A DNA stretch of 64,000 nucleotides, from positions 2,440,850 to 2,504,849 of the forward strand of contig NZ_JACBZA010000001.1 of the NCBI RefSeq assembly GCF_013408535.1, given 5' to 3'. Under the pieces are notes generated by a model. That model did no database searches. It had not been told where the DNA came from and saw nothing but the letters and a program-made list of their open reading frames with translations. The position numbers and the translations under genes are program-made. This document shows, piece by piece, positions 1 to 64,000 of this stretch (position 1 is the first letter of the stretch; the number at the start of each line of letters is the position of its first letter). The DNA is from Actinopolymorpha cephalotaxi (GTDB lineage: Bacteria; Actinomycetota; Actinomycetes; Propionibacteriales; Actinopolymorphaceae).

Positions 1-742
1 GGACCCTCACCCCGTCCGCGATCAGGCGGGTGTCCCAGCGCGACCGGTCCTGCTCGGCCAGCGGCACCAGCCGGCCTCCCGGGCCGGTGCGGGAGGCCCG
101 GCGCGCGTGGTGCAGCAGCATCAGCGCGAGCAGCCCCGCGGCCTCGGGTTCGCCGGTCAGGGCGACCAGCTGCCGGGTGAGCCGGATCGCCTCGGCGGCC
201 AGGTCGACGTCCCCGCCGTACCCCTCGTTGAAGACGAGGTAGAGCATCCGCAGCACCGTGCCGAGATCACCGGGCTGGTCCAGCGGGAGCCCGGCGATCC
301 GCCGCTTGGCCCGGCTGATCCGCTGCGCCATGGTCGCCTCGGGGACGAGGTAGGCGGTCGCGATCTGCCGCGTCGTCAGGCCGCCGACCGCGCGCAGCGT
401 CAGTGCGACCGCCGAGGCCGGCGGCAGGGTGGGGTGCGCGCACAGGAAGTACAGCCGCAGCGTGTCGTCGGTGGCCGGTGCCGGCCCGGCGGACGGCTCG
501 ACCTCCACGGCGAGTTCCCGGTCCCGCCGCGACGCCTCGGCCCGGGTGGCGTCGAGGAGCCTGCGCCACGCCGCGGTGACCAGCCAGGCCTTCGGGTCCC
601 GCGGCGGGTCGTCCGGCCAGGTCTCCAGCGCCCGGATCAGCGCCTCCTGCACGGCGTCCTCGGCCGAGGCGAAGTCGGCTCCGCGCCGGACGAGGACGCC
701 GATCACCGCGGGGACGAGCTCCCGCAGTAGCGACTCGTTCAC
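1..742 (-). CDS. ECF42-type RNA polymerase sigma factor (C-terminus cut by window edge)
   Basis: Reading the minus strand from about 742 gives an N-terminus VNESLLRELVPAVIGVLVRR followed by AEDAVQEALIRALE (region 2), then LRLYFLCAHPTLPPASAVAL, TTRQIATAYLVPEATMAQRI (region 4) and YLVFNEGYGG. This order and the long extension after region 4 are typical of the ECF42 group, which is encoded beside DGPF/YCII proteins, as here: the partner gene ends about 50 bp upstream. Three GTG codons in a row (740-748) can all serve as start; 742 fits the family N-terminus best. The protein continues beyond base 1. Role: directs transcription of its own operon and probably of a few targets. Confidence 0.88.
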   Translation of the reverse strand, partial: MNESLLRELVPAVIGVLVRRGADFASAEDAVQEALIRALETWPDDPPRDPKAWLVTAAWRRLLDATRAEASRRDRELAVEVEPSAGPAPATDDTLRLYFLCAHPTLPPASAVALTLRAVGGLTTRQIATAYLVPEATMAQRISRAKRRIAGLPLDQPGDLGTVLRMLYLVFNEGYGGDVDLAAEAIRLTRQLVALTGEPEAAGLLALMLLHHARRASRTGPGGRLVPLAEQDRSRWDTRLIADGVRV

Positions 743-794
743 CACCACTTCACAACCACTCGTTCACACCACCCATGTGTGTGCAGCCGCTCGT

Positions 795-1202
795 TCAGTC
801 GGTGACCGCGGGCGGCGCGGTGAGGAACGGCCGCACCTCGAGCCACTCGTGGATCGGCTTCCCACCGGGCCCGGGGGCGGCGGACAGGTCCCCGGCCACC
901 TCGACCGCGCGGTCCCAGGACTCCACGTCGATGATGTACCAGCCGGCGATCAGGTCCTTGGTCTCCGCGAACGGTCCGTCGGTCACCGGCGGGCGTCCCT
1001 CGCCGTCGAAGCGTACGAACGTACCCTCGGGCGTCAGTGCCTGGACGTCGACGAGTTCGCCCTTCTCCTGCAGGCGGTCGCCGAAGTCGCGCATGTACTG
1101 CACGTGCGCGTCGACCTCCTCGGGCGTCCACTGGTCCATCGGCCCGTGGTCGACGACGGGGGCCGGGCCACCCCGGTAGTGCTTCAGCAGCAGGTACTTC
1201 AC
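795..1202 (-). CDS. DGPF/YCII-domain protein, partner of ECF42 sigma factor
   Basis: A 135-residue protein starting VKYLLLKHYRGG and carrying the hallmark TDGPFAETKDLIAGWYIIDV that names the DGPF family, ending in EVRPFLTAPPAVTD. The GTG start at 1202 is chosen because GGAG lies 7 nt upstream and because the next in-frame start adds low-complexity residues not expected in this family. These small dimeric ferredoxin-fold proteins are typically co-transcribed with ECF42 sigma genes; their biochemical role is not established. The downstream sigma gene begins about 50 bp after the stop. A matching promoter lies at 1269-1295. Confidence 0.9.
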   Translation of the reverse strand: MKYLLLKHYRGGPAPVVDHGPMDQWTPEEVDAHVQYMRDFGDRLQEKGELVDVQALTPEGTFVRFDGEGRPPVTDGPFAETKDLIAGWYIIDVESWDRAVEVAGDLSAAPGPGGKPIHEWLEVRPFLTAPPAVTD

Positions 1203-1268
1203 GTTCGTTCTCCTTCGTCTCGGCGTTTCTCGTTGCTTGTCGGTTGCTTGTCGGTCGGTCGTTCCCGG

Positions 1269-1295
1269 GACGGAGCCGTCGCGTCGTTCTCGACA
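1269..1295 (-). promoter_or_regulatory. Putative ECF42 promoter of the DGPF-sigma operon
   Basis: On the minus strand TGTCGA (1295-1290) is followed after exactly 17 nt by CGTC (1272-1269). From memory, the ECF42 group uses TGTCGA at -35 and CG(A/T)C at -10. A second TGTCGA sits 11 bp upstream (1306-1301). The predicted transcript start near 1262 leaves a leader of about 60 nt before the DGPF gene. Confidence 0.6.
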
Positions 1296-1392
1296 ACTTC
1301 TCGACAACAGGGCGCGGCTGATTCTGTCCGACCCGTCCCGGCGGCGCGTCCCGGCGGCGCGTTCGGGCGTGCCGCACCCGGGCGTCCCGTAC

Positions 1393-1890
1393 TCAGGCGT
1401 TCTGGCGTTCGGCGCGCTCCCGGACCAGCTCCTCCACAGCGCTCGGGAGGGTCGTCTCGAAGTCGATCAGCTTCGCCCACGTCGGGGTCACCACGATCCG
1501 GACCATGCCGTCGTACAGCGAACGCACCTCGGCCTCCCACTCCACCCGCTGCTCGGCCGTCATCTGGTAGCTGCCGTTCATCTGGAGGTACTCCTCCGGA
1601 ATGCCGTCCACGACGTCCAACTCGGCCCGGCCACGGATCAGCAGGATCTTCGGCGGGTGCACCTCGGTGTCGATCGTCAACGCCACGGCCGGACTGTGGC
1701 GCAGGGACGGGAGCTTCGGTGCGTTCTTCGAGGTGCACATGACGATGTGCGTGCCGTTCCAGGTGAACGCGATCGGCACGTTGCGGGGCGTGCCGTCCTT
1801 GGCGACGTAGGCCAGCCGGGTCAGGTCGCGGGCCAGCAGTTCCCGGCTGGTCGGGTGGTTCAGGATCTCGGTGATCTCGTTCGGCTGCAC
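1393..1890 (-). CDS. PPOX-class (pyridoxamine 5'-phosphate oxidase-like) protein
   Basis: A 165-residue protein beginning VQPNEITEILNHPTSRELLA, with RLAYVAKDGTPRNVPIAFTW and IVMCTSKNAPKLPSLRHSP, the split-barrel flavin/F420-binding fold of the PPOX family. The GTG start at 1890 has AGGAG about 8 nt upstream; longer in-frame extensions are low complexity. Members bind FMN, F420 or heme and often reduce small molecules; the substrate here cannot be told. The gene lies directly upstream of the DGPF-sigma operon but has its own promoter copy at 2005-2031, so it is likely a target of the same sigma factor. Confidence 0.85.
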   Translation of the reverse strand: MQPNEITEILNHPTSRELLARDLTRLAYVAKDGTPRNVPIAFTWNGTHIVMCTSKNAPKLPSLRHSPAVALTIDTEVHPPKILLIRGRAELDVVDGIPEEYLQMNGSYQMTAEQRVEWEAEVRSLYDGMVRIVVTPTWAKLIDFETTLPSAVEELVRERAERQNA

Positions 1891-2004
1891 GGTCGGTTCT
1901 CCTTCTGGTCGAACGTTCGTCTGTGGCCGGAGGTTCGTCAGACGTACGCCGGACCTTCGTTCAGGCCCGTTCGCACCGCCCGTGGTGGGCGCTGGTGGTC
2001 CTGG

Positions 2005-2031
2005 GACGGAGCCCGGTCGGCGTTCTCGACA
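2005..2031 (-). promoter_or_regulatory. Putative ECF42 promoter of the PPOX gene
   Basis: Minus-strand TGTCGA (2031-2026), 17 nt, CGTC (2008-2005). The surrounding bases also resemble the copy at 1269-1295: both read TGTCGAGAAC and later GGCTCCGTCCC, allowing one or two changes. The predicted start near 1998 gives a leader of about 108 nt before the PPOX gene. Confidence 0.6.
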
Positions 2032-2090
2032 CCCGACGCGTGCGGATTCGAAAAAACTTCTTCTCACCCCGGGAGATCCCTAGGACAGGC

Positions 2091-3023
2091 CTAGGTGCGC
2101 GGCACCCTGGGGAGCTCCGGGTCGTGGACGACGGCCACCGGGCAGGACACCCGGCGCACCACCGCGCGGGTCGTCGACCCGGTGACCACCTCCGACCGCG
2201 GATGCACCCGGCCGCCCAGCACCAGCAGGTCGGCCGGGCCGCTGACCCCGACCAGGGCGGACACCGGATGGGACCGCTCGACCAGCGTGGTCACCGGCAC
2301 CTCGGCGTACTTCTCCCGCCACGGCGTGAGGGTCTGGGCAAGCGACCGGGTCACCCGGGCCTCGCGTTCGGCCACCGCCTCGGCCAGCGCGGCGGGGTTG
2401 TAGATGTACGGGTCGGCGAGGTCCCAGGCGGTCACGGCCAGCAGCGGCAGCCCACGTGCCGTCGCCTCCTCGAACGCGAACTCCACCGCCGTCTCACCGG
2501 CCGACGGCAGGTCGACACCCACCACCACCCGGGGCCCGTTCGCGCCGTTCGCCTCGCCGGCCCCGTTCGCCGCGAGTTGCGCGGGTACGACCACCAGGGG
2601 GACCCGGGCGTGCACGGCCAGGCTCATCGAGGTCGACCCGGGCAGCAGGGAGGACAGGCCGCTCCGCCCCCGCCGGCCGACCACGCACATCCGGGCCCGG
2701 GAGACCATCTCGACCAGGACCCGCGCCGGCGCCCCCTCGTACAACGCCGTGCCGACCACGAGGTCCGCGTGCCGGTGCCCGGCCAGGTGGGCCCGCGCCG
2801 CGGCGAACACCTCCCGGCCCTCCTCGTACATCGCGATCATCCGCGGGGAGGCGCCGTGAGCGCGCTCGGCGTGCCGGTGTGCCGAGGGCACGTACGCGTA
2901 CACCAGACGGACCGGGCAGCGGTGCGCGGCCGCCTCCTCCAGCGCCCAGTCCAGCGCGCGCAGGCCGTTGTCGGATCCGTCGATCCCGACCACGATGGCC
3001 GGGTTGTTCCCCGGTCGCGGCAT
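2091..3023 (-). CDS. Universal stress protein, two tandem Usp domains
   Basis: A 310-residue protein with two Usp domains. The first opens IVVGIDGSDNGLRALDWALE and carries VVGRRGRSGLSSLLPGSTS; the second opens VVVGVDLPSAGETAVEFAFE and ends LLVLGGRVHPRSE before a final GSTTRAVVRRVSCPVAVV. The G-x2-G-x9-G(S/T) ATP-binding pattern is visible in the first domain. Two-domain Usps of this length are common in actinobacteria, and several belong to the mycobacterial DosR (dormancy) regulon. A GAGGGGG Shine-Dalgarno lies 9 nt before the ATG. It is divergent from the Rv1733c-like gene. Confidence 0.93.
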   Translation of the reverse strand: MPRPGNNPAIVVGIDGSDNGLRALDWALEEAAAHRCPVRLVYAYVPSAHRHAERAHGASPRMIAMYEEGREVFAAARAHLAGHRHADLVVGTALYEGAPARVLVEMVSRARMCVVGRRGRSGLSSLLPGSTSMSLAVHARVPLVVVPAQLAANGAGEANGANGPRVVVGVDLPSAGETAVEFAFEEATARGLPLLAVTAWDLADPYIYNPAALAEAVAEREARVTRSLAQTLTPWREKYAEVPVTTLVERSHPVSALVGVSGPADLLVLGGRVHPRSEVVTGSTTRAVVRRVSCPVAVVHDPELPRVPRT

Positions 3024-3172
3024 CTGTGCGTCCCCCTCGGCCCGGCGCTCCGGACACCTTCTCGATCGACGTCCCGATCAACGCTCCGATCGACGTTCAG
3101 CTCAACCCTGGCAGGAGATTCCGGGCGAGGTGACGCAGACTTCGCGGCCCGGGACGGTCGGCGCGAGATCAC

Positions 3173-3221
3173 GGACCAAGTGCCCTGGGTGGTGCACCGT
3201 CCCACTGATGACCCTGAACGG
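3173..3221 (+). promoter_or_regulatory. Possible DosR-like box and promoter in the 315-bp divergent region
   Basis: The gene-free stretch 3024-3338 separates divergent genes. It holds GGACCAAGTGCCC (3173-3185) and, 37 nt downstream, GACCCTGAACGG (3210-3221). The same pair, GGGACCTTCGCCC and GACCCTGAGAACGG, occurs 38 nt apart before the second Acg-type gene at 9293-9344. The box loosely resembles the GGGAC...GTCCC dormancy-regulator palindrome. Shared layout is seen; function is inferred. Confidence 0.35.
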
Positions 3222-3338
3222 TGGAGAGGTGTGGAGCCGCCGGGCGAACACCACCGGGCCGGTTACCCGCACGAGTCGTTTTCTGGAGGCAGCGGACAGG
3301 ACGCGCATCGCGCGCAGGACGCGCCCGGGGAGGTCCGC

Positions 3339-3950
3339 ATGGCGCGAGGCCGGCTGAGGCGGTGGACAGTCCTCGCCATTCGGCGGCTGGGCTGGAGCCG
3401 GAACCCGATGTGCCGCGCGTCGGACCGCGTGGAGGGTCTGCTGATCGCCGTGACCCTGATGGCGGCGCTGCTGGCGATACCGGTCGCGATCGGCATGGGC
3501 CGCGGCGCCTACGACGACGGCGCGGCCAGGTCGGCGGCCCAGCAGGAGGCCGGCCACTGGGGTACGGCGAAGTTGCTGGAGTCCGCGCCCGGCTCGGTGG
3601 ACCCCGGGCAGGACGCGCCGAACCCGGTGACCACCTACGCCCGTGCGCGCTGGCAGGGACCGAACGGCTCCTGGTCGGAGGGGGACGTGCCGGTGCGGGC
3701 CGGCACCGACGCGGGCTCGACGGTGCGGGTCTGGGTGGACGCCGCCGGCCAGGTGACCAAGCCGCCGCTCACACCGTCCCAGTTGTCCGACAAGGGCGTG
3801 GCCACCGCGATCACCGCTCTGATGGGTCTCGAACTCGGCATCGTCGTCTGTTCGCTGCTCGCCCGCTGGTCGCTGGACCGGCGGCGGCTCGCCGCCTGGG
3901 GGCAGGAGTGGGAACGCGTCGCGCCGCGCTGGAGCCGCAAGTACCACTGA
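3339..3950 (+). CDS. Rv1733c-like two-pass membrane protein
   Basis: A 203-residue protein with a basic start, a membrane span around residues 30-52 (LLIAVTLMAALLAIPVAIGM), an extracytoplasmic stretch of about 90 residues containing TYARARWQGPNGSW and DVPVRAGTDAGSTVRVWVD, and a second span near 150-168 followed by LARWSLDRRR. This is the layout of the Rv1733c family, whose mycobacterial founder is DosR-induced; the biochemical function is unknown. The ATG at 3339 follows GGGAGG by 6 nt. An Acg-type gene follows after 24 bp, so the two are probably co-transcribed. Confidence 0.85.
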   Translation: MARGRLRRWTVLAIRRLGWSRNPMCRASDRVEGLLIAVTLMAALLAIPVAIGMGRGAYDDGAARSAAQQEAGHWGTAKLLESAPGSVDPGQDAPNPVTTYARARWQGPNGSWSEGDVPVRAGTDAGSTVRVWVDAAGQVTKPPLTPSQLSDKGVATAITALMGLELGIVVCSLLARWSLDRRRLAAWGQEWERVAPRWSRKYH

Positions 3951-3974
3951 ATCGCCGCTGACGAGGAGCTCGGG

Positions 3975-4961
3975 ATGTTCGTGACTCTGGATCTGCGTAA
4001 GCACGCCGAGGAACTGGTGAGCACGGCCCGGCTGGCGCCCTCACTCCACAACGCCCAGCCGTGGGCTTTCCGGGTCAACGCCCGCAGCGTGGAGGTGTAC
4101 GTCGACCGCTCCCGTGCGGTGGCGGTGGTCGACCCCGACGACCGGCAGATGCTGATCGGTGTCGGTGCGGCGATCTTCGCGGTCCGGCTGGGAGTGAGTG
4201 CCCTCGGGTCCGAACCCACCGTGTCGTTGATGCCCGGGGACGAACGCGGCGACCTGGCCGCGGTGGTTTCCCTCGGCCCGGACCACCTGCCGTCGATGGC
4301 CGAGACCCGTCTGCTCCAGCACGTGCCGCTGCGGCGCACGATCAGGTCCCGGCTGGATCCGGACGTACCGGCGCGGACGAGGAGCGTGCTGGCGGGGGAG
4401 GCCGAGCTGGAGGGCGCCCGGCTGCGCTGGATCACCGAACGCGCCGAACGCGGGGTGCTGTCCCGGCTGGTCACCGCCGCCGAACGCCGGGAGCAGGCCG
4501 ACCCGAAGTTCCGGCACGAGCTGGCCCGCTGGGTGGGCGGGGAGGGGCCGCTGTACGGCACCGGACTGCCCGAGGCGGTTCTCGGCGTGTCCGCCAAGGC
4601 CGGCCACGAGGCGGACTTCCCGATGCGGGACTTCGCCGGTGGCCGACGCCGGCTGTCCGCCTCACCCGGCCGGCCGGAGCGCGATCCGGTGATCGCGATC
4701 CTGTTCACCGAGGGGGACCGCCCGGTGGACTGGCTGCGCGCCGGCCAGGCGCTGATGCGGATGCTGTTGTGGGCCTGCGTGGAGGGCCTGGCCGCGTCGT
4801 ACCTCAACCAGCCGCTGGAGCTGCCCGACCTGCGTACCCGCGTCCGCGACGACCTGGACCTGCCCGGGTTCGCCCAGCTCATCCTGCGGTTCGGCCGTCC
4901 GGTCTCCGGGCTGCCCCTTCCGACGCCGCGGCGGCCGGTGGCGGAGCTGCTGCGCCGCTAG
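3975..4961 (+). CDS. Acg-family nitroreductase-like FMN-binding protein
   Basis: A 328-residue protein with the family signature ARLAPSLHNAQPWAFRV near the N-terminus and LLQHVPLRRTIRSRLD, PVDWLRAGQALMRMLLWACV and SYLNQPLELPDLR further on, ending FGRPV..PTPRRPVAELL. The Acg family (mycobacterial Rv2032) is a nitroreductase relative thought to bind FMN with little classical nitroreductase activity. GAGGAG lies 6 nt before the ATG. Its last 83 bp overlap, tail to tail, the 3' end of the GH65 gene on the other strand. Confidence 0.9.
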   Translation: MFVTLDLRKHAEELVSTARLAPSLHNAQPWAFRVNARSVEVYVDRSRAVAVVDPDDRQMLIGVGAAIFAVRLGVSALGSEPTVSLMPGDERGDLAAVVSLGPDHLPSMAETRLLQHVPLRRTIRSRLDPDVPARTRSVLAGEAELEGARLRWITERAERGVLSRLVTAAERREQADPKFRHELARWVGGEGPLYGTGLPEAVLGVSAKAGHEADFPMRDFAGGRRRLSASPGRPERDPVIAILFTEGDRPVDWLRAGQALMRMLLWACVEGLAASYLNQPLELPDLRTRVRDDLDLPGFAQLILRFGRPVSGLPLPTPRRPVAELLRR

Positions 4962-7509
4962 CACCCGCGCCGCCGGCACCCACGCCGCGAAGGCCCGCGC
5001 CGCGGGGCCGGCCGGGCCGGCGTACCCGCCAGGACTGTCCGGGGCGCAGGGTCGTCTGCTCGTCCTTCACCGCCACCGTGATCGGCGCGGCGGCGGACCG
5101 CCGCAGCCCGATGCGCACCTCGTCCTGGGTGCAGTGCACGGTGACTCCCCAGTGGCCGCGGTAGCGCAGCTGGAGTTCGAGGTCGGCGAGCTCGCGCGGC
5201 AGCCGGGGGTTGAGCCGGAGCACGTCGTCGCGGGTCTCGATCCCTGTGTAGCAACGCTGCAACAGGTCGACGCACCCGGCCATCGCACCCAGGTGGACGC
5301 CCTCCGCGGTGGTGTCCTGCGCACCGCCCCGCACGTCGGAACCCAGCGCCTGCAGGAAGAACGCCCACGAGCCGTGCCGGTCGGTGCGGGCGAGGACCCA
5401 CGCGTGCACCACGGCGCTCAGGGTGGACCCGTGGGACGTGCGGTCGAGGTGGTACTCGATCGTACGCAGGATCGTCGCCGGGTCCAGGTCGTATCCGAGC
5501 TGGTCCATGACCTGTGTCAACTCGTCCTTGCCGAGCAGGAAGAACAGCATCAGAACGTCCGCCTGCTTGGAGACCTGGTACCTCCGGACCGAGTCGCCCT
5601 CGGCCTCCAGGATGCGGTCCAACCGGCGGATGTCGCCGTACTTCGCGCGATATCGCGTCCAGTCCAGCTCCGCGAGCTCGTCGTACCCCTCGAACTGCCC
5701 GATGACGCCGTCGTGGAACACCACCCGCAGCCGCCGGCTCACCTCGTCGAACCGGTCCAGCTCGGCGTGCCGCAGCCCGAGCCGCGCGGACAGCTCGCTG
5801 CGCTGGTGGGCCGGGATCAGGGCCAGCGCGTCCAGCGCCCGGCGCAGCACCCACGCGGCCATGACGTTGGTGTAGGAGTTGTTGTCGATGCCCGGCCGGC
5901 TGGCATCGGGATAGGCGTCGTGGTACTCGTCCGGCCCCATCACGCCCCGGATCTCATACCGGCCGCCGGCCGCGTCGCGGGTCGCCAGCCCACTCCAGAA
6001 GCGCGCGATCTCGACCAGCATCTCCGCGCCGTGGGTGGCGAGGAAGGAGGCGTCGCCGGTCGCCTCGTAGTACTTCCAGACGTTGTACGCCACCGCCAGC
6101 CCGACGTGGTGCTGCAGGTGGGTGTTGTCCGGAACCCAGCGTCCCGACAGCGGGTTGAGGTGCACCCGCTGCGTCTCGTCCCGGCCGTCGCTCCCGCTCT
6201 GCCAGGGATACATGGCGCCGCGGTGGCCCGCTGCCCGCGCGGCCAGCCGCGCCTGGGGAAGGCGCCGCCAGCGGTACATCAGCAGCGCCCGGGCCACCTC
6301 GGGCAACCGCAGCAGCAGGAACGGGAAGACGAACAGCTCGTCCCAGAAGACGTGCCCCCGGTAGGCCTCGCCGTGCAGCCCGCGAGCGGGTACGCCGACG
6401 TCCAGCTCGACGGTGTGCTCCGACAGCGTCTGCAGGATGTGGAACACGTACAGGTCCAGCGTCTGCTGCGGCCCGCCGTCCACCACGGTCCGGCAGCCAC
6501 GCCACAGCCGCGACCAGGCGAGCTCGTGCCGGGCCAGCAGGTGCTCGGGCCGGCCGGCACGGCGCGCGGCGGCACAGGCGGCGGTCAGGCTCTCGGTGAT
6601 CGCCCGGTCCCTGGAGGTGTGGATCGCCACCGTCTTCTCCACCGTCACCGCCTCGCCGCGCTCCACCGCGAAGGTCAGGTCGAGGCCCGCCCAGCGCGGC
6701 CGTTCCTCGAACCGGCGTTCCACCTTTCCCACGCTGCCCCTGCTGCCCCCGCCGCCCACGCCGCCCACGCCGCCGACCGGTCCGGCCGCGCCGTGCACCC
6801 GTACTCTCGCCGCCTCGGCGATCCGTACCCGCGACTGCGCGGTCTCTACCTGCAGCCACAGCAGGTCCTGCCCGTCGTACCCGGCGGTCACCGGCAGCAG
6901 GTGGTCCCCGGCCAGGTCGGCGTAGCGGCGTACGCCCCGGTTGGCGACGGTGCCGTCCAGCGCGGCGCGCACCTGCATCCGCCCGGACCAGTCCTCGGGT
7001 TCGAGCACGGTCTCCAGCACCGCGAGGTGCGGGTCGTCCATGGAGACCCACCGCCGTTGCACGAGCAGGGTGGTCCGCCCGGCGTCGTCGCGGAACCGCA
7101 CCCGCCGGGTGAGTACGCCGCGGTAGATGTCCAGCTCCTGCCGGAAGTCCAGGACGTGCACCCGGTCCAGGCCGAACCACGAGCCGTCTGTGCCGTCCGG
7201 GGTCTCCGGGGTCTCCGGCGTCTCCGGGGTCTCCGGGACGTCCTGGTCGCCGACGGGGCGGAAGGTCAGCGGCAGCCAGTTGGGCGCGTTGACCAGGTCC
7301 TCGTTCTCCACCACCCGGCCGGCGACCCACGACTCCAGCCGGTCGTAGCAGCCGGCCAGATAGGTGCCGGGGTAGTGCACACCGTCGGCCTGGGACTCGG
7401 GGGCGGCTCCGCGGGTCGCGACGTAGCCGTTGCCGAGGGTGCACAGCGCCTCGCGCAGCCCCTCCCGCGCCGGGTCCCACCGGTCATAGGTCAAGGCCGA
7501 ATGGCTCAC
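4879..7509 (-). CDS. Glycoside hydrolase family 65 (trehalose/maltose-type phosphorylase or hydrolase)
   Basis: An 876-residue protein. The catalytic-domain hallmarks are HVFWDELFVFPFLLLRLPE, MYPWQSGSDGRDETQ, the general-acid motif VMGPDEYHDAYPD, and SHGSTLSAVVHAWV, which in phosphorylases contacts phosphate. The GTG start at 7509 gives SHSALTYDRWDPAREGLREALCT... with GGGAG 5 nt upstream; the frame is open further but the extra residues are low complexity. The last 50 residues are Ala/Pro/Gly-rich and overlap the convergent Acg gene. Its start overlaps the upstream HAD-like gene by 26 nt, implying coupled translation. A run of four ETP units (bases 7202-7237) interrupts the N-terminal domain. 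Donor sugar and direction (phosphorolysis or hydrolysis) cannot be told. Confidence 0.9.
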   Translation of the reverse strand: MSHSALTYDRWDPAREGLREALCTLGNGYVATRGAAPESQADGVHYPGTYLAGCYDRLESWVAGRVVENEDLVNAPNWLPLTFRPVGDQDVPETPETPETPETPDGTDGSWFGLDRVHVLDFRQELDIYRGVLTRRVRFRDDAGRTTLLVQRRWVSMDDPHLAVLETVLEPEDWSGRMQVRAALDGTVANRGVRRYADLAGDHLLPVTAGYDGQDLLWLQVETAQSRVRIAEAARVRVHGAAGPVGGVGGVGGGGSRGSVGKVERRFEERPRWAGLDLTFAVERGEAVTVEKTVAIHTSRDRAITESLTAACAAARRAGRPEHLLARHELAWSRLWRGCRTVVDGGPQQTLDLYVFHILQTLSEHTVELDVGVPARGLHGEAYRGHVFWDELFVFPFLLLRLPEVARALLMYRWRRLPQARLAARAAGHRGAMYPWQSGSDGRDETQRVHLNPLSGRWVPDNTHLQHHVGLAVAYNVWKYYEATGDASFLATHGAEMLVEIARFWSGLATRDAAGGRYEIRGVMGPDEYHDAYPDASRPGIDNNSYTNVMAAWVLRRALDALALIPAHQRSELSARLGLRHAELDRFDEVSRRLRVVFHDGVIGQFEGYDELAELDWTRYRAKYGDIRRLDRILEAEGDSVRRYQVSKQADVLMLFFLLGKDELTQVMDQLGYDLDPATILRTIEYHLDRTSHGSTLSAVVHAWVLARTDRHGSWAFFLQALGSDVRGGAQDTTAEGVHLGAMAGCVDLLQRCYTGIETRDDVLRLNPRLPRELADLELQLRYRGHWGVTVHCTQDEVRIGLRRSAAAPITVAVKDEQTTLRPGQSWRVRRPGRPRGAGLRGVGAGGAGASGAAAPPPAAAASEGAARRPDGRTAG

Positions 7510-8374
7510 GTCGTCTCCCGATGACCCGCACCTGCGCGAGATCCGCCGCTGTGATCGCGGACCCGGTGTCGCCGGAGCCGAACCCGTTGTCGCCGGAATC
7601 GGTGCCGCCGGAACCGTCGGGAGCCGCGGAGCCGTCGGGTGCGGGGCCGTCGGGTGCGGGGCCGTCGGGGCCGGTGACCGTGAGCACGGTCCCGAAACCC
7701 GCCCTCCGTCCGGCCCGCTCACCGTCGGCCGAGGCCACCAGCAGCCCGGCCTGAGCCGGCGGGATCGCCAGCCGCCGGGCCGCCGCGGCGAACACCTCGG
7801 ATCCGCCGCGGAAGACCCCCGCCGGCACCACCCGCCCGCCACCTGACGACCCCGGGGCAGTGGCTCCGGCGCGGGCCCGCGCACCGTCCAGGACCGCGTC
7901 GAACAGCCGGCGTACCCGCGCCGCCGCCACGATCTCGTCGCAGTGGCCGCCGGTGCACACCGCTGCCGTCCGCGCGCCGCGGGCACGCAGCTCGTACAGC
8001 AGCTTGACCGCGACCGGATGCGGAGGTACGCCGTACCGCGCGATCTCGGTCAGGAAGCTGCGCGTCTGGCAGTCGGCCAGCGACGACACGCTGTGCTCCG
8101 TACCGTTGTCGGGCAGGTCGATGCCCCGGTCGGCGAGGAAGCCCCGCAGCCCCGCGATCCGTGGCCGGCCGGCGAAGTGCCGCAGATAGTCCTCGCGTAC
8201 GTCGAACGGCGCGAACGCCACCCCCACCGTGCGGCCGTGCCGGCGCAGGAAGGCGTCCAGGCAGCGTTTCCAGGCGGCGGCGTGCGTCCTGGCGGTGTCG
8301 GGTACCACGACGTCGACCTCGAACACCACGGCCCCGATCCGGTCGAGGCGCAGAACCGTCGGCTCGGACGTCAT
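7484..8374 (-). CDS. HAD-like protein (beta-phosphoglucomutase type) lacking the catalytic aspartate
   Basis: A 296-residue protein beginning MTSEPTVLRLDRIGAVVFEV. It aligns with beta-phosphoglucomutase-type HAD proteins (cap region AAAWKRCLDAFLRRHGR, then FLADRGIDLPD and VAVKLLYELRARGARTAAV), but the nucleophile position of motif I reads FEVDVV instead of F-D-x-D-G, the motif III lysine is absent, and the acidic motif IV reads LLVASADG. The C-terminal third has PDG-rich repeats (15-bp units at 7631-7669). ATG 8374 is preceded by AGGAGG. It lies between a paralogue and GH65. I infer a non-catalytic or altered role. Confidence 0.8.
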   Translation of the reverse strand: MTSEPTVLRLDRIGAVVFEVDVVVPDTARTHAAAWKRCLDAFLRRHGRTVGVAFAPFDVREDYLRHFAGRPRIAGLRGFLADRGIDLPDNGTEHSVSSLADCQTRSFLTEIARYGVPPHPVAVKLLYELRARGARTAAVCTGGHCDEIVAAARVRRLFDAVLDGARARAGATAPGSSGGGRVVPAGVFRGGSEVFAAAARRLAIPPAQAGLLVASADGERAGRRAGFGTVLTVTGPDGPAPDGPAPDGSAAPDGSGGTDSGDNGFGSGDTGSAITAADLAQVRVIGRRREPFGLDL

Positions 8375-8424
8375 CGGCGCGTACCTCCTGGTCCGCTTCG
8401 TCGGGCGGGCGAAAGGGGGCCTTC

Positions 8425-9228
8425 TCACCGATGGGCGAGCAACTCCTGCCGGCATCGCCCGGAGAGTACGAGTTCGGCCAGGTCGCGCACCACGACGTGC
8501 GCGCCGCGACGGTAGAAGTCGTCGGCGCGGGCGTACCTGTCGACCGCGACGACCGGTTCGAAACACCCGTGCCAGCCGGCCTCCACCCCGACCAGGCTGC
8601 CGCTCAGCACCGCCGTACGCCGCGGGGAGACGCCCAGCCGGTGGGTCGCCTCCAGCAGCAGGCCCGGGTCGGGCTGCGCCGGCAGGCCGAGCAGCGCGGC
8701 GTCACCGCCGTCCACGCACACGTCGAACAGGTCCGCGATCCCCGCGGCGGCCAGCAGCTGCTCGCAGCCCCGATCACCGGTCACGGCCGCGAGCCGTACG
8801 CCGCGGGCGGCAAGGTCGCGCAGCAGGTCGACAGAGGCGGGATAGGCGCTGACGCCGACCCGCCGTACCTCCTCGCCGAAGCAGGCGTCCTTGTGGTCGG
8901 CCAGCGTGCGCACCGTCTCCTCACCGGGTTCGGGGGAGTGGTCGGCGAGCGTGATGCCGCGGGCGGTCAGGAAGCCGCGTACTCCCTCGGTGGTGGTCCG
9001 GCCGGCGGCGTAGCGGAGGTAGTCACCGGGCAGTTCGAACGGCGGGATCCGTGACCCGCCGCCGGGACCATCCGCCTCGAGCCCGGCCCGGCGCCCCCGC
9101 CTGCGCAGGAAAGAGTCGAAGGTGCGCTGCCAGGCGGTGGCGTGCAGGAGCGCGGTGTCGACCACCACGTCGTCCAGCCCGAACACCGCGGCGTCGAGCC
9201 GGTCCAGGTGGAGGGTGGGCGAGTTCAT
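8425..9228 (-). CDS. HAD-like protein resembling the N-terminal domain of OtsB1 (Rv2006), catalytic residues absent
   Basis: A 267-residue paralogue of the next gene (start MNSPTLHLDRLDAAVFGLDD against MTSEPTVLRLDRIGAVVFEV). Motif I is FGLDDVVVDTALLHATAW with Gly at the nucleophile site; the lysine motif is replaced by LLGLPAQPDPGLL and motif IV by AVLSGSLVG. As I recall it, the N-terminal HAD-like domain of mycobacterial OtsB1 has the same GLD and LGLPA pattern, so the loss is probably a family trait. ATG 9228 is preferred over an in-frame start at 9291 because it matches the paralogue. First gene of the HAD-HAD-GH65 operon. Confidence 0.8.
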   Translation of the reverse strand: MNSPTLHLDRLDAAVFGLDDVVVDTALLHATAWQRTFDSFLRRRGRRAGLEADGPGGGSRIPPFELPGDYLRYAAGRTTTEGVRGFLTARGITLADHSPEPGEETVRTLADHKDACFGEEVRRVGVSAYPASVDLLRDLAARGVRLAAVTGDRGCEQLLAAAGIADLFDVCVDGGDAALLGLPAQPDPGLLLEATHRLGVSPRRTAVLSGSLVGVEAGWHGCFEPVVAVDRYARADDFYRRGAHVVVRDLAELVLSGRCRQELLAHR

Positions 9229-9292
9229 CCGCACCCGCTCAGCGTGGCGGCCGACCGGCGGAGCGGACGAGAGGCTTCGGTCATGGGCCACC

Positions 9293-9344
9293 GGGACCTT
9301 CGCCCGCTGCCCAGCGGTGTCGTGCGAAACGACCCTGAGAACGG
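9293..9344 (+). promoter_or_regulatory. Second copy of the possible dormancy box plus downstream motif
   Basis: GGGACCTTCGCCC (9293-9305) and, 38 nt on, GACCCTGAGAACGG (9331-9344), 25 nt before the TTG start of the second Acg-type gene. The arrangement matches 3173-3221. It lies in the 140-bp region between the divergent HAD operon and the Acg/Usp pair, so it could serve either side. Confidence 0.35.
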
Positions 9345-9368
9345 GCCGGCCAACAGTGGAGGTGTGCG

Positions 9369-10454
9369 TTGCTCGTCGGAGATCTCGACCAGACCGAGCG
9401 GGACACGCTCGTCGGGGCGGCGGTGCTCGCTCCGTCCATGCACAACGCCCAGCCGTGGTGCTTCCGCTTCCGTGGCCGGTCGGTGGAGGTCCACCGCGAC
9501 CCCTCCCGGGAACTCGCCGCGGAGGACCCGGAAGGTCGGATGACGCTGATCGGGGCGGGTACGGCGCTGCTCAACCTGCGGGTGGCCGCCGCCGCGATCG
9601 GGGCGCACACGACGACGTTGCTGTTCCCCGACCCGGACCGGCCGACCCTCGTCGCCCTGGTGAGCGTGGGCAGCCCGAGTGAGGACGCCGGGCAGCTGGC
9701 CGCGTTGTTCCCGTTCCTGCCCAGGCGGCGTACCAACCGGCAGCCGTTCACCGAGCGGGCGGTTCCGGACGAGGTACGCACGGACATCGGCCAGGCGGCC
9801 GCCGGTGAGGGCGTACGGCTGGAATGGATCGACGACCGCGACCGGCAGCGCTGGCTGATGGAGCTGGCCACCGACGCCGACATCGCCGAGGCCGACGACC
9901 CGCGCCGGCTGGTCGAACGTCAGGTGTGGGTGGGCGGGCAGCGCACCAGCAGCGGCGTTCCGTCCAGTGCGCTCGGGCCGCGGGCGGAGGGCAGTTCCCC
10001 GGTCCGCGACCTGGCCGTGGACCCCGGTGACCGGCTCCGCCCGAAGGGGAAGTTCGAGGACACGCCGACCCTCGCCGTCCTGTCCACCACCCGGGACACC
10101 CCACAGGACTGGGTCACCGCCGGACAGGCTCTGCAGCGGGTGTTGCTGACCGCGACCACGCACGGCGTCGCGGCATCCCTGCTGAACCAGCCGATCGAGC
10201 ACACCGACCTGCGCTGGCTGGTCCGCGACCCGCGGTCGGGCTGGACCGAGCCGCAGATCGTGCTGCGGTTCGGGTACGGACCGGAGGTTCCGCCGACCCC
10301 ACGCCGGCCGGTGGCGGAGTTCATCCTGGCCGAACGCGACCCCGACCCGGCGCCGCCCGATCCGGCCGGCCCCGGCACGCCCGGGCAGACAACCGGGCAG
10401 ACACCTGGGCAGAGCGTGCCCGAGCCGCGAGCCCCGCAGGACCCGGAGGAGTGA
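9369..10454 (+). CDS. Acg-family nitroreductase-like FMN-binding protein (second copy)
   Basis: A 361-residue relative of the gene at 3975-4961: AAVLAPSMHNAQPWCFRFRG, RRRTNRQPFTERAVPDEVR, DWVTAGQALQRVLLTATTHG, SLLNQPIEHTDLRWLVRD and FGYGPEVPPTPRRPVAEF. The first codon is TTG with GGAGG 6-7 nt upstream. A Pro/Gly-rich C-terminal tail of about 40 residues follows the domain. The universal stress gene starts 5 bp after the stop, so the pair is an operon. The presence of two Acg copies in one island, each next to stress-regulon genes, supports a hypoxia or redox-stress role. Confidence 0.9.
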   Translation: MLVGDLDQTERDTLVGAAVLAPSMHNAQPWCFRFRGRSVEVHRDPSRELAAEDPEGRMTLIGAGTALLNLRVAAAAIGAHTTTLLFPDPDRPTLVALVSVGSPSEDAGQLAALFPFLPRRRTNRQPFTERAVPDEVRTDIGQAAAGEGVRLEWIDDRDRQRWLMELATDADIAEADDPRRLVERQVWVGGQRTSSGVPSSALGPRAEGSSPVRDLAVDPGDRLRPKGKFEDTPTLAVLSTTRDTPQDWVTAGQALQRVLLTATTHGVAASLLNQPIEHTDLRWLVRDPRSGWTEPQIVLRFGYGPEVPPTPRRPVAEFILAERDPDPAPPDPAGPGTPGQTTGQTPGQSVPEPRAPQDPEE

Positions 10455-10459
10455 CCCGC

Positions 10460-11344
10460 ATGTCCACCGAAACACCGAAACCGGTCGTGGTCGGCGTCGA
10501 CGGTACGCAAGGCTCGCTTGACGCGGTGGCCTGGGCGGCCGACGCCGCGGCCCTGCGCAAGGCGCCCTTGCGGTTGGTGCACGCGTTCGCCTGGCCGCTG
10601 CTGCACATCCCCACCGCGATGTGGGAGATGGGTCCCGAGGGTGGGCTGCGCGCCCACGCGGACTCACTGGTGGAGGAGGCGGTACGAACGGCGCGGGACG
10701 CGGCACCCGACATCGAGATCGCGACCACGGTGGAGACGGACTTTCCCCTTCCCCTGCTGGTGGATCTGAGCGGCGACGCGACGTACGTCGTGGTGGGTAC
10801 GGCCGGCCGTGGTTCGGTGGCCGATGCCCTGGCGGGTTCGCTCACCATCGAGCTGTCCGCACGGTCCCAGGCTCCGGTCGTGGTGGTCCGCGGCACCCTG
10901 TCACCCGAACGCGCCGACAACCTCGTCGTCGTCGGGGTGGACGGATCTCCGCTCGGCGCGGTCGCGGTCGAGGCGGCGGTGCAGGAGGCGGCCCGCCGGC
11001 ACGCACGACTGCTCGCCGTGCACGTGGTCCGGCAGGGGCGGGGCGCACGGTCCGGTGCCGCCGACACCGCCGCCGGGCTGCGCCTGCTGGAGGAGTCGCT
11101 CGCGGGGTGGCGGCACAAGTACCCCGACCTGCCGATCGAGGAGCGGGTACTGATGGGCCACGCCGCCGGGCACCTGATCGAACTGTCCGCATCCGCCGGC
11201 CTGGTCGTGGTCGGTGCGCGTGGACGTGGCGGCTTCACCGGAATGCTGCTGGGCTCGGTGAGCCAGGCGCTGCTGCACCAGGCACAGTGCCCGGTCGTCG
11301 TTCTCACGCGGGAGTGCCGCGCCAGCACGACCGCCGCCGCGTAG
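10460..11344 (+). CDS. Universal stress protein, two tandem Usp domains
   Basis: A 294-residue protein with Usp domains opening VVVGVDGTQGSLDAVAWAAD and VVVGVDGSPLGAVAVEAAVQ. The ATP-loop pattern is VVGTAGRGSVADALAGSLT in the first domain and VVGARGRGGFTGMLLGSVSQ in the second, both fitting G-x2-G-x9-G-S. ATG 10460 follows GGAGGAG by 8 nt; an upstream GTG at 10451 overlaps the previous stop and is less likely. It closes the dormancy-type island. Confidence 0.93.
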   Translation: MSTETPKPVVVGVDGTQGSLDAVAWAADAAALRKAPLRLVHAFAWPLLHIPTAMWEMGPEGGLRAHADSLVEEAVRTARDAAPDIEIATTVETDFPLPLLVDLSGDATYVVVGTAGRGSVADALAGSLTIELSARSQAPVVVVRGTLSPERADNLVVVGVDGSPLGAVAVEAAVQEAARRHARLLAVHVVRQGRGARSGAADTAAGLRLLEESLAGWRHKYPDLPIEERVLMGHAAGHLIELSASAGLVVVGARGRGGFTGMLLGSVSQALLHQAQCPVVVLTRECRASTTAAA

Positions 11345-11399
11345 GGCGGCGTCCTCCTGTTCGACCGGGCCGGCTTTCCGACCTTGCCTCGACCAGGTT

Positions 11400-11450
11400 T
11401 TGTCCACAGGTAGCGGATCGGCGCTGTTTCGGGGTCTCTTTTGTGGACAA
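11400..11450. repeat. Inverted pair of perfect DnaA-box-like 9-mers before the DUF222 gene
   Basis: TTGTCCACA occurs on the plus strand at 11400-11408 and on the minus strand at 11450-11442, 33 nt apart. This 9-mer is the preferred DnaA box of high-GC actinobacteria. Both lie within 90 bp upstream of the DUF222-HNH start. They may be DnaA sites, or simply a long inverted repeat controlling that gene. Confidence 0.6.
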
Positions 11451-11486
11451 CGGATCCCTGTCGGTGGTGGTCGGTAGCATTCGTGC

Positions 11487-13697
11487 ATGAGTTCGACAGT
11501 GCAGGATCCTCCGGGCTGGGACGGCGGCATCGACGCCGAACAGCGGCTGGAGGCTGCGCTGCTCGAGGTCCACGCCGTTCTCGGTGACGCGCTGGCCGCG
11601 CCGAAGTTGTCGTTGCGGGCCGAGCGGATGGGCCGGCTGTTCGACCTGCACAGCGCCGACGAGGCGATGATGTCCGCGCTGAAGCTGCAGCTGGTCCGAT
11701 AGGCCGAGGCCTGTGACATCGGCAAAACCACGGGTGCGGCGACCACGGCGGCGTGGCTGCGTAACAGTCAGCGGATGGGCAAGAACGACTCCTACGCCAC
11801 CGTCGCGCTGGCCCGTGACCTGGACCGCACCATCACCCTCACCGCCCGGGCACTGGCCCGCGGGGAGTTGTCGTTTCGGCATGCGCAGGTCATCGCCGGG
11901 GCCATCAAGGACCTGCCCAAGTGGGTCAGCCTCGAACAACGCGCGGCGGCCGAGGAGTACCTGATCGCGGAGTCGCGGCGGCGTAACCCCGACGACGTGC
12001 GGATCCTCGGCTGGCACCTGTTGCGGGTCATCGCACCGGAGGAGTGGGAGGAGCGGCTGGGGAAGGAACTCGACGCCGCCGAACGTGCCGCCGAACGCAG
12101 CCGGTCCCTGTTCTACCGGCCCAACGGTGTTCCGGGTTCGGAGACGGTGGTGATCAGGCTGCCGGTGCTGGAGATGGAACAACTCCGCAAGATCATCGAA
12201 GCACTCGTCGCCGCCGACAAGCGCGCCGAACCCGACGACCGGCCGCTCGACCAACGCCGCGGTGACGCGTTCGCCGAACTCGTCGCCGCGATGGCCGAGT
12301 GGGAAGCCTCACCCAATCGTGGCCGCGGACGCGATTGCGTCACCGTCCTGATCCACCTGCAGCAACTCATGAACGGCATCGGGTTCGGCACCATCGACGA
12401 CCTCAACCCCGTCCGCCCCATGCCGTGTGGCTGCCAGACCCCCGACGCCAAACGCCAGGCACAGCGCCAGAACGCCGAGCGCAAGGCCCGCAAGAACGCC
12501 AAGCGCAGCAAGACTTCCGAGTCCGGGGAGTCCGGGGAGTCCGGGGAGTCCGGGGAGTCCGGGCGGGGCGCGAGTCGCGGCGGCACCACAGACGCCGAAC
12601 CCGGCGAGCGTGCCGGCGATGGCGAGAGCGCCAAGCCCGACAAGGCCGAGACCACCAAGCCGGGTATGAGTCCCGGCACCGAGGCCGCCACGTCTGAGGA
12701 CGCCGAGCCCAGCAAGGCCAAGGCCAGCGAGACCGCCGACGACGCCGACGGCACGAGCGGCCCCGGCGAAACCGCCGAGGCTGCCGACTTCGGCGACCCG
12801 GACGTGAACAGCGATCCCGTCCAGGCCAACAGCCCGGCCGGTACCGATGCTCCGGAGGCGGCTCCCACTGCCGCGGAGACCACAGCGGCTGCCGGGAAAG
12901 ATCAACCAGACAACGAGAAACCACCAACCGACCAGCCGGACCCGCCGACCGGGGCGGCGGAGCGGATACCCGCACCGCGAGAACCCGGCCAGCCCCCACA
13001 ACCGAACACCGCCACCGGAACCGCCCCCGAAGCTGAACCGGGACCCGGGCACGACCCGGAACCCGAACCACACAACGGGAATCCGGAACCACATACCGGA
13101 CCCGAGGACTGCAACCTCGGAGCGGAAGACGATGACGCCGAACCCGAATTCGAGGAGGGTGCGGCGGAACCGGAGGCTGCCCTCGACCCCCACGCCTCAA
13201 CCGACGGCTACGACCGCGGCACCCCTATCGACAACGGCTCCATCGATCCCCGCGACGGTTGCAACAAGTGCGGCGGTGGCGGATCGGCCCGCATCTCCGG
13301 CCTGCGCGGGGAGCCGGTCTCGGTGGCGACGATCCGGAGGATGGCGTGCGACGCGAACGTCATCCCGGTGGTCCTCGGCGGCGACGGGGAGGTCCTCGAC
13401 GTGGGGATGGCCGACCGGTTCTTCACCGAAGCCCAACGCCGGGCCCTTGCCGTCCGCGACGGGTCCCACTGTCACTTCCCCGAATGCCAGGTGCCAGAAC
13501 GACGTTGCGTCGCCCACCACATGACGGCTTGGGACGACTTCGGGCCGACCGATCTCGCGAACGGAGTGCTCTTGTGTAAGTCCCATCACACGTTCGTGCA
13601 CCACAAGGGCTGGCAGGTGCGGATGGGCAGCCACGGCCACCCCGAGTACATCCCGCCCGAGTGGGTGGACGTCCACCAGAAAGTTCAGCGACCGTGA
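11487..13697 (+). pseudogene. DUF222 / REP13E12-type HNH endonuclease interrupted by one in-frame TAG
   Basis: The frame from ATG 11487 encodes the start of a DUF222 protein (RLEAALLEVHAVLGDAL...SALKLQLVR), then hits TAG at 11700-11702 and continues in the same frame for 665 codons: AEACDIGKTTGAATTAAWLR, the DUF222 helices, a long Glu/Pro/Ala-rich linker, and a C-terminal HNH nuclease (HCHFPECQVPERRCVAHH, LANGVLLCKSHHTFVHHKGW). In relatives the codon is usually Glu or Asp, so a GAG-to-TAG change explains it. The downstream part could restart at ATG 11775. No other lesion is seen, so decay is recent, or the stop is read through. Confidence 0.8.
12519..12563. repeat. Five tandem copies of 9-bp GAGTCCGGG inside the DUF222 linker
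   Basis: Five exact head-to-tail 9-bp units encode Glu-Ser-Gly repeats in the disordered linker. The period is a multiple of three, so copy-number changes keep the frame. Confidence 0.9.
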
Positions 13698-13769
13698 ACG
13701 TGCGCACGCATGTCTGAGCACCGGCGGACCGGGCGGAGTGCCCGTCGGGCACCGTCGGGCCGGGCGCAG

Positions 13770-14660
13770 TCAGTCGGGGCGCCATGCGGTTTGGTACGGG
13801 GACGTCGGCAGCCTGTCCGGACTCGCGTACAGGAAGTCCGCATTGTCCTCGCGGAGGACGGTGACGCCCTTCACCCAGAAGAACCACCGACCTGGCCGCC
13901 CGCCCGCGTCGCGCCAGGTGAACTCGTGCACGATGCTCCCGTACGCCACGTCCGCCGCGCCCTGATAGGCCGGTCCGGTCCAGACGAACCGCCCGTCCCG
14001 CCGGGCGACCGGCGCGCGGCACGCGTAGGTCCTTCCGTGCCCGGTTGCACATCCCTGCGGGCACCGGCCGGAGAGGTACAACCGTTCACCCTCGATCCCA
14101 GCGTCGCGGATCCCCGGACCGCTGGCCGTCAGGACCTGTCGCCGGCTGACGGTCAACGGACCCTGGAGCCGGTCCTCGACGAACAACGTCACCGTGCCGA
14201 GCGTGACGCGGCGGCCGTGGTCGTCGATGCCGTACCGGATGGTGAAGTCGCCCTCGGCCCACTGCTGGGACAGCCGGGTCCAGCAACCGACCGGCAGGCA
14301 CTGCCGCTCGCCGTACTTCGTCAGCAGCGAGGCCATCACCGGTCCGTGGCGAAGTGTCAACGCCGCATTGGCATCGACGGCGGCCTCGGGCGCGGGACAG
14401 GCCCAACCGTCGACACTCCCATCGGCATCGGCATCGGCATCGGCATCGGCATCGGCATCGGCATCGGAGCCGGCGTCGACGTCGCGGTCGACGACACCAA
14501 CGGCGTCGGGGCGGGCCGGTCCGGTACACGAATCGGCGGCTACCGCCGCTGGGCTGGCGCGGCGTGGGTGATAGACGGTCACGGCGACGACCGCGGTGGC
14601 GAGCACCGCGAGCAGGCCGGGCAGCACCAGTACGGTGAGCAGCAGTCGGTGATCTCGCAT
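13770..14660 (-). CDS. Secreted or membrane-anchored protein of unknown function with Asp-Ala repeat
   Basis: A 296-residue protein with an N-terminal hydrophobic segment (LLLTVLVLPGLLAVLATAVV, residues 6-27) acting as signal or anchor, a (DA)n linker near residues 63-80 encoded by the hexamer repeat at 14421-14468, and a C-terminal 200-residue domain with several paired cysteines (ERQCLPVGCW, GRCPQGCATG, YACRAPV), suggesting disulfides outside the cell. I do not recognise the domain. It converges with the DUF222 gene. GGGAGG lies about 12 nt upstream of the ATG. Confidence 0.65.
   Translation of the reverse strand: MRDHRLLLTVLVLPGLLAVLATAVVAVTVYHPRRASPAAVAADSCTGPARPDAVGVVDRDVDAGSDADADADADADADADGSVDGWACPAPEAAVDANAALTLRHGPVMASLLTKYGERQCLPVGCWTRLSQQWAEGDFTIRYGIDDHGRRVTLGTVTLFVEDRLQGPLTVSRRQVLTASGPGIRDAGIEGERLYLSGRCPQGCATGHGRTYACRAPVARRDGRFVWTGPAYQGAADVAYGSIVHEFTWRDAGGRPGRWFFWVKGVTVLREDNADFLYASPDRLPTSPYQTAWRPD
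14421..14468. repeat. Hexanucleotide repeat ATCGGC, seven copies plus one variant
   Basis: Seven ATCGGC units and one ATCGGA lie inside the secreted-protein gene. On the minus strand they encode alternating Asp and Ala in the linker behind the membrane anchor. Confidence 0.9.
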
Positions 14661-14713
14661 CCCGGGGTCCGACCTCCCCCGGACCGGGGCTGGTGAAACT
14701 GTGGGACCCGGAA

Positions 14714-14760
14714 CAGCCGAGTCCGTAACCGCTGCCCAGAGCAGCCGAGTCGGGAACCGC
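14714..14760. repeat. Two 19-bp direct repeats between the secreted protein and cmtR
   Basis: CAGCCGAGTCCGTAACCGC (14714-14732) recurs as CAGCCGAGTCGGGAACCGC (14742-14760), with a 28-bp period. A shorter AGCCGAG follows near 14775. It may be a regulatory array or simple sequence; nothing else is recognisable in 14661-14811. Confidence 0.5.
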
Positions 14761-14811
14761 CGAGCCCTGGAAGAGCCGAGCCAGAAGCGCGGAGCCGCAA
14801 CGCCCGGCGGG

Positions 14812-14853
14812 GCTGAGTTCAGCTTGAGCTGAGTTCACAGTTCCGTGTACTGT
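14812..14853 (+). promoter_or_regulatory. Promoter and operator of the cmtR-efflux operon
   Basis: The 10-mer GCTGAGTTCA occurs twice (14812-14821 and 14828-14837) with a 16-bp period; the first copy is part of the near-palindrome GCTGA-GT-TCAGC. Between and after them, TTGAGC (14824-14829) and TGTACT (14846-14851) make a plausible -35/-10 pair. The start codon lies 10 nt past the -10 with no Shine-Dalgarno, so the transcript is probably leaderless. A metal-responsive repressor bound to the repeats would block the -35. Confidence 0.5.
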
Positions 14854-14860
14854 CCCGAAC

Positions 14861-15193
14861 ATGCTCAAGGTCGCCACCCACGCCGAGGTGCTGTCGAGGT
14901 TCGGGCACGCGCTGTCGGATCCCACCAGGTCACGGATCCTGTTGGCTCTGCGCGAAGGCCCGGGCTACCCGGCAGACCTGTCGGAGCTGCTCAACGTCTC
15001 GCGTACGAACATGTCCAACCACCTTGCCTGCCTGCGCGGCTGCGGCCTGGTCACCGCGGTTCCCGACGGGCGCCGGACACGCTACGAACTCGCAGAGCCG
15101 AGCATTGGCCACGCACTGGGCGACCTGCTCGGCCTGGTGCTGGCGGTCGACCCCGCGGCCTGCCCCGACGCCGACACCGAAGGGTGCTGCTGA
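14861..15193 (+). CDS. cmtR: ArsR-family metal-sensing repressor, CmtR type
   Basis: A 110-residue winged-helix protein: HALSDPTRSRILLALREGP, then the recognition helix SRTNMSNHLACLRGCGLV and the wing TAVPDGRRTRYELAE. Cysteines fall at residues 57, 61 and 101, essentially the Cd/Pb-binding positions of mycobacterial CmtR (57, 61, 102); two more cysteines end the chain. It should repress its own operon and release DNA on binding soft metal ions. It overlaps the efflux gene by one base (TGATG), and the transcript looks leaderless. Confidence 0.88.
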   Translation: MLKVATHAEVLSRFGHALSDPTRSRILLALREGPGYPADLSELLNVSRTNMSNHLACLRGCGLVTAVPDGRRTRYELAEPSIGHALGDLLGLVLAVDPAACPDADTEGCC

Positions 15194-15987
15194 TGGCGGC
15201 CCTGACCGATCGGATCGCCGACAGGGTCTTAACCAGCCGGCTGACGGTGGCCTCCGACACCGAACACCGGAGCCAACTTGCCCGGCGGGTCCGGCTGCTG
15301 GTCGCGGCGACGATCACCTACAACGTGATCGAGGCCGTGGTGGCGATCGCGGCCGGGCACGCCGCGTCCTCCACCGCGTTGATCGGCTTCGGGCTCGACT
15401 CGGTGATCGAGGTGAGTTCCGCGGCGGCGGTCGCCTGGCAATTCTCCGCCCGCGACCACGCCGTCCGCGAGTCCCGCGAGAAGGTCACCCTGCGCATCAT
15501 CGCGACCTCCTTCTTCGCCCTCGCTGCGTACGTCACCGTCGAGTCCCTGCGCGCCCTGGTCGGTGGCGAACAGGCCGCGCACTCCACCGTCGGGCTCGTC
15601 CTGGCCGCCCTCAGCCTCGCCGTCATGCCGGGCCTGTCCTACGCACAGCGCCGCGCCGGCCGGCAACTGGGGTCGGCGAGCGCGGTCGCGGACTCCAAGC
15701 AGACCCTGCTGTGCACCTACCTGTCCGCCGTCCTGCTGGTCGGGCTCGCGGTCAACAGCCTCTTCGGCTGGTGGTGGGCCGACCCGCTCGCCGCGCTGGT
15801 CATCGCCGCGGTCGCGGTCAAGGAGGGACGAGAGGCCTGGCGCGGTGACGCGTGCTGCGCGGTGCCGGTGACCCGCCTCGCCGACGTCCAGGTCGACCCG
15901 GCCGGCCAACCGGCGGAGGACGCGTGCGGCTGCGGACCCGGGTGTGAGTGCTGTGGTTCGGAGCGTTCCGCGGGGCCGGATCGTTAG
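15193..15987 (+). CDS. Cation diffusion facilitator-type metal efflux transporter
   Basis: A 264-residue membrane protein with about six spans: LLVAATITYNVIEAVVAIAA, STALIGFGLDSVIEVSSAAA (containing the metal-site Asp), LRIIATSFFALAAYVTVESL, the loop SASAVADSKQTLLCTYLSAV, and WWADPLAALVIAAVAVKEG. The usual cytoplasmic C-terminal domain is replaced by a short cysteine-rich tail with seven cysteines in its last 30 residues, suggesting metal capture. Coupled to the CmtR-type gene, so the likely substrates are Cd, Pb or Zn. Confidence 0.88.
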   Translation: MAALTDRIADRVLTSRLTVASDTEHRSQLARRVRLLVAATITYNVIEAVVAIAAGHAASSTALIGFGLDSVIEVSSAAAVAWQFSARDHAVRESREKVTLRIIATSFFALAAYVTVESLRALVGGEQAAHSTVGLVLAALSLAVMPGLSYAQRRAGRQLGSASAVADSKQTLLCTYLSAVLLVGLAVNSLFGWWWADPLAALVIAAVAVKEGREAWRGDACCAVPVTRLADVQVDPAGQPAEDACGCGPGCECCGSERSAGPDR

Positions 15988-16098
15988 GCTCGACGGAGGC
16001 GTCCAGACCTACAGGCGCGCTCAGGCGCTGAGGCGGGCGAGGCGACGGGAGTCGGGGACGTCGGTGAAACCAGGACGGCAGCACGAAGGTCCGATGCG

Positions 16099-16761
16099 AT
16101 GAACCCGGGAGCCGGCGCACTTCGCGGCGCACGTGGCGCACTGCTGGCCGCCCTCACCGGGATGCTCGCGGTCGCCGGTCACCTCGCCGGAGGCGGGCAC
16201 CTTCCGCCCCTGCCGAACCTCCTCGCCACGGCGGTCCTGCTCGGAGCCACCTTCGCCGCCCTCGCCGGCAAACAGCGCGGACCGGTGCACCTCCTGCTTG
16301 CCGCGATCGGCTCGCAGCTGCTGTTCCACGCAGCGTTCGTACTGGTCGGCCATTCCGGTGACCGGCTGCTGCCGGACACCCACCTGCTCACCGCCCATCT
16401 GGCCGTCGCGGCCGTACTCGCCGTGCTGGCAGCACACGCCGACACCATCTGGTGGGCTCTGGTCCACCTCGTCACCCAAACCCGGATCCCTTGCCTGGTG
16501 GCGATTCCCGTACCGATCCGGAGTTCCACCCGCCCCTGCTACGTCTCTCCCGTCCAGCCGCGGGTCCGTCTCGACGCGGACGCCCGTGCCCTGCGCGGCC
16601 CGCCGGCACGCCGAGCACGACCCGGCCGCCGGACCCCCATGGACGAGATTGGACGTACGTCATGTCGCAAGGAAACGACCGCGCCGCCCGCCGCGCCAAA
16701 CTGGAGGCGCTGCGAGCGGCCGAGCAACGAAAGAAGAGCCGCACTGTCGCCCTCGCGGTGA
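16099..16761 (+). CDS. Small integral membrane protein of unknown function
   Basis: A 220-residue frame with four hydrophobic segments in the first 130 residues (LLAALTGMLAVAGHLAGGG, LLATAVLLGATFAALAG, LLLAAIGSQLLFHAAFVLVG, LAVAAVLAVLAAHADTIWW) and a basic tail. ATG 16099 has GAAGG 9 nt upstream. The frame runs 100 nt into the next gene; the last 30 residues look like out-of-frame sequence, so the native stop may have been lost. Context with a DsbA-type protein hints at a cell-envelope role. Confidence 0.6.
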   Translation: MNPGAGALRGARGALLAALTGMLAVAGHLAGGGHLPPLPNLLATAVLLGATFAALAGKQRGPVHLLLAAIGSQLLFHAAFVLVGHSGDRLLPDTHLLTAHLAVAAVLAVLAAHADTIWWALVHLVTQTRIPCLVAIPVPIRSSTRPCYVSPVQPRVRLDADARALRGPPARRARPGRRTPMDEIGRTSCRKETTAPPAAPNWRRCERPSNERRAALSPSR

Positions 16762-17408
16762 TCGGAGCCTTCGTCGCCGTGGCCGGCGCCGTGCTCGCGA
16801 TCGCCTGGCTGAGCGACGGCGACGAACGACGAACGATCGCCACCGGCAGAAGCAGCGGCGCCGGCAGTGCGGCGGACTCCCGACTGGTTCGCGCCGACAG
16901 CCACCGGCTTTCGGAGGCACGCGGCAGCGACGTCACGCTGGTGGAGTTCCTCGACTTCGAGTGCGAGGCCTGCCGGGCCGCCTACCCGATCGTGGAGGAC
17001 CTGCGCAAGGAGTACGCCGGGCGGGTCACGTTCGTCGTGCGCTACTTCCCGATCCCCTCCCACTTCAACGCCGAACGCGCCGCACGTGCGGTCGAGTCGG
17101 CCGCGCAGCAGGGGAAGTTCGAGCAGATGTACAAGCGGATGTACGAGACCCAGACCCAGTGGGGCGAACGGCAGGTACCCGCCGACCAGACCTTCCGGGG
17201 ATTCGCGGCGGACCTCGGCCTGGATCTCGCCCGCTACGACAGGGACTACGACGATCCCGCGACCCTGAAGCGGATCAGGAAGGACGTCGCGGACGGCGAG
17301 GCGCTGGGCGTCTCGGGCACTCCGACGTTCTTCCTCAACGGCAGGAAGCTGACGCCGAGCTCCTACGACGACTTCCGCAACGCCGTCGACGCCGCCCTCG
17401 CGGAGTAA
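16662..17408 (+). CDS. Membrane-anchored DsbA/thioredoxin-fold oxidoreductase
   Basis: A 248-residue protein: a basic, charged start, one membrane span at about residues 28-48 (TVALAVIGAFVAVAGAVLAI), then an extracytoplasmic thioredoxin fold with VEFLDFECEACRAAYPIVED, FVVRYFPIPSHFNAERAARA and the cis-proline motif SGTPTFFLNGRKL. The active site C-E-A-C is a CxxC, fitting DsbA-like disulfide exchange. Probably introduces or repairs disulfides in exported proteins. It overlaps the preceding membrane-protein frame by 100 nt. Confidence 0.9.
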   Translation: MSQGNDRAARRAKLEALRAAEQRKKSRTVALAVIGAFVAVAGAVLAIAWLSDGDERRTIATGRSSGAGSAADSRLVRADSHRLSEARGSDVTLVEFLDFECEACRAAYPIVEDLRKEYAGRVTFVVRYFPIPSHFNAERAARAVESAAQQGKFEQMYKRMYETQTQWGERQVPADQTFRGFAADLGLDLARYDRDYDDPATLKRIRKDVADGEALGVSGTPTFFLNGRKLTPSSYDDFRNAVDAALAE

Positions 17409-17444
17409 CCCCGGCAGTGATTCCGGTAAGTGTCCCGTAAGCGT

Positions 17445-17478
17445 CGAACCGGCCCGGCAGTTCAGCCGGGCCGGTTCG
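17445..17478. terminator. Bidirectional hairpin between the DsbA-type gene and typA
   Basis: A perfect 14-bp stem (CGAACCGGCCCGGC and its complement) with loop AGTTCA lies between two convergent genes. There is no U-run, as is common in high-GC actinobacteria. Confidence 0.75.
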
Positions 17479-17559
17479 AGGTGGATCGTTTGGCCAGATT
17501 GTCTACGCAGGTTGTTCCACGCGGACGCGGTACGGCGGCGACAGAGGTCGGTCCCGCAC

Positions 17560-19425
17560 TCAGCCGCGGCGGGCGCGGGCGCGCAGCTTCTCCCGGTCGG
17601 TCTGCGCCAGCGCCATCTTGCGCAGCCGGATCGCCGCCGGGGTGACCTCCACGCACTCGTCCTCGCGGCAGAACTCCAGCGCCTGCTCCAGCGCCATCTC
17701 CCGCGCCGGCACCAGGCGTTCGAGCTCGTCGGCGGTGGAGGAGCGGACGTTGGTCAGCTTCTTCTCCCGGGTGGCGTTGACGTCCATGTCGTCGGGCCGG
17801 GAGTTCTCCCCGACCAGCATGCCTTCGTAGACCTCGGTGCCCGGCTTGACGAACAGCGTGCCACGCTCCTGCATGTTGAAGCAGGCGTACGCGGTGACCG
17901 AGCCGCGCCGGTCGGCCACCAGCGAGCCGCGCGGACGCGTCCGCAGGTCGCCGGCCCACGGCTCGTACCCCTCGAACACGTGGTGGATCAGGCCGGTGCC
18001 CCGGGTCTCGGTGAGGAACTCGGTGCGGAACCCGATCAGGCCACGAGCGGGTACGAGGTAGTCCAGGCGTACCCAGCCGGTGCCGTGGTTGACCATCTGC
18101 TCCAGCCGGCCCTTGCGCAGGCCGAGCAGCTGGGTGACCACGCCGACGTACTCGTCCGGCACGTCGATGGTGACCCGCTCCACCGGCTCCATCCGCTTGC
18201 CGTCGACCTCCTGGGTGACGACCTGCGGCTTGCCGACGGTGAGCTCGAACCCCTCCCGGCGCATCAGCTCCACGAGCACTGCCAGCTGGAGCTCGCCGCG
18301 GCCCTGCACCTCCCAGGTGTCGGGCCGCTCGGTGTTCTGCACCCGGATGGAGACGTTGCCGATGGTCTCCGCGTCCAGGCGGTTCTTCACCAGCCGCGCG
18401 GTGACCTTGTCCCCGCTCTGACCCGACAGCGGCGAGGTGTTGATGCCGATGGTGACCGAGATCGACGGCTCGTCGACCCGGATCACCGGCAGCGGCTTCG
18501 GGTCGTCGGGGTCGGCCAGCGTCTCACCGATGGTGATGTCGGCGATGCCGGCGATCGCCACGATGTCGCCGGGGCCGGCCTTGTCGGCGGGTACGCGGTC
18601 CAGCGCCTCGGTCATCATCATGTCGCTGATCCGGACGCGTTCGACCGACCCGTCGGCCCGGCACCAGGCGACCGTCGCGCCGCGGACCAGCTCACCCTGG
18701 TGGACGCGGCACAACGCGAGCCGGCCGAGGTAGGGGGAGGCGTCGAGGTTGGTGACGTGCGCCTGCAGCGGCGCGCCCTCGGTGTAGGTGGGCGGCGGCA
18801 CGGTGGACAGGATCGTCTCGAACAGCGGCCGCAGGTCCTGGGTGTCGGGGACGGTCCCGTCGGCCGGCTGCTCCAGCGTGGCCTTGCCGGCCCGCGCCGA
18901 GGCGTACACGATCGGGAAGTCCAGCGCGGTGGCGTCGGTCGAGGGGTCGTCCAGCAGGTCGAGGAAGAGTTCGTATGTCTGGTCGACCACCTCGGCGATC
19001 CGGCTGTCGGGCCGGTCCACCTTGTTGATCACCAGGACCACCGGCAGCCCCTTGCGCAGCGCCTTGCGCAGGACGAACCGGGTCTGGGGGAGCGGGCCCT
19101 CCGACGCGTCGACCAGCAGGAGCACGCCGTCGACCATCTCCAGGGCTCGCTCGACCTCGCCACCGAAGTCGGCGTGGCCCGGGGTGTCGACGATGTTGAG
19201 CGTCACCGGGCCGTCGGGGGTCTGCCAGCGGACCGCGGTGTTCTTCGCGAGAATCGTGATGCCCTTCTCGCGTTCGAGGTCCATCGAGTCCATGACTCGT
19301 TCGTTTACGTCCTGGTTGTCCCGGAACACTCCGGACTGCCAGAGCATCGAGTCGACGAGGGTGGTTTTTCCGTGGTCGACGTGGGCGATGATCGCGACAT
19401 TACGGAGGTCGGAGCGGGTTGCCAT
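17560..19425 (-). CDS. typA: Translational GTPase TypA/BipA
   Basis: A 621-residue ribosome-binding GTPase. G1 [13 protein letters not shown]2 in [15 protein letters not shown]3 [14 protein letters not shown] and G4 NKVDRPDSR are present, followed by domain II and the EF-G-like domains ([32 protein letters not shown]). It assists ribosome assembly and stress adaptation. The second in-frame ATG (19425) is preferred over 19434 because AGGGAAG lies 8-9 nt upstream of it and abuts the first. Confidence 0.96.
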
Positions 19426-19619
19426 GCCCGCCATCTTCCCTGACGCGCGGGGCCGGGGCGCGCACGGGTCACCCCGAACGCCGCGACCTGTCGATCACCG
19501 GCCGGGTTCGGCACTCACCGTGCTCCCTGGTGCCCCTCGCTACGCCTCGCCACCTCTGTCGTTCGTCCCGCCCGCGCTGGGCACTACGGTCGCCCGGCGC
19601 TCCGGTCGTCCGGCGCTCC

Positions 19620-21347
19620 TCAGCGCAGTTCCCACAGCACGGGCGCGGTGAGCACGCCGGCGTGGCCGAGGCCGAACGCCGAGGTCAGCTCGGCGAGCAT
19701 CCGGGCCGGGCCGGACGTCGCCGGCAGCCCCAGACCCTCGGTCAGCCCGGCACCCAGGCCGGCACCCAGCCGCGCGGCCAGACCCGCCCCGAGCCCGGCA
19801 GCGGCAGTCGCGGCCCGCTCACTGGACTCCGGCCCGCGCAGGCGTTCGACCATCCCGACCCGGGCGGGGTAGCGCAGCGCGGCCTCCTCCCGCCCGATCC
19901 CGACCCGCGCACAGGCGATCTCCACTGCGCGTTCGAACCCGCCCAGCTCGTCGACCAGACCACGCTCGCGGGCGTCGGCGCCGGTCCAGACTCGGCCGCG
20001 GGCGGCCTTCTCCACGTGGTCGCGCGACAGGCCGCGGTCGACGGCGACCTTGGCGGTGAAGTCGTCGTACACCTGGTCCAGCCAGTCCTCCAGCCGGCGC
20101 CACTCGTCGGCGGTGAACCGGTGGTACGCGGAGAACATCGCGGCGTTGCGGCCCTCGGTCACTCCGTCACGGGCGATGCCCACCCGGTCCAGCATGTCGC
20201 GGACGACCGCTTTGCCCCCGAACACCCCGATCGAGCCGGTGAGGGTGCCCGGCTGGGCGACGATGCTGTCGGCCGCCATCGACACGAAGTACCCGCCCGA
20301 GGCGGCGACTGTGCCCATCGACACCACCACGGGCTTGCCCGCGTCCCGGACCCGGACGACCTCCCGGCGTACGGCGTCGGAGGCGACGTAGGAGCCGCCC
20401 GGGCTGTCCACCCGCAGGACCACCGCGCGGACCTTCGGGTCGGCGGCGGCGGCCCGCAGCGCCCCGGCCGCGGTGTCGGAGCCGATCGAGGTGGAAGCGA
20501 GGCCACGGCGGCTCGACCGGCCCAGGTGGATGGGCCCGGTGCCGTGCACGACGGCGACGCCGGGGGAACGCTGGAGCCGGGCCAGCGCCTGGCGGGGCTC
20601 CAGCTGCCGGGCCTGGCGGTAGCGCTGGACGTAGCGGAAGGTGACCTCGCCGAGCCGCCGGCGCAGGTCGGCGTAGACCTCGTCGCGATATCCCAGCCGG
20701 TCGACCAGCCCCGACGCGAGCGCGTCCTTCGCCGACAGCGGCGAACGGTCGACCAGCTCGCGTACCTGCACGGAGGACAGCTTCCGGTGGGTGACGATCC
20801 CGTCGACGACCTGCTCCATCGCCGATGCCGCCAGCCGCCCGGCCGCCTCCCGGTGCGCGTCGCTCATCTGCGTTGCCAGGAAGGTGTCCGCGGCATTCTT
20901 GTACTCGTGCCGGCGCGACATCTCCGGCACCACGCCGAGCTTTGTCAACGCGTCCTTGACAAAAACGGCCTCCGCCATGATGCCGGTCAGGCCGAGGTCA
21001 CCGGACGGCTGCAGCCACACCTGGTCGAACGCCGACGCGAGGTAGTAGGGCAGCGTCCCCGGACCGAACTCGCCGTAGGTCTCCGACCAGGCGACCGTCG
21101 GCTTGCCCGCGTCGGCGAACACCCGCACCGCCGCCCTCAGCTCCTGCACCTGCGCGAACGTCGGCCCCTGCCCGCCCACGTGGGCGACCAGACCGGTCAC
21201 CGACGGGTCGTAGGCCGCCAGCCGCAACCCCTCCACCAGGTCCCGCAGCAGCGGGCGGCGCCGGTGCAGTACCGCGCCGATGGGGTCCTGCGGCGGCGAC
21301 TCCAGGAGGGGAACGGTCAGGTCCAGTTCGAGCACCGTGGAGGTCAT
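19620..21347 (-). CDS. sppA: Signal peptide peptidase SppA, S49 family, long form
   Basis: A 575-residue protein with two S49 domains. The N-terminal one carries the catalytic-lysine region SRRHEYKNAADTF; the C-terminal one has VLRVDSPGGSYVASDAVRRE and the nucleophile region VSMGTVAASGGYFVSMAAD followed by LTGSIGVFGGK. This matches the long SppA with Lys and Ser in separate halves. No clear N-terminal membrane span is visible, so it may be peripheral. An Ala/Gly-rich segment lies near residues 515-540. It degrades cleaved signal peptides or membrane proteins. GGAGG precedes the ATG. Confidence 0.9.
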   Translation of the reverse strand: MTSTVLELDLTVPLLESPPQDPIGAVLHRRRPLLRDLVEGLRLAAYDPSVTGLVAHVGGQGPTFAQVQELRAAVRVFADAGKPTVAWSETYGEFGPGTLPYYLASAFDQVWLQPSGDLGLTGIMAEAVFVKDALTKLGVVPEMSRRHEYKNAADTFLATQMSDAHREAAGRLAASAMEQVVDGIVTHRKLSSVQVRELVDRSPLSAKDALASGLVDRLGYRDEVYADLRRRLGEVTFRYVQRYRQARQLEPRQALARLQRSPGVAVVHGTGPIHLGRSSRRGLASTSIGSDTAAGALRAAAADPKVRAVVLRVDSPGGSYVASDAVRREVVRVRDAGKPVVVSMGTVAASGGYFVSMAADSIVAQPGTLTGSIGVFGGKAVVRDMLDRVGIARDGVTEGRNAAMFSAYHRFTADEWRRLEDWLDQVYDDFTAKVAVDRGLSRDHVEKAARGRVWTGADARERGLVDELGGFERAVEIACARVGIGREEAALRYPARVGMVERLRGPESSERAATAAAGLGAGLAARLGAGLGAGLTEGLGLPATSGPARMLAELTSAFGLGHAGVLTAPVLWELR

Positions 21348-21440
21348 GGCCCCACTTTAGGGCGTTCGCAACTCACCCCAGGAGGGCTTCCCGGGCCCCG
21401 GTTGGCCTGATCGCCCCGGGTACGTGACAATGGGGGCGCA

Positions 21441-21576
21441 TCGTGAGGGGAGTATTCCTTCGCGGCGGCATCGTCATCACGGTCAGTCGGCCTCCGCGTC
21501 GGCCTGCCCGGTGCCGTCGGCCCGCAGTCCGGGCGGAAGAGACCTCCGAGGGAGCAATCGTTTCTTCTCTCGGAGG
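21441..21576 (+). ncRNA. yybP-ykoY-type (manganese) riboswitch with RBS-sequestering helix
   Basis: The leader of the TerC gene has the conserved GGGGAGTA (21447-21454), a GGTCAGTC segment, and CCGGGCGGAAGAGACCTCCG, all features of the yybP-ykoY class, which binds Mn2+ and commonly precedes TerC/Alx transporters. The aptamer's final strand CCTCCGAG (21543-21550) is complementary to CTCGGAGG (21569-21576), which contains the gene's Shine-Dalgarno GGAGG. That predicts translational control: the helix hides the RBS and metal binding alters it. Confidence 0.82.
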
Positions 21577-21584
21577 TTCAGCGC

Positions 21585-22604
21585 GTGACCATCCAACCCT
21601 GGGTCTGGTTCGCCACCATCGGCGTCCTGGTGGCCGTTCTGCTCGTCGACGTCCTGGTGATCGGCCGCCGGCCGCACGAGCCGTCGATGCGGGAGTGCAC
21701 CACCTGGATCGGGATGTACGTCGGGCTCGCGGTGGTCTTCGGGATCGGCGTCTACTTCTTCGCCGGTGGGCAGTACGCCGGGGAGTTCTTCGCCGGGTGG
21801 ATCACCGAGTACAGCCTGTCGATCGACAACCTGTTCGTGTTCCTGGTCATCCTCACCAGGTTCGGCGTACCCCGGGCATACCAGCAGACCGCGCTGCTGA
21901 TCGGCATCATCCTGGCGCTGGTCATGCGCGGCATCTTCATCGCGCTCGGCGCCGCGGCGATCAACACGTTCGCCTGGGTCTTCTACATCTTCGGCGCCAT
22001 CCTGATCTACACCGCCGTCCAGTTCGTCCGCAGCGGCAACGACCACGACTCCGACTACAAGGAGAACGTGCTGATCCGCTGGGCGAAGAACCACCTCCCG
22101 GCGACCGACCAGTACAACGGCGTGAAGCTCACCCTGGTGGAGAACGGCAAGCGCCTGGTCACGCCGATGCTGATGGTGATGATCGCGCTCGGCACCACCG
22201 ACCTGCTGTTCGCGCTGGACTCCATCCCGGCCATCTACGGCCTCACCAAGGAGCCCTACCTCGTCTTCGCGGCGAACGTCTTCGCGCTGATGGGGCTGCG
22301 CCAGCTGTACTTCCTGATCGGCGGTCTGGTCACCCGGCTGGTCTACCTGCCGATCGGGCTCGCGGTCATCCTCGGCTTCATCGGCGCCAAGCTCATCATG
22401 CACGCGCTGCACGAGAACAACCTGCCGTTCCTGAACGGCGGCGAGCCGCTGCACTCCGTTCCCGACATCGGCATCGCGGTGTCCTTGTCGGTGATCGTCG
22501 GCACGCTGCTGGTGACCACCGTTGCCAGCCTGGCGAAGAGCCGCCGGACCGAGCGCCGCGAGCGGCAGGAGGAGCCGGCCCGCAGCGGCCGGTCCGCCGA
22601 CTGA
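21585..22604 (+). CDS. TerC/Alx-family integral membrane protein (probable manganese exporter)
   Basis: A 339-residue protein with about nine membrane spans and the TerC acidic motifs EYSLSIDNLFVFLVIL and TDLLFALDSIPAIYGLTKEP, whose aspartates sit in the membrane and are likely metal ligands. A cytoplasmic loop follows SGNDHDSDYKENVLIRW. The GTG start at 21585 lies 8 nt after GGAGG. The upstream riboswitch strongly supports manganese homeostasis over tellurite resistance. The C-terminus is short and basic. Confidence 0.93.
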   Translation: MTIQPWVWFATIGVLVAVLLVDVLVIGRRPHEPSMRECTTWIGMYVGLAVVFGIGVYFFAGGQYAGEFFAGWITEYSLSIDNLFVFLVILTRFGVPRAYQQTALLIGIILALVMRGIFIALGAAAINTFAWVFYIFGAILIYTAVQFVRSGNDHDSDYKENVLIRWAKNHLPATDQYNGVKLTLVENGKRLVTPMLMVMIALGTTDLLFALDSIPAIYGLTKEPYLVFAANVFALMGLRQLYFLIGGLVTRLVYLPIGLAVILGFIGAKLIMHALHENNLPFLNGGEPLHSVPDIGIAVSLSVIVGTLLVTTVASLAKSRRTERRERQEEPARSGRSAD

Positions 22605-22605
22605 C

Positions 22606-22651
22606 GCCGGCTCACGCGACCGGCCGACCGACGCCGGCCGGTCGTCCCGGC
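22606..22651. terminator. Hairpin between convergent TerC and NlpC/P60 genes
   Basis: GACCGGCC (22618-22625) pairs with GGCCGGTC (22636-22643); an outer GCCGG/CCGGC pair extends the stem with an internal loop. It fills the gap between the two stops. Confidence 0.5.
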
Positions 22652-23638
22652 TCAGTCGGCCAGCCGGCCGGCGAGGTCGAGCAGCGTGGTCAGCCGGTCG
22701 GCGGTCATCTGCTCCTCCCGGATCTGCTGGCCGGTGCCGGGTGCGTGCAGGAGCGTCCCGTCCGAGCCGGGACCGTCGGCGAACCCCACGTGGTGGATCG
22801 ACTTCTCCGGGCGGGCGAAGAAGTACAGGTCACCCGGCCGGGCCTCGCCCGCCGGGACCCGCTTCGCCGCCTCGGCCTGGTCGTGGGCGTCGCGGGGGAC
22901 GATCCGCCCGAGGGCGCGGAACGCGATGTGCACCAGCCCCGAACAGTCCAGGCCGAACGCCGACATGCCGCCCCACAGGTAGGGCAGGCCCACGAACCGC
23001 CGAGCTTCAGCGAGCACGGCCTCGGCCCGGACCTGTGCGCCGTCACCGGTCGGCCGGACCGTGCAGGCCCGTGCGTCCACCCATCCGGAACCGCCGCCGG
23101 GCAGCGCGACCCGCACCCGCGGGCCGAGCCCGGCCTCTGTCGACCCGGCCTGCGTCGATCCGGTGCTCTCGGCGTCGCCGGGCTCGGCGAGTACGGGAAG
23201 GATCGTGGCGTAGGTGAGTTCGGCGGGCAGGTCGTCCCGGCCGCTTTCCGGGTCGGGCTCGAGGTGTACGGACTCGACGGTGACGACCGCCTCCCTGCGA
23301 GCCGGGGCTGCGGCCTGCGCCACGTGTGCCCGGGGCACCCAGCCGGGGTAGCCGCGCGGGTCCAGGTCGGAGGGCTGCCAGGGCGCGACCACCCGTAGCC
23401 AGTCACCGCGCTCCTCCAGGACCTCCACCGGCTCACCGGCCAGCAGCTGGGTGAGCACCCGGTCGTCGAGGTCGCGGCGGGCCGGCACGTCCAGACCGGC
23501 GGCCCAGCCGCGCGGGTCGGGTACGGCGGCCACGATCGGGGCGTCGATCTCGCGGGGCGCGTCGGGGCCGGTCCACAGGCAGGTGGCGGCGACCCGGACG
23601 GCCGACGTCGCGGAGACGGAAAGATCCGGAGCGGGCAT
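22652..23638 (-). CDS. NlpC/P60 (C40) cell-wall hydrolase with SH3-like domains
   Basis: A 328-residue protein: two SH3-type domains (ERGDWLRVVAPWQPSDL with GYPGWVPRAHV, then RVRVALPGGGSGWVDARAC) and a C-terminal NlpC/P60 domain with the catalytic cysteine in SAFGLDCSGLVHIAFRALG and histidine in IHHVGFADGPGSDG. It should cleave peptidoglycan stem peptides. No signal peptide is visible from the chosen ATG (23638); the region upstream belongs to the next gene, whose stop is 5 bp away. Together they form an operon. Confidence 0.85.
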   Translation of the reverse strand: MPAPDLSVSATSAVRVAATCLWTGPDAPREIDAPIVAAVPDPRGWAAGLDVPARRDLDDRVLTQLLAGEPVEVLEERGDWLRVVAPWQPSDLDPRGYPGWVPRAHVAQAAAPARREAVVTVESVHLEPDPESGRDDLPAELTYATILPVLAEPGDAESTGSTQAGSTEAGLGPRVRVALPGGGSGWVDARACTVRPTGDGAQVRAEAVLAEARRFVGLPYLWGGMSAFGLDCSGLVHIAFRALGRIVPRDAHDQAEAAKRVPAGEARPGDLYFFARPEKSIHHVGFADGPGSDGTLLHAPGTGQQIREEQMTADRLTTLLDLAGRLAD

Positions 23639-23643
23639 GCCCG

Positions 23644-24384
23644 TCACCGTAGTGCCCGGGCGCGTCGGGCGAGTCGGCGCGCCTCCCGCAGCGGGACGGG
23701 AGTGCGGGCGGTTCCCGTGGCCTGTCGTACGACCTCCACGGCGGTGCCGGGATCGGTTCGCCAGCCGGCGTGGGCGACCAGCGGACGGCGACCGGCGCGG
23801 GTGCGTACCCACGCCCCGACCGGTGCACCCGCCAGCGTCAGCGTGCCGGCGGCGCCCGCCTCGTCGGCCGGCCAGTCGCCGGTCGCCAGCAGCGGCCGGT
23901 GGGTGACGCCGACCGTCGGCAGGTCCAGGGCCGCGCCCAGGTGGTACGCCAGACCGGCCGCGCGGGGATGGTCGCGCCCGGTCGCGTTCACCAGCAGGAC
24001 GTCCGGGAGGACGGACAGCTCCGACACCGCGGCCGCCAGTGCCGGGCCCTCCCGCATGGCCAGCAGCCCGGCGACGTAGGGGGCGCGTGCCCGGTCGCCG
24101 CGGACGGCCGAGGCGATCCGCCGCCTGTCCTCGTACGTCACCGCGGCGACCCATAGCGGATCACCGCGCTCGCCGAAGCCCTCCACCCCGCGGGGGAAGC
24201 AGCAGAAGCAGCCGCCGATCCGGATCGGGCGATCGGCGGGCGGCCGCCAGGGCGCGGGGGAGCGGGCGCCGAGCTCGGCCTGGACCGCTGCGAGTTCGGC
24301 CGGGCCGTCCGGCCACCAGCGTTCGGGCACACCCACGTGTCCAGCAGACCAGATCGCCCCCCCGCGGCACGCGACTTCTGCCAC
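23644..24384 (-). CDS. Endonuclease V-like protein with atypical active site
   Basis: A 246-residue protein with the EndoV features APYVAGLLAMREGPAL (containing the conserved catalytic Glu), DVLLVNATGRDHPRAAGLAY and PTVGVTHRPLLATGDWP. Two catalytic aspartates of classical EndoV are not seen: the first strand reads IRIGGCFCCFPRG instead of DVSY-type, and VDG reads VNA. A GTG at 24384 is used; a later GTG (HVGVPERWW) is also possible. Classical EndoV cuts near deoxyinosine; activity here is doubtful. Operon with the NlpC/P60 gene. Confidence 0.7.
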   Translation of the reverse strand: MAEVACRGGAIWSAGHVGVPERWWPDGPAELAAVQAELGARSPAPWRPPADRPIRIGGCFCCFPRGVEGFGERGDPLWVAAVTYEDRRRIASAVRGDRARAPYVAGLLAMREGPALAAAVSELSVLPDVLLVNATGRDHPRAAGLAYHLGAALDLPTVGVTHRPLLATGDWPADEAGAAGTLTLAGAPVGAWVRTRAGRRPLVAHAGWRTDPGTAVEVVRQATGTARTPVPLREARRLARRARALR

Positions 24385-24427
24385 GCGACTCCAGCAGTAC
24401 GAGTCCCGGCGGGCGGATCCGCACCGC

Positions 24428-24856
24428 TCAGGCGGCCGACTGCTCCCGCGTGGTCAGCTCGTAGTGCAGCGTGTGGTAGCGGGCGAGCCGGTGGGTCATC
24501 GGCACGGCGATCCCCTGCAGCAGGGGGTACTTGCGGCGCAGCAGCCGGCGGACCGGGCCGGCCTCCACCTCGGTCAGCAGCCGGGCGGTGGCCTCCGAGG
24601 CCGGGCCCGTCGGCTGCCCGCGTGTGGTGGAGGGCGCGATCTCGACCCGCTGGTCGCGCCGCAGCCGCTTGGCCTTGCCGGCAACGGAGTAGGTACGGAA
24701 GTAGGCGTGCGGGCCGTCGACGACGACGTGGACCGCCGTCGGGACCGGGGTGCCGTCACGCCGGAAGGTGGTCAGCACGACCGTGCGCTGGCGGGCGAAC
24801 CGCGCGAACGGCGCCCCCACGGTGCTCGAGGATGTCCCCGAGGATTTCTCGGCCAT
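24428..24856 (-). CDS. PPOX-class F420-dependent oxidoreductase
   Basis: A 142-residue split-barrel protein: APFARFARQRTVVLTTFRRD, GTPVPTAVHVVVDGPHAYFR and TYSVAGKAKRLRRDQRVEIA are characteristic of the short F420-binding PPOX proteins of actinobacteria. The C-terminal RRLLRRKYPLLQGIAVPMTH is also typical. GGAGG lies about 9 nt before the ATG. Substrate unknown. Confidence 0.88.
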   Translation of the reverse strand: MAEKSSGTSSSTVGAPFARFARQRTVVLTTFRRDGTPVPTAVHVVVDGPHAYFRTYSVAGKAKRLRRDQRVEIAPSTTRGQPTGPASEATARLLTEVEAGPVRRLLRRKYPLLQGIAVPMTHRLARYHTLHYELTTREQSAA

Positions 24857-24932
24857 GGTCTGCGTTCCTCCGGATGCTCACGTCGGTACGGGGTACGCCT
24901 GCCAGGACGATGCACCCGCCGCGCCCGTGACA

Positions 24933-27250
24933 TCACCGCCGGGCGGACCGGCCCCAGAGGTGGTCGTCCACCAGCAGTTCGTCGACCAGGAACATCCGCC
25001 GGCCGCCGTACCGCAGCCGGGTGAGGAACGCCAGCACCCCGGCCAGGCCGACGTTGTAGTCGGCGACCACTCCGGTCAGCGTGTCGTCGGCGACGAGCAC
25101 CTTCCCGCCGCGCCGGCAGTGCCGAACCGCGAGCAGCGGAACGAGGTCCTCGGCCCAGGCCCGGTAGGTGGGGTCGTCGAGGAGTTCGGCGGCGTCCAGC
25201 AGGAACTCCCCGTCGCCGGCGAGCCCGTGGCAGGCGACCGGTGACGCGGTCCAGCGGGCGCGGTAGGCGGCGCCGGCCGCGGCGCGGGCGTACTCGGCGA
25301 AGCGCTGCTCACCGGTGACGGCGTACAACCTGAGCAGGAACGTGCCCACGCCGGACGAACCGCTGCACCAGTGCGGCCGCCAGCCGGCCTCGTGCGGACC
25401 GGCCGGCCACCAGGCCGCGCCGTCGTCGTCGGTGTGCGCCGCCCGGCACAGCGCGTCGCCGGCCTCGCCCGCCAGGGTGAGCGCTGCCGAGTCGTCCAGC
25501 GCGGTGCCCAGGGCGAGCAGGGTGTAGCCAATGCCGGCGACACCGTGGGCAAAGCCGTACGGCCCACCGGCGGGTTCGGGTCCGGCAGAGGAGACGCGGG
25601 CGGGCCAGGTGGGGCCGTGCGGCCCGGGCTCGGCCGCCGACCACAGCGCCTGGGCGTAGCCGGCGGCCCGTGCACCGAACCGGGTGTCCCGGACGGTCGG
25701 CCTGGCGTCGTCACAGGTGAGCGCGGCCAGGTGCAGGTGGGTCAGCGCCGCCCCGGCCAGCCCGTGCGCGACGTCGGCGGTCGGCCAACTGGTCGGCAAC
25801 CGCAGGGCCAGCCGCTCCGCCTGGGTGTGCAGCGGGGGCTCACCCAGAACCGCCGCCGCCTCGCCCAGCACCCAGGCCACCCCGGCCCGCCCGGAGTACA
25901 GCCCGGGCAGCGGCGGGCCCGTCCGGCCGGCGCACTCGGCCCGCTCGGCCAGCCACCCGGCGGCCTTGCGCGCGGCGGCGTCCAGGGTGACCGGTGCGAG
26001 GTCGAAGGACGCACCGTGCCCGTGCGCGCGCAGGAGTACGGCGAGGACGCCGGCGGCGCCGTGCTGGACGTCGCACGGATCGGTGCGGGATCCCTCGGTG
26101 CCGGTAGGCCACAGCCGGTCGCCGTCGGGGCGCATCCGGGTGGTGAGGTGGTCGAGCCCGTCGGCGAGGAGTTCGTCCCCGCCGGGCTGACCGGTCGCGG
26201 GTACGCAGGGTGCCGGCATGGGCGTCACGGGCTGCTCGGGCACCGGGTCGCAGAGCAGGCGTTCGAGCGCCGCGAGGTCGCACCGGTCGGCGGGGCGCGG
26301 GGCGAGCAGTTCGCCGATCGCCGGTGCGAACAGCCGTGCCGTGTCGCCGTACGGCGCGATCACCGCCAGCCAGGCAGCCAACCGGTCGCGACGGCAGCGG
26401 CGGAGCGCCTGCGGATCGTCGGTGCCGGTGGTGCCGGTGGTGCCGGTGGTGCCGGTGGTGCCGTCGGGGTCGTCGGCCGGCAGCAGCGGATCGGTGCCGG
26501 TCGCGAGCAGGAAGAACAGGCAGCCCAGGCCGTAGAGGTCGGCGGCGACCGAACCCGAACCGTCCGATGCCGGGTCGCGGAACGGCCCGGCGTACGCGAA
26601 AGATCCCGCTGCCAAGGACGCGGTCGACGGGCACGGGTCGGAGACCGTCAGCGAGCCGTCGACGTGCACCACGAACCGGTCCGGTGACAGGTCGCCCAGT
26701 GGGCAGCCGGCGCGGTGGGCGGCGCCGACGGCGGCGACCAGCCGGCGGGCCATCGCCACGGCCAGGTCGGCGGGTACGCCCGCACTACCGGCGGAGTGGC
26801 GGCGTACCCACTGCCGAAGGGTCTCACCCGGTGGGGGCTCCTCGGCCGGGTCCTCCCCGGCGGACTCCCGGACCCGGAGGCCGCCCTCGGCGGCATCCGG
26901 CGCGCTCGAGCCCGAACCAGAACCGGCGCCCGATCGCGGGTCCACCGCCGACGGGACCAGCCTGCGCGGGCCGGGCACCTCCGTCGGAGCGACGATTCGG
27001 GTGAACACCACATCGATTCGGGCGAATACCGCGTCGTCGGGTGGGTACACAGTCAGCACCTCCCCGGACGTCGGAGCGAGACCGGGCACCGGAACCCCAG
27101 CTCTGGCCGGATTCGAGGCCGCAGTCGTGAGAGCACCTCGGGCAGGTCGTCCTCGTGTGACGTCACCGGTGTTTCGTCCTCCCGCAGTAACGCGCGCACC
27201 CGGGAACCCAGGTGGACCGGTGCCGCCCGGGGTTTCGGCGACCGTGCCAC
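24933..27250 (-). CDS. Lanthionine-synthetase-like protein (class IV LanL type) with probable N-terminal frameshift
   Basis: The C-terminal 400 residues form a LanC cyclase with its zinc ligands intact: WCSGSSGVG and ACHGLAGDGEF, plus GFAHGVAGIGYTLLAL. Before it is a kinase-like segment (CPLGDLSPDRFVVHVDGSLT, DLYGLGCLFFLLATGTDPLL) that lacks a recognisable N-lobe and has Arg where the Mg-binding Asn belongs. The part before GEVLTVYPPDDA appears in another frame (27053-27322: APVHLGSRV, EDDLPEVLSRLRPRIRPELG), joined by a one-base shift at a C4 run, 27062-27065. No obvious precursor peptide is adjacent. Function in lanthipeptide cyclisation is uncertain; it may be a relict or regulatory cyclase. 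Confidence 0.7.
26421..26463. repeat. Tandem 9-bp repeat GGTGCCGGT inside the LanL-like gene
   Basis: Nearly five exact 9-bp units encode Thr-Gly-Thr steps in a linker between kinase-like subdomains. The frame is unaffected by copy number. Confidence 0.9.
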
Positions 27251-27375
27251 CTGCCGGTCGTGGCGGATATCGGCGGCTCCCTCCTCCGTCGAAACCCACG
27301 CACACTTCAGGTGTTCATACGACTACCAACAGCACGCGACCGCGCGCAAGACTTTCCGTGACATTTTTCAGAGAT

Positions 27376-27400
27376 TCAGTAACAGGGAGTTATCAGTCAC
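27376..27400. promoter_or_regulatory. AT-richer promoter region with direct repeat TCAGT(A/C)AC
   Basis: TCAGTAAC (27376-27383) and TCAGTCAC (27393-27400) are 17 bp apart in the 120-bp gap upstream of the LanL-like gene. Such direct repeats are typical of activator sites. The surrounding bases are the least GC-rich of the locus. Confidence 0.3.
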
Positions 27401-27425
27401 GCGGAACGGGGGACGCGGCACCCGC

Positions 27426-28337
27426 TCAGGCGGTAGTGGCGTTCGCCCGCACCGTCCAGGTCGCGGCGGCCACTCTCGCCACGACCGCGCATCCGGCCTC
27501 CTCGTCGAGGTCGGCACTGACGCACGTCACCAGGACGTACGGCGGCGCGTCGCCGGGCAGCACCAGCGCCGCACTGTGCCGGACCCCGTCCACCCAGCCG
27601 TTCTTGTGCGCCACCGGTGTGCCGGCCGGCAGCCCGGCCACGACGTCCTCGGTCACCTCCTGGCCGAGCAGCACGGTCAGCATCTGCGCGCACGCCTGGG
27701 GAGAGGCGAGGGTTCCGTCGTAGAGGGCGGTGAGCAGGCCGGCGAGGTCGGCAGCGGTCACCAGGTTGGACAGGCCTGCCTGCTCCGCGCCGTAGTCCTG
27801 GATTCCGCGGGCCACCACCGAATGGCGCGCCCCGGCGACCGACCACGCGGCGGCCACGGCCGGCAGTCCGACTCGTTCCAGGACGAGGTTGGTGGCGAGG
27901 TTGCTGGAACGTACGATCATCCGCCGGGCCAGCCAGCGCAGGCTCGCCGACTGCCCGAGCAGCGCCCACGGCTCGGGATCGCTGTCGTAGTCGGCGGTGG
28001 CGTGGTAGCTGCTCCCGTCGCCGGTCGCGGACTCGAAGTCGTCGTGCACCGGTACCTGCTCGTCCAGGTCGAGCAGGCCCTCGTCGGCCAGCCGGTACGC
28101 CGCCGCCAGCACCGCGACCTTCATGGTGCTGGCGGCGTAGTGGGTGGCGTCGGGTTCGCGGACGTACGCGGGTGGATGCCCGGGCCGGCCGAACCACACC
28201 GAGGCCCGGCCGGGCAGGGCGTCGAGGTCGGCGTCGAGGTCCCGGCCGACCGCGGCCACGGCAGGCTGGGCCGAGGTCTGGGCCGGGGGCTGGGACAGGT
28301 CGAGCTGCGAGGTGGACTGGGACGCTCCGGTCGGCAT
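27426..28337 (-). CDS. Class A beta-lactamase-like serine hydrolase
   Basis: A 303-residue protein with the serine-lysine motif ASTMKVAVLAAAYRLAD, a second motif near RSSNLATNLVLERVG (S-x-N type) and an HKNG in AHKNGWVDGVRHSAALVL in place of the classical KTG. No signal peptide is seen, so it may act in the cytoplasm or be a non-classical esterase/peptidase rather than a secreted resistance enzyme. ATG 28337 is used; the GntR gene stops 5 bp upstream. Probably co-transcribed with the regulator. Confidence 0.82.
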   Translation of the reverse strand: MPTGASQSTSQLDLSQPPAQTSAQPAVAAVGRDLDADLDALPGRASVWFGRPGHPPAYVREPDATHYAASTMKVAVLAAAYRLADEGLLDLDEQVPVHDDFESATGDGSSYHATADYDSDPEPWALLGQSASLRWLARRMIVRSSNLATNLVLERVGLPAVAAAWSVAGARHSVVARGIQDYGAEQAGLSNLVTAADLAGLLTALYDGTLASPQACAQMLTVLLGQEVTEDVVAGLPAGTPVAHKNGWVDGVRHSAALVLPGDAPPYVLVTCVSADLDEEAGCAVVARVAAATWTVRANATTA

Positions 28338-28342
28338 GTCGA

Positions 28343-28747
28343 TCAGTCTGGCCGATCGAGGAGCCGCTGCACCATGGCCACCGCGGTGCGGGCGTCGGCG
28401 CCGAGGGCGCGTGCGGCGTCGACGTAGTCCTGCGCCGCCGACCTCAGCGGGTCGGCCGCGCCGGCCGGGGCGGCGGCGACCACCGTCCCGTGCCGGCGTG
28501 CGGTGGCCAGGATGCCGTCGCCCTCGAGTTCCTTGTAGGCGCGGGCGACCGTGCCGGGAGCGATGCCGAGGTCGGTGGCGAGCTGACGGATCGCGGGCAG
28601 CCGGGCGCCGATCGGAAGCTGACCGCGTTCGACCAGGCCGAGGATCTGGTCGCGTACCTGACGCCAGGGCGCGACGCCCTCGGCCACGTCGACGGTGATC
28701 CACGCGGCCGGACCGGACGAGGAGGAGGAGGGGGAGGAGGAGCTCAC
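28343..28747 (-). CDS. GntR-family transcriptional regulator, short YtrA type
   Basis: A 134-residue protein: serine-rich start, then GVAPWRQVRDQILGLVERGQ, LPAIRQLATDLGIAPGTVAR and AYKELEGDGILATARRHGTV, the winged-helix GntR domain. Only a short C-terminal helix follows, as in the YtrA subfamily, which usually controls a neighbouring membrane protein. The GTG overlaps the stop of the upstream membrane-protein gene by 4 nt, and an inverted repeat at 29768-29789 could be its operator. Confidence 0.9.
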   Translation of the reverse strand: MSSSSPSSSSSGPAAWITVDVAEGVAPWRQVRDQILGLVERGQLPIGARLPAIRQLATDLGIAPGTVARAYKELEGDGILATARRHGTVVAAAPAGAADPLRSAAQDYVDAARALGADARTAVAMVQRLLDRPD

Positions 28748-29724
28748 CGGGTGGCCTCGACCAACCGCTGCCGGCGTCGCCACGGCGAGATCAGGCCGCA
28801 CCAGACGACCAGACCGGCAAGCATGTAGGCGATGTTGACGGCGTTGACGACCGACCAGGCCGACATCAGCCAGGAGTCGAGGACGGGCAAGCCGGGAGCG
28901 ACCGGCGGCGATCCAGTCGTCATGGGGTCCGTGCCTTCGACGATCCGCTCCGTCAAGGTCCCGGACAGGCCGAGAACCAGCAGTACCGCCGTTCCGGTGG
29001 CCAGCCGTGCGGTACGGATCCGCAGGGCGGAGTCGACGGCGGCGTCCGCGGCCAGAGGTGCGCGGGTCAGGGTCAGCCGTACGACCGCCGCGACACTGAC
29101 GGCGACGAGAACCAGCAGGGCCAGGGTCAGCCAGATCGCACCGCTGCCGCGTGGAAGCGAGCTCAGCGCGTCCGGCGTGAGTACTCCGTGCGGGCCGATC
29201 CGGCCCGGGTTGCGATCGGCCCACGCGTGGACGTCGTCCGCCCACGCCTGTACACCGAGCGCCGGCACGACGCAGGCGGCAGCCAGTACGAAGACTGCGG
29301 CAGCGCCCGCCAGCCAGGCACGTGGCACCAGGTCGGTCAGCCGTCGCGGCACCAGGGTGGCGACCCGGGCGGTGGACGCCGGGCGCCGCAGACCCGCGAC
29401 GAGTTCACCGACCAGGAGCGTGCCGACCAGAGCGCCGAGCAGAACGGCCATGGTGCCGACCGTCCCCTGTCCGGCAAGCCGGTAGGCGAAGGTCAGCAGG
29501 ATCGCGAGCACGATCAGCACCAGCGGGTAGAGGCGCCGTCGTTCACGCAGGTAGTCCGCTGCGGCCTCGCTCTGCTCCCGGGTCGGCTCGGCGATGCCCC
29601 ACCGCTGCAGCATCACGAAGCCCTGCACAGGGCCGACCCGGAAGGCGAACTTCCAGACGAGTACGCCGAGCAGCACCACGACGGCGCCGTAGATCACCAG
29701 CTCCGTCACTCCAAGAGAACCCAT
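28744..29724 (-). CDS. Multi-pass membrane protein, first gene of a GntR operon
   Basis: A 326-residue protein with about seven hydrophobic spans, beginning VTELVIYGAVVVLLGVLVWK and including LYPLVLIVLAILLTFAYRLA, GTMAVLLGALVGTLLVGELV, AAVFVLAAACVVPALGVQAW and a last span SVVNAVNIAYMLAGLVVWCG. No transporter signature is recognised. YtrA-type regulators usually sit with such membrane components; here the product is followed by the regulator and the beta-lactamase-like gene, suggesting cell-envelope stress. GGGGG lies upstream of ATG 29724. Confidence 0.75.
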   Translation of the reverse strand: MGSLGVTELVIYGAVVVLLGVLVWKFAFRVGPVQGFVMLQRWGIAEPTREQSEAAADYLRERRRLYPLVLIVLAILLTFAYRLAGQGTVGTMAVLLGALVGTLLVGELVAGLRRPASTARVATLVPRRLTDLVPRAWLAGAAAVFVLAAACVVPALGVQAWADDVHAWADRNPGRIGPHGVLTPDALSSLPRGSGAIWLTLALLVLVAVSVAAVVRLTLTRAPLAADAAVDSALRIRTARLATGTAVLLVLGLSGTLTERIVEGTDPMTTGSPPVAPGLPVLDSWLMSAWSVVNAVNIAYMLAGLVVWCGLISPWRRRQRLVEATR

Positions 29725-29767
29725 CGTCGAACCCCCGTTTTGTGGGCCGGCTTCGTGCCGGACCTCT

Positions 29768-29789
29768 TTGTACCGAGAACTTGGCACAA
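29768..29789. promoter_or_regulatory. Putative GntR operator
   Basis: TTGTACC (29768-29774) and GGCACAA (29783-29789) form a 7-bp inverted repeat with one mismatch and an 8-nt spacer, about 45-65 nt upstream of the membrane-protein start. Position and symmetry fit autoregulation by the GntR protein. Confidence 0.45.
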
Positions 29790-29975
29790 TAGTGCGCCGG
29801 GCGCAACCGGCGCGCAAGGGGTTTGCCCGGTGACAAGCTCCCGGCCCGGATGCGGGAAGGTAGGAGCGGTCGATCACCGGCCGGTCGACGACGACCGGGT
29901 CGGTCGCGACCTCGAGGCAAGCCGGGTCGGCGGTCCGTCGGCCGGGGCCGGTGGAGCGGGCAGGAGGATTCGCGG

Positions 29976-32567
29976 ATGAGTCAGTGGCGAGAACTGCACG
30001 AGGGTTGGACGCTGCGGGTGGTGGGGGAGGCCGACGGCGTTCCCCGGGAGGTTGCGGACGCCACGGTGCCGGCAACGGTGCCGGGCAGCGTGCACACCGA
30101 CCTGCTCGCGGCGGGCCTGATCCCGGACCCCTACCTCGACCGGAACGAGTACGACCTGGGCTGGATCGGCCGGGCCGACTGGCGCTACAGCACCACGTTC
30201 GACTGGACGCCGGACGGCTCGGACCGCACCGACCTGGTCTGCGACGGGCTGGACACCGTGGCCACCGTCGAGCTGAACGGCGAGGTGGTCGCCACCACCC
30301 AGAACATGCACCGTTCCTACCGGTTCGACGTGGGCGCGAAGCTGCGGGAGGGCCGCAACGAACTGGTGGTGACGTTCGCGTCGGCGCAGCAGTACGCCGA
30401 GCAGCTGCGGGACAAGCTCGGCGACCTGCCCGGCCCCAACTCCGCCACCCCCGAGCCGTTCAACTTCATCCGCAAGATGGCCTGCAACTTCGGCTGGGAC
30501 TGGGGCCCGGTGCTGGTCACCGCGGGCATCTGGAAGTCGATCCGGCTGCACAGCTGGAGCGGCGCCCGGCTGGCCAGGGTCCGTCCCGTGGTGGACGTCG
30601 ACCTGGGTGAGGGCCGCGACGTCGCGACCGCCGGCCGGGTCCGCGTACTCGCCGACGTGGAGTACGCCGGGACCGCGACCGCAGCCGGTGACGGCGGCGC
30701 GGCCGGCGTCAAGTCCGGATTGACGCTGGCCGCGAGCGTGGCGGGATCCCAGGCAGAGGTGGGGATTCCGGCCGGTGCCACCAGCGCCGAGGTGGAGCTG
30801 AGCGTCGACAGCCCCCGGCTGTGGTGGCCGCACGGGCACGGCGAGCAGCCGCTGTACGACCTGGCCGTCGAGCTGTCGGACGGCTCCGGAGGTGGCCTGG
30901 ACGGCTGGTCGCGCCGCGTCGGCTTCCGTCAGGTGGAGCTTGACACCACTCCTGATGGCCCTGCCGACCCTGACAACGCCGCCGACGGCGAGGCGGGTTC
31001 GGCGTTCACGATCGTGGTCAACGGCGTGCCGGTCTTCGCCCGCGGCGCCAACTGGATCCCCGACGACTGCTTCCCGTCCCGCGTCGACGCGGCCCGCTAC
31101 CGCACCCGGCTCCAGCAGTCCAGGGACGCCCACATCGACCTGCTGCGGGTGTGGGGCGGCGGCCTGTACGAGCAGGACGCCTTCTACGACGCCGCCGACG
31201 AGCTGGGCATCCTCGTCTGGCAGGACTTCCTGTTCGCGTGCGCGTCCTACCCGGAGGAGTCGCCGATCGCGGAGGAGGTGGAGGCCGAGGCGCGGGAGAA
31301 CGTCGCTCGGCTGATGCCGCACCCGAGCCTGGTGCTGTGGAACGGCAACAACGAGAACATCTGGGCGTGGTTCGACTGGGGCTGGCAGCCGAAGGTCGGC
31401 GACCGCACCTGGGGCGAGGGGTACTACCTCGACCTGCTGCCCAGGGTGGTCGGCGAGACCGACCCGAGCCGGCCGTACTGGCCCGGTAGCCCCTACTCCG
31501 GCTCGATGGACCGTCACCCCAACGTCGACGAGCACGGCTGCAAGCACGTCTGGGACGTGTGGAACCAGGTCGACTACTCCGTCTACCGCGACTACGTCCC
31601 GAGGTTCGTGGCGGAGTTCGGCTGGCAGGGCCCGCCCACCTGGGCCACACTGACCCGCGCGGTGCACGACGAGCCGCTGGCGGCCGACTCGCCCGGCGTA
31701 CTCAGCCACCAGAAGGCCACCGACGGCAACGCCAAGCTGGCCCGCGGCATCGCACCGCACTTCCCCGAGCCGGGCAACGTCGAGGACTGGCACTGGTTCA
31801 CCCAGCTCAACCAGGCAAGGGCGCTCACCGTCGGGATCGAGCACTACCGCTCGCACCGGGGCCGGTGCATGGGCACGGTGGTGTGGCAGATCAACGACTG
31901 CTGGCCGGTGACCTCCTGGGCGGCCGTCGACGGCGACGCCCGGCCCAAGCCTTTGTGGTACGCGCTGCGCAAGGTGTACGACCCGCGGCTGGTCACCGTC
32001 CAGCCCCGTCCGGAGGGCCTCACGGCGTTCCTTGTCAACGAGGGGTTGACAGGGGCCGGCGAAGCGCTCGGGGACGGCGGGGTGTGGGAGACCGGCCTGT
32101 CGGTCGAACGCCGTACGTTCTCCGGTGAGGTGCTCGCCAACTGGTCGACCTCGGTGAGCGTGCAGCCGGGCGCCACGGCGGCGGTGCGGGTGCCGGTCGA
32201 CGTGGCCACCACCACCGACCCGTCCACGGAATACCTGGTGGTCACCGCCGGGGACCGGCGGGCCACGTGGTTCTTCGCCGCCGACAAGGACCTCGCCTAC
32301 CCCGCCCCGGACTGGGACGTCGAGGTGAGCGCCGACGGCCCGGTGACCCGGGTGACCGTCACGACGCGAACGCTGGTGCGCGACCTCGCGTTGTTCGCCG
32401 ACCGGCTCGACCCGGCCGCGGTCGTGGACGACATGCTGGTCACGCTGCTGCCGGGGGAGTCGCACACGTTCGAGATCACCGGGCTGACCCGGCCGGTGGA
32501 CGTGGCCGAGGTCAGCGGCCGGCCCGTGCTGCGCTGCGCCAACGACACGGTCGCCTCGGCCTCGTGA
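29976..32567 (+). CDS. Beta-mannosidase, glycoside hydrolase family 2
   Basis: An 863-residue GH2 enzyme. The N-terminal jelly-roll has SVHTDLLAAGLIPDPYLDRN and WRYSTTFDW; the TIM barrel has LVLWNGNNENIWAW, whose last Glu is the acid/base, and RFVAEFGWQGPPTW, whose Glu is the nucleophile. VRVWGGGLYEQDAFYDAADE-type and VWQINDCWPVTSWAAVDGDA are typical of beta-mannosidases. It removes terminal beta-mannose from mannans or N-glycan fragments. No signal peptide, so cytoplasmic. ATG 29976 follows CAGGAGG by 8-9 nt. Stands alone, divergent from the GntR operon. Confidence 0.94.
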   Translation: MSQWRELHEGWTLRVVGEADGVPREVADATVPATVPGSVHTDLLAAGLIPDPYLDRNEYDLGWIGRADWRYSTTFDWTPDGSDRTDLVCDGLDTVATVELNGEVVATTQNMHRSYRFDVGAKLREGRNELVVTFASAQQYAEQLRDKLGDLPGPNSATPEPFNFIRKMACNFGWDWGPVLVTAGIWKSIRLHSWSGARLARVRPVVDVDLGEGRDVATAGRVRVLADVEYAGTATAAGDGGAAGVKSGLTLAASVAGSQAEVGIPAGATSAEVELSVDSPRLWWPHGHGEQPLYDLAVELSDGSGGGLDGWSRRVGFRQVELDTTPDGPADPDNAADGEAGSAFTIVVNGVPVFARGANWIPDDCFPSRVDAARYRTRLQQSRDAHIDLLRVWGGGLYEQDAFYDAADELGILVWQDFLFACASYPEESPIAEEVEAEARENVARLMPHPSLVLWNGNNENIWAWFDWGWQPKVGDRTWGEGYYLDLLPRVVGETDPSRPYWPGSPYSGSMDRHPNVDEHGCKHVWDVWNQVDYSVYRDYVPRFVAEFGWQGPPTWATLTRAVHDEPLAADSPGVLSHQKATDGNAKLARGIAPHFPEPGNVEDWHWFTQLNQARALTVGIEHYRSHRGRCMGTVVWQINDCWPVTSWAAVDGDARPKPLWYALRKVYDPRLVTVQPRPEGLTAFLVNEGLTGAGEALGDGGVWETGLSVERRTFSGEVLANWSTSVSVQPGATAAVRVPVDVATTTDPSTEYLVVTAGDRRATWFFAADKDLAYPAPDWDVEVSADGPVTRVTVTTRTLVRDLALFADRLDPAAVVDDMLVTLLPGESHTFEITGLTRPVDVAEVSGRPVLRCANDTVASAS

Positions 32568-32592
32568 GCCGCACGATCCGGTAGACGCCAAC

Positions 32593-32637
32593 ACGAAGGT
32601 CCCGGCATCCCACTCCAGGGATGGCCGGGACCTTCGT
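32593..32637. terminator. Strong hairpin between beta-mannosidase and the dehydrogenase operon
   Basis: ACGAAGGTCCCGG pairs with CCGGGACCTTCGT (13 bp) and the inner CATCCC with GGGATG, with one bulged G and loop ACTCCA. It terminates convergent transcription. Confidence 0.75.
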
Positions 32638-32683
32638 ACGTTCGGCCCGTCGGGGAAACCGCCTCACCCGTCCGGGCGGCGGC

Positions 32684-33679
32684 TCAGGGGACGATCTGGA
32701 TCTTGCGGCCCACACCGGCCTTGAACTGGTCGAGTGCGGTGGCGTAGTCGGCCAGCGGAAAACGGTCGCTGATCATCACGTCCGGGCGCAACGCGCCGTT
32801 GACGAACAGGTCACCGGCGCGTTCGAAGCTGTGCAGCACCGCCATCGAGCCGGTGATGGTGATCTCCTGGTTGTAGATCTTGTACGGCTCGATCTGCACG
32901 CGTGCGTCGTAGGCGGCCACCCCGAACTGCAGGAACGTCCCGCCGCGACCCACCCGCGACAGCCCGTCGGAGATCGCGGCGGCGACCCCGGTGCAGTCGA
33001 CCACGACGTCCCAGCCGCGGGGAAAGCCCCCGGTGAGCTCGTCGGCGCTGGTGGCGGTGCCCGAGCAGCCGAGTTCGCGGGCGGTCTCCAGCCGCTTGGA
33101 GTTGAGGTCGACGACGTTGACGCTGCCCGCCCCGGCCCGCTTGGCGAGCTCCATCATCATCAGGCCCATCGTGCCGGCGCCGTAGATGAGGTAGTGGTCG
33201 GCGAGCATGCGGGGGAGTACGTCGAACCCGCGGACCGCGCACGACAGCGGCTCGATCAGCGCGGCGTCACCGGTCGAGACACCGTCGGGGAGCCGGTAGC
33301 AGTTCTTCACCGGGGCGAGGGCGTACTCGGCCGCGCCGCCGGCGGTGGTCACCCCGATCGCGGCCCAGTTCTCACAGAGGTTGCCGCGTGCCCGGCGGCA
33401 GTAGTGGCACTCCCCGCAGTGCAGGGACGGGTCGACCGCCACCTGGTCGCCGGTGGCGAACTCGGTGACATCCGTACCGACGGCGACCACCTCGCCGGCG
33501 AACTCGTGGCCGGGTACGACCGGCAGGGTGGGGGCGAACTCGCCTTCCAGGATGTGCAGGTCGGTGCCGCAGATCCCGCACGCGGCGACCTTGACCACCA
33601 CGTCGCGCGGCCCCGGGGTGGGGTCCGGGACACTCTCGACACTGACCTCACCGGGTGCACTGATGACGGCGGCTTTCAC
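32684..33679 (-). CDS. Zinc-dependent alcohol/polyol dehydrogenase (MDR family)
   Basis: A 331-residue medium-chain dehydrogenase: catalytic zinc ligands in ACGICGTDLHI and VPGHEFAGEVV, the structural-zinc cysteines in CGECHYCRRARGNLCEN, and the Rossmann motif IYGAGTMGLMMMELAKRAG followed by VDLNSKR, suggesting NAD preference. Near relatives oxidise polyols such as arabinitol or threonine-like substrates. GTG 33679 has GAGGAGGAG upstream. Last gene of a five-gene importer-dehydrogenase operon. Confidence 0.92.
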   Translation of the reverse strand: MKAAVISAPGEVSVESVPDPTPGPRDVVVKVAACGICGTDLHILEGEFAPTLPVVPGHEFAGEVVAVGTDVTEFATGDQVAVDPSLHCGECHYCRRARGNLCENWAAIGVTTAGGAAEYALAPVKNCYRLPDGVSTGDAALIEPLSCAVRGFDVLPRMLADHYLIYGAGTMGLMMMELAKRAGAGSVNVVDLNSKRLETARELGCSGTATSADELTGGFPRGWDVVVDCTGVAAAISDGLSRVGRGGTFLQFGVAAYDARVQIEPYKIYNQEITITGSMAVLHSFERAGDLFVNGALRPDVMISDRFPLADYATALDQFKAGVGRKIQIVP

Positions 33680-33742
33680 CGGAACTCCTCCTCGGGGCTG
33701 AACCTGGGAACTGCCTGACGGGTCTCGCGGGTCCGGCGTGGC

Positions 33743-34780
33743 TCACGGCCGGTCCGGGTGGACCATGGCCTTGATGGTGTTCTCGTCGCGGGCCAGCGCG
33801 GTGAGTGCCTGCTCGGTGGCGTCCAGCCCGAAGTGGTGGGTGGCCAGCCGGTCCAGGTCGACCTCCTTGCCGGTGGCCAGCGCGATCGCGGTCGGCCAGG
33901 TGTTGGCGTACCGGAACGTGCCGGTGACCTCGATCTCGAAGCTCTGCACGTGCGCCAGCGGCAGCGGGATCTCGTCCCCGCCCATGCCGACCAGCACCAC
34001 CCGGCCGGCCCGGCGCACCCGCCGGATCGCCTCGCCGATCGCGGGCGGGAAGCCGGAGCATTCGATCAGCACGTCCGCCTCGACACCGGCGTCGGCCAGC
34101 GACGTCTCGGCCACGTTCACCGTGGTCGCGCCGAGCGCCCGCGCGGTCTCCAGCCGCTGTGGGAGTACGTCGGTGACCACCACCTCGGCGGCCCCGAACG
34201 CCCGTGCTGCCTGCAGCGCGACCAGCCCGATCGGCCCGGCACCGGTGACGAGCACCCGGGTGCCCGGGCCGACCCGCGCCTTCTGCGAGCTCCACACCCC
34301 GACCGACAGCGGCTCCAGCAGCGCCGCCGCGTCGTCGGACATCGAGTCCGGCACCGGGTGAGCGAACTCCTCGTGCAGGACGACGTACTCACAGAACGCC
34401 CCGTCGATCGGCGGGGTGGCGAAGAACCGCATGTCCGGGCAGAGGTTGTAGCGGCCTGCACGGCACTGCGCGCAGGTGAAACAGGGCACGCCCGGCTCCA
34501 TGGACACCCGCTGCCCGACCTCGTGCCGGGTGACCTCGGACCCGCGCCCCACCACGACCCCGCTCGACTCGTGCCCGAGGACCAGCGGCGCGCGGACGAC
34601 GAAGTCGCCGATCCGGCCGTGCTCGTAGTAGTGGACGTCGGAGCCGCAGGTGCCCACCGAGCGCACCTGGATCAGCACCTCGCGCGGGCCCGGCTCGGGG
34701 ACCGGCCGTTCCTCCACGGCGAGGTCCTTCACCGAACGCAGGACCGCGGCCCGCATGGTCGGGGGAACCGCTTCGCCCAT
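33743..34780 (-). CDS. Zinc-dependent sorbitol/xylitol dehydrogenase (MDR family)
   Basis: A 345-residue protein: GTCGSDVHYYEHGRIGDFVV and LVLGHESSGVVVGRG are the catalytic-zinc region of sorbitol (L-iditol 2-) dehydrogenases, with CFTCAQCRAGRYNLCPDMRF for the structural zinc and VLVTGAGPIGLVALQAARAF for NAD binding. It should convert a polyol to a ketose. The gene follows the second permease after 57 bp and precedes the other dehydrogenase by 63 bp. AGAGGAAG lies before the ATG. Confidence 0.93.
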   Translation of the reverse strand: MGEAVPPTMRAAVLRSVKDLAVEERPVPEPGPREVLIQVRSVGTCGSDVHYYEHGRIGDFVVRAPLVLGHESSGVVVGRGSEVTRHEVGQRVSMEPGVPCFTCAQCRAGRYNLCPDMRFFATPPIDGAFCEYVVLHEEFAHPVPDSMSDDAAALLEPLSVGVWSSQKARVGPGTRVLVTGAGPIGLVALQAARAFGAAEVVVTDVLPQRLETARALGATTVNVAETSLADAGVEADVLIECSGFPPAIGEAIRRVRRAGRVVLVGMGGDEIPLPLAHVQSFEIEVTGTFRYANTWPTAIALATGKEVDLDRLATHHFGLDATEQALTALARDENTIKAMVHPDRP

Positions 34781-34837
34781 CGTCGTACTTCCTCTCGGTT
34801 CAAGCTCAGGTCAGCTCAGGTCAGCTGTGGTTCCGGC

Positions 34838-35698
34838 TCATTCTCCGGTGACGGCGCCGAGCGTGAGCCCGGTGACCAGCCACCGGCGGACGGCGAGTCC
34901 CGCCAGCATCATCGGGACCACCACGAACGTACCGATCGCGCACAGCTGACCCCAGTCGATGCCGGTCTGTGTCACCAACTGGCTCGCCGCGATCGGCAGC
35001 GTCTGGGAGTTGGGGCCGCTGAACACCAGCGCGAACGCGTAGTCGTTCCACGCGAACACCAGGCACAGCACGAACGTCGTCACCAGTCCGGCCTTGGTCA
35101 GCGGCAGCACCACCCGGTAGAACGCCTGCCAGCGCGAGCAGCCCGCCACCAGCGCCGACTCCTCCAGCGAGGGTGGCACGTCGGCGAAGAACGCGCTCAT
35201 CAGCCAGATCGCGAACGGCAGGTCGAAGGTGAGGTAGGCCAGCACCAGCCCGAACACCGAGTCGATCAGGTCCAGCTGCCGGAAGATCAGGAACAGCGGG
35301 AGCACGACGGCCGCGATCGGCGCCATCCGGGTGGAGATGATCCAGAACGACAGGTGCCGGCGGCCGCGCATCCGGGTGCGGGACAGGCCGTACCCGGCGA
35401 GGGCGCCGAGCGCCACGGCGAGCACGGCCGACACCCCGCCGGCGAGGATGCTGTGCGTGAGGTACGGCGTGAGGTCGTTGGCGCCGGAGAACAGGTTGCG
35501 GTAGTTGTCCAGCGTGGGGGCGAAGAGGAACTTCGGCGTACCCGACGTCACGTCCGCCTTCGACTTCAGCGACGACGACAGCATCCACACCAGCGGGACG
35601 AGGGTCCACACCAGGCCGACCGCGAGCAGCACCCAGGCGAGCGTGCGCGAACTCTTCGTACCCCGCTCCAGCGGGCTGGTGGGAGCGGCGGCGCTCAT
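34838..35698 (-). CDS. Carbohydrate ABC transporter permease (MalG type)
   Basis: A 286-residue inner-membrane subunit with six spans; the EAA loop reads EESALVAGCSRWQAFYRVVL. ATG 35698 overlaps the stop of the partner permease by 4 nt (ATGA), so translation is coupled. With its partner it forms the pore for a sugar or sugar alcohol. No ATPase is encoded in the locus, so a shared MsiK-type ATPase elsewhere is likely. Confidence 0.93.
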   Translation of the reverse strand: MSAAAPTSPLERGTKSSRTLAWVLLAVGLVWTLVPLVWMLSSSLKSKADVTSGTPKFLFAPTLDNYRNLFSGANDLTPYLTHSILAGGVSAVLAVALGALAGYGLSRTRMRGRRHLSFWIISTRMAPIAAVVLPLFLIFRQLDLIDSVFGLVLAYLTFDLPFAIWLMSAFFADVPPSLEESALVAGCSRWQAFYRVVLPLTKAGLVTTFVLCLVFAWNDYAFALVFSGPNSQTLPIAASQLVTQTGIDWGQLCAIGTFVVVPMMLAGLAVRRWLVTGLTLGAVTGE

Positions 35699-36618
35699 CG
35701 GGTGAGTCCCTTCTGGTCGAGGAGCCGGACGAAGATCCGGGCGATCGCGATCGAGACCGCGAGCATCACCAGGCCGATGGTCGCGGCGTACCCGAGGTCG
35801 AAGAACCGGAACGCCGTCTCGTACAGCCGTACCGGGACAGTCTTGGTGGCGTCGGCCGGGCCGCCGTTGGTGGTGACCCAGATGATGTCGAAGTAGCGGA
35901 TGGCGTCCATCGACCGGATCAGCAGCGCCACCAGCAACACGTTGGAGATGGACGGCAGCACGATGTGGCGCAGCGACTGCGCGCCGCTGGCCCCGTCGAT
36001 CGAGGCCGCCTCGCGCACCGACAGTGGCACCGAGGACAGCCCGGCCAGGGTGATCAGCGCGATCAGCGGCGTCCACTCCCACACGTCCATTGCCACCACG
36101 GCGGCGAACGCGGAGTACTTCCCGCCGAGGATGTCGCCGGTGTAGCCGGTGCCGCGCAGCAGCCAGGCGTACAGGCCGAACGTGGAGTCGGTGAGGAACC
36201 TGCCGAGCAGGCCGACGACGACGGGTGCGACGAACATCGGCAGCAGGAGCAGGCTGAGGACGAGGTTGCGGCCGCGCACGACCCGCCACAGGCACAGCGC
36301 GAGCACCACGCCGCCGACCATCTCCAGGCCGACGGTGAGGACGAAGAACGCGCCAGTACGCAGCCAGTTGGCGGCCATGTCGAGGTCGCTGAAGAACCGC
36401 GCCCAGTTGTCCAGGCCCACCCAACTGGTGGCGACCCCGCCGAGCAGGCGTACCTGGGAGAAGTTCATCCAGATGATCGCGAGGAACGGCACGATCGACA
36501 GGGCGGCCAGCAGGATCACGCCGGGCGCCATCAGCCGCCCCTCGAACGCAAGCCGGGGTTGACGCCGGCCGGTGCGCGAGGCGCTCTTCTCGGAGACGTC
36601 GGTGAGGGTGTCGCTCAT
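35695..36618 (-). CDS. Carbohydrate ABC transporter permease (MalF type)
   Basis: A 307-residue permease with six spans and the EAA loop VREAASIDGASGAQSLRHIV. The short cytoplasmic N-terminus precedes LMAPGVILLAALSIVPFLAI. It begins one base after the binding-protein stop and overlaps the second permease by 4 nt. Confidence 0.93.
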   Translation of the reverse strand: MSDTLTDVSEKSASRTGRRQPRLAFEGRLMAPGVILLAALSIVPFLAIIWMNFSQVRLLGGVATSWVGLDNWARFFSDLDMAANWLRTGAFFVLTVGLEMVGGVVLALCLWRVVRGRNLVLSLLLLPMFVAPVVVGLLGRFLTDSTFGLYAWLLRGTGYTGDILGGKYSAFAAVVAMDVWEWTPLIALITLAGLSSVPLSVREAASIDGASGAQSLRHIVLPSISNVLLVALLIRSMDAIRYFDIIWVTTNGGPADATKTVPVRLYETAFRFFDLGYAATIGLVMLAVSIAIARIFVRLLDQKGLTR

Positions 36619-36619
36619 C

Positions 36620-38110
36620 TCAGCTCACCCACCCTCGGGCCACGATCCGGTCGATCCGGTCGGCGGTGTCGCCCATCGCCTGCGCCGGCTTGGCGTCGCC
36701 GAGCAGCATGCGGGACAGCTGGGTGTAGATGGCGGTGTCGCATTCGTTCCACATCGGGATCTTCGGCCGCAGGCCGATGTTGGCCGGTTTCCACGCCTCG
36801 TTGACGGCGTCGGCGGTGAGCATGTTGGGCATCGCCGACGGCCGCTTCTCCGCCTTGCGTACCTCCGGAAGCTCGTAGACCGAGGTGCGGGTGGGTGTCC
36901 CGCCGCCGGCCTTGCTCTTGAGGTTGGCGAGCTGGGTGCGCGGCGCGGTCGCCCAGACCGTGAACAGCCACGCGGCCCGGCGCTCGTTGGGCAGGGTGTT
37001 GGCGCTGATCCCGATGCCGGTGCCGCCGTAGTGGCTGGCCGAGCGGGCCGGGCCCTTCGGCAGCCGGGCGTAGCCGACCTTGCCGGGCATGGCGGCCTCG
37101 TTGCTGGCGGCGAACTCGTGCCAGTTGGGGCACATCGCGATCCGGCCCGCGCGGAAGGCCGCGCCGACGCCGTCCCAGTCCCAGGTGCGCGACGCGGGGT
37201 CGGCCGACGCCAGCAGCCGGTCGTAGAACGCGGCCGCCTCCGCGGCCTGGTCGCTGTCCAGCCGGCACTTTCCGGGGTCGGTGGCGCCGAGACTGCCGAC
37301 GGCCTTGCCGTTGTCGAAGTAGTCGCCGCCGTAGGACCACAACACGTTGGAGAAGTCGCACATCAGCGAGTCGTGCTGCTTGGCCTGGTGGCCGGTGCCG
37401 TACGGGATGTCGTCGGTCTTGTCGTTGAACCACTTCGCGATCGCGGCGTACTGGTCCCAGGTGGTGTCCGCGCCCGGTGTGGGGTCGAAGCCCAGGTCGT
37501 TCGACATCGCGTCGTGGTGCTTGTCGAACAGGTCCTTGCGGTAGTGCCAGATCATCGTCGGGCAGTCGTAGGGAAGCGCGAACACCTTGTCGCGGTCGCC
37601 GAACTTGCCCGCCGCCTCCAGCTGGGTGGGGATGAAGTCGCCGAACCCGCCGGTCAGGTGGGGCACCGAGGAGTCCGCGGCGAGCTCGCGCAGGTCGACC
37701 AGGCCCTTGGAGTACGGCGCGAGCACCTGGTAGGGGTCGGCGTAGATGACCTGGTACTGCGACTGGCCCGAGGCCAGGTCGAGGGCGACCTTCTGCACCA
37801 GCGCGGACAGCTCCAGCGTCACGATGTTGACCCGGATGCCGGTGAGCTCGGTGAACGGCGCGAGGTTGGCGGCGATGGCCGCGGTGGGCGCGGTGTTCTC
37901 GGAGACGAAGTTGAGCGTGGTCCCGGCGAACTGCCGCCACGGATCGCTCGTCGAGGCGCGGGCGACGTCCTTGGGTGAGGAACAGCCGGACATCGCGGCG
38001 CCGGCGAGACCGGCCCCGGCCGCGCCGGCGAGGCCGCGGAGCAGGGTGCGGCGGGTGGTGATCCCGGCGGCCGGGGGTGGTGGGTTGGCTGTGGGGGTGG
38101 CTCCGCTCAT
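36620..38110 (-). CDS. ABC sugar-binding lipoprotein with twin-arginine signal
   Basis: A 496-residue extracellular solute-binding protein (family 1). The start has TTRRTLLRGLAGAAGAGLAG followed by MSGC, a Tat-type signal with a lipobox, so it is probably exported folded and anchored by lipid. Later ASGQSQYQVIYADPYQVLAP, YDCPTMIWHYRKDLFDK and CPNWHEFAASNEAAMPGKVG are typical. It delivers a polyol or sugar to the permeases. GGAGG lies 8 nt before ATG 38110. First gene of the operon, divergent from the DeoR gene. Confidence 0.92.
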   Translation of the reverse strand: MSGATPTANPPPPAAGITTRRTLLRGLAGAAGAGLAGAAMSGCSSPKDVARASTSDPWRQFAGTTLNFVSENTAPTAAIAANLAPFTELTGIRVNIVTLELSALVQKVALDLASGQSQYQVIYADPYQVLAPYSKGLVDLRELAADSSVPHLTGGFGDFIPTQLEAAGKFGDRDKVFALPYDCPTMIWHYRKDLFDKHHDAMSNDLGFDPTPGADTTWDQYAAIAKWFNDKTDDIPYGTGHQAKQHDSLMCDFSNVLWSYGGDYFDNGKAVGSLGATDPGKCRLDSDQAAEAAAFYDRLLASADPASRTWDWDGVGAAFRAGRIAMCPNWHEFAASNEAAMPGKVGYARLPKGPARSASHYGGTGIGISANTLPNERRAAWLFTVWATAPRTQLANLKSKAGGGTPTRTSVYELPEVRKAEKRPSAMPNMLTADAVNEAWKPANIGLRPKIPMWNECDTAIYTQLSRMLLGDAKPAQAMGDTADRIDRIVARGWVS

Positions 38111-38180
38111 TGTCCGAACCTCCGTAGTACGAGCAGGCCCCGACCATCCACCCACTACGTACCAGAGTCAAGCGATGACC

Positions 38181-38230
38181 CACACAACCACAGAAACCCG
38201 GACCGAAACCCACATGCATGGTCTTGTGTG
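38181..38230. promoter_or_regulatory. Possible DeoR operator in the divergent importer/regulator region
   Basis: CACACAA (38181-38187) and TTGTGTG (38224-38230) form a 7-bp inverted pair 36 nt apart in the 217-bp region between the binding-protein and DeoR genes, where looping repressors of this family often bind. ATGCAT lies between them. Confidence 0.3.
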
Positions 38231-38327
38231 AGCGCTGCCACTTCCGTCATGCTCGGCGGGTGATGGTCGAGTGATGGTCCAGCAAGACGACCGACCGGAC
38301 AGACTCGGGCTCGGCCGGGCATCCGGG

Positions 38328-39089
38328 ATGTACGCCGAGGAGCGCCAGCTGGAGATCCTCACACGGGCCCGGGCGGACGGGCGGGTCGAGGTGGCCGGGC
38401 TGGCCGACGCGCTGCGGGTCACCCAGGAGACGGTGCGGCGCGACCTCACCGTGCTCGAACGCCAGGGCCTGCTCAGACGGGTGCACGGCGGCGCGATCCC
38501 GGTGGAGCGGCTCGGCTACGAACCCCGGCTCGCCACCCGCCGCGAACAGCAGCGCGAGGAGAAGGCGCGGATCGCCCGGGCGGCACTGGACCAGCTCCCC
38601 GCCGAGGGCGCGGTGCTCCTCGACAGCGGCTCCACCCCGGAGGCCCTCGCCCGGCTGCTGCCCACCGACCGCGAGCTCACCGTGGTGACCAACTCGCTGC
38701 CGATCGCGACGTTGCTCGCCGACCAGCCCCAGCTGTCGGTGTGGAGTCTCGGCGGCCTGGTCCGCGGCCGCACCTACGCCACCGTCGACGACTGGGCCCG
38801 CCGGCAGCTGGAGGACCTGTCGGTGGAGGTGGCCTTCGTCGGCACCAACGCCGTGACGCCCGGGCACGGGCTCAGCACGCCGCTGCCGACCGAGGCGGCG
38901 GTGAAGGCCGCGATGGTCGCGGCCGGGAAGCGGCGGGTGCTGCTCGCCGACCACTCCAAGTTCGGGCGTACGAGCTTCTGCCGGTTCGCCGGCCTGGCGG
39001 ACTTCGACGTGGTGGTCACCGGCACCGAGCTCGGCGAGGCGGAGGCGGCCGAGGTCGAGGCGGCCGGCCCCACCGTGGTGCGGGCGTGA
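38328..39089 (+). CDS. DeoR-family sugar-responsive repressor
   Basis: A 253-residue regulator starting MYAEERQLEILTRARADGRV. The helix-turn-helix is VTQETVRRDLTVLERQGLLR followed by VHGGAIPVERLGYEP; the effector domain has LLDSGSTPEALARLL, LTVVTNSLPIATLLA and VAFVGTNAVTPGHGLSTP, the phosphosugar-binding pattern. Upstream in-frame GTG/ATG codons (from 38271) exist but MYAEERQ is the family start. It overlaps the PfkB gene by 4 nt and probably controls both directions of the locus. Confidence 0.9.
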   Translation: MYAEERQLEILTRARADGRVEVAGLADALRVTQETVRRDLTVLERQGLLRRVHGGAIPVERLGYEPRLATRREQQREEKARIARAALDQLPAEGAVLLDSGSTPEALARLLPTDRELTVVTNSLPIATLLADQPQLSVWSLGGLVRGRTYATVDDWARRQLEDLSVEVAFVGTNAVTPGHGLSTPLPTEAAVKAAMVAAGKRRVLLADHSKFGRTSFCRFAGLADFDVVVTGTELGEAEAAEVEAAGPTVVRA

Positions 39090-40003
39090 GTGCCGTGATC
39101 CTCACCGTCACCCCGAACCCGAGCGTGGACCGCACCCTGGACGTCGCGTCGCTGGTGCCCGGCGTGGTCAACCGCGCGAGCGGCGGACATGTCGAGCCCA
39201 GCGGCAAGGGCGTCAACGTCACCCGCGCGCTGGCCGCCAACGGCGTCCGGTCCCGGGCCGTGCTGCCGCTCGGCGGCACCGAGGGCGACCAGTTGCGCAG
39301 GCTGCTGGAGGACGAGTCGGTGTCCTACGTCGGTGTGCCGGTGACCGAGGCGGTGCGTGTCAACATCTCCTTGCGTACCCCTGACGGTGTCGTCACCAAG
39401 GTCAACGAGCCCGGACCCACCCTGAGCTGGGGCGAGGCCGAGGCGCTCGCGGAGGCGGTGCTCGCCCACCTCGGCCACGGCGACTGGGTGGTCGGCGCGG
39501 GCACGCTGCCGCGCGGGGTTTCCGACGACTTCTACGCCGACCTCGCCGAGCGGGTACGCGAGGCCGGCGGGCGGTTCGCGCTGGACTCCAGCGGCGCGGC
39601 GCTGCGGCAGGGACTGGCCGGCCTGCCGGCACTGGTCAAGCCCAACCTGGACGAGCTCGCCGAACTCACCGGCACCACCCTGCCCACCCTCGACGACGTG
39701 CTCGCCGCCGCCGCGAAGGTACGCCGGGCCACCGGCGCCGACGTCCTGGTGAGCCTGGGCGAAGAAGGTGCGGTGCTGGTCGGTGACGGGCCGCCGCTGC
39801 ACGCCCGGGCCGGTGGGCCGGTGCGGGTCGCCAGCACCGTCGGGGCGGGGGACAACCTGCTGGCAGGTTTCCTCGCGGTGGACGGCCCGCCCGCCCGGCG
39901 GCTACTCGAGGCGGTGGCGTGGGGCACCGCTGCCGTACGCAGTCCACGCAGCCTGGCCGGGCCGGTCACCGACGACGACCGCGCGCTGGTCGTACTCGGC
40001 TGA
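39086..40003 (+). CDS. PfkB-family hexose kinase (1-phosphofructokinase type)
   Basis: A 305-residue kinase: VTPNPSVDRTLDVASLVPGV, HVEPSGKGVNVTRALAANGV and VVGAGTLPRGVSDDFYADLA are the 1-phosphofructokinase hallmarks; the C-terminal catalytic motif reads STVGAGDNLLAGFLA with the GAGD base intact and Asn where Ser is common. GTG 39086 overlaps the DeoR stop (GTGA). It likely phosphorylates a ketose or ketose phosphate generated by the locus dehydrogenases. Confidence 0.9.
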   Translation: MSAVILTVTPNPSVDRTLDVASLVPGVVNRASGGHVEPSGKGVNVTRALAANGVRSRAVLPLGGTEGDQLRRLLEDESVSYVGVPVTEAVRVNISLRTPDGVVTKVNEPGPTLSWGEAEALAEAVLAHLGHGDWVVGAGTLPRGVSDDFYADLAERVREAGGRFALDSSGAALRQGLAGLPALVKPNLDELAELTGTTLPTLDDVLAAAAKVRRATGADVLVSLGEEGAVLVGDGPPLHARAGGPVRVASTVGAGDNLLAGFLAVDGPPARRLLEAVAWGTAAVRSPRSLAGPVTDDDRALVVLG

Positions 40004-40083
40004 CTCTCCTACGGCAGGCTCGGGTGACTCGGCCGGCTCGGGTGATCACGGCCGGCCGCACCCCGGTCGGGTAGGTTCCGGGC

Positions 40084-41127
40084 GTGCGCACACTCGTGAT
40101 CGGCGACCACTACATTCCCGCGTCCGCCTACGTCGAGGCCCTCGCGGGCGCCGGCCTGGACCCGGCGGGCGTCCGTACCGTCGACTGGTCCGGCGGCAAG
40201 GCCGACCAGCACGCTGCCCAGCAGCGGATGGAGAAGGAGGGGCCGGGCGCCGTACCCGTACCCGCGGAGATCGCCGCCGCGGTGGGTGACGCGCAGGCAC
40301 TGGCGTTGCACTTCGCGCCCGTACCCGCCGAGGTGCTGGACGCGGGCTCTGACCTGCGAGCGGTCGTGGTGGCCCGGGCCGGGCTGGAGAACGTCGACAT
40401 CGAGGCGGCCACCGCCCGCGGCATCGCGGTGGTGCCGGTCGCCGGCCGCAACGCCTCCGGTGTGGCCGAGCTCGCGATCGGCCTGATGATCAGCGAGGGC
40501 CGCAGCCTCGCCCGGGCCGACGCCTCGGTGAAGGCCGGCGGGTGGCGCAAGGACTTCGGCGGGCCGGGCACCGAGATCGGCGGCAGCACCGTCGGCCTGG
40601 TGGGGTTCGGGCACGTGGGCCGGGAGCTGGCCGGGCGGCTGCGCGGGTTCGGCGTACGGCTGCTGGTCGCCGACCCCTATGTCGGCGACGACGTGCTCGC
40701 CGCCCACGAGGCGACCCGGGTGGACCTGGACACGGTCTTCGCCGAGTCCGACTTCGTGCACGTGCTGGCCCGGCTGACCCCGCAGACCGAGCGGTTCGTC
40801 GGCGCCGCGCAGTTCGCGCTGATGAAGCCGACCGCGTACTTCGTCAACACCTCCCGCGCCCGGCTGGTCGACCACGACGCGTTGTACGACGCGCTGGCCG
40901 AACGCCGGATCGCCGGCGCCGGACTGGACGTGTTCGACCACGAGCCGCTGCCGCCCGACAGCCCCTGGCGTTCCCTGGACAACGTCACGCTCACCACGCA
41001 CTTCGGCGGGGAGACCCACACCACCAACACCCGCTCCGCCCGGCTGGTGGCCGAGGCGATCGCCGAACTGCACCGCACCGGGCGGGTCGCGTCGGCGGTG
41101 AACGCGTCCGCGCTCGGCTGGGGCTGA
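40084..41127 (+). CDS. D-isomer-specific 2-hydroxyacid dehydrogenase family protein
   Basis: A 347-residue NAD(P)-dependent enzyme. The Rossmann motif is VGLVGFGHVGRELAGRLRGF; active-site features are VVARAGLENVDIEAATARG, the Arg region FVNTSRARLVDHDALYDALA and the Glu region AGLDVFDHEPLPPDSPW; the histidine is in LTTHFGGETHTTN. Family members reduce 2-ketoacids; pairing with an FGGY kinase 3 bp downstream suggests a sugar-acid or polyol pathway. GTG 40084 has AGG-rich sequence upstream. Confidence 0.9.
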   Translation: MRTLVIGDHYIPASAYVEALAGAGLDPAGVRTVDWSGGKADQHAAQQRMEKEGPGAVPVPAEIAAAVGDAQALALHFAPVPAEVLDAGSDLRAVVVARAGLENVDIEAATARGIAVVPVAGRNASGVAELAIGLMISEGRSLARADASVKAGGWRKDFGGPGTEIGGSTVGLVGFGHVGRELAGRLRGFGVRLLVADPYVGDDVLAAHEATRVDLDTVFAESDFVHVLARLTPQTERFVGAAQFALMKPTAYFVNTSRARLVDHDALYDALAERRIAGAGLDVFDHEPLPPDSPWRSLDNVTLTTHFGGETHTTNTRSARLVAEAIAELHRTGRVASAVNASALGWG

Positions 41128-41130
41128 CCC

Positions 41131-42696
41131 GTGACAGTGACTCGTGCGGGCGGCGCGGCCGGCGCCGGAGCAGTCGGAGCAGCTGGGGCAGCCGACCTGC
41201 TGCTCGGGGTGGACGCCGGGCAGACCGTCACCAAGGCGTGCGTCTTCGACCGCGAGGGACGTGAGCTCGGCGCCGGCAGTGCCCGGGTGCGGGTGCACAG
41301 CCCGCGGCCGGGCTGGGTCGAACGCGACCTGGACGAGGTGTGGGCGGCGACCGTGGACGCGATCGGCGCGGCGCTGACGGCTGCCGGGGTGAGCGGCGCC
41401 CGCGTCGGCGCGGTCGGCATCGTCGGCCACAACGACGGGCTGTACCTCCTCGACGAGGCCGGCCGTCCGGTGCGCCCGGCCGTCACCGCGATGGACACCC
41501 GCGCGCACGACGTGCTGCGGGACTGGCGCGCCGGCCCGGTGTGGGCGCGTGCCCTGGAACTGACCGGTCAGGTGCCGTACGCGGGCTCGCCGTCCACGCT
41601 GCTGGCGTGGTTCGCCCGGCACGACCCGCAGGTGCTCGACCGCACCCGCTGGGTGCTGTTCTGCAAGGACTGGTTGCGCTACCGGCTCACCGGGGCGATC
41701 GCCACCGACCCCAGCGAGGCCAGCTGCGCGTTCACGTCCGTGCGTACCCAGGACTACGCGCCGCAGGTCCTCGACCTGTACGGGTTGGACAGCCTGGGCG
41801 GTCTGCGTGACCGGCTGCCGCCGCTGCTGCCCAGTGCCGGGATCGCGGGGGAGGTGAGTGCCGCCGGTGCGGCCGCCACCGGCCTGGCCGCCGGCACGCC
41901 GGTGGTCACCGGTGCGCACGACGTGGACGGTACGGCGGTCGGCCTCGGAGCGGTCGAACCCGGGCTGCTCAGCCTGGTGGCCGGAACGTTCAGCATCAAC
42001 CAGGTGGTCAGCACCGACGTCGTGGTGGACGAACGCTGGCAGGCGCGCACCTTCGTCGAACCGGGGCGCTGGCTGGCGATGTCCACCTCCGCCTCCTCGG
42101 CCACCAACCTCGACTGGTGGCGTACGGCGTTCGGCGTGCCCGGCACCGACGAGGGGTACGCCACGCTGGAACGCGAGGCCGCCGGCGCGCTGTCCGGCCC
42201 GAGCCAGCTGATCTACCACCCGTTCCTGTACGGATCGCCGTACGGCGAGACCGCGAGTGCCGCGTTCCTCGGCGTGCGCGGCTGGCACACCCGCGGCGAC
42301 CTCGTGCGCGGCCTGCTGGAAGGCGTGGTCCTCGGTCACCGGGTGCACGTGGACGCGCTGCGGGAACGCTTCGCGCTGTCCGACGTCGCCCGGCTGTCCG
42401 GTGGCGCGGCGCGCAGCGCGGTGTGGTCGCAGATGTTCGCCGACGCGCTGGACCTGGAGGTCGAGGTGGCCGCCGGCACGGAGCAGGGTGCGCGGGGCGC
42501 GGCGCTGCTGGCGGCGCTCGGCGTCGGGTGGTACTCCTCGCTGGCCGAGACCGCGCAGACGGCACGCATCGTGCGCCGGCACGTGCCCGATCCCGCTCGC
42601 CGGGAGGTGCTCGCCGACGCCTACCGCCGGTTCGTCGCCGTGGCGGGGGCACTGGGCCCGTGGTGGGACGACCAGCACGCCGCAAGCCGCGATTGA
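41131..42696 (+). CDS. FGGY-family carbohydrate kinase
   Basis: A 521-residue kinase with two actin-like domains: LLLGVDAGQTVTKACVFDRE (phosphate loop), VGIVGHNDGLYLLDEAGRP, VVTGAHDVDGTAVGLGAVEP (catalytic Asp) and SGGAARSAVWSQMFADALDL (adenosine loop). A Gly/Ala-rich leader precedes the domain, so the start could be later than GTG 41131. Substrate is unclear; xylulose, ribulose and erythritol kinases all share this layout. Confidence 0.9.
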   Translation: MTVTRAGGAAGAGAVGAAGAADLLLGVDAGQTVTKACVFDREGRELGAGSARVRVHSPRPGWVERDLDEVWAATVDAIGAALTAAGVSGARVGAVGIVGHNDGLYLLDEAGRPVRPAVTAMDTRAHDVLRDWRAGPVWARALELTGQVPYAGSPSTLLAWFARHDPQVLDRTRWVLFCKDWLRYRLTGAIATDPSEASCAFTSVRTQDYAPQVLDLYGLDSLGGLRDRLPPLLPSAGIAGEVSAAGAAATGLAAGTPVVTGAHDVDGTAVGLGAVEPGLLSLVAGTFSINQVVSTDVVVDERWQARTFVEPGRWLAMSTSASSATNLDWWRTAFGVPGTDEGYATLEREAAGALSGPSQLIYHPFLYGSPYGETASAAFLGVRGWHTRGDLVRGLLEGVVLGHRVHVDALRERFALSDVARLSGGAARSAVWSQMFADALDLEVEVAAGTEQGARGAALLAALGVGWYSSLAETAQTARIVRRHVPDPARREVLADAYRRFVAVAGALGPWWDDQHAASRD

Positions 42697-42707
42697 CAGA
42701 CGGGGGC

Positions 42708-43547
42708 TCAGCGAGCGGGTTGCACCGCTGCTGCGATGGTGGTCGCGAAGCCGGCCGGATTGTCGTACGTCATCACGTGGGCGGCGCTCGGCACGACGTG
42801 CACGGTCACCCCCGCCGGCTCCAGCCCGCCCAGGTCGAAGCCGGCGGTGTGCTCACCGACCAGCAGCGCGCGCGGCATCAGCCCTCGCGTGAGCTGCGTA
42901 CGGAACGTCGGCTCCCGGTCGGCCAGCATCGACACCGACGTACGGTGCATCCCGACCGGCGTCCAGCGTCCGGTGGTGGCGTGGAACACCGACTTCCCGG
43001 CCGCGTGTTCGTCCCGGGCGACGACCGCGCGCAGGGCGTCGTAGCCGCGCCGGACGAAGGCCTCCTCGGTCTGGGCGGCGACGTGCGCGCTGAGGTCGCC
43101 GACGCCGGGGTCGAGGTTGGGTTCGCAGGCGACCAGGGTGCCCACGAGGTCGGGCCGGCGGTGGGCGAGCACGATGGCGACCGACCCGCCGAGGCTGTGG
43201 CCGACCACCGTGGTGCCCTCGAGCCCGTCGGCGTCCAGGACGGCCGCGACCGCGTCGGCGTGCTCCTCCACGGTGTACCCGAACCGCGCGGGGTCGGCCG
43301 AGTCGCTCCACCCGGTGCCCACCAGGTCGACCAGCAGCGAGCGATGCCGCCGCAGCGCCGGGTGGGCGACCACGTGCGGGAAGTCGGCGGAGGTGGCCGC
43401 GCCGAGACCGGCGACGTAGACGAACACCGGATCCGGGGAACCAGCCGCGTCGCCGGTGTCGTCGCCGGTGTCATCGTTGGGGGAGGCACCGGGCAGGTCG
43501 AGGTAGCGGACCCAGGAGCCGACGTGGGACAGATACACCGAACGCAT
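42708..43547 (-). CDS. Alpha/beta-hydrolase fold protein
   Basis: A 279-residue hydrolase: VYVAGLGAATSADFPHVVAH, LLVDLVGTGWSDSADPARFG, the nucleophile elbow TTVVGHSLGGSVAIVLAHRR, and a terminal His in VPSAAHVMTYDNPAGFATTI. The fold serves esterases, lipases and lactonases, so the substrate is open. A variable acidic stretch (DDTGDDTGD) lies near residue 25. It converges with the kinase gene. Confidence 0.88.
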   Translation of the reverse strand: MRSVYLSHVGSWVRYLDLPGASPNDDTGDDTGDAAGSPDPVFVYVAGLGAATSADFPHVVAHPALRRHRSLLVDLVGTGWSDSADPARFGYTVEEHADAVAAVLDADGLEGTTVVGHSLGGSVAIVLAHRRPDLVGTLVACEPNLDPGVGDLSAHVAAQTEEAFVRRGYDALRAVVARDEHAAGKSVFHATTGRWTPVGMHRTSVSMLADREPTFRTQLTRGLMPRALLVGEHTAGFDLGGLEPAGVTVHVVPSAAHVMTYDNPAGFATTIAAAVQPAR

Positions 43548-43781
43548 GACCGCCCAGCATGCCGTATCGCCGCACCCTCGTCCGGCCCGCATCGGGTGCC
43601 GGATGCCGGGTGCTGGGTGCCGCGTACGCCCGGACGGGACCGGTGCCACTCCGGAGCGAAAATCCCAGGTTCTCTTCAGGTGTTTCCCAGGTTCGGGGCC
43701 AATAGTGGTGCGCGACCCCGCGCCGCGCTGCCGCGCGGGCAGGCGGCCCGAATGCCGGGCGCCCGACGAACGGAGCAGAAC

Positions 43782-44423
43782 ATGAGTCCTGCAGGACGCA
43801 CCGTCAGCCGTACCACCGTTGTCGGAGTGGCCGCCGCCGCGGCGACCGTCTCCGGGCTCGTGGTGGGCGGCATCGCGCTGGCGGACAACGCCTCCGGCCC
43901 CAAGGCCCAGGTCGCCGCCCAGCCACAGGCCACACCGACCGCCAAGCCGACGGCCGCGCCGGCACCCGGGGAACGCGGCGGCCTGCGGCACCCCGGTCTG
44001 CCTGGCGAGTCCGACCGCTTCGGACCCAGAAGGTTCGGGCCCGGTGGGTTCGGGCCTGGTGGGCTCGGGCTCGCAGGACGCGCCCTGCACGGTGAGTTCG
44101 TCGTCGCGAAGCCGGGTGGCGGCTACCAGACCGTCGCCAGCCAGCGCGGCAGCGTCCAGTCGGTCAGCTCCACGGCAGTCACGGTGAAGAGCACCGACGG
44201 CTACACCCACACCTACGTCGTGGACGCCAAGACCCGGGTGAACGCACTCCGGGAGGGGATCGGGTCGATCAAGAAGGACCAGCAGGTCGCGGTCGTCGCG
44301 ACGGTCAGCGGCACCACCTCGACCGCCGTCCAGATCGTCGACCTGGCAGACCGTGGGATGGGTAAGCAGTGGCGCCACCCCGGTCAGAAACAGGCTCCGG
44401 CACCGAAGAGCGGCACCAACTAG
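43782..44423 (+). CDS. Secreted protein with DUF5666-type domain
   Basis: A 213-residue protein with an N-terminal signal/anchor (TTVVGVAAAAATVSGLVVGG, residues 11-30), an Ala/Pro/Thr linker, a Gly/Phe-rich FGPGGFGPGGLGL repeat, then a beta-rich domain of about 90 residues (QRGSVQSVSSTAVTVKSTDG, YVVDAKTRVNALREGIGSIK, DQQVAVVATVSGTTSTAVQI) resembling DUF5666. The role is unknown. GGAG is 6 nt before ATG 43782. The 234-bp region upstream shows CCCAGGTT repeated near 43664 and 43688. Confidence 0.75.
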   Translation: MSPAGRTVSRTTVVGVAAAAATVSGLVVGGIALADNASGPKAQVAAQPQATPTAKPTAAPAPGERGGLRHPGLPGESDRFGPRRFGPGGFGPGGLGLAGRALHGEFVVAKPGGGYQTVASQRGSVQSVSSTAVTVKSTDGYTHTYVVDAKTRVNALREGIGSIKKDQQVAVVATVSGTTSTAVQIVDLADRGMGKQWRHPGQKQAPAPKSGTN

Positions 44424-44434
44424 AGGGGATCGGT

Positions 44435-44474
44435 GCGGTGGCCGGATTCTTCCGCGGAAGAATCCGGCCACCGC
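44435..44474. terminator. 40-bp perfect palindrome between convergent genes
   Basis: GCGGTGGCCGGATTCTTCCG (44435-44454) is followed directly by its exact complement (44455-44474). As RNA it forms an 18-bp stem with a tight loop, well placed to stop both the DUF5666 and glycolipid-binding genes. Perfect cruciform symmetry of this length is unusual. Confidence 0.7.
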
Positions 44475-44494
44475 CGCCGTGGACCGTTGCCGGC

Positions 44495-45232
44495 TCAGGT
44501 CGCCGCGAGGACGTCTCCCGCCGCACCGTCCGGCTCGTCACCTCGCTGAGCCCTCTTCGTGAGGTCCGCCGTACCGGCAACGTCGATCCCGGCCGCTGCC
44601 GAAGCCGCCGGTCCGACGAGGCGGGCGATTCCCGGGTAGTCGACGACCAGCCCGTCCCGGTCGAAGACGATGTCGGCGGTGAAGTCGTCGCTGTCGAACC
44701 GGATCACCGCACCGTCGTCAGCACCGTCGCCGGCACCGTCACCGTTCGCGGATACGTGGGTGTACCGCTGGCGGCTGGGGTGCACCGACAGGTCGGGGAC
44801 CGACACCCATGCGGTCAGCAGTTCGACCGGGCCGCCTCCGGTGAGCAGCTTGTGCCGGCGCACCGGCATAGTGTTGGTGAGCGGGGACAGCCCGAGGTCG
44901 CAGTCCAGCGCGTCGCCGTAGAGCCGTGCCTCCCCGCCCGGCGACGGCGCGTCCAGGTGGCCCTCGGCGTCGGCGAAGATCTCCCAGCGTCCGGCGCCGT
45001 CACGGCGCAGCTCCAGCACCCGCCGCCAGCCGACGCCGAACGCGTGCACCCGCAGCGACGACGTGGCGTAGTCGTCGCCGGTGGTGAGGGCGTACTCCAG
45101 CCGGTACGGCACCGGGTCCGCGCCGATCGCCGAACCAACCGCGGACAGGTGCCCGCGTGCCAGCTTCACTTCGGCGAGCTCAGCGCCGGCGTCCTTGCAC
45201 CACACCAGGGACCGGTGTACGTCGGGATCCAT
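44495..45232 (-). CDS. Putative glycolipid-binding family protein (DUF1089-like)
   Basis: A 245-residue protein: RSLVWCKDAGAELAEVKLAR, YALTTGDDYATSSLRVHAFG, WEIFADAEGHLDAPSPGGEA and DGLVVDYPGIARLVGP match the putative glycolipid-binding family, whose members carry conserved Trp/Asp positions and lack signal peptides. ATG 45232 follows GAGGTGG. No function is proven for the family. Confidence 0.75.
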   Translation of the reverse strand: MDPDVHRSLVWCKDAGAELAEVKLARGHLSAVGSAIGADPVPYRLEYALTTGDDYATSSLRVHAFGVGWRRVLELRRDGAGRWEIFADAEGHLDAPSPGGEARLYGDALDCDLGLSPLTNTMPVRRHKLLTGGGPVELLTAWVSVPDLSVHPSRQRYTHVSANGDGAGDGADDGAVIRFDSDDFTADIVFDRDGLVVDYPGIARLVGPAASAAAGIDVAGTADLTKRAQRGDEPDGAAGDVLAAT

Positions 45233-45368
45233 GCGGCCACCTCCTCACGGTTGGCGGGAGGCTACCCCCACACGGACCCCGTGCGGGCGGAATCGACCAA
45301 GCCTGGCCGCCGGTCCCGCCCGTCGGTCCTGGTCGAGGCCGGGAGTGGCCGTGCGATGATCCGGCACC

Positions 45369-46137
45369 ATGTCGGTGGTGAGGATCGCGGTGGCGCAGGG
45401 TGCCGGCGTTGACGGGCCTCCCAACTTGGCGCCGGCCGGGCGAGGCGGACTGGTCACAGGTCGACTGGCCGCTGTTCGCGGCGGAGCGGCAACGAACGAT
45501 CGAGCATGCCGGGGAGCTCGGGCTGTGGACCGTCGTCGGCGCGATACACCACGAGCCCGGTGCCGAACGGCCGTTCAACAGTCTCTACGTGATCGGGGAC
45601 GACGGCGTCCTGGCCGGACGGTACGACAAGCGGTTCCTGTCTTCCCGCGAGGCGGCGGTCCTGTACGAGGCAGGTGACCACGCAACCGTCGTCACCGTCG
45701 ACGGGATGCGCTTCGGTTGTGCCATCTGCGTGGAAGCGCGGGTGCCGGAAGTGTTCACCGAGTACGAGTCGCGGGGCGTGGACTGCGTGCTGCTCGCCAG
45801 CTACAGCGATGCACCGCCGTCGGAGTCCCTGGATGACCGGCGGCCGTTGGCGTACGCGCTGCTGACGGAGATGTGGATCGCGTTCGCCGTTCCCGGCGCC
45901 GTCGCGGGGGCCACGACGTCGGGAGTCGCCGCTCCGGATGACCGCTGGCTGGCTCGTGGCGTACCCGATGGAACGCCCCAGGTCGTGTTCGCCGACCTCG
46001 ACCCGGACAACCGGACCGTGCTTCCGGCCTACGACTCCGGACGAGCGTGGCGAGCACGCCAGGCGCCGACGATACGAACCCGGCTCGGCAAGGTCGAGCT
46101 GCTCGGCTCGTCCGGTGATCCGGCACCAGGTCCGTGA
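45369..46137 (+). pseudogene. Carbon-nitrogen hydrolase (nitrilase family) with frameshift and lost catalytic glutamate
   Basis: ATG 45369 encodes the family's first strand VVRIAVAQGAGV, but the rest of the domain lies one frame over from about 45400: DWSQVDWPLFAAERQRTIEH, LWTVVGAIHHEPG, NSLYVIGDDGVLAGRYDKRF (catalytic Lys) and FGCAICVEARVPEVF (catalytic Cys). About 50 residues that normally hold the first catalytic residue (Glu in LVVFPE) are missing. The second frame could use GTG 45400. A deletion plus frameshift is the simplest explanation, leaving a likely inactive protein. Confidence 0.75.
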
Positions 46138-46176
46138 CCCGTGTCCGCCGGCTGATGTGCGACCCTCCGCCGGCCC

Positions 46177-47121
46177 CTAGGAAACGGGGGATGTGGCGAA
46201 GCGGTCGGTCGCGGCGATGACGGCTTCCGCGGTTCCGGTGGCGTGCGTGCCGTTCTCGACGATCACCAGTTCGGAGCCCTGCCAGGCGTTGTGCAGGACC
46301 CATGGATTGCCGCTCAGCGCGCCGAGGTCGAGCCGCCCGTGCACGATGACGCCGGGAATGTCCTTCAGCACGTGTGCCTTGCGGGCCAGTTCGTCGTCGG
46401 CCAACCAGCACCTGTTGCTGAAGTAGTGCGTGACGAGTCGGGCGAAGGCGAGCTGGAACCGGGGTTCCCACGGCTCGTGCTCGACGTCACGGCCGGGCGG
46501 GATCGTGGCGATGGCGTCCTCCCACGCGCACCAGGCCTCGGCTGCTCTGCGGTGCACGGCGGGGTCGGGGTCCATCAGCAGCCGGTGGTAGGCGGCCGAG
46601 ATGTCCTCGCCCGGATCGGGGACGCCGGCGAGGAAGCGCTCGTACGCCTCGGGGGCCAGGCCGCCGAAGCCGCGGATCAGCCACTCGACCTCGCAGTGCC
46701 TGCCGGTGGCGACGGCGGTCACGACCAGCTCCGAGACCCGCTCCGGGTGGCGCAGCGCATAGGTCAGCGAGAGGACCGAGCCCCAGGAAACGCCGAACAG
46801 CAGCCACCTGTCGATGCCCAGGTGCTCGCGCAACCGCTCCATGTCGCGGATCAGGTGGTCGGTCGTGTTGGTGGACAGGTCGACCACGGGCTCGCCGGCG
46901 TGCGGGGTGCTCCGGCCGCAGTTGCGCTGGTCGAAGGAGACGATGCGGTAGACGGCCGGGTCGAACTGGCCGGGGGAACGCGTGCCGCACCCCGAGCCGG
47001 GGCCCCCGTGCACGTACAGCGCGGGCTTGCCGTCAGGGTTGCCGCACGCCATCCAGTACACGCTGTGCCCGTCGCCGACGTCGAGCATGCCGTGGTCGTA
47101 GGGCTCCAGCTGGGGGTACAT
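46177..47121 (-). CDS. pip: Proline iminopeptidase (S33)
   Basis: A 314-residue alpha/beta-hydrolase: oxyanion motif LYVHGGPGSGCGTRSPG, FDQRNCGRSTPHAG, nucleophile elbow LFGVSWGSVLSLTYALRHPE, the Asp in IVHGRLDLG and the His in VENGTHATG. It removes N-terminal proline from peptides in the cytoplasm. It lies downstream of oligopeptidase B (32 bp gap), a sensible peptide-degradation pair. Confidence 0.93.
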   Translation of the reverse strand: MYPQLEPYDHGMLDVGDGHSVYWMACGNPDGKPALYVHGGPGSGCGTRSPGQFDPAVYRIVSFDQRNCGRSTPHAGEPVVDLSTNTTDHLIRDMERLREHLGIDRWLLFGVSWGSVLSLTYALRHPERVSELVVTAVATGRHCEVEWLIRGFGGLAPEAYERFLAGVPDPGEDISAAYHRLLMDPDPAVHRRAAEAWCAWEDAIATIPPGRDVEHEPWEPRFQLAFARLVTHYFSNRCWLADDELARKAHVLKDIPGVIVHGRLDLGALSGNPWVLHNAWQGSELVIVENGTHATGTAEAVIAATDRFATSPVS

Positions 47122-47153
47122 CCGCCCTCCCGTCAGAACTGACAGCGGGCGGC

Positions 47154-49217
47154 CTACCCGGACGTCTTCGCGAGGCCCACCTGGTCGAGGACGAACGCGT
47201 GCACCTGCGCCTCGTCCCGCCAGGCGTCGTACCTGCCCGACGGTCCGCCGTGGCCCGCGCCGAGTTCGGTCTTCAGCAGCACGGGTCCGCCGCCGGTCAT
47301 CCGGTCACGCAGCCGCGCGACCCACTTCGCCGGCTCCCAGTAGCTCACCCGCGGGTCGTTCAGCCCGGCGGTGGCATAGATCGCGGGGTAGCGGCTGGCG
47401 GAGACGTTGTCGAAGGGCGCGTACGCCTTCATCGCGGCGTACACCCGCGGGTCGGCCACCGGGTTTCCCCACTCGTCCCACTCCCGCACCGTCAACGGCA
47501 GCGACGGGTCGAGGATGGTGGTGAGCGCGTCCACGAACGGCACCTCGGCCACCGCCGCGGCGCACAGGTCCGGCCGGAGGTTGAGCACGGCACCGATCAG
47601 CAGGCCGCCCGCCGACCCGCCCCGGATCGCCAGGCCGTCCCGGGTGGTCCAGCCGGTCTCCACGAGGTAGTCGGCGGCGGCCACGAAGTCGGTGAAGGTG
47701 TTTGCCTTCTCCAGCCGCTTGCCGTGGTCGTACCACGACCGGCCGAGCTCCCCGCCGCCGCGCACGTGCGCGACCGCGAACGCCACCCCGCGGTCCAGCA
47801 GCGACAGCCGCAGGGTGGAGAACCACGGATCCATCGAGTGTTCGTACGACCCGTAGCCGTACAGCAGGACGGGTCCGCCCTCGGGCCGGTCGTCGCGCCA
47901 CACCAGCGAGATCGGCACCTTCGTCCCGTCCGGAGCGGTGGCCCACTCCCGGGTCGACTGGTAGCGGTCGAGGTCGACGTTCAGCACCGGCTGCCGCTTG
48001 CGCAGCCTGCGCGCGTCGGTGGCGAGGTCGACGTCGATGACGGAGTTCGGCGTGGTCAGCGAGGTGTAGTCGATCCGCAGCGTGGAGGTGTCGAACTCCC
48101 GGTTGGTGCCGACGTCGACGGTGTAGATGGGTTCCTCGAACACCATCCGGCGGCGCTCCGCGTCGGCGACGGAGATCACGTCGAGCTCGGTGCGCCCGTC
48201 GGAGCGCAACGCCACCACCAGGTGGTCTGCGAACGCGTCCACCGACACGATCCGCACCCCCTCCTGGTGCGGGATCACGTCCGTCCAGCTCTCCGGGCGC
48301 GGGTCGTCCACCGGCGCCTGCGCGAGCCGGAAGTCCGGGCCCTGGTCGTTGGTGACGAACAGGAACCGGTCGGCGTGGTGCTCCAGGCTGTACTCCACAC
48401 CGGGCCGGCGCGCGGCGACCAGGCGCCACCGCCCCTCCGGCTCGCCCGCGGGCAGGACGTGCACCTCGCTGGACTCGGTGGCGTGCAGGTCCAGCACCAG
48501 CCACTCCCGCGAACGGGTGCGGGAGATGCCGAGGAAGAACGACTCGTCCTCCTCGGTGAAGACCAGCACGTCCTCGGCCTGGTCGGTGCCGAGCCGGTGC
48601 CGCCACAGCTTCCACGGCCGGTGGGCGGGGTCGAGGGTGGTGTAGAAGAGGAAGGCCTCGTCGGCGGACCAGGCGGCGCCGTACCCCGTCGGGCTGATCG
48701 TGTCGGGCAGGTGCTCGCCGGTGCGGAGGTCCTTCACCCGCATCCGGAACTCCTCGCTGCCGTCGGTGTCCACCGAGTAGGCGAGCAGGTGGCCGCTCTG
48801 GGAGACCGAGAACGCACCCAGCGCGAAGTAGTCGGTGCCCTCCGCCGCCTCGTTGCAGTCCAGCAGCACCTCCTCGGCGCCGCCGTCCTCGCCGCCGCCC
48901 TCGGCACCGACCGGCTGCCGTACGAACAGCGGGTACTGCTTGCCCTCCTGCGTACGGGTGAAGTACTCCCACGCGCCGTCGCGTGCGGGAACGTCCTCGT
49001 CGGTCTCCTTGATCCGGGAGCGGTACTCCTCGAACAGCTCCTCACGCAGACCGGCCAGATGTGCGAGGGATTCCTCGGTATGGGCGTTCTCGGCCTGCAG
49101 ATGGGCGAGCACGGCCGGGTCCTCGCGGTCGCGCAGCCAGGCGTACTCGTCGACCCGTTCGTCACCGTGGTGGCGGTGGACGAAGGGACGCTGCTCGGGG
49201 CGGGGTGCTGTCGGCAT
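47154..49217 (-). CDS. ptrB: Oligopeptidase B-type prolyl oligopeptidase (S9)
   Basis: A 687-residue protein with the N-terminal propeller (DEYAWLRDREDPAVLAHLQA) and C-terminal catalytic domain: YGYGSYEHSMDPWFSTLRLS, AHVRGGGELGRSWYDHGKRL, nucleophile IRGGSAGGLLIGAVLNLRPD, Asp near ATAGLNDPRVSYWEPAKWVA and His in TELGAGHGGPSGRYD. These match oligopeptidase B, which cuts after basic residues in short peptides. It stops 10 bp after the ABC exporter's stop region begins, so transporter and peptidases share a transcript. Confidence 0.94.
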   Translation of the reverse strand: MPTAPRPEQRPFVHRHHGDERVDEYAWLRDREDPAVLAHLQAENAHTEESLAHLAGLREELFEEYRSRIKETDEDVPARDGAWEYFTRTQEGKQYPLFVRQPVGAEGGGEDGGAEEVLLDCNEAAEGTDYFALGAFSVSQSGHLLAYSVDTDGSEEFRMRVKDLRTGEHLPDTISPTGYGAAWSADEAFLFYTTLDPAHRPWKLWRHRLGTDQAEDVLVFTEEDESFFLGISRTRSREWLVLDLHATESSEVHVLPAGEPEGRWRLVAARRPGVEYSLEHHADRFLFVTNDQGPDFRLAQAPVDDPRPESWTDVIPHQEGVRIVSVDAFADHLVVALRSDGRTELDVISVADAERRRMVFEEPIYTVDVGTNREFDTSTLRIDYTSLTTPNSVIDVDLATDARRLRKRQPVLNVDLDRYQSTREWATAPDGTKVPISLVWRDDRPEGGPVLLYGYGSYEHSMDPWFSTLRLSLLDRGVAFAVAHVRGGGELGRSWYDHGKRLEKANTFTDFVAAADYLVETGWTTRDGLAIRGGSAGGLLIGAVLNLRPDLCAAAVAEVPFVDALTTILDPSLPLTVREWDEWGNPVADPRVYAAMKAYAPFDNVSASRYPAIYATAGLNDPRVSYWEPAKWVARLRDRMTGGGPVLLKTELGAGHGGPSGRYDAWRDEAQVHAFVLDQVGLAKTSG

Positions 49218-49227
49218 GGCGCCGACA

Positions 49228-51144
49228 TTACCCGGCCGGGGTCGCGACGTTCGCCGCCGCGGACTCCAGGCTTTCGGTGCTCTCGTCGGTGGCGAACTGC
49301 GTACGGTGCAGTTCGGCGTAGCGACCGCCGCGGGCGAGCAACTCGTGGTGGGTGCCGCGTTCGACCACCCGGCCGGCCTCGAGCACCAGGATCAGGTCTG
49401 CGGCCCGGACGGTGGACAGCCGGTGCGCGATGACGATGGCGGTCCGGTCCGCCAGCGCCTCACCGAGCGCGGCCTGAACGGCGGCCTCGGAGGTGGAGTC
49501 GAGGTGTGCGGTCGCCTCGTCCAGGATCACCACCCGCGGCTGGGCGAGCAGCAGCCGGGCGATGGTCAGCCGCTGGCGTTCGCCCCCGGACAGCCGGTAA
49601 CCGCGTTCGCCGACCACGGTGTCCAGGCCGTCGGGCAGCGCGGCCACCAGGTCGTCCAGGCGTGCCCGGCGCAACGCCTCCCACAGCTCGTCCTCGCCGG
49701 CCTCCGGGCGGGCCAGCAGGAGGTTGGCGCGCAGCGACTCGTGGAAGAGGTGGCCGTCCTGGGTGACCATGCCGATGGTGTCGCGCAGCGAGTCGAAGGT
49801 CAGGTCGCGTACGTCGGCACCGGACAGCCGTACGGCTCCCTCGTCCACGTCGTACAGCCGGGGGATCAGTTGCGCGATGGTCGACTTCCCCGCGCCGGAG
49901 GAACCGACCAGCGCCACCATGGCACCCGGATCGACCCGGAACGACACGTCGTGCAGCACCTCCTCACCGCCCCGGGCGTCCAGCTTCGCGACCTCCTCCA
50001 GCGACGCCAGCGACACCTTGTCGGCGGCGGGGTAGCCGAACCGGACGTGCTCGAACTCCACCGACACCGGCCCGTCCGGCACGCGTACGGCATCCGGCCT
50101 CTGGTCGATCAGCGGCGCCAGGTCGAGCACCTCGAAGACCCGCTCGAAGCTGACCAGCGCGCTCATCACCTCCACCCGGGCGCTGGCCAGGGCGGTCAGC
50201 GGCGCGTACAGCCGGGTGAGCAGCAGCGCCAGCGCCACCACGTCGCCGGGGTCGAGGGAGCCGGCCAGGGCGTAGTAGCCGCCCAGGCCGTAGACCAGCG
50301 CCAGCGCCAGCGCCGAGACCAGGGTGAGCGCGGCGATGAACACCCACTGCACCATCGCGCTGCGCACGCCGATGTCACGCACCCGGCGGGCACGCACCGC
50401 GAACTCCGCGGACTCGTTCGCGGGCCGCCCGAACAGCTTGACCAGGGTCGCACCCGGCGCGGAGAAGCGTTCGGTCATCTGGGTGCTCATCGCGGAGTTG
50501 TGGTTGGCCGCCTCGCGCTCCATCCGGGCCAGCCGGTTGCCCATCCGCCGCGCGGGCACCACGAAGATCGGCAGCAGCACCAGCGCCAGCACGGTCACCT
50601 GCCAGGACAGGCCGATCATCACCGCGAGGGTGAGGACCAGGGTGACGAGGTTGCTCACCACCCCGGACAGCGTGTCGCTGAACGCACGCTGGGCGCCGAG
50701 GACGTCGTTGTTGAGCCGGCTCACCAGGGCGCCGGTGCGGGTGCGGGTGAAGAACGCCACCGGCATGCGCTGCACGTGGTCGAACACGGCCGTGCGCAGG
50801 TCGAGGATCAGCCCTTCGCCGATGCGGGCGGACAGCAGCCGGGTGAGGATCCCGAGCCCCGCCTCGGCCACGGCGATGACCGCGATCACCGCGGCGATGA
50901 CGAGGACGACCCGCAGCGGCGAGCGTTGCACGATCGCGTCCAGGACCCGCCCGGCCAGCACCGGTGTCGCCACCGTGAGGACGGCGGTCACCACGCTGAG
51001 CAGCAGGAACTTCGTGAGCTGGGCACGGTGCGGCGCGGCGAACCGGCCGATCCTCCGCAGGGTCGCGCGGGAGAACGGCCGGCGTTCGTCCTCGGCGTTC
51101 ATCGCGTGGTAGAGCGACATCCACGCGGTGGTCTCCATGTCCAT
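49228..51144 (-). CDS. ABC exporter, fused membrane and ATPase domains
   Basis: A 638-residue half-transporter: six membrane spans, then Walker A VGSSGAGKSTIAQLIPRLYD, signature RLSGGERQRLTIARLLLAQP and Walker B VVILDEATAHLDSTSEAAVQ with the H-loop VIAHRLST. It works as a homodimer or with a partner elsewhere, exporting drugs, lipids or peptides. First gene of the exporter-peptidase operon. The first two Met codons (MDMET) are both possible starts. Confidence 0.94.
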   Translation of the reverse strand: MDMETTAWMSLYHAMNAEDERRPFSRATLRRIGRFAAPHRAQLTKFLLLSVVTAVLTVATPVLAGRVLDAIVQRSPLRVVLVIAAVIAVIAVAEAGLGILTRLLSARIGEGLILDLRTAVFDHVQRMPVAFFTRTRTGALVSRLNNDVLGAQRAFSDTLSGVVSNLVTLVLTLAVMIGLSWQVTVLALVLLPIFVVPARRMGNRLARMEREAANHNSAMSTQMTERFSAPGATLVKLFGRPANESAEFAVRARRVRDIGVRSAMVQWVFIAALTLVSALALALVYGLGGYYALAGSLDPGDVVALALLLTRLYAPLTALASARVEVMSALVSFERVFEVLDLAPLIDQRPDAVRVPDGPVSVEFEHVRFGYPAADKVSLASLEEVAKLDARGGEEVLHDVSFRVDPGAMVALVGSSGAGKSTIAQLIPRLYDVDEGAVRLSGADVRDLTFDSLRDTIGMVTQDGHLFHESLRANLLLARPEAGEDELWEALRRARLDDLVAALPDGLDTVVGERGYRLSGGERQRLTIARLLLAQPRVVILDEATAHLDSTSEAAVQAALGEALADRTAIVIAHRLSTVRAADLILVLEAGRVVERGTHHELLARGGRYAELHRTQFATDESTESLESAAANVATPAG

Positions 51145-51248
51145 GCCCGCTCGGTCCCCTTCGCCTCGGTGGCTCTGCCGTCGAGGGCGACACTAGAACC
51201 CCAACCAAGGTTGAGGGCAAGTCGTAGCCCGTCGGTTCCGGCACCTTC

Positions 51249-52487
51249 TCAGCTGCCACCCCCAAGGCCGGCCGAAGCGGACCCGGGCGCCGTCACCGGT
51301 GCACCCCAGTCGACGCGGTACCCGTAGGTCTCGCGGGCCGCCTTGCTGTCCGCGGTCAGCCGGAGCACCAGCGGCAGCATCGCGTCGCGGACGACCCGGC
51401 CGACCGGTCCGGGCGCCTTGGCGTTGTTGATCCGGGCCGCCTGGGCGATGATCCGCTCGACCCGGGGCCGCCTGGCCCGTACGAACTCCCGCAGCGCGGC
51501 CGCCGGATCCGGCACGTCGCGCAGGCACCTCGCCAGCACCACCGCGTCCTCCACGGCGAGCGAGGCGCCCTGGCCGGACGTGGGGGAGGGAGCGTGCGCG
51601 GCGTCGCCCACCACGACCATCCGCCCCCGATGCCAGGTGGGCAGATGCGGAACGGCGTGGATCGGCCCGGTGCCCAGCAACCGCGGCGTGGCCCGGATCA
51701 GCGGGAGCAGGGGACCGTGGTCGCCGGCGAAGGCCGACTCCAGTTGTTCCCGCCACCGCGATTCGGTGATCGCCTCGAGCTCGCCGCGGCCGGGCTCCTT
51801 CGGCCGCGGCAGGTTGGCGAACCACCACACCTCACCGCCCGGTTCCCGGGCGTACCCGAAGAACGCCCGCCGGCCGAACACCATCTCGTAGCTGCCCGGC
51901 TCGACGTCCACCGCGACACCGCGGGCGTAGCCGCCGGTGCCGACCAGCCGGGCGTACGTCGGCGCCGGGGCGGCCGGGTCGATGATCGTCCGGACCGTCG
52001 AGTGGATGCCGTCGCAGCCGACAAGGAGGTCGCTTGCCGCCTCGCTGCCGTCGGCGAACTCCGCGCGCACGCCGTCACCGGTGTCGTGCGCCGCGACCAG
52101 CCGCCGGCCGTACTCGAACGCGACGCCGCGGGCCGCGGCGGTCTCGTGGAGTACGCGGTAGAGGTCGGCGCGCCTGACGGTCTGGCTGGTGGTGCCGTCC
52201 TGCAACGGCACACCGGTGCGGGTGCTGCCCAGGCGCCTGCCGCGGTGGTTGCGCAAGGTGATGCCCGGGGTCGGAAAACCCAGCGCCAGCACGGGTTCGT
52301 CCGCGTCGAGTACCCGCAGGGCGTGCACACCGTTGGAGCCGAGGGTGAGGAAGACTCCCAGTCCGTCGGTGTCGTGGGGATGCGTTTCGTACACGGTGGG
52401 CTCGATGCCCACCTTCTGCAGGGCCATGGCCACCGTGGGACCGGCGATGCCGGCGCCGATGACCAGGGCCGTACGGGGAGGTGTCAC
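51249..52487 (-). CDS. FAD-dependent monooxygenase (aromatic hydroxylase type)
   Basis: A 412-residue flavoprotein: ALVIGAGIAGPTVAMALQKV (FAD-binding), DLLVGCDGIHSTVR and MVVVGDAAHAPSPTSGQGAS with EDAVVLARCLRD. It transfers one oxygen atom to an aromatic or polyketide-like substrate using NAD(P)H. GTG 52487 overlaps the PadR stop by 4 nt, so the regulator probably controls it directly. Confidence 0.92.
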   Translation of the reverse strand: MTPPRTALVIGAGIAGPTVAMALQKVGIEPTVYETHPHDTDGLGVFLTLGSNGVHALRVLDADEPVLALGFPTPGITLRNHRGRRLGSTRTGVPLQDGTTSQTVRRADLYRVLHETAAARGVAFEYGRRLVAAHDTGDGVRAEFADGSEAASDLLVGCDGIHSTVRTIIDPAAPAPTYARLVGTGGYARGVAVDVEPGSYEMVFGRRAFFGYAREPGGEVWWFANLPRPKEPGRGELEAITESRWREQLESAFAGDHGPLLPLIRATPRLLGTGPIHAVPHLPTWHRGRMVVVGDAAHAPSPTSGQGASLAVEDAVVLARCLRDVPDPAAALREFVRARRPRVERIIAQAARINNAKAPGPVGRVVRDAMLPLVLRLTADSKAARETYGYRVDWGAPVTAPGSASAGLGGGS

Positions 52488-53107
52488 GGCTCCTGCCTTT
52501 CGTCCTGATGAGTGGATCGGCCGTGGAAGGTTGCCCACATCGGGCCCCAGCCGGCCTCGGGATCGGTGATGCGTGCGACGAAGTCGCGGACGAAGCCGGC
52601 CTCGGCGTCCAGGAGCGCGAGGCGGTACTCCTCCTCGACCAGGAACAGCGGGTGTACGCCACTCGCGACGGTCCGGTCGACCAGGTCGCGGATCTCGGCC
52701 CGCTGCTCGGCGAGCCGGGCGAGGCGATGGTCGAGAAGGCCGAGCACCTCCTGCGGCGGCAGGGCGGCGATCAGGGAGAGCGCGGCGACGAACTGGGGGT
52801 ATTCGTGGTTCGGCTCCCCGACCAGGTCGCGCATCCAGTCGTGCAGCTCCTCCCGCCCCGCGTCGGTGAGCGCGTAGACCGTCCGCTCCGGCCGCCCGCC
52901 CTCGCGGCTGGTCTCGTGCTCCACGACGAACCCTGCCCGGGCGAGCTGCCCGACCACCATGTAGAGCGAGGCGTGGGTGAACCTGATGCTGCGGTCGTCG
53001 CCGTGGTCGCGCAGGGACCTGCTCAGCTCGTACGGATGCATCGGTCGCTGCGTGAGGTAGGACAGCACCGCCAGCGCCAGCAGGTTGTTGACCTTGCGTT
53101 TCTTCAC
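52484..53107 (-). CDS. PadR-family transcriptional regulator
   Basis: A 207-residue protein opening VKKRKVNNLLALAVLSYLTQ, with RPMHPYELSRSLRDHGDDRS, FTHASLYMVVGQLARAGFVV and RPERTVYALTDAGREELHDW, the PadR winged helix, plus a C-terminal coiled dimerisation region. GTG 53107 is chosen by homology; an upstream TTG (53143) falls inside the operator palindrome. It should repress its own operon and respond to the monooxygenase substrate or a drug. Confidence 0.9.
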   Translation of the reverse strand: MKKRKVNNLLALAVLSYLTQRPMHPYELSRSLRDHGDDRSIRFTHASLYMVVGQLARAGFVVEHETSREGGRPERTVYALTDAGREELHDWMRDLVGEPNHEYPQFVAALSLIAALPPQEVLGLLDHRLARLAEQRAEIRDLVDRTVASGVHPLFLVEEEYRLALLDAEAGFVRDFVARITDPEAGWGPMWATFHGRSTHQDERQEP

Positions 53108-53138
53108 TTGGTCAGGATCGACTATCCGAGTGGTTGTA

Positions 53139-53154
53139 GTCAACCCTGACTAAT
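53139..53154. promoter_or_regulatory. Putative PadR operator
   Basis: A perfect 6-4-6 inverted repeat TAGTCA-accc-TGACTA lies just upstream of the PadR start and next to a TTGACT that could be the -35. Good candidate for autorepression. Confidence 0.5.
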
Positions 53155-53236
53155 CCCTGAGGCGTCAGACGGAATGCTCGGACAGGCCCAGGCGACGGCG
53201 GGCGACAGTGACAACCCGGCAATCCGGGCAAAGGGG

Positions 53237-54418
53237 TCAGGCCTCGAGCACGACCGCGAGCCCCTGGCCGACCCCGATGCACAGGGCCGCGAGTCCACGC
53301 CCGCCACCACGACGGCGCAGCTGCCAGGCCAGCGAGGCGACGATCCTCGCGCCGGACGCCCCGAGTGGATGCCCGAGGGCGATCGCACCGCCGCGCGGGT
53401 TGACGATCTCGGGGTCGAGGTCGGGCCAGTGCGCCAGGCAGGCCAGCGCCTGGGCGGCGAACGCCTCGTTCAGCTCCACCACGTCCAGGTCGGCCCAGCC
53501 GAGTCCGGCCCGGGCCAGCGCCTGCTCTGCCGCCCGCACCGGACCGACGCCGAACCGCCGCGGGTCGACCGCCGCGACGCCCCTGGACACCACCCGGGCC
53601 AGCGGCTCCACCCCGACCGAGCGGGCCGCGTCCAGGTCGCCGAGCAGCAGCGCCGCCGCACCGTCGTTCAGCGGCGAGGAGTTGCCCGCGGTGATCGTCC
53701 CGTCCGGGCGGAACGCCGGCCGCAGCGCGGCGAGGGCCTCGACGGTGGTGTCCGGCCGGATGCTCTCGTCGCGGTCCAGGTCGCAGCCGGGCACCGCCAC
53801 CACCTCGCCGGCGAACTCCCCGCCCGCCCACGCGGCCGCGGCCCGCCGGTGACTGCGGCAGGCGAACGCGTCCTGCGCCGCCCGCGAGATGGCGTACTCG
53901 CCCGCCAGCGCCTCGGTCGCCTCACCGAGCGACACCGTCCACTCCGGCGGCATCGCCGGGTTGACCATGCGCCAGCCCAGCGTCGTCGAGTGCAGCGTCT
54001 GCGACTCACGCGGAAAGCCACGCTCGGGCTTGGGCAGCACCCACGGCGCGCGGCTCATCGACTCCACCCCGCCGGCGACGCATAGTGACGCCTCGCCGAC
54101 GGCGATCGTACGGCTTGCCGTCATGACCGCCTCCATCCCCGAGCCGCACAGCCGGTTGACGGTGGCGCCGGGCACCGAGGCCGGCAGCCCCGCCAGCAGC
54201 ACGGCCATCCGGGCGACGTTGCGGTTGTCCTCGCCCGCGCCGTTGGCGGCACCGAACACCACGTCGTCGACGCGCGCCGGGTCCAGCCCCGGATTGCGGC
54301 GTACGACCTCGCCGACGACGTGCGCGGCGAGGTCGTCGGGGCGTACGCCGGCCAGCGCTCCGGCGTACCGGCCGATCGGCGTACGCACGGCATCGAGCAC
54401 GAACACCTCGTGGATCAC
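53237..54418 (-). CDS. Acetyl-CoA acetyltransferase (thiolase)
   Basis: A 393-residue thiolase: VLDAVRTPIGRYAGALAGVR, the nucleophile Cys in TVNRLCGSGMEAVMTASRT, VELNEAFAAQALACLAHWPD, NPRGGAIALGHPLGASGARI (active-site His) and ALCIGVGQGLAVVLEA (second Cys). It interconverts acetyl-CoA units with acetoacetyl-CoA or longer 3-ketoacyl-CoA. GTG 54418 has AGGAG upstream; the frame is open further but adds an atypical leader. Confidence 0.93.
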   Translation of the reverse strand: MIHEVFVLDAVRTPIGRYAGALAGVRPDDLAAHVVGEVVRRNPGLDPARVDDVVFGAANGAGEDNRNVARMAVLLAGLPASVPGATVNRLCGSGMEAVMTASRTIAVGEASLCVAGGVESMSRAPWVLPKPERGFPRESQTLHSTTLGWRMVNPAMPPEWTVSLGEATEALAGEYAISRAAQDAFACRSHRRAAAAWAGGEFAGEVVAVPGCDLDRDESIRPDTTVEALAALRPAFRPDGTITAGNSSPLNDGAAALLLGDLDAARSVGVEPLARVVSRGVAAVDPRRFGVGPVRAAEQALARAGLGWADLDVVELNEAFAAQALACLAHWPDLDPEIVNPRGGAIALGHPLGASGARIVASLAWQLRRRGGGRGLAALCIGVGQGLAVVLEA

Positions 54419-54615
54419 CGCACCGGCTCCTTCCTGCCCGTCGCACCATCGATGACCGCCTGGCTCATACGCCCGGCTCATAGCTCAGCGCATCCCTGTG
54501 TGTACAGGCGGTTCACGGTCTCCGGTCATCCTCCGCCGCCGGTCGCGCCGGTGTCGAGCCGAGCCCGGCGCGTCGGATTTCGGGAGAAGTTGATCTTGGT
54601 TATATCGTTCGGCAC

Positions 54616-55200
54616 GTGCCCGGATCCCGCATACGTTCCGCCGTGCGCCTGCTGGTCGTCGACCCGCTGGACCGGCTCCTCCTCTTCCACGCCAATCCCG
54701 GACGGGGCCACGCGGACGGATTCTGGTTCTGTCCCGGCGGCGGCGTCCAGGCAGGGGAGTCGGCGCTGCAGGCGGCCACCCGCGAGCTGAACGAGGAGAC
54801 CGGTCTGCACGTCGACCCCGACCGCATCCGGGGCCCGGTGTGGACCCGCCGGCACGTCGTACCCCTCGCTCACGCCGACGACCCGGGCACGGCCGGCGGC
54901 GAGCGGGCCGGCAGCGACAAGGGTGCCTACGACGACCTGGACGCCGGGGACGCCTTGGACCTCCTGGACCAGCGGGAGCAGTTCTTCGTCTACCGCGCGC
55001 CGAACACTCCCGCCATCCACGCCATCGGTGACCCGTGGTCGGCACGCGACGGCCACCAGGCCTACCGGTGGTGGAGCCGGCGCGACCTGGAGGCCGGTCC
55101 CGCCGACGCGGCCGTGTTCGCGCCCCGCCGGCTGCCGGAGCTGTTCCCGGAGATCCTCGCCGGTCGCTGGGAGAACCCGCCCCGCGACGTCGGCGCCTGA
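54616..55200 (+). CDS. NUDIX hydrolase
   Basis: A 194-residue protein with a complete NUDIX box: GGGVQAGESALQAATRELNE followed by ETG (G-x5-E-x7-R-E-x2-E-E). Substrate is open among nucleoside diphosphate derivatives. The GTG start lies 9 nt after a TATATC -10-like element (54601-54606) and has no Shine-Dalgarno, so it is probably leaderless. It carries an insertion rich in Asp/Ala near residue 100. Confidence 0.9.
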   Translation: MPGSRIRSAVRLLVVDPLDRLLLFHANPGRGHADGFWFCPGGGVQAGESALQAATRELNEETGLHVDPDRIRGPVWTRRHVVPLAHADDPGTAGGERAGSDKGAYDDLDAGDALDLLDQREQFFVYRAPNTPAIHAIGDPWSARDGHQAYRWWSRRDLEAGPADAAVFAPRRLPELFPEILAGRWENPPRDVGA

Positions 55201-55298
55201 ACCGTCCGCCCCACGCCTGACCCTCCCGCCCCCAGGACAGAGTGCTGCTCGCGGATATGCGGTAGCCGCACGCCGCGTGGACCCCTAGTCTCACGTCG

Positions 55299-56657
55299 AT
55301 GACTTCGATCGTGCTGACGAACGACACCCGGGACCTGGGCGACGGTCTCGTGCTGCGCTGGTCCACCCCCGAGGACACCGACGCCCTCGCCGAGCTGGCC
55401 GGTGCGGTGTTCCGCGACGACGGCGACGAGCAGCCCAACCAGGTCCTCATGGACGTCGTACGCCGCCACATGCGCGGCGACCACCCACTCCTCGGACCGA
55501 CCGACTACGTCGTGGTCGAGGACACCACCGCCGACCGGAAACGGTTCGTCGCCTGTGCGTGCTACCAGCAGGAGGAGTGGACCTACGACGGGGTTTCGCT
55601 CCCGGTCGGCCGGCCCGAGATCGTCGCGGCGGATCCGGAACACCGCCGGCGCGGACTCGTCCGGAAGATCTTCGGCGTCATCCACGACCGGTGCGCCCGG
55701 GACGGAAAACTGGTCCAGTCGATCACCGGAATCCCCTATTTCTACCGGCAGTTCGGCTACGAGTACGCCGTCGACCTCGGCGGCACGCTCTCGTTTCCGG
55801 TCTCGCTGCTGCCCGAGGCCAAGGCCGGTGAGACGCTGCCCTACCGGCTCAGAAAGGCAACCAGGGAAGACGTTCCCGCGTTGATCGCCTGTTACCAGCA
55901 GGGCCAGCGGGGGAGTCTGGTGAGTTCCCGGCTCGCGGAGAAGTACTGGTCGTACAACATCGACGCCGAGAACGACCCCGATCCGCGCCGCGGCTATGCC
56001 CGGGTGCGCATCATCGAGTCGGTCGACGGGGAGTTCCGCGGTCTGGCGGTGACGCAGGGGAGTGGCGCCCATTTCCGGGTCAGCCTGCTCGAGTTCGCCG
56101 CGGGCACCAACCTGGCCGGAATGCGGCCCTCGCTGCTGCGGGGCCTCGTGGAGCTTGCCGGCCAGCAGCTCCCGAACGCGCCGGACACCGAGCCGCTCGG
56201 CAGGCTCGTCTTCGAGCTCGGCCGGGACCATCCGTTCTACCCGATGATTCCGGCCGAGTACGGCCCCCGGCTGGATCCGCCGTACGCGTGGTACGTCCGC
56301 GTGCCGGACCTGCCTGCCGTCCTGCGCCGGATCGCCCCGGTCCTCGAGCGCCGGCTGGCGGACTCGGCCATGGCCGGCTACGGCGGCGACCTGCTGCTCG
56401 ACTTCTACCGCTCGTCCGTACGGCTGACCTTCACCGACGGCCGGCTCACCGACGCGCGTGACGAGGGGCCGACCGACCGGCAGGACAAGTCGCCGCGTGC
56501 GAGCTTCCCGCCACTGGTGTTCCTGCGGTCGCTGTTCGGGCACGCGTCGCTGGAGGAGCTCCGCGCCGGCTACCCCGACGTCGGCGCCGACGGGACGGCC
56601 GGGCCGCTGGTGAACGCGTTGTTCCCCAAGCGGCCGTCCCGCCTGTTCGCGCCCTGA
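55299..56657 (+). CDS. Eis-like GNAT-family N-acetyltransferase
   Basis: A 452-residue protein. The N-terminal GNAT domain has VGRPEIVAADPEHRRRGLVR (acetyl-CoA pyrophosphate loop) and ITGIPYFYRQFGYEYAVDLG; a second GNAT-like domain and a C-terminal sterol-carrier-like part (FTDGRLTDA, FPPLVFLRSLFGHASLEELR) follow, as in the Eis family, which acetylates amines including aminoglycosides. TAGTCT lies 8 nt before ATG 55299 without a Shine-Dalgarno, suggesting a leaderless transcript. Confidence 0.85.
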   Translation: MTSIVLTNDTRDLGDGLVLRWSTPEDTDALAELAGAVFRDDGDEQPNQVLMDVVRRHMRGDHPLLGPTDYVVVEDTTADRKRFVACACYQQEEWTYDGVSLPVGRPEIVAADPEHRRRGLVRKIFGVIHDRCARDGKLVQSITGIPYFYRQFGYEYAVDLGGTLSFPVSLLPEAKAGETLPYRLRKATREDVPALIACYQQGQRGSLVSSRLAEKYWSYNIDAENDPDPRRGYARVRIIESVDGEFRGLAVTQGSGAHFRVSLLEFAAGTNLAGMRPSLLRGLVELAGQQLPNAPDTEPLGRLVFELGRDHPFYPMIPAEYGPRLDPPYAWYVRVPDLPAVLRRIAPVLERRLADSAMAGYGGDLLLDFYRSSVRLTFTDGRLTDARDEGPTDRQDKSPRASFPPLVFLRSLFGHASLEELRAGYPDVGADGTAGPLVNALFPKRPSRLFAP

Positions 56658-56789
56658 CCCACCGAACCTCGCAATGCGGTCACACGGGGCAGTGACAAGC
56701 CGGCCTTGACGTTCACCGGCCGGAGACGTCGAGCGGTCGGAGGGCCGGCCTGCTGGGCGGTTCCGGCCCGGCATGGCAGGATCTCGAAG

Positions 56790-57236
56790 GTGAGCAGCAC
56801 CCCGTCCGAGCACCGCCTGCGTGACCTCGCCCTGCTGCGCCGCGTCCGCGACCGGATCGACAGGGAGTACGCCCAGCCGCTGGACGTCGAGGCGCTCGCC
56901 CGCGGCGTGCACATGTCCGCCGGGCACCTGAGCCGCCAGTTCCGGTTGGCCTACGGCGAGTCCCCGTACGGCTATCTGATGACCCGGCGGATCGAGCGGG
57001 CGATGGCGCTGCTGCGCCGCGGCGACCTCAGCGTCACCGAGGTGTGTTTCGAGGTCGGCTGCGCCTCGCTGGGGACCTTCAGTACCCGATTCACCGAACT
57101 GGTCGGAATGCCACCCAGCGTCTACAAACGCGAGGCGGCACAGGGAAGTGCGCAGCTACCGGCGTGTGTGGCCAAACAGGTGACCAGACCGATCAGGAAT
57201 CAAGAAGCACGGCTGGTGGGGTCGCAACTAGCGTGA
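56790..57236 (+). CDS. AraC-family transcriptional regulator (DNA-binding domain only)
   Basis: A 148-residue protein: RDRIDREYAQPLDVEALARG, the first HTH VHMSAGHLSRQFRLAYGESP, then TRRIERAMALLRRGDLSVTE and VCFEVGCASLGTFSTRFTEL, the two-helix-turn-helix AraC domain without an effector domain. The GTG at 56790 is the likely start. It precedes two glyoxalase-fold genes and probably activates them. Confidence 0.9.
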   Translation: MSSTPSEHRLRDLALLRRVRDRIDREYAQPLDVEALARGVHMSAGHLSRQFRLAYGESPYGYLMTRRIERAMALLRRGDLSVTEVCFEVGCASLGTFSTRFTELVGMPPSVYKREAAQGSAQLPACVAKQVTRPIRNQEARLVGSQLA

Positions 57237-57241
57237 CCGGC

Positions 57242-57652
57242 ATGGACATCACCATTCACACCAGCGTCCTCCCGCACGAGGACCCCGAGGCCTCCTTGGC
57301 CTTCTACCGCGACCGGCTCGGCTTCGAGGTCCGCCAGGACGTCGGAAAGGGCACCATGCGCTGGATCACCGTCGGACCGCCCGGCCAGCCCGACACCTCG
57401 ATCCTGCTGGCGCCGCCGTTTGCCGACCCGGGCATCACCGACGACGAGCGCCGCACGGTCGCCGAGATGATGGCCAAGGGCACCTACGGCTGGATTCTCC
57501 TTGCCACAAAGGATCTTGACGGCACGTTCGAGAAGGTCCAGGCGGGCGACGTGGAGGTCGTACAGGAGCCGACCGACCAGCCCTACGGCGTACGCGACTG
57601 CGCCTTCCGGGACCCCGCGGGCAACATGGTCCGCATCCAGGAGGTTCGCTGA
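57242..57652 (+). CDS. VOC/glyoxalase-fold protein
   Basis: A 136-residue VOC protein: HTSVLPHEDPEASLAFYRDR, FEVRQDVGKGTMRWITVGPP and CAFRDPAGNMVRIQEVR, a typical DUF-type glyoxalase/bleomycin-resistance fold. It could bind a metal via HTSV-type His and Glu, but catalysis is not shown. It starts 5 bp after the AraC stop. Confidence 0.88.
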   Translation: MDITIHTSVLPHEDPEASLAFYRDRLGFEVRQDVGKGTMRWITVGPPGQPDTSILLAPPFADPGITDDERRTVAEMMAKGTYGWILLATKDLDGTFEKVQAGDVEVVQEPTDQPYGVRDCAFRDPAGNMVRIQEVR

Positions 57653-57653
57653 C

Positions 57654-58268
57654 ATGGCCGCCATCAAGGCGATCACCATCGAGGCGCCCGATCCCGGTGC
57701 GGCCAACGCCTTCTACGACAGGGCTTTCGGGCTGGGCGGCACGATTCGGACCCGTGCCGGGGAAGCGGCGACCACGGGCTTTCGCGGATGCGCACTGTCG
57801 CTGGTGGTGTCGCAGCCCGGCACCGTCGACAGTCTGATCGGCACCGCGATCGACGCCGGAGCCACCACCCTCAAGCCGGCCACGAAGAGCTTCTGGGGAT
57901 ACGGGGGAGTTGTCCAGGCGCCCGACGGCACCATCTGGAAGGTCGCGACCTCGGCCAAGAAGAACACCGGCCCGGTCACCAGGGACGTGGACGACATCGT
58001 GCTGCTGCTCGGCGTGAACGACGTCAAGGCCAGCAAGGAGTTCTATGTCAACCACGGTTTGACAGTGAGCAGGAGCTTCGGCAGGAAGTACGTCGAGTTC
58101 GACGGCTCGTCCTCGTCGGTGAAGCTGGCGCTCTACGGTCGCAAGGCAGCGGCCAGGGACGTCGGCGTCGACCCGGACGGCTCCGGCTCGCACCGGGTCG
58201 TCATCGGCACCGACGCCGGTCCGTTCACCGACCCGGACGGCTTCGCCTGGGAGCCGGCCCCGGCCTGA
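57654..58268 (+). CDS. VOC/glyoxalase-fold protein with two domains
   Basis: A 204-residue protein with two VOC repeats: IEAPDPGAANAFYDRAFGLG with GYGGVVQAPDGTIWKVATS, then LLLGVNDVKASKEFYVNHGL with FTDPDGFAWEPAPA. It lies 1 bp after the previous gene's stop, with CAGGAGG 9 nt upstream, so the AraC-VOC-VOC set is one operon. Substrate unknown; such pairs are common and often detoxify small electrophiles. Confidence 0.85.
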   Translation: MAAIKAITIEAPDPGAANAFYDRAFGLGGTIRTRAGEAATTGFRGCALSLVVSQPGTVDSLIGTAIDAGATTLKPATKSFWGYGGVVQAPDGTIWKVATSAKKNTGPVTRDVDDIVLLLGVNDVKASKEFYVNHGLTVSRSFGRKYVEFDGSSSSVKLALYGRKAAARDVGVDPDGSGSHRVVIGTDAGPFTDPDGFAWEPAPA

Positions 58269-58328
58269 GGGAGCCCAGGGTCTGTCCCGACGCCGTGGCG
58301 AGTGTGGCGTGGCCGGGCCGCGGCGAAG

Positions 58329-59006
58329 TCACCCCAGTACGCCCACCAGGGCGCGGACGATCACGGCGTCCTCGTCGAACTGGTCGCGCGGGTTGCCCTC
58401 GGCCGGGGCCGCCGCCAGCAGGGCGGACACCTGGGGGTGACTTCCCGCGGCGGCGACGTGGCGGAGGTAGGCGGAGCGGCCGGGTGCGCCGGTGTCCGCG
58501 GCGGCCTGCTCGTTCTGGACGAACAGCGCGGTCAGCCCACCGAGAAGAGCGAACGCCTCGACCTTGCGCGCCGCCGCGGCGGGATGGTCGGCGAGCACGC
58601 CGAGAACGTGCTCCATGAGATCGATCCCGTGGGGGCCGAGAGTGGGGCGGCGTACGACCATGGTGGGCAGCCACGGATGGCGGCGCATGATCTGCCGGGC
58701 CTGACGTGCGACGACGAGCAGGTCCGCCTGCCAGTCTCCACTGGGTGCGGGCAGATCGTATTCGCTCCCGACGCTGTCGGTCATCAGGTCGAGCAGGTCC
58801 TCGCGAGTGGCCACGTAGCGGTAGAGCGAGGCGGCACCGGTGCCCAGGGCGGACGCGACGCGGCGCATCGAAACGGCCTCCAGGCCCTCGCGGTCGGCGA
58901 TCTCCACCGCGGCCGCCGTGATCTCGGCGCGGCTGCGTTCGGCCCGGCGTCCGAGTGGCGCCTGCTCCGGCCGCATCCAGATCACCGGCTCCTGCTGTCC
59001 CGCCAT
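58329..59006 (-). CDS. TetR-family transcriptional regulator
   Basis: A 225-residue regulator: RAEITAAAVEIADREGLEAV, SMRRVASALGTGAASLYRYV and ATREDLLDLMTDSV form the TetR HTH; the C-terminal ligand domain includes GIDLMEHVLGVLADHPAAAA. GGGAGG lies 7 nt before the ATG. It is divergent from the hydrolase gene, with a strong palindrome between them. Confidence 0.92.
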   Translation of the reverse strand: MAGQQEPVIWMRPEQAPLGRRAERSRAEITAAAVEIADREGLEAVSMRRVASALGTGAASLYRYVATREDLLDLMTDSVGSEYDLPAPSGDWQADLLVVARQARQIMRRHPWLPTMVVRRPTLGPHGIDLMEHVLGVLADHPAAAARKVEAFALLGGLTALFVQNEQAAADTGAPGRSAYLRHVAAAGSHPQVSALLAAAPAEGNPRDQFDEDAVIVRALVGVLG

Positions 59007-59041
59007 CCGTCACCTCCCGTGTCGACCCGACCCTACCTATC

Positions 59042-59069
59042 GCGTACGGTGTTCGCGAACATCGTACGC
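59042..59069. promoter_or_regulatory. 28-bp palindromic TetR operator
   Basis: GCGTACG (59042-59048) and CGTACGC (59063-59069) frame the perfect core TGTTCGCGAACA, with one mismatched pair overall. It lies between the divergent TetR and hydrolase genes, positioned to repress both. Confidence 0.7.
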
Positions 59070-59095
59070 AAACATGGCCGGTGAACGGAGACCCG

Positions 59096-60007
59096 ATGAC
59101 GCGCTTCACGCACAACGGCGAGATCACGATCGCCTACGAGGACCTTGGCGGAGCGGGCGGCGACCCGCTGCTGCTGGTCATGGGACTGGGCACCTCACGG
59201 TTCTGGTGGCCGGACGGCCTGGTGTCCGAACTGGTCGACCGCGGCTTCCACGTGGCCGCCTACGACCAGCGCGACGCGGGCGAGTCCACCCATCTGCCCG
59301 ACCGCCGCGACGGCTCACCGATCGGCGCCATGGTGCACCGTGGCGCTCCGCCCTACAGCGCCGAGGACCTCACCGACGACGCGGTCGCCGCCCTCGACGC
59401 CCTCGGCTGGGAACGCGCCCACGTCTTCGGTCACTCGATGGGCGGGCTCGTCGCACAGCGCACCGCGATCCGCCACCCGGGGCGCGTGCTGAGCCTCACC
59501 TCCTCCTCGGCCGTTCCCAGCGACGCCGGCGGCCTGCGCGTCCTGCGCTACGTGCGCCTCGGGTGCCTGCCCCGGCTCGCGCGGCTTCACCACCCCGACA
59601 CCCCGCAGGGCAACCTGGACCTGGCGGTGGCGGTCGTCCGCGTGCTGGCCGCGCCCGGTCAGCACGTCGACGAACGCGACGTACGCGAGTTCGTCGACAA
59701 GGACGCGGCCCACCAGGCCACCGGCCTGCGGGACACGAAGGCGCAGAGCCGTCAGGTCGGCGCGAAGTGGCACGGGGGAGCCCTGGCCGAGATCGCCGCG
59801 CCGACCCTGGTATTGCACGGCGAGGGCGACCCGCTGATACGCCCGTCCGCCGCACGCGCCATCGTCGATGCCGTACCCGGTGCCCGGCTGCGCACCCTCC
59901 CCGGAGTCGGCCACTTCCTCACCCGCGACACCTGGGCCACCTACGCCGGCGAGGTGCGCGCGCTGGCCGACCGCGCCCACGAGGTCGACGGGGCCGCACA
60001 CCGCTGA
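59096..60007 (+). CDS. Alpha/beta-hydrolase
   Basis: A 303-residue hydrolase: LLLVMGLGTSRFWWPDGLVS, FHVAAYDQRDAGESTHLPDR, nucleophile elbow VFGHSMGGLVAQRTAIRHPG, Asp in VLHGEGDPLIRPSAARAIVD and His in LPGVGHFLTRDTWATYAGEV. The pattern fits esterases and epoxide/lactone hydrolases. ATG 59096 has GGAG 5 nt upstream. Probably derepressed when the TetR protein binds its ligand. It ends 13 bp from the convergent recombinase. Confidence 0.9.
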   Translation: MTRFTHNGEITIAYEDLGGAGGDPLLLVMGLGTSRFWWPDGLVSELVDRGFHVAAYDQRDAGESTHLPDRRDGSPIGAMVHRGAPPYSAEDLTDDAVAALDALGWERAHVFGHSMGGLVAQRTAIRHPGRVLSLTSSSAVPSDAGGLRVLRYVRLGCLPRLARLHHPDTPQGNLDLAVAVVRVLAAPGQHVDERDVREFVDKDAAHQATGLRDTKAQSRQVGAKWHGGALAEIAAPTLVLHGEGDPLIRPSAARAIVDAVPGARLRTLPGVGHFLTRDTWATYAGEVRALADRAHEVDGAAHR

Positions 60008-60020
60008 CGGGCAGGCGTTT

Positions 60021-61082
60021 TCAGTCGCTGGCGAGGGGCGAACTGTCGATGGCCTCGGCGGCGGCGCTCATCGACTCGTCCATGTAGACAGACGTCGTGG
60101 CCAGACTGGAGTGCCCGGCGATCTGGGCGACCGTCGCGATGTCCACACCGGCGCGGGCGAGAACCGTCAGGGCCGTGTGCCGCAGGGAGTGCGGTGTCGC
60201 CCGCCGGCCGAGAAACTCCTTGGTGTAACGCTCCACCATCCGCTGCAGGTCTCGTGGGGAGAGCCGCTTCCCGCGTACGGATACGAACAGCGCGCTGGCC
60301 GCGTCGTCGACCTTGATGCGTTCCGCACGGTCCAGTGACGTCGGCTGCGGAGGTGGCGGACGCTCCTCGGACAGGTATCTCTCGATGGTCCGGAAGGTCG
60401 CAGGTGACAGCGGCAGGTCGCGGTTCTTTCCGCCCTTTCCGCGTACGTGCAGAACCGGCGTGCGGGTCTCCTCGTGCAGCCGGATGTCGCTGCGGTTGGC
60501 GCCGCACAGCTCCGACACCCGTGGTCCCGACTCGACCAGGAGCCGCAGGATCGCCTCGTCGCGGACGGACAGCTTCTGGTCGGCTCGCAGGGCTTCCTGC
60601 GCCCGGCGGCTCGGCGAAGCCCGCAGCAGCAGGGCTTCGTCGACCCGCAGCCCGAGCCGGGCGCCCACCGCTCGCCGCGGGGTGCGCGGCGCGGCGACCC
60701 GTGTGGTGGGGTCGACCTGGACGTAACCCTTGTCCGAGGCCCAGCGGAACAGCCCGCGCACCGCGGCGAACCAGCGGGCAAGGAGATGCTGGCCGCGACC
60801 TGGGGGAGTGGAGCCGTCCTCGGCGATCTTCAGCCCTTTGGTGAACCGACGATCCGGCGCCTTGGCGATGGCCGTCAGCGCGGCTTCGAGATGGTCGGAC
60901 TCGATCGTGTCGAGGACGGTGCCGGGGCCCAGGAGAGAGGTGAAGTCGGTGAGGTCGCGGTGGTAGGCGTGCAACGTGGCGGCGCTGAGCTGGGAACGCA
61001 TCACGCGGCGCTCGAGCACTTCGAGATACTCCAGCACGGCGTCGTGCACGGTCACCGTGGACGACGTTTTCGGCTCGCTCAT
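60021..61082 (-). CDS. Xer-like tyrosine recombinase next to the terminus
   Basis: A 353-residue integrase with all catalytic residues: Arg in LVESGPRVSELCGANRSDIR, Lys in RGKGGKNRDLPLSP, H-x-x-R in TPHSLRHTALTVLARAGVDI, the second His in AGHSSLATTSVYMDES and its Tyr. The N-terminal SAM-like domain has AVLEYLEVLERRVMRSQLSA. It is longer than canonical XerC/XerD (about 300). ATG 61082 is preferred; the frame is open to 61220 but that crosses a perfect inverted repeat at 61097-61126. No excisionase, phage or conjugation genes are adjacent. Confidence 0.92.
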   Translation of the reverse strand: MSEPKTSSTVTVHDAVLEYLEVLERRVMRSQLSAATLHAYHRDLTDFTSLLGPGTVLDTIESDHLEAALTAIAKAPDRRFTKGLKIAEDGSTPPGRGQHLLARWFAAVRGLFRWASDKGYVQVDPTTRVAAPRTPRRAVGARLGLRVDEALLLRASPSRRAQEALRADQKLSVRDEAILRLLVESGPRVSELCGANRSDIRLHEETRTPVLHVRGKGGKNRDLPLSPATFRTIERYLSEERPPPPQPTSLDRAERIKVDDAASALFVSVRGKRLSPRDLQRMVERYTKEFLGRRATPHSLRHTALTVLARAGVDIATVAQIAGHSSLATTSVYMDESMSAAAEAIDSSPLASD

Positions 61083-61096
61083 GGCCGGAAACCTAC

Positions 61097-61126
61097 CATG
61101 TCGTGTAAGTGCTATTACACGACATG
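61097..61126. repeat. Perfect dif-like inverted repeat upstream of the recombinase
   Basis: CATGTCGTGTAA (61097-61108) and TTACACGACATG (61115-61126) are exact complements separated by GTGCTA. Eleven to twelve-bp arms around a 6-bp centre, with TAA/TTA touching the spacer, is the architecture of Xer/dif recombination sites. It lies 14 bp upstream of the recombinase start. It could be its recombination site, an autoregulatory operator, or both. Confidence 0.65.
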
Positions 61127-61601
61127 AATTCGACCAGGATGACGGTGCGGAACCCGCTTCCGACGCTCGGTCACAACCACCCGAGGGTGCTGTGCCACCT
61201 TCTGCTGACGTCAGCTGCATGTAGGTATCTCAGCGTGGCAGGCCAGGGACCAGCGCGCCGACCTGGGACGATGCCTGGTCCGGGGGCTCGGACCCACAGG
61301 CGGCAGTCGGGCGTCGGCGGTTGGCTGCCGACGCTGGAGCGAACACCGGAACGTCAGGATCCCGAACCGTTCGCGGCCTGACGTTCTGGTGCTGTCGGGT
61401 TCGTTGCGTACAGCGTCAGTGCGCATGTCGACGACTCTTCCGCGTACGACAGCCAACGTGCATGGAACGCGGCGACACGACGAGTGGTTCGAAGCCGAGG
61501 CCGGCCGAGCGACGTCGAGCGAGAACGCGACCTGTGGCTCCAGACCGATTTCTGTGCCGTACGAACGAGCCCCTCTCGGCCGTTCTCAGCGCTCTCCGTA
61601 C
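61127..61601. other. Gene-free DNA between the recombinase site and dif
   Basis: No convincing coding sequence is present on either strand from 61127 to the dif site, and only 60 bp separate dif from the GNAT stop at 61690. Codon-position bias is weak and open frames here are antisense or short. I see no promoter that stands out. Confidence 0.6.
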
Positions 61602-61629
61602 AACGCCGATAATGAACATTATGTCAATC
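61602..61629 (+). other. dif: Probable chromosomal dif site (XerCD terminus resolution)
   Basis: The 28 bases consist of arm AACGCCGATAA, centre TGAACA and arm TTATGTCAATC. Against the actinobacterial consensus as I recall it (TTSRCCGATAAT, two free positions, ACATTATGTCAAGT), the core matches perfectly and 24 of 28 positions agree. It is where XerC and XerD resolve chromosome dimers at the replication terminus, so the window probably spans the terminus. Confidence 0.85.
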
Positions 61630-61689
61630 AAGGACAATGGACCCACTACCCCGGAGCGCCGACAGGACCGGTCGTCACCACCGTGGTGG

Positions 61690-62574
61690 TCATCCGGGGC
61701 GGCGGAAGTCGGTGACGTCCGGGAGCCGGTCGAAGCCTGCCGACACGTACGCCGCCACACCGGCGACGTTGCTGGTCGGGGTACACACCGTCGCGCTGGA
61801 CGACCCCAGCTGCCGCAGTGCGCCGGCGGCTGCCACCGTGATGGCCCGGCCGTGTCCGCGGCCGCGGTGATCCCGATGGGCGCCCAGTGGTTCGATGAGG
61901 CCGGGACGCCCGGCCCCTGCCGACCACACCGTCGTCGCGGCCACCGCGTTGCCGGCATCGTCGTAACCGACCAGGCAGCGAGCCCGGCGGTACGCCGAGG
62001 TCGCCGCCAGCGCGCGCCAGCGCTCCTCGGTGAACGTCGAGTTGGGAAACGAGGCCAGCCCCACCGCGACCCGATCCTGCACGATCCGATCGTCAACATG
62101 ATCCGCGTCGAGCACTTCGATCCGGAGGCCACAGTCCTCCACCGGCGTGGCCAGGTCGCGACGTAGCGGTGTCCACGGCTCGTCGGCGGCCCAGCCGCCG
62201 TGGTGCAGGAGTTTTCGGAACGCGGCACCAAACCGGGCCTCGACGGACCCACCACCGGCCGGCAGCACGCCACGCCCCGGGTCCGACAGATCGGCCAGAA
62301 GTTGCGCGGCGAGCGCCTCGTCGTGGTCGACACTCGGCGCGACGGCCATCCGGATCAGCCCGTCCTCGCCGTCCATCATGCCCGCGGCCAGTAACTGCCC
62401 GTCACGGTGCCACACGCGAACCTTCTCGGCCAGCGCCTGCGCGCCGAACCTCCAGGCCCAGCCGAGGTCACCGGAATGCAGCTGGACCGGCGCGCCTTCG
62501 GTCTGCCAGCGCGCCACTTCCTCGACGATCTCGTCCAGCGTGGCGGGCGTCGCGGACTGCAGGGTGATCGACAT
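61690..62574 (-). CDS. GNAT-family N-acetyltransferase, two-domain
   Basis: A 294-residue protein with an N-terminal degenerate GNAT half (LGWAWRFGAQALAEKVRVWH, LLAAGMMDGEDGLIRMAVAP) and a C-terminal canonical one: LIEPLGAHRDHRGRGHGRAI (acetyl-CoA loop) and VCTPTSNVAGVAAYVSAGFD. Tandem GNAT proteins of this kind acetylate small amines. ATG 62574 is used. It stops 60 bp from the dif site and is divergent from the second ECF42 module. Confidence 0.85.
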   Translation of the reverse strand: MSITLQSATPATLDEIVEEVARWQTEGAPVQLHSGDLGWAWRFGAQALAEKVRVWHRDGQLLAAGMMDGEDGLIRMAVAPSVDHDEALAAQLLADLSDPGRGVLPAGGGSVEARFGAAFRKLLHHGGWAADEPWTPLRRDLATPVEDCGLRIEVLDADHVDDRIVQDRVAVGLASFPNSTFTEERWRALAATSAYRRARCLVGYDDAGNAVAATTVWSAGAGRPGLIEPLGAHRDHRGRGHGRAITVAAAGALRQLGSSSATVCTPTSNVAGVAAYVSAGFDRLPDVTDFRRPG

Positions 62575-62843
62575 GCGCCGATCCAACCCGACATCACAGC
62601 CCGAAGCCACCGGGTTTTCGAACCTGCCCGCCGGTTGACAACCCGGCCTTGACAGCGGGGCGCCACGTCGGCCCCGAGCCCGGAGGTCCACGTCGTGTAA
62701 TGCAGACATCGGGGACCCGAGGAGGGCACACCTCTCCCCCGCGTCGACGGTGCGCAACGACGATCAAATGTGGCGCACTCCCGCACCGGAAGGATGGGCA
62801 TGCCGGCAGCCACCCCCGAAGCCGAACGAAACTCACGAGGCGT

Positions 62844-62870
62844 TGTCGAATCCGCCGTGGGTCGTTCGTC
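62844..62870 (+). promoter_or_regulatory. Putative ECF42 promoter of the second DGPF-sigma module
   Basis: TGTCGA (62844-62849), exactly 17 nt, CGTC (62867-62870): the same layout as the promoters at 1269-1295 and 2005-2031. It lies in the 350-bp divergent region 62575-62924, about 45 nt upstream of the small gene's likely start. Nothing else stands out in this stretch except CGTCGTGTAA at 62691-62700, which repeats one arm of the recombinase site. Confidence 0.6.
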
Positions 62871-62924
62871 GCAGAAGTGCGTCGCCTTCCACCACAGGCG
62901 CCAGGACCACTGAGGTGAGGAACC

Positions 62925-63251
62925 ATTTTCAGCACACGGTTGACCCCGGACCTGATCGAGGCGGAGAAGGCCTACCGGCTGGAGCGAGCCAGGCGTTCGT
63001 TCCGGCCAGTGGGCCGATCCGCGCACCGCCGGGTACGCGCCGAGCGCCGTTCTCCCGCCACGGGAGCCGCGGCGAAGGCGAATCCGCCGCCGGATAACGT
63101 CGCTGTCGAAGGGCTCACGACCGGCCCGCCGCCGGTGCGTACCAGAGGGTTCCTGAAAGTACTCCTGGACGTGGTGTCGGATCGGGGCCGAGGCGTTCGT
63201 AGCAAGGGTGAACGGCCGCTCACGACGGGCGCCCAGGACCAGAGGAGATGA
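62925..63251 (+). CDS. Small basic protein at the head of the second ECF42 module
   Basis: The frame opens after a stop at 62916-62918 and reads (I)FSTRLTPDLIEAEKAYRLER then RRSFRPVGRSAHRRVR, ending at TGA 63249-63251, just before the YCII start. No ATG or GTG is available near the Shine-Dalgarno GAGGTGAGG (62912-62920): the choices are ATT at 62925 (4-7 nt away) or TTG at 62940. The helical Glu/Arg start resembles small actinobacterial proteins of unknown role. Co-transcription with YCII and sigma is likely. Confidence 0.5.
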   Translation: MFSTRLTPDLIEAEKAYRLERARRSFRPVGRSAHRRVRAERRSPATGAAAKANPPPDNVAVEGLTTGPPPVRTRGFLKVLLDVVSDRGRGVRSKGERPLTTGAQDQRR

Positions 63252-63256
63252 TCGGC

Positions 63257-63580
63257 ATGCAGTACCTCGTCTCGGTGATCGACGACCGGACCGGCTCCGC
63301 CGACTCCGACGAGATGGCGGCCATCGACGAGTTCAACGACGGGCTCCGCGCCGGGGGCCACTGGGTCTTCGCCGGCGGCCTCGCCTCCCCCAGCGCCGCG
63401 ACCGTCATCGACAACCGCGGTGAGGAGACGCTGTTCACCGACGGGCCCTTCCTGGAGTCCAAGGAGCACCTCGCCGGCTTCTGGGTCATGGAGGCCGCGG
63501 ACCTCGACGTGGCACTGAAGCTCGCGGCCGCAGGGTCGAAGGCCTGCAAGCGGAAGGTCGAGGTCCGGCCGTTCCTGTGA
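63257..63580 (+). CDS. DGPF/YCII-domain protein, second module
   Basis: A 107-residue protein: MQYLVSVIDDRTGSADSDEM, DGLRAGGHWVFAGGLASPSA and LFTDGPFLESKEHLAGFWVM, ending KRKVEVRPFL. ATG 63257 is preferred because AGGAG (63243-63247) is 9 nt upstream; ATG 63248 abuts the Shine-Dalgarno. It is the DGPF partner of the adjoining ECF42 sigma factor, and a homologue of the protein at 795-1202. Confidence 0.9.
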   Translation: MQYLVSVIDDRTGSADSDEMAAIDEFNDGLRAGGHWVFAGGLASPSAATVIDNRGEETLFTDGPFLESKEHLAGFWVMEAADLDVALKLAAAGSKACKRKVEVRPFL

Positions 63581-63612
63581 GTCCCGTAAGCCCTGTGAGT
63601 CCTGTGAGTTCT

Positions 63613-64000
63613 GTGAACGAGGCCGACGTACAGCAGGCGATCACCCGGGCCCACCACGAGGAGTGGGCGCGGGTGGTCGCCTCCCTGACCCGCCGTTTCG
63701 GTGACCTCGACATCGCCGAGGACGCGGCCGCCGAGGCGTTCGCCACCGCCGTCGAGCGGTGGCCCGCCGACGGCGTTCCTCCCAACCCCGGCGCCTGGCT
63801 GACCACCACAGCCAACCGCAAGGCCATCGACCGGCTCCGGCGGGAGAACAAGCGCGACGACAAGCACCGGGAGGCTCAGATGTTGTCCGACGACGACCCG
63901 CCCGAGCCTGTCGGTGTCATCGACGACGAGCGGCTCCGGCTGGTCTTCACCTGCTGCCACCCCGCGCTGGCGATGGAGACCCGGGTCGCGCTGACGCTGC
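63613..64000 (+). CDS. ECF42-type RNA polymerase sigma factor (C-terminus beyond the window)
   Basis: The frame reads VNEADVQQAITRAHHEEWAR, VVASLTRRFGDLDIAEDAAA, EAFATAVERWPADGVPPNPG, AWLTTTANRKAIDRLRRENK and RLRLVFTCCHPALAMETRVA, the ECF42 pattern with FTCCHPAL. Several GTG codons occur at 63577, 63595, 63604 and 63613 because of a 9-bp repeat; the last matches the family start. The chain is cut at base 64000, within the conserved part. Confidence 0.88.
   Translation, partial: MNEADVQQAITRAHHEEWARVVASLTRRFGDLDIAEDAAAEAFATAVERWPADGVPPNPGAWLTTTANRKAIDRLRRENKRDDKHREAQMLSDDDPPEPVGVIDDERLRLVFTCCHPALAMETRVALTL

Follow-up and report, generated by a model that had tools for sequence, protein, structure and literature searches.

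A tyrosine recombinase gene with its own 30-bp site beside dif resembles a second Xer-type module in two groups of actinobacteria

The window analyzed here is a stretch of 64,000 nucleotides from Actinopolymorpha cephalotaxi, part of a single-contig genome of 6,858,585 bases. On its minus strand, at 60021–61082, lies a gene for a tyrosine recombinase of 353 aa, recognized from the ORF and its Pfam domains. The start codon is the ATG at 61080–61082; the mechanically called ORF is longer (399 aa). Upstream of the gene, beyond a 14-bp gap (61083–61096), is a 30-bp site with two inverted arms (61097–61126, no strand assigned), which we propose as a core recombination site on the grounds of its conservation with the gene and its single copy. 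In the window it reads CATGTCGTGTAA-GTGCTA-TTACACGACATG, a perfect 12-6-12 palindrome, and the alignment of sites places its variable centre at 61108–61113. The hexamer TAGGTT at 61090–61095, on the minus strand within the gap, was picked by eye and is presumably −10-like; comparable boxes were picked in relatives, likewise by eye. A promoter in this gap would probably be leaderless. On the other side of the site, an interval of 477 bp (61127–61603), similar in length at 12 loci and unconserved in sequence, leads to the dif site of XerCD, CGCCGATAATGAACATTATGTCAA, on the plus strand at 61604–61627. The genome has no other match at ≤1 mismatch, and this dif lies opposite dnaA, at 0.485 of the chromosome from it. 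A first-pass annotation of the window had described the recombinase with a perfect palindrome 14 bp upstream, exactly as found here; it had also placed dif nearby, which is correct, although the spacing is 477 bp and not 476.

The protein consists of a Phage_integrase domain and an N-terminal SAM-like domain (Pfam). The six catalytic positions, which we take to be R188, K216, H298, R301, H324 and Y333 (assigned by eye), are invariant in 12 aligned recombinase sequences, and recombinases of this family are 353–354 aa long. The window recombinase scored 148.3 bits on the XerC model and 130.1 on the XerD model, and by score is not an orthologue of either; on the NCBIfam equivalog model for XerS it reached 94.1 bits, below the cut-off of 267. 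In a 45-row tree, the root of which was distorted by four long odd rows, the family formed a single clade with 100/100 support, separate from XerC and XerD and placed beside the clade containing XerD (support 91/91). An AlphaFold2 model of the recombinase had a mean pLDDT of 58.5 and was too poor for use. At about residues 78–97, ahead of the final N-terminal-domain helix, the stretch DRR..xGLKIAEDGSTPPGRG is strongly conserved, and may be usable as a sequence signature of the family.

The gene and the upstream site occur together at 17 loci: in the window, in six other Actinopolymorphaceae and in 10 of 12 Saccharomonospora genomes. The gene was present at 78–100% identity in seven of 38 genomes searched, comprising the window's own, five of the same genus and one from another genus of the family (G006), with weak matches only in a third genus of the family (G007) and in the order-mates. 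Among 390 genomes from the family to which Saccharomonospora sp. NB11 belongs, the gene was found in 10 (E up to 1e-40), which are the same 10 that carry the site. The two Saccharomonospora assemblies without the gene (G755 and G757), in which the site was not found, also have no detectable dif, and were set aside as uninformative. A scan of an 84,980-species collection with short exact peptides, which detects close relatives only, returned three Actinopolymorpha and four Saccharomonospora loci. No copy of the gene was found in 393 other sampled genomes of the class (E up to 1e-60) or in 395 other sampled genomes of the phylum (profile search, E up to 1e-38); these two samples overlap in genomes and five candidates were scored per genome, so remoter kin could escape. 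The sample of carriers is made up of two genera and one genome of a third, and Actinopolymorpha and Saccharomonospora belong to separate orders, Propionibacteriales and Pseudonocardiales, respectively. Synteny of recombinase, palindrome and dif in relatives had been proposed as one check on the first-pass annotation, and it is conserved in both orders, with the palindrome accompanying the gene throughout.

A search for perfect 12-bp inverted repeats with spacers of 4–10 bp gave nine hits at four places in the 64-kb window, corresponding to the 30-bp site, two hairpins and one place inside a gene. In 60 simulated 64-kb sequences there were 0.27 hits on average and two at most. On its own, a perfect 12-bp inverted repeat is weak evidence for a site. 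A chance palindrome was ruled out instead by the comparison of loci, because the site is conserved upstream of the recombinase gene at all 17. (The two hairpins, at 17445–17478 and 44438–44471, are long and perfect, with arms of at least 12 bp across several spacers; they are perhaps transcription terminators.)

Read in the orientation of the gene, the conserved pattern of the 17 sites is GTCGTGTA, 8 bp, and then T(C/A)C(A/G)CGAC. Positions 4–11, 13, 20, 22 and 24–27 are invariant, and positions 1–3, 12, 14–19, 21, 23 and 28–30 vary. The left arm is GTCGTGTA in every site, whereas the right arm is GTCGTGGA in 12 sites, GTCGCGGA in one and GTCGTGTA in four. These last four constitute form A, CATGTCGTGTAATAGCACTTACACGACATG, which the window shares with three close relatives, there being a single change in one of these. 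Form B, CATGTCGTGTAATAGGCAATCCACGACATG, is found with 0–2 changes in the three other Actinopolymorphaceae and in three Saccharomonospora, and the remaining seven Saccharomonospora have forms resembling CATGTCGTGTATTGTGCATTCCACGACTTG. Since the right arm equals GTCGTGTA only in form A, perfect symmetry and the TAA-N6-TTA spacing between the arms are confined to that form; the dif layout that had been read from the window does not hold for the family, being present in 4 of the 17 sites.

The site is single-copy, with one match bearing the right centre in each of the seven Actinopolymorphaceae and each of the 10 Saccharomonospora genomes. Scanning eight Actinopolymorphaceae genomes with the arm pattern at ≤1 mismatch recovered the seven sites and one further place in G006, which has one mismatch and an unrelated centre; G007, which is without the gene, had no match. 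The search for another copy of the palindrome, suggested earlier, thus found none with the right centre in the seven Actinopolymorphaceae (≤2 mismatches in 16 arm bases) or the 10 Saccharomonospora genomes (≤2 mismatches), and a two-site invertible switch was rejected on this basis.

The position of the site is in part that of an operator: it ends 13–15 bp before the start codon at 12 of the 17 loci, abutting the −10-like box, and a palindrome whose centre varies is a usual form of operators as well. The palindrome might then serve as an operator only, bound by the recombinase or by another regulator, with dif or some other sequence as the substrate of the recombinase. At the other five loci, however, the site is intact and the gap is 19, 23, 29, 41 or 1179 bp. 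The longest gap is that of the draft genome G421 (the other 16 loci span 13–41 bp), in which an alpha/beta-hydrolase-like ORF separates the site from the gene. Nor is there a sign of a regulon, as no second right-centre site was found in the genomes scanned, and an operator would leave the location at dif unexplained. The unequal arms are conserved, which favours a single-recombinase site, because asymmetry is expected there, as in difSL (PMC5357621), and less so of a homodimer operator. Taken together, the constancy of the arms and of their asymmetry, the variability of the 6-bp centre and the drift in distance to the gene are more consistent with a recombination site than with an operator, and we consider an operator-only role unlikely. 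Self-regulation may hold in addition to a recombination role. In the draft of Saccharomonospora iraqiensis IQ-H1, an ORF with a sub-threshold alpha/beta-hydrolase match is located between site and recombinase start at L046:4925–5893, and the recombinase frame can be followed to residue 111, after which a stretch of N begins.

A dif site was detected at 16 of the 17 loci, the exception being G421, a draft with runs of N. At all 16, the recombinase gene starts 334–1881 bp from a single dif and is transcribed away from it, and the dif–dnaA arc is 0.477–0.496 in the 10 module-bearing genomes measured. The distance from site to dif is 261–528 bp at 12 loci and 1665–1813 bp in four Saccharomonospora. 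Three of these four have a called ORF between dif and site, which in G753 encodes a GDPD-family protein with a carbohydrate-binding module (L084:7289–8902) and in G752 is similar; none was called in G418. The window and its three close relatives have the module on one side of dif; at the other 12 loci it lies on the opposite side, as a mirror image. The two groups of Actinopolymorpha are divided by the side of dif (L004, L006 and others), and the two centre forms of the site are divided in the same way. A GNAT gene was considered as a shared flank marker and dropped, the DNA match having stemmed from about 56763–57642 of the window. Relative to dif, this stretch has the same side and direction in the window as in G003, and its match in L044 (Saccharomonospora saliphila) is on the other side. 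Judged from this one flanking stretch, there is a weak indication that it was the module, and not dif, that changed sides.

The constant closeness to dif might be taken to mean that the protein is an accessory factor for XerCD, which would bind its site as a recombinase-like protein and shape or regulate recombination at dif. Against this, the catalytic residues are retained, neither the distance nor the side is fixed, and the site–dif intervals have no common motif above shuffled controls: the top 7-, 8- and 9-mers in the intervals of 10 loci were no commoner than in 100 simulations. We regard such an accessory role as very improbable. At 12 loci, the interval between site and dif contained no additional half-site GTCGTGTA or GTCGTGGA. 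An octamer, CCCCTCTC/GAGAGGGG, is present between dif and the module at 5 of 10 loci, which is not above the simulated controls.

Between the orders, the recombinase is 75.2–79.3% identical, compared to 66.3–70.8% for XerD (five pairs). Within the Actinopolymorphaceae, it is less conserved than XerD in all five pairs (77.6–92.4 vs. 84.0–98.1), and of the four pairs within Saccharomonospora, three show slightly higher conservation of the recombinase than of XerD. With XerD as the sole yardstick, this pattern points to horizontal transfer, because a generally slower-evolving gene would not produce it. The recombinase has thus probably passed between the orders, and yet it is found at dif in both; the two genera may represent only one or two acquisition events. 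In 10 pairs, dN/dS was 0.08–0.13, and by this measure the recombinase is under purifying selection.

Probable transfer with arrival at dif in both orders, together with the occurrence of the module on either side of dif, is also what might be seen if an IMEX-like mobile element had integrated at dif and been reduced to a recombinase and an attachment site. An IMEX is bounded by two dif-type sites, whereas each of the 16 loci with dif has one; no second dif-like site was found in flanks of 5–15 kb, where the next best match had 14–16 of 24 bases, although a decayed second copy is conceivable. No cargo was common to both orders in our home-made gene map, and recombination with dif alone would not leave several hundred bases in between. 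Purifying selection on the recombinase likewise argues against a remnant, as does the lack of close relatives in phages, plasmids and viral contigs. Plasmids and phages yielded only relatives of <60% identity, and viral contigs had no confirmed relative of the recombinase and no match to a site pattern that loosely fits the class of 13 of the 17 sites, rather than every variant; a phage or plasmid origin was rejected on these grounds. The suggestion of a dif-using element remnant, made in the first-pass annotation, is weakened by the absence of a second dif and of shared cargo and by the signs of selection, and we now consider it distinctly unlikely.

The genomes that carry the module also encode other Xer recombinases. 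In the window's genome, an XerD-type protein scored 338.8 bits on the XerD model, above its cut-off, and an XerC-type protein scored 293.4 bits on the XerC model. A broken XerC was considered here, since a stop was listed inside the match, but an intact 378-aa ORF is present. The XerD model was run on this genome only; the other module-bearing genomes were scored with the XerC model, the cut-off of which was reached in none of 18 genomes. In 16 of the 17 module-bearing genomes, this model gave two matches besides the module gene, mostly at 280–320 bits, compared to about 143–157 bits for the module gene itself. Some matches were partial in the drafts G419 and G420, and G421 had a single match of 150 bits. 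(A further recombinase in G006, at C1:47580–48458, scored 143 bits; the module and dif of that genome are about 19 kb away.) The module is not the only Xer system of its genome, and the XerC- and XerD-type matches indicate that it adds to XerCD/dif rather than replacing it.

These loci combine a recombinase with its catalytic residues, an inverted-arm site next to the gene and a single copy of that site at the replication terminus. The explanation that we favour, with moderate confidence and from sequence comparison, is a self-contained, single-recombinase Xer-type module, similar to XerS/difSL, that exists alongside XerCD/dif; of the possibilities raised in the first-pass annotation, its "extra Xer system" is the one that agrees best with the data. 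A pair of recombinase molecules would occupy both inverted arms of the site upstream of the recombinase gene, and would recombine two copies of the site when these meet, as in a chromosome dimer or between linked sister termini, with exchange in the central bases. We infer that the module acts in resolving dimers or unlinking termini, perhaps in an FtsK-dependent manner, such that a second resolution site would have been added a few hundred bases from dif, beside XerC and XerD. At loci whose promoter and site overlap, autorepression by the protein may occur as well. Several observations speak against this interpretation: XerCD and dif are present, so that the need for a second resolution system is not obvious; at 12 of 17 loci, the site occupies an operator-like place; the two arms differ slightly from each other, and their inner bases differ between clades; and the side of dif and the distance from it are not fixed (four loci on the opposite side, four others at 1.7–1.8 kb).

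In more general terms, two distantly related actinobacterial groups have a unit of gene and site that resembles a second, self-contained recombination system for separating chromosomes. We suggest tentatively, at slightly less than even chances, that some actinobacterial chromosomes run two terminus resolution systems, XerCD/dif and a transferable single-recombinase module that came to lie beside dif again after crossing orders and has been kept by selection. If so, the module could be a back-up, could offer another exchange where that at dif fails, or could represent a living intermediate on the way from XerCD to single-recombinase systems. This bears on how single-recombinase Xer systems replaced XerCD, for which stable coexistence within a few hundred bases would be the expected intermediate, and poses the question of what brings a transferred recombinase to dif. 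The compact recombinase and its 30-bp site might also be of use in genetic tools.

The module was not described in the literature that we searched, coverage of which excluded most subscription journals. XerC and XerD share its superfamily and terminus region; the module recombinase differs from them in forming a separate clade (100/100) and in having its own site and a length of 353–354 aa. XerL of the Legionellales is a single recombinase whose site has long inverted repeats, of 10 and 12 bp, without interruption (PMC9765430), comparable to the long perfect arms seen here; unlike in the module, the XerL gene and its site are >400 kb apart in L. pneumophila, for which that account identifies no XerC or XerD orthologue (PMC9765430). 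XerH of Helicobacter and Campylobacter is described as a single recombinase of 354–362 aa with difH usually near the gene (PMC5357621, PMC2731167), and from this description it is like the module in protein length and in having its site by the gene, but it belongs to another phylum and replaces XerCD there. The closest parallel is XerS/difSL of streptococci and lactococci, as summarized in PMC5357621, in which a recombinase of 356 aa and an adjoining, slightly asymmetric site of roughly 30 bp make up a single module at the terminus, as recombinase and site do here. The central region of difSL is given as 11 bp (PMC5357621), compared to the 6-bp variable block of our site, and the recombinase is far from XerS in sequence (94 bits vs. 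the cut-off of 267). Moreover, XerS is the sole Xer system in those bacteria, whereas XerC, XerD and dif are also present here. Such coexistence has a precedent in Lactobacillus helveticus, for which PMC3025954 reports an XerS gene near the terminus in addition to XerCD, read as a possible evolutionary intermediate. Neither dif nor an XerS site was found in that case, according to the same source, whereas in the actinobacteria described here both sites are found, and are kept over two genera.
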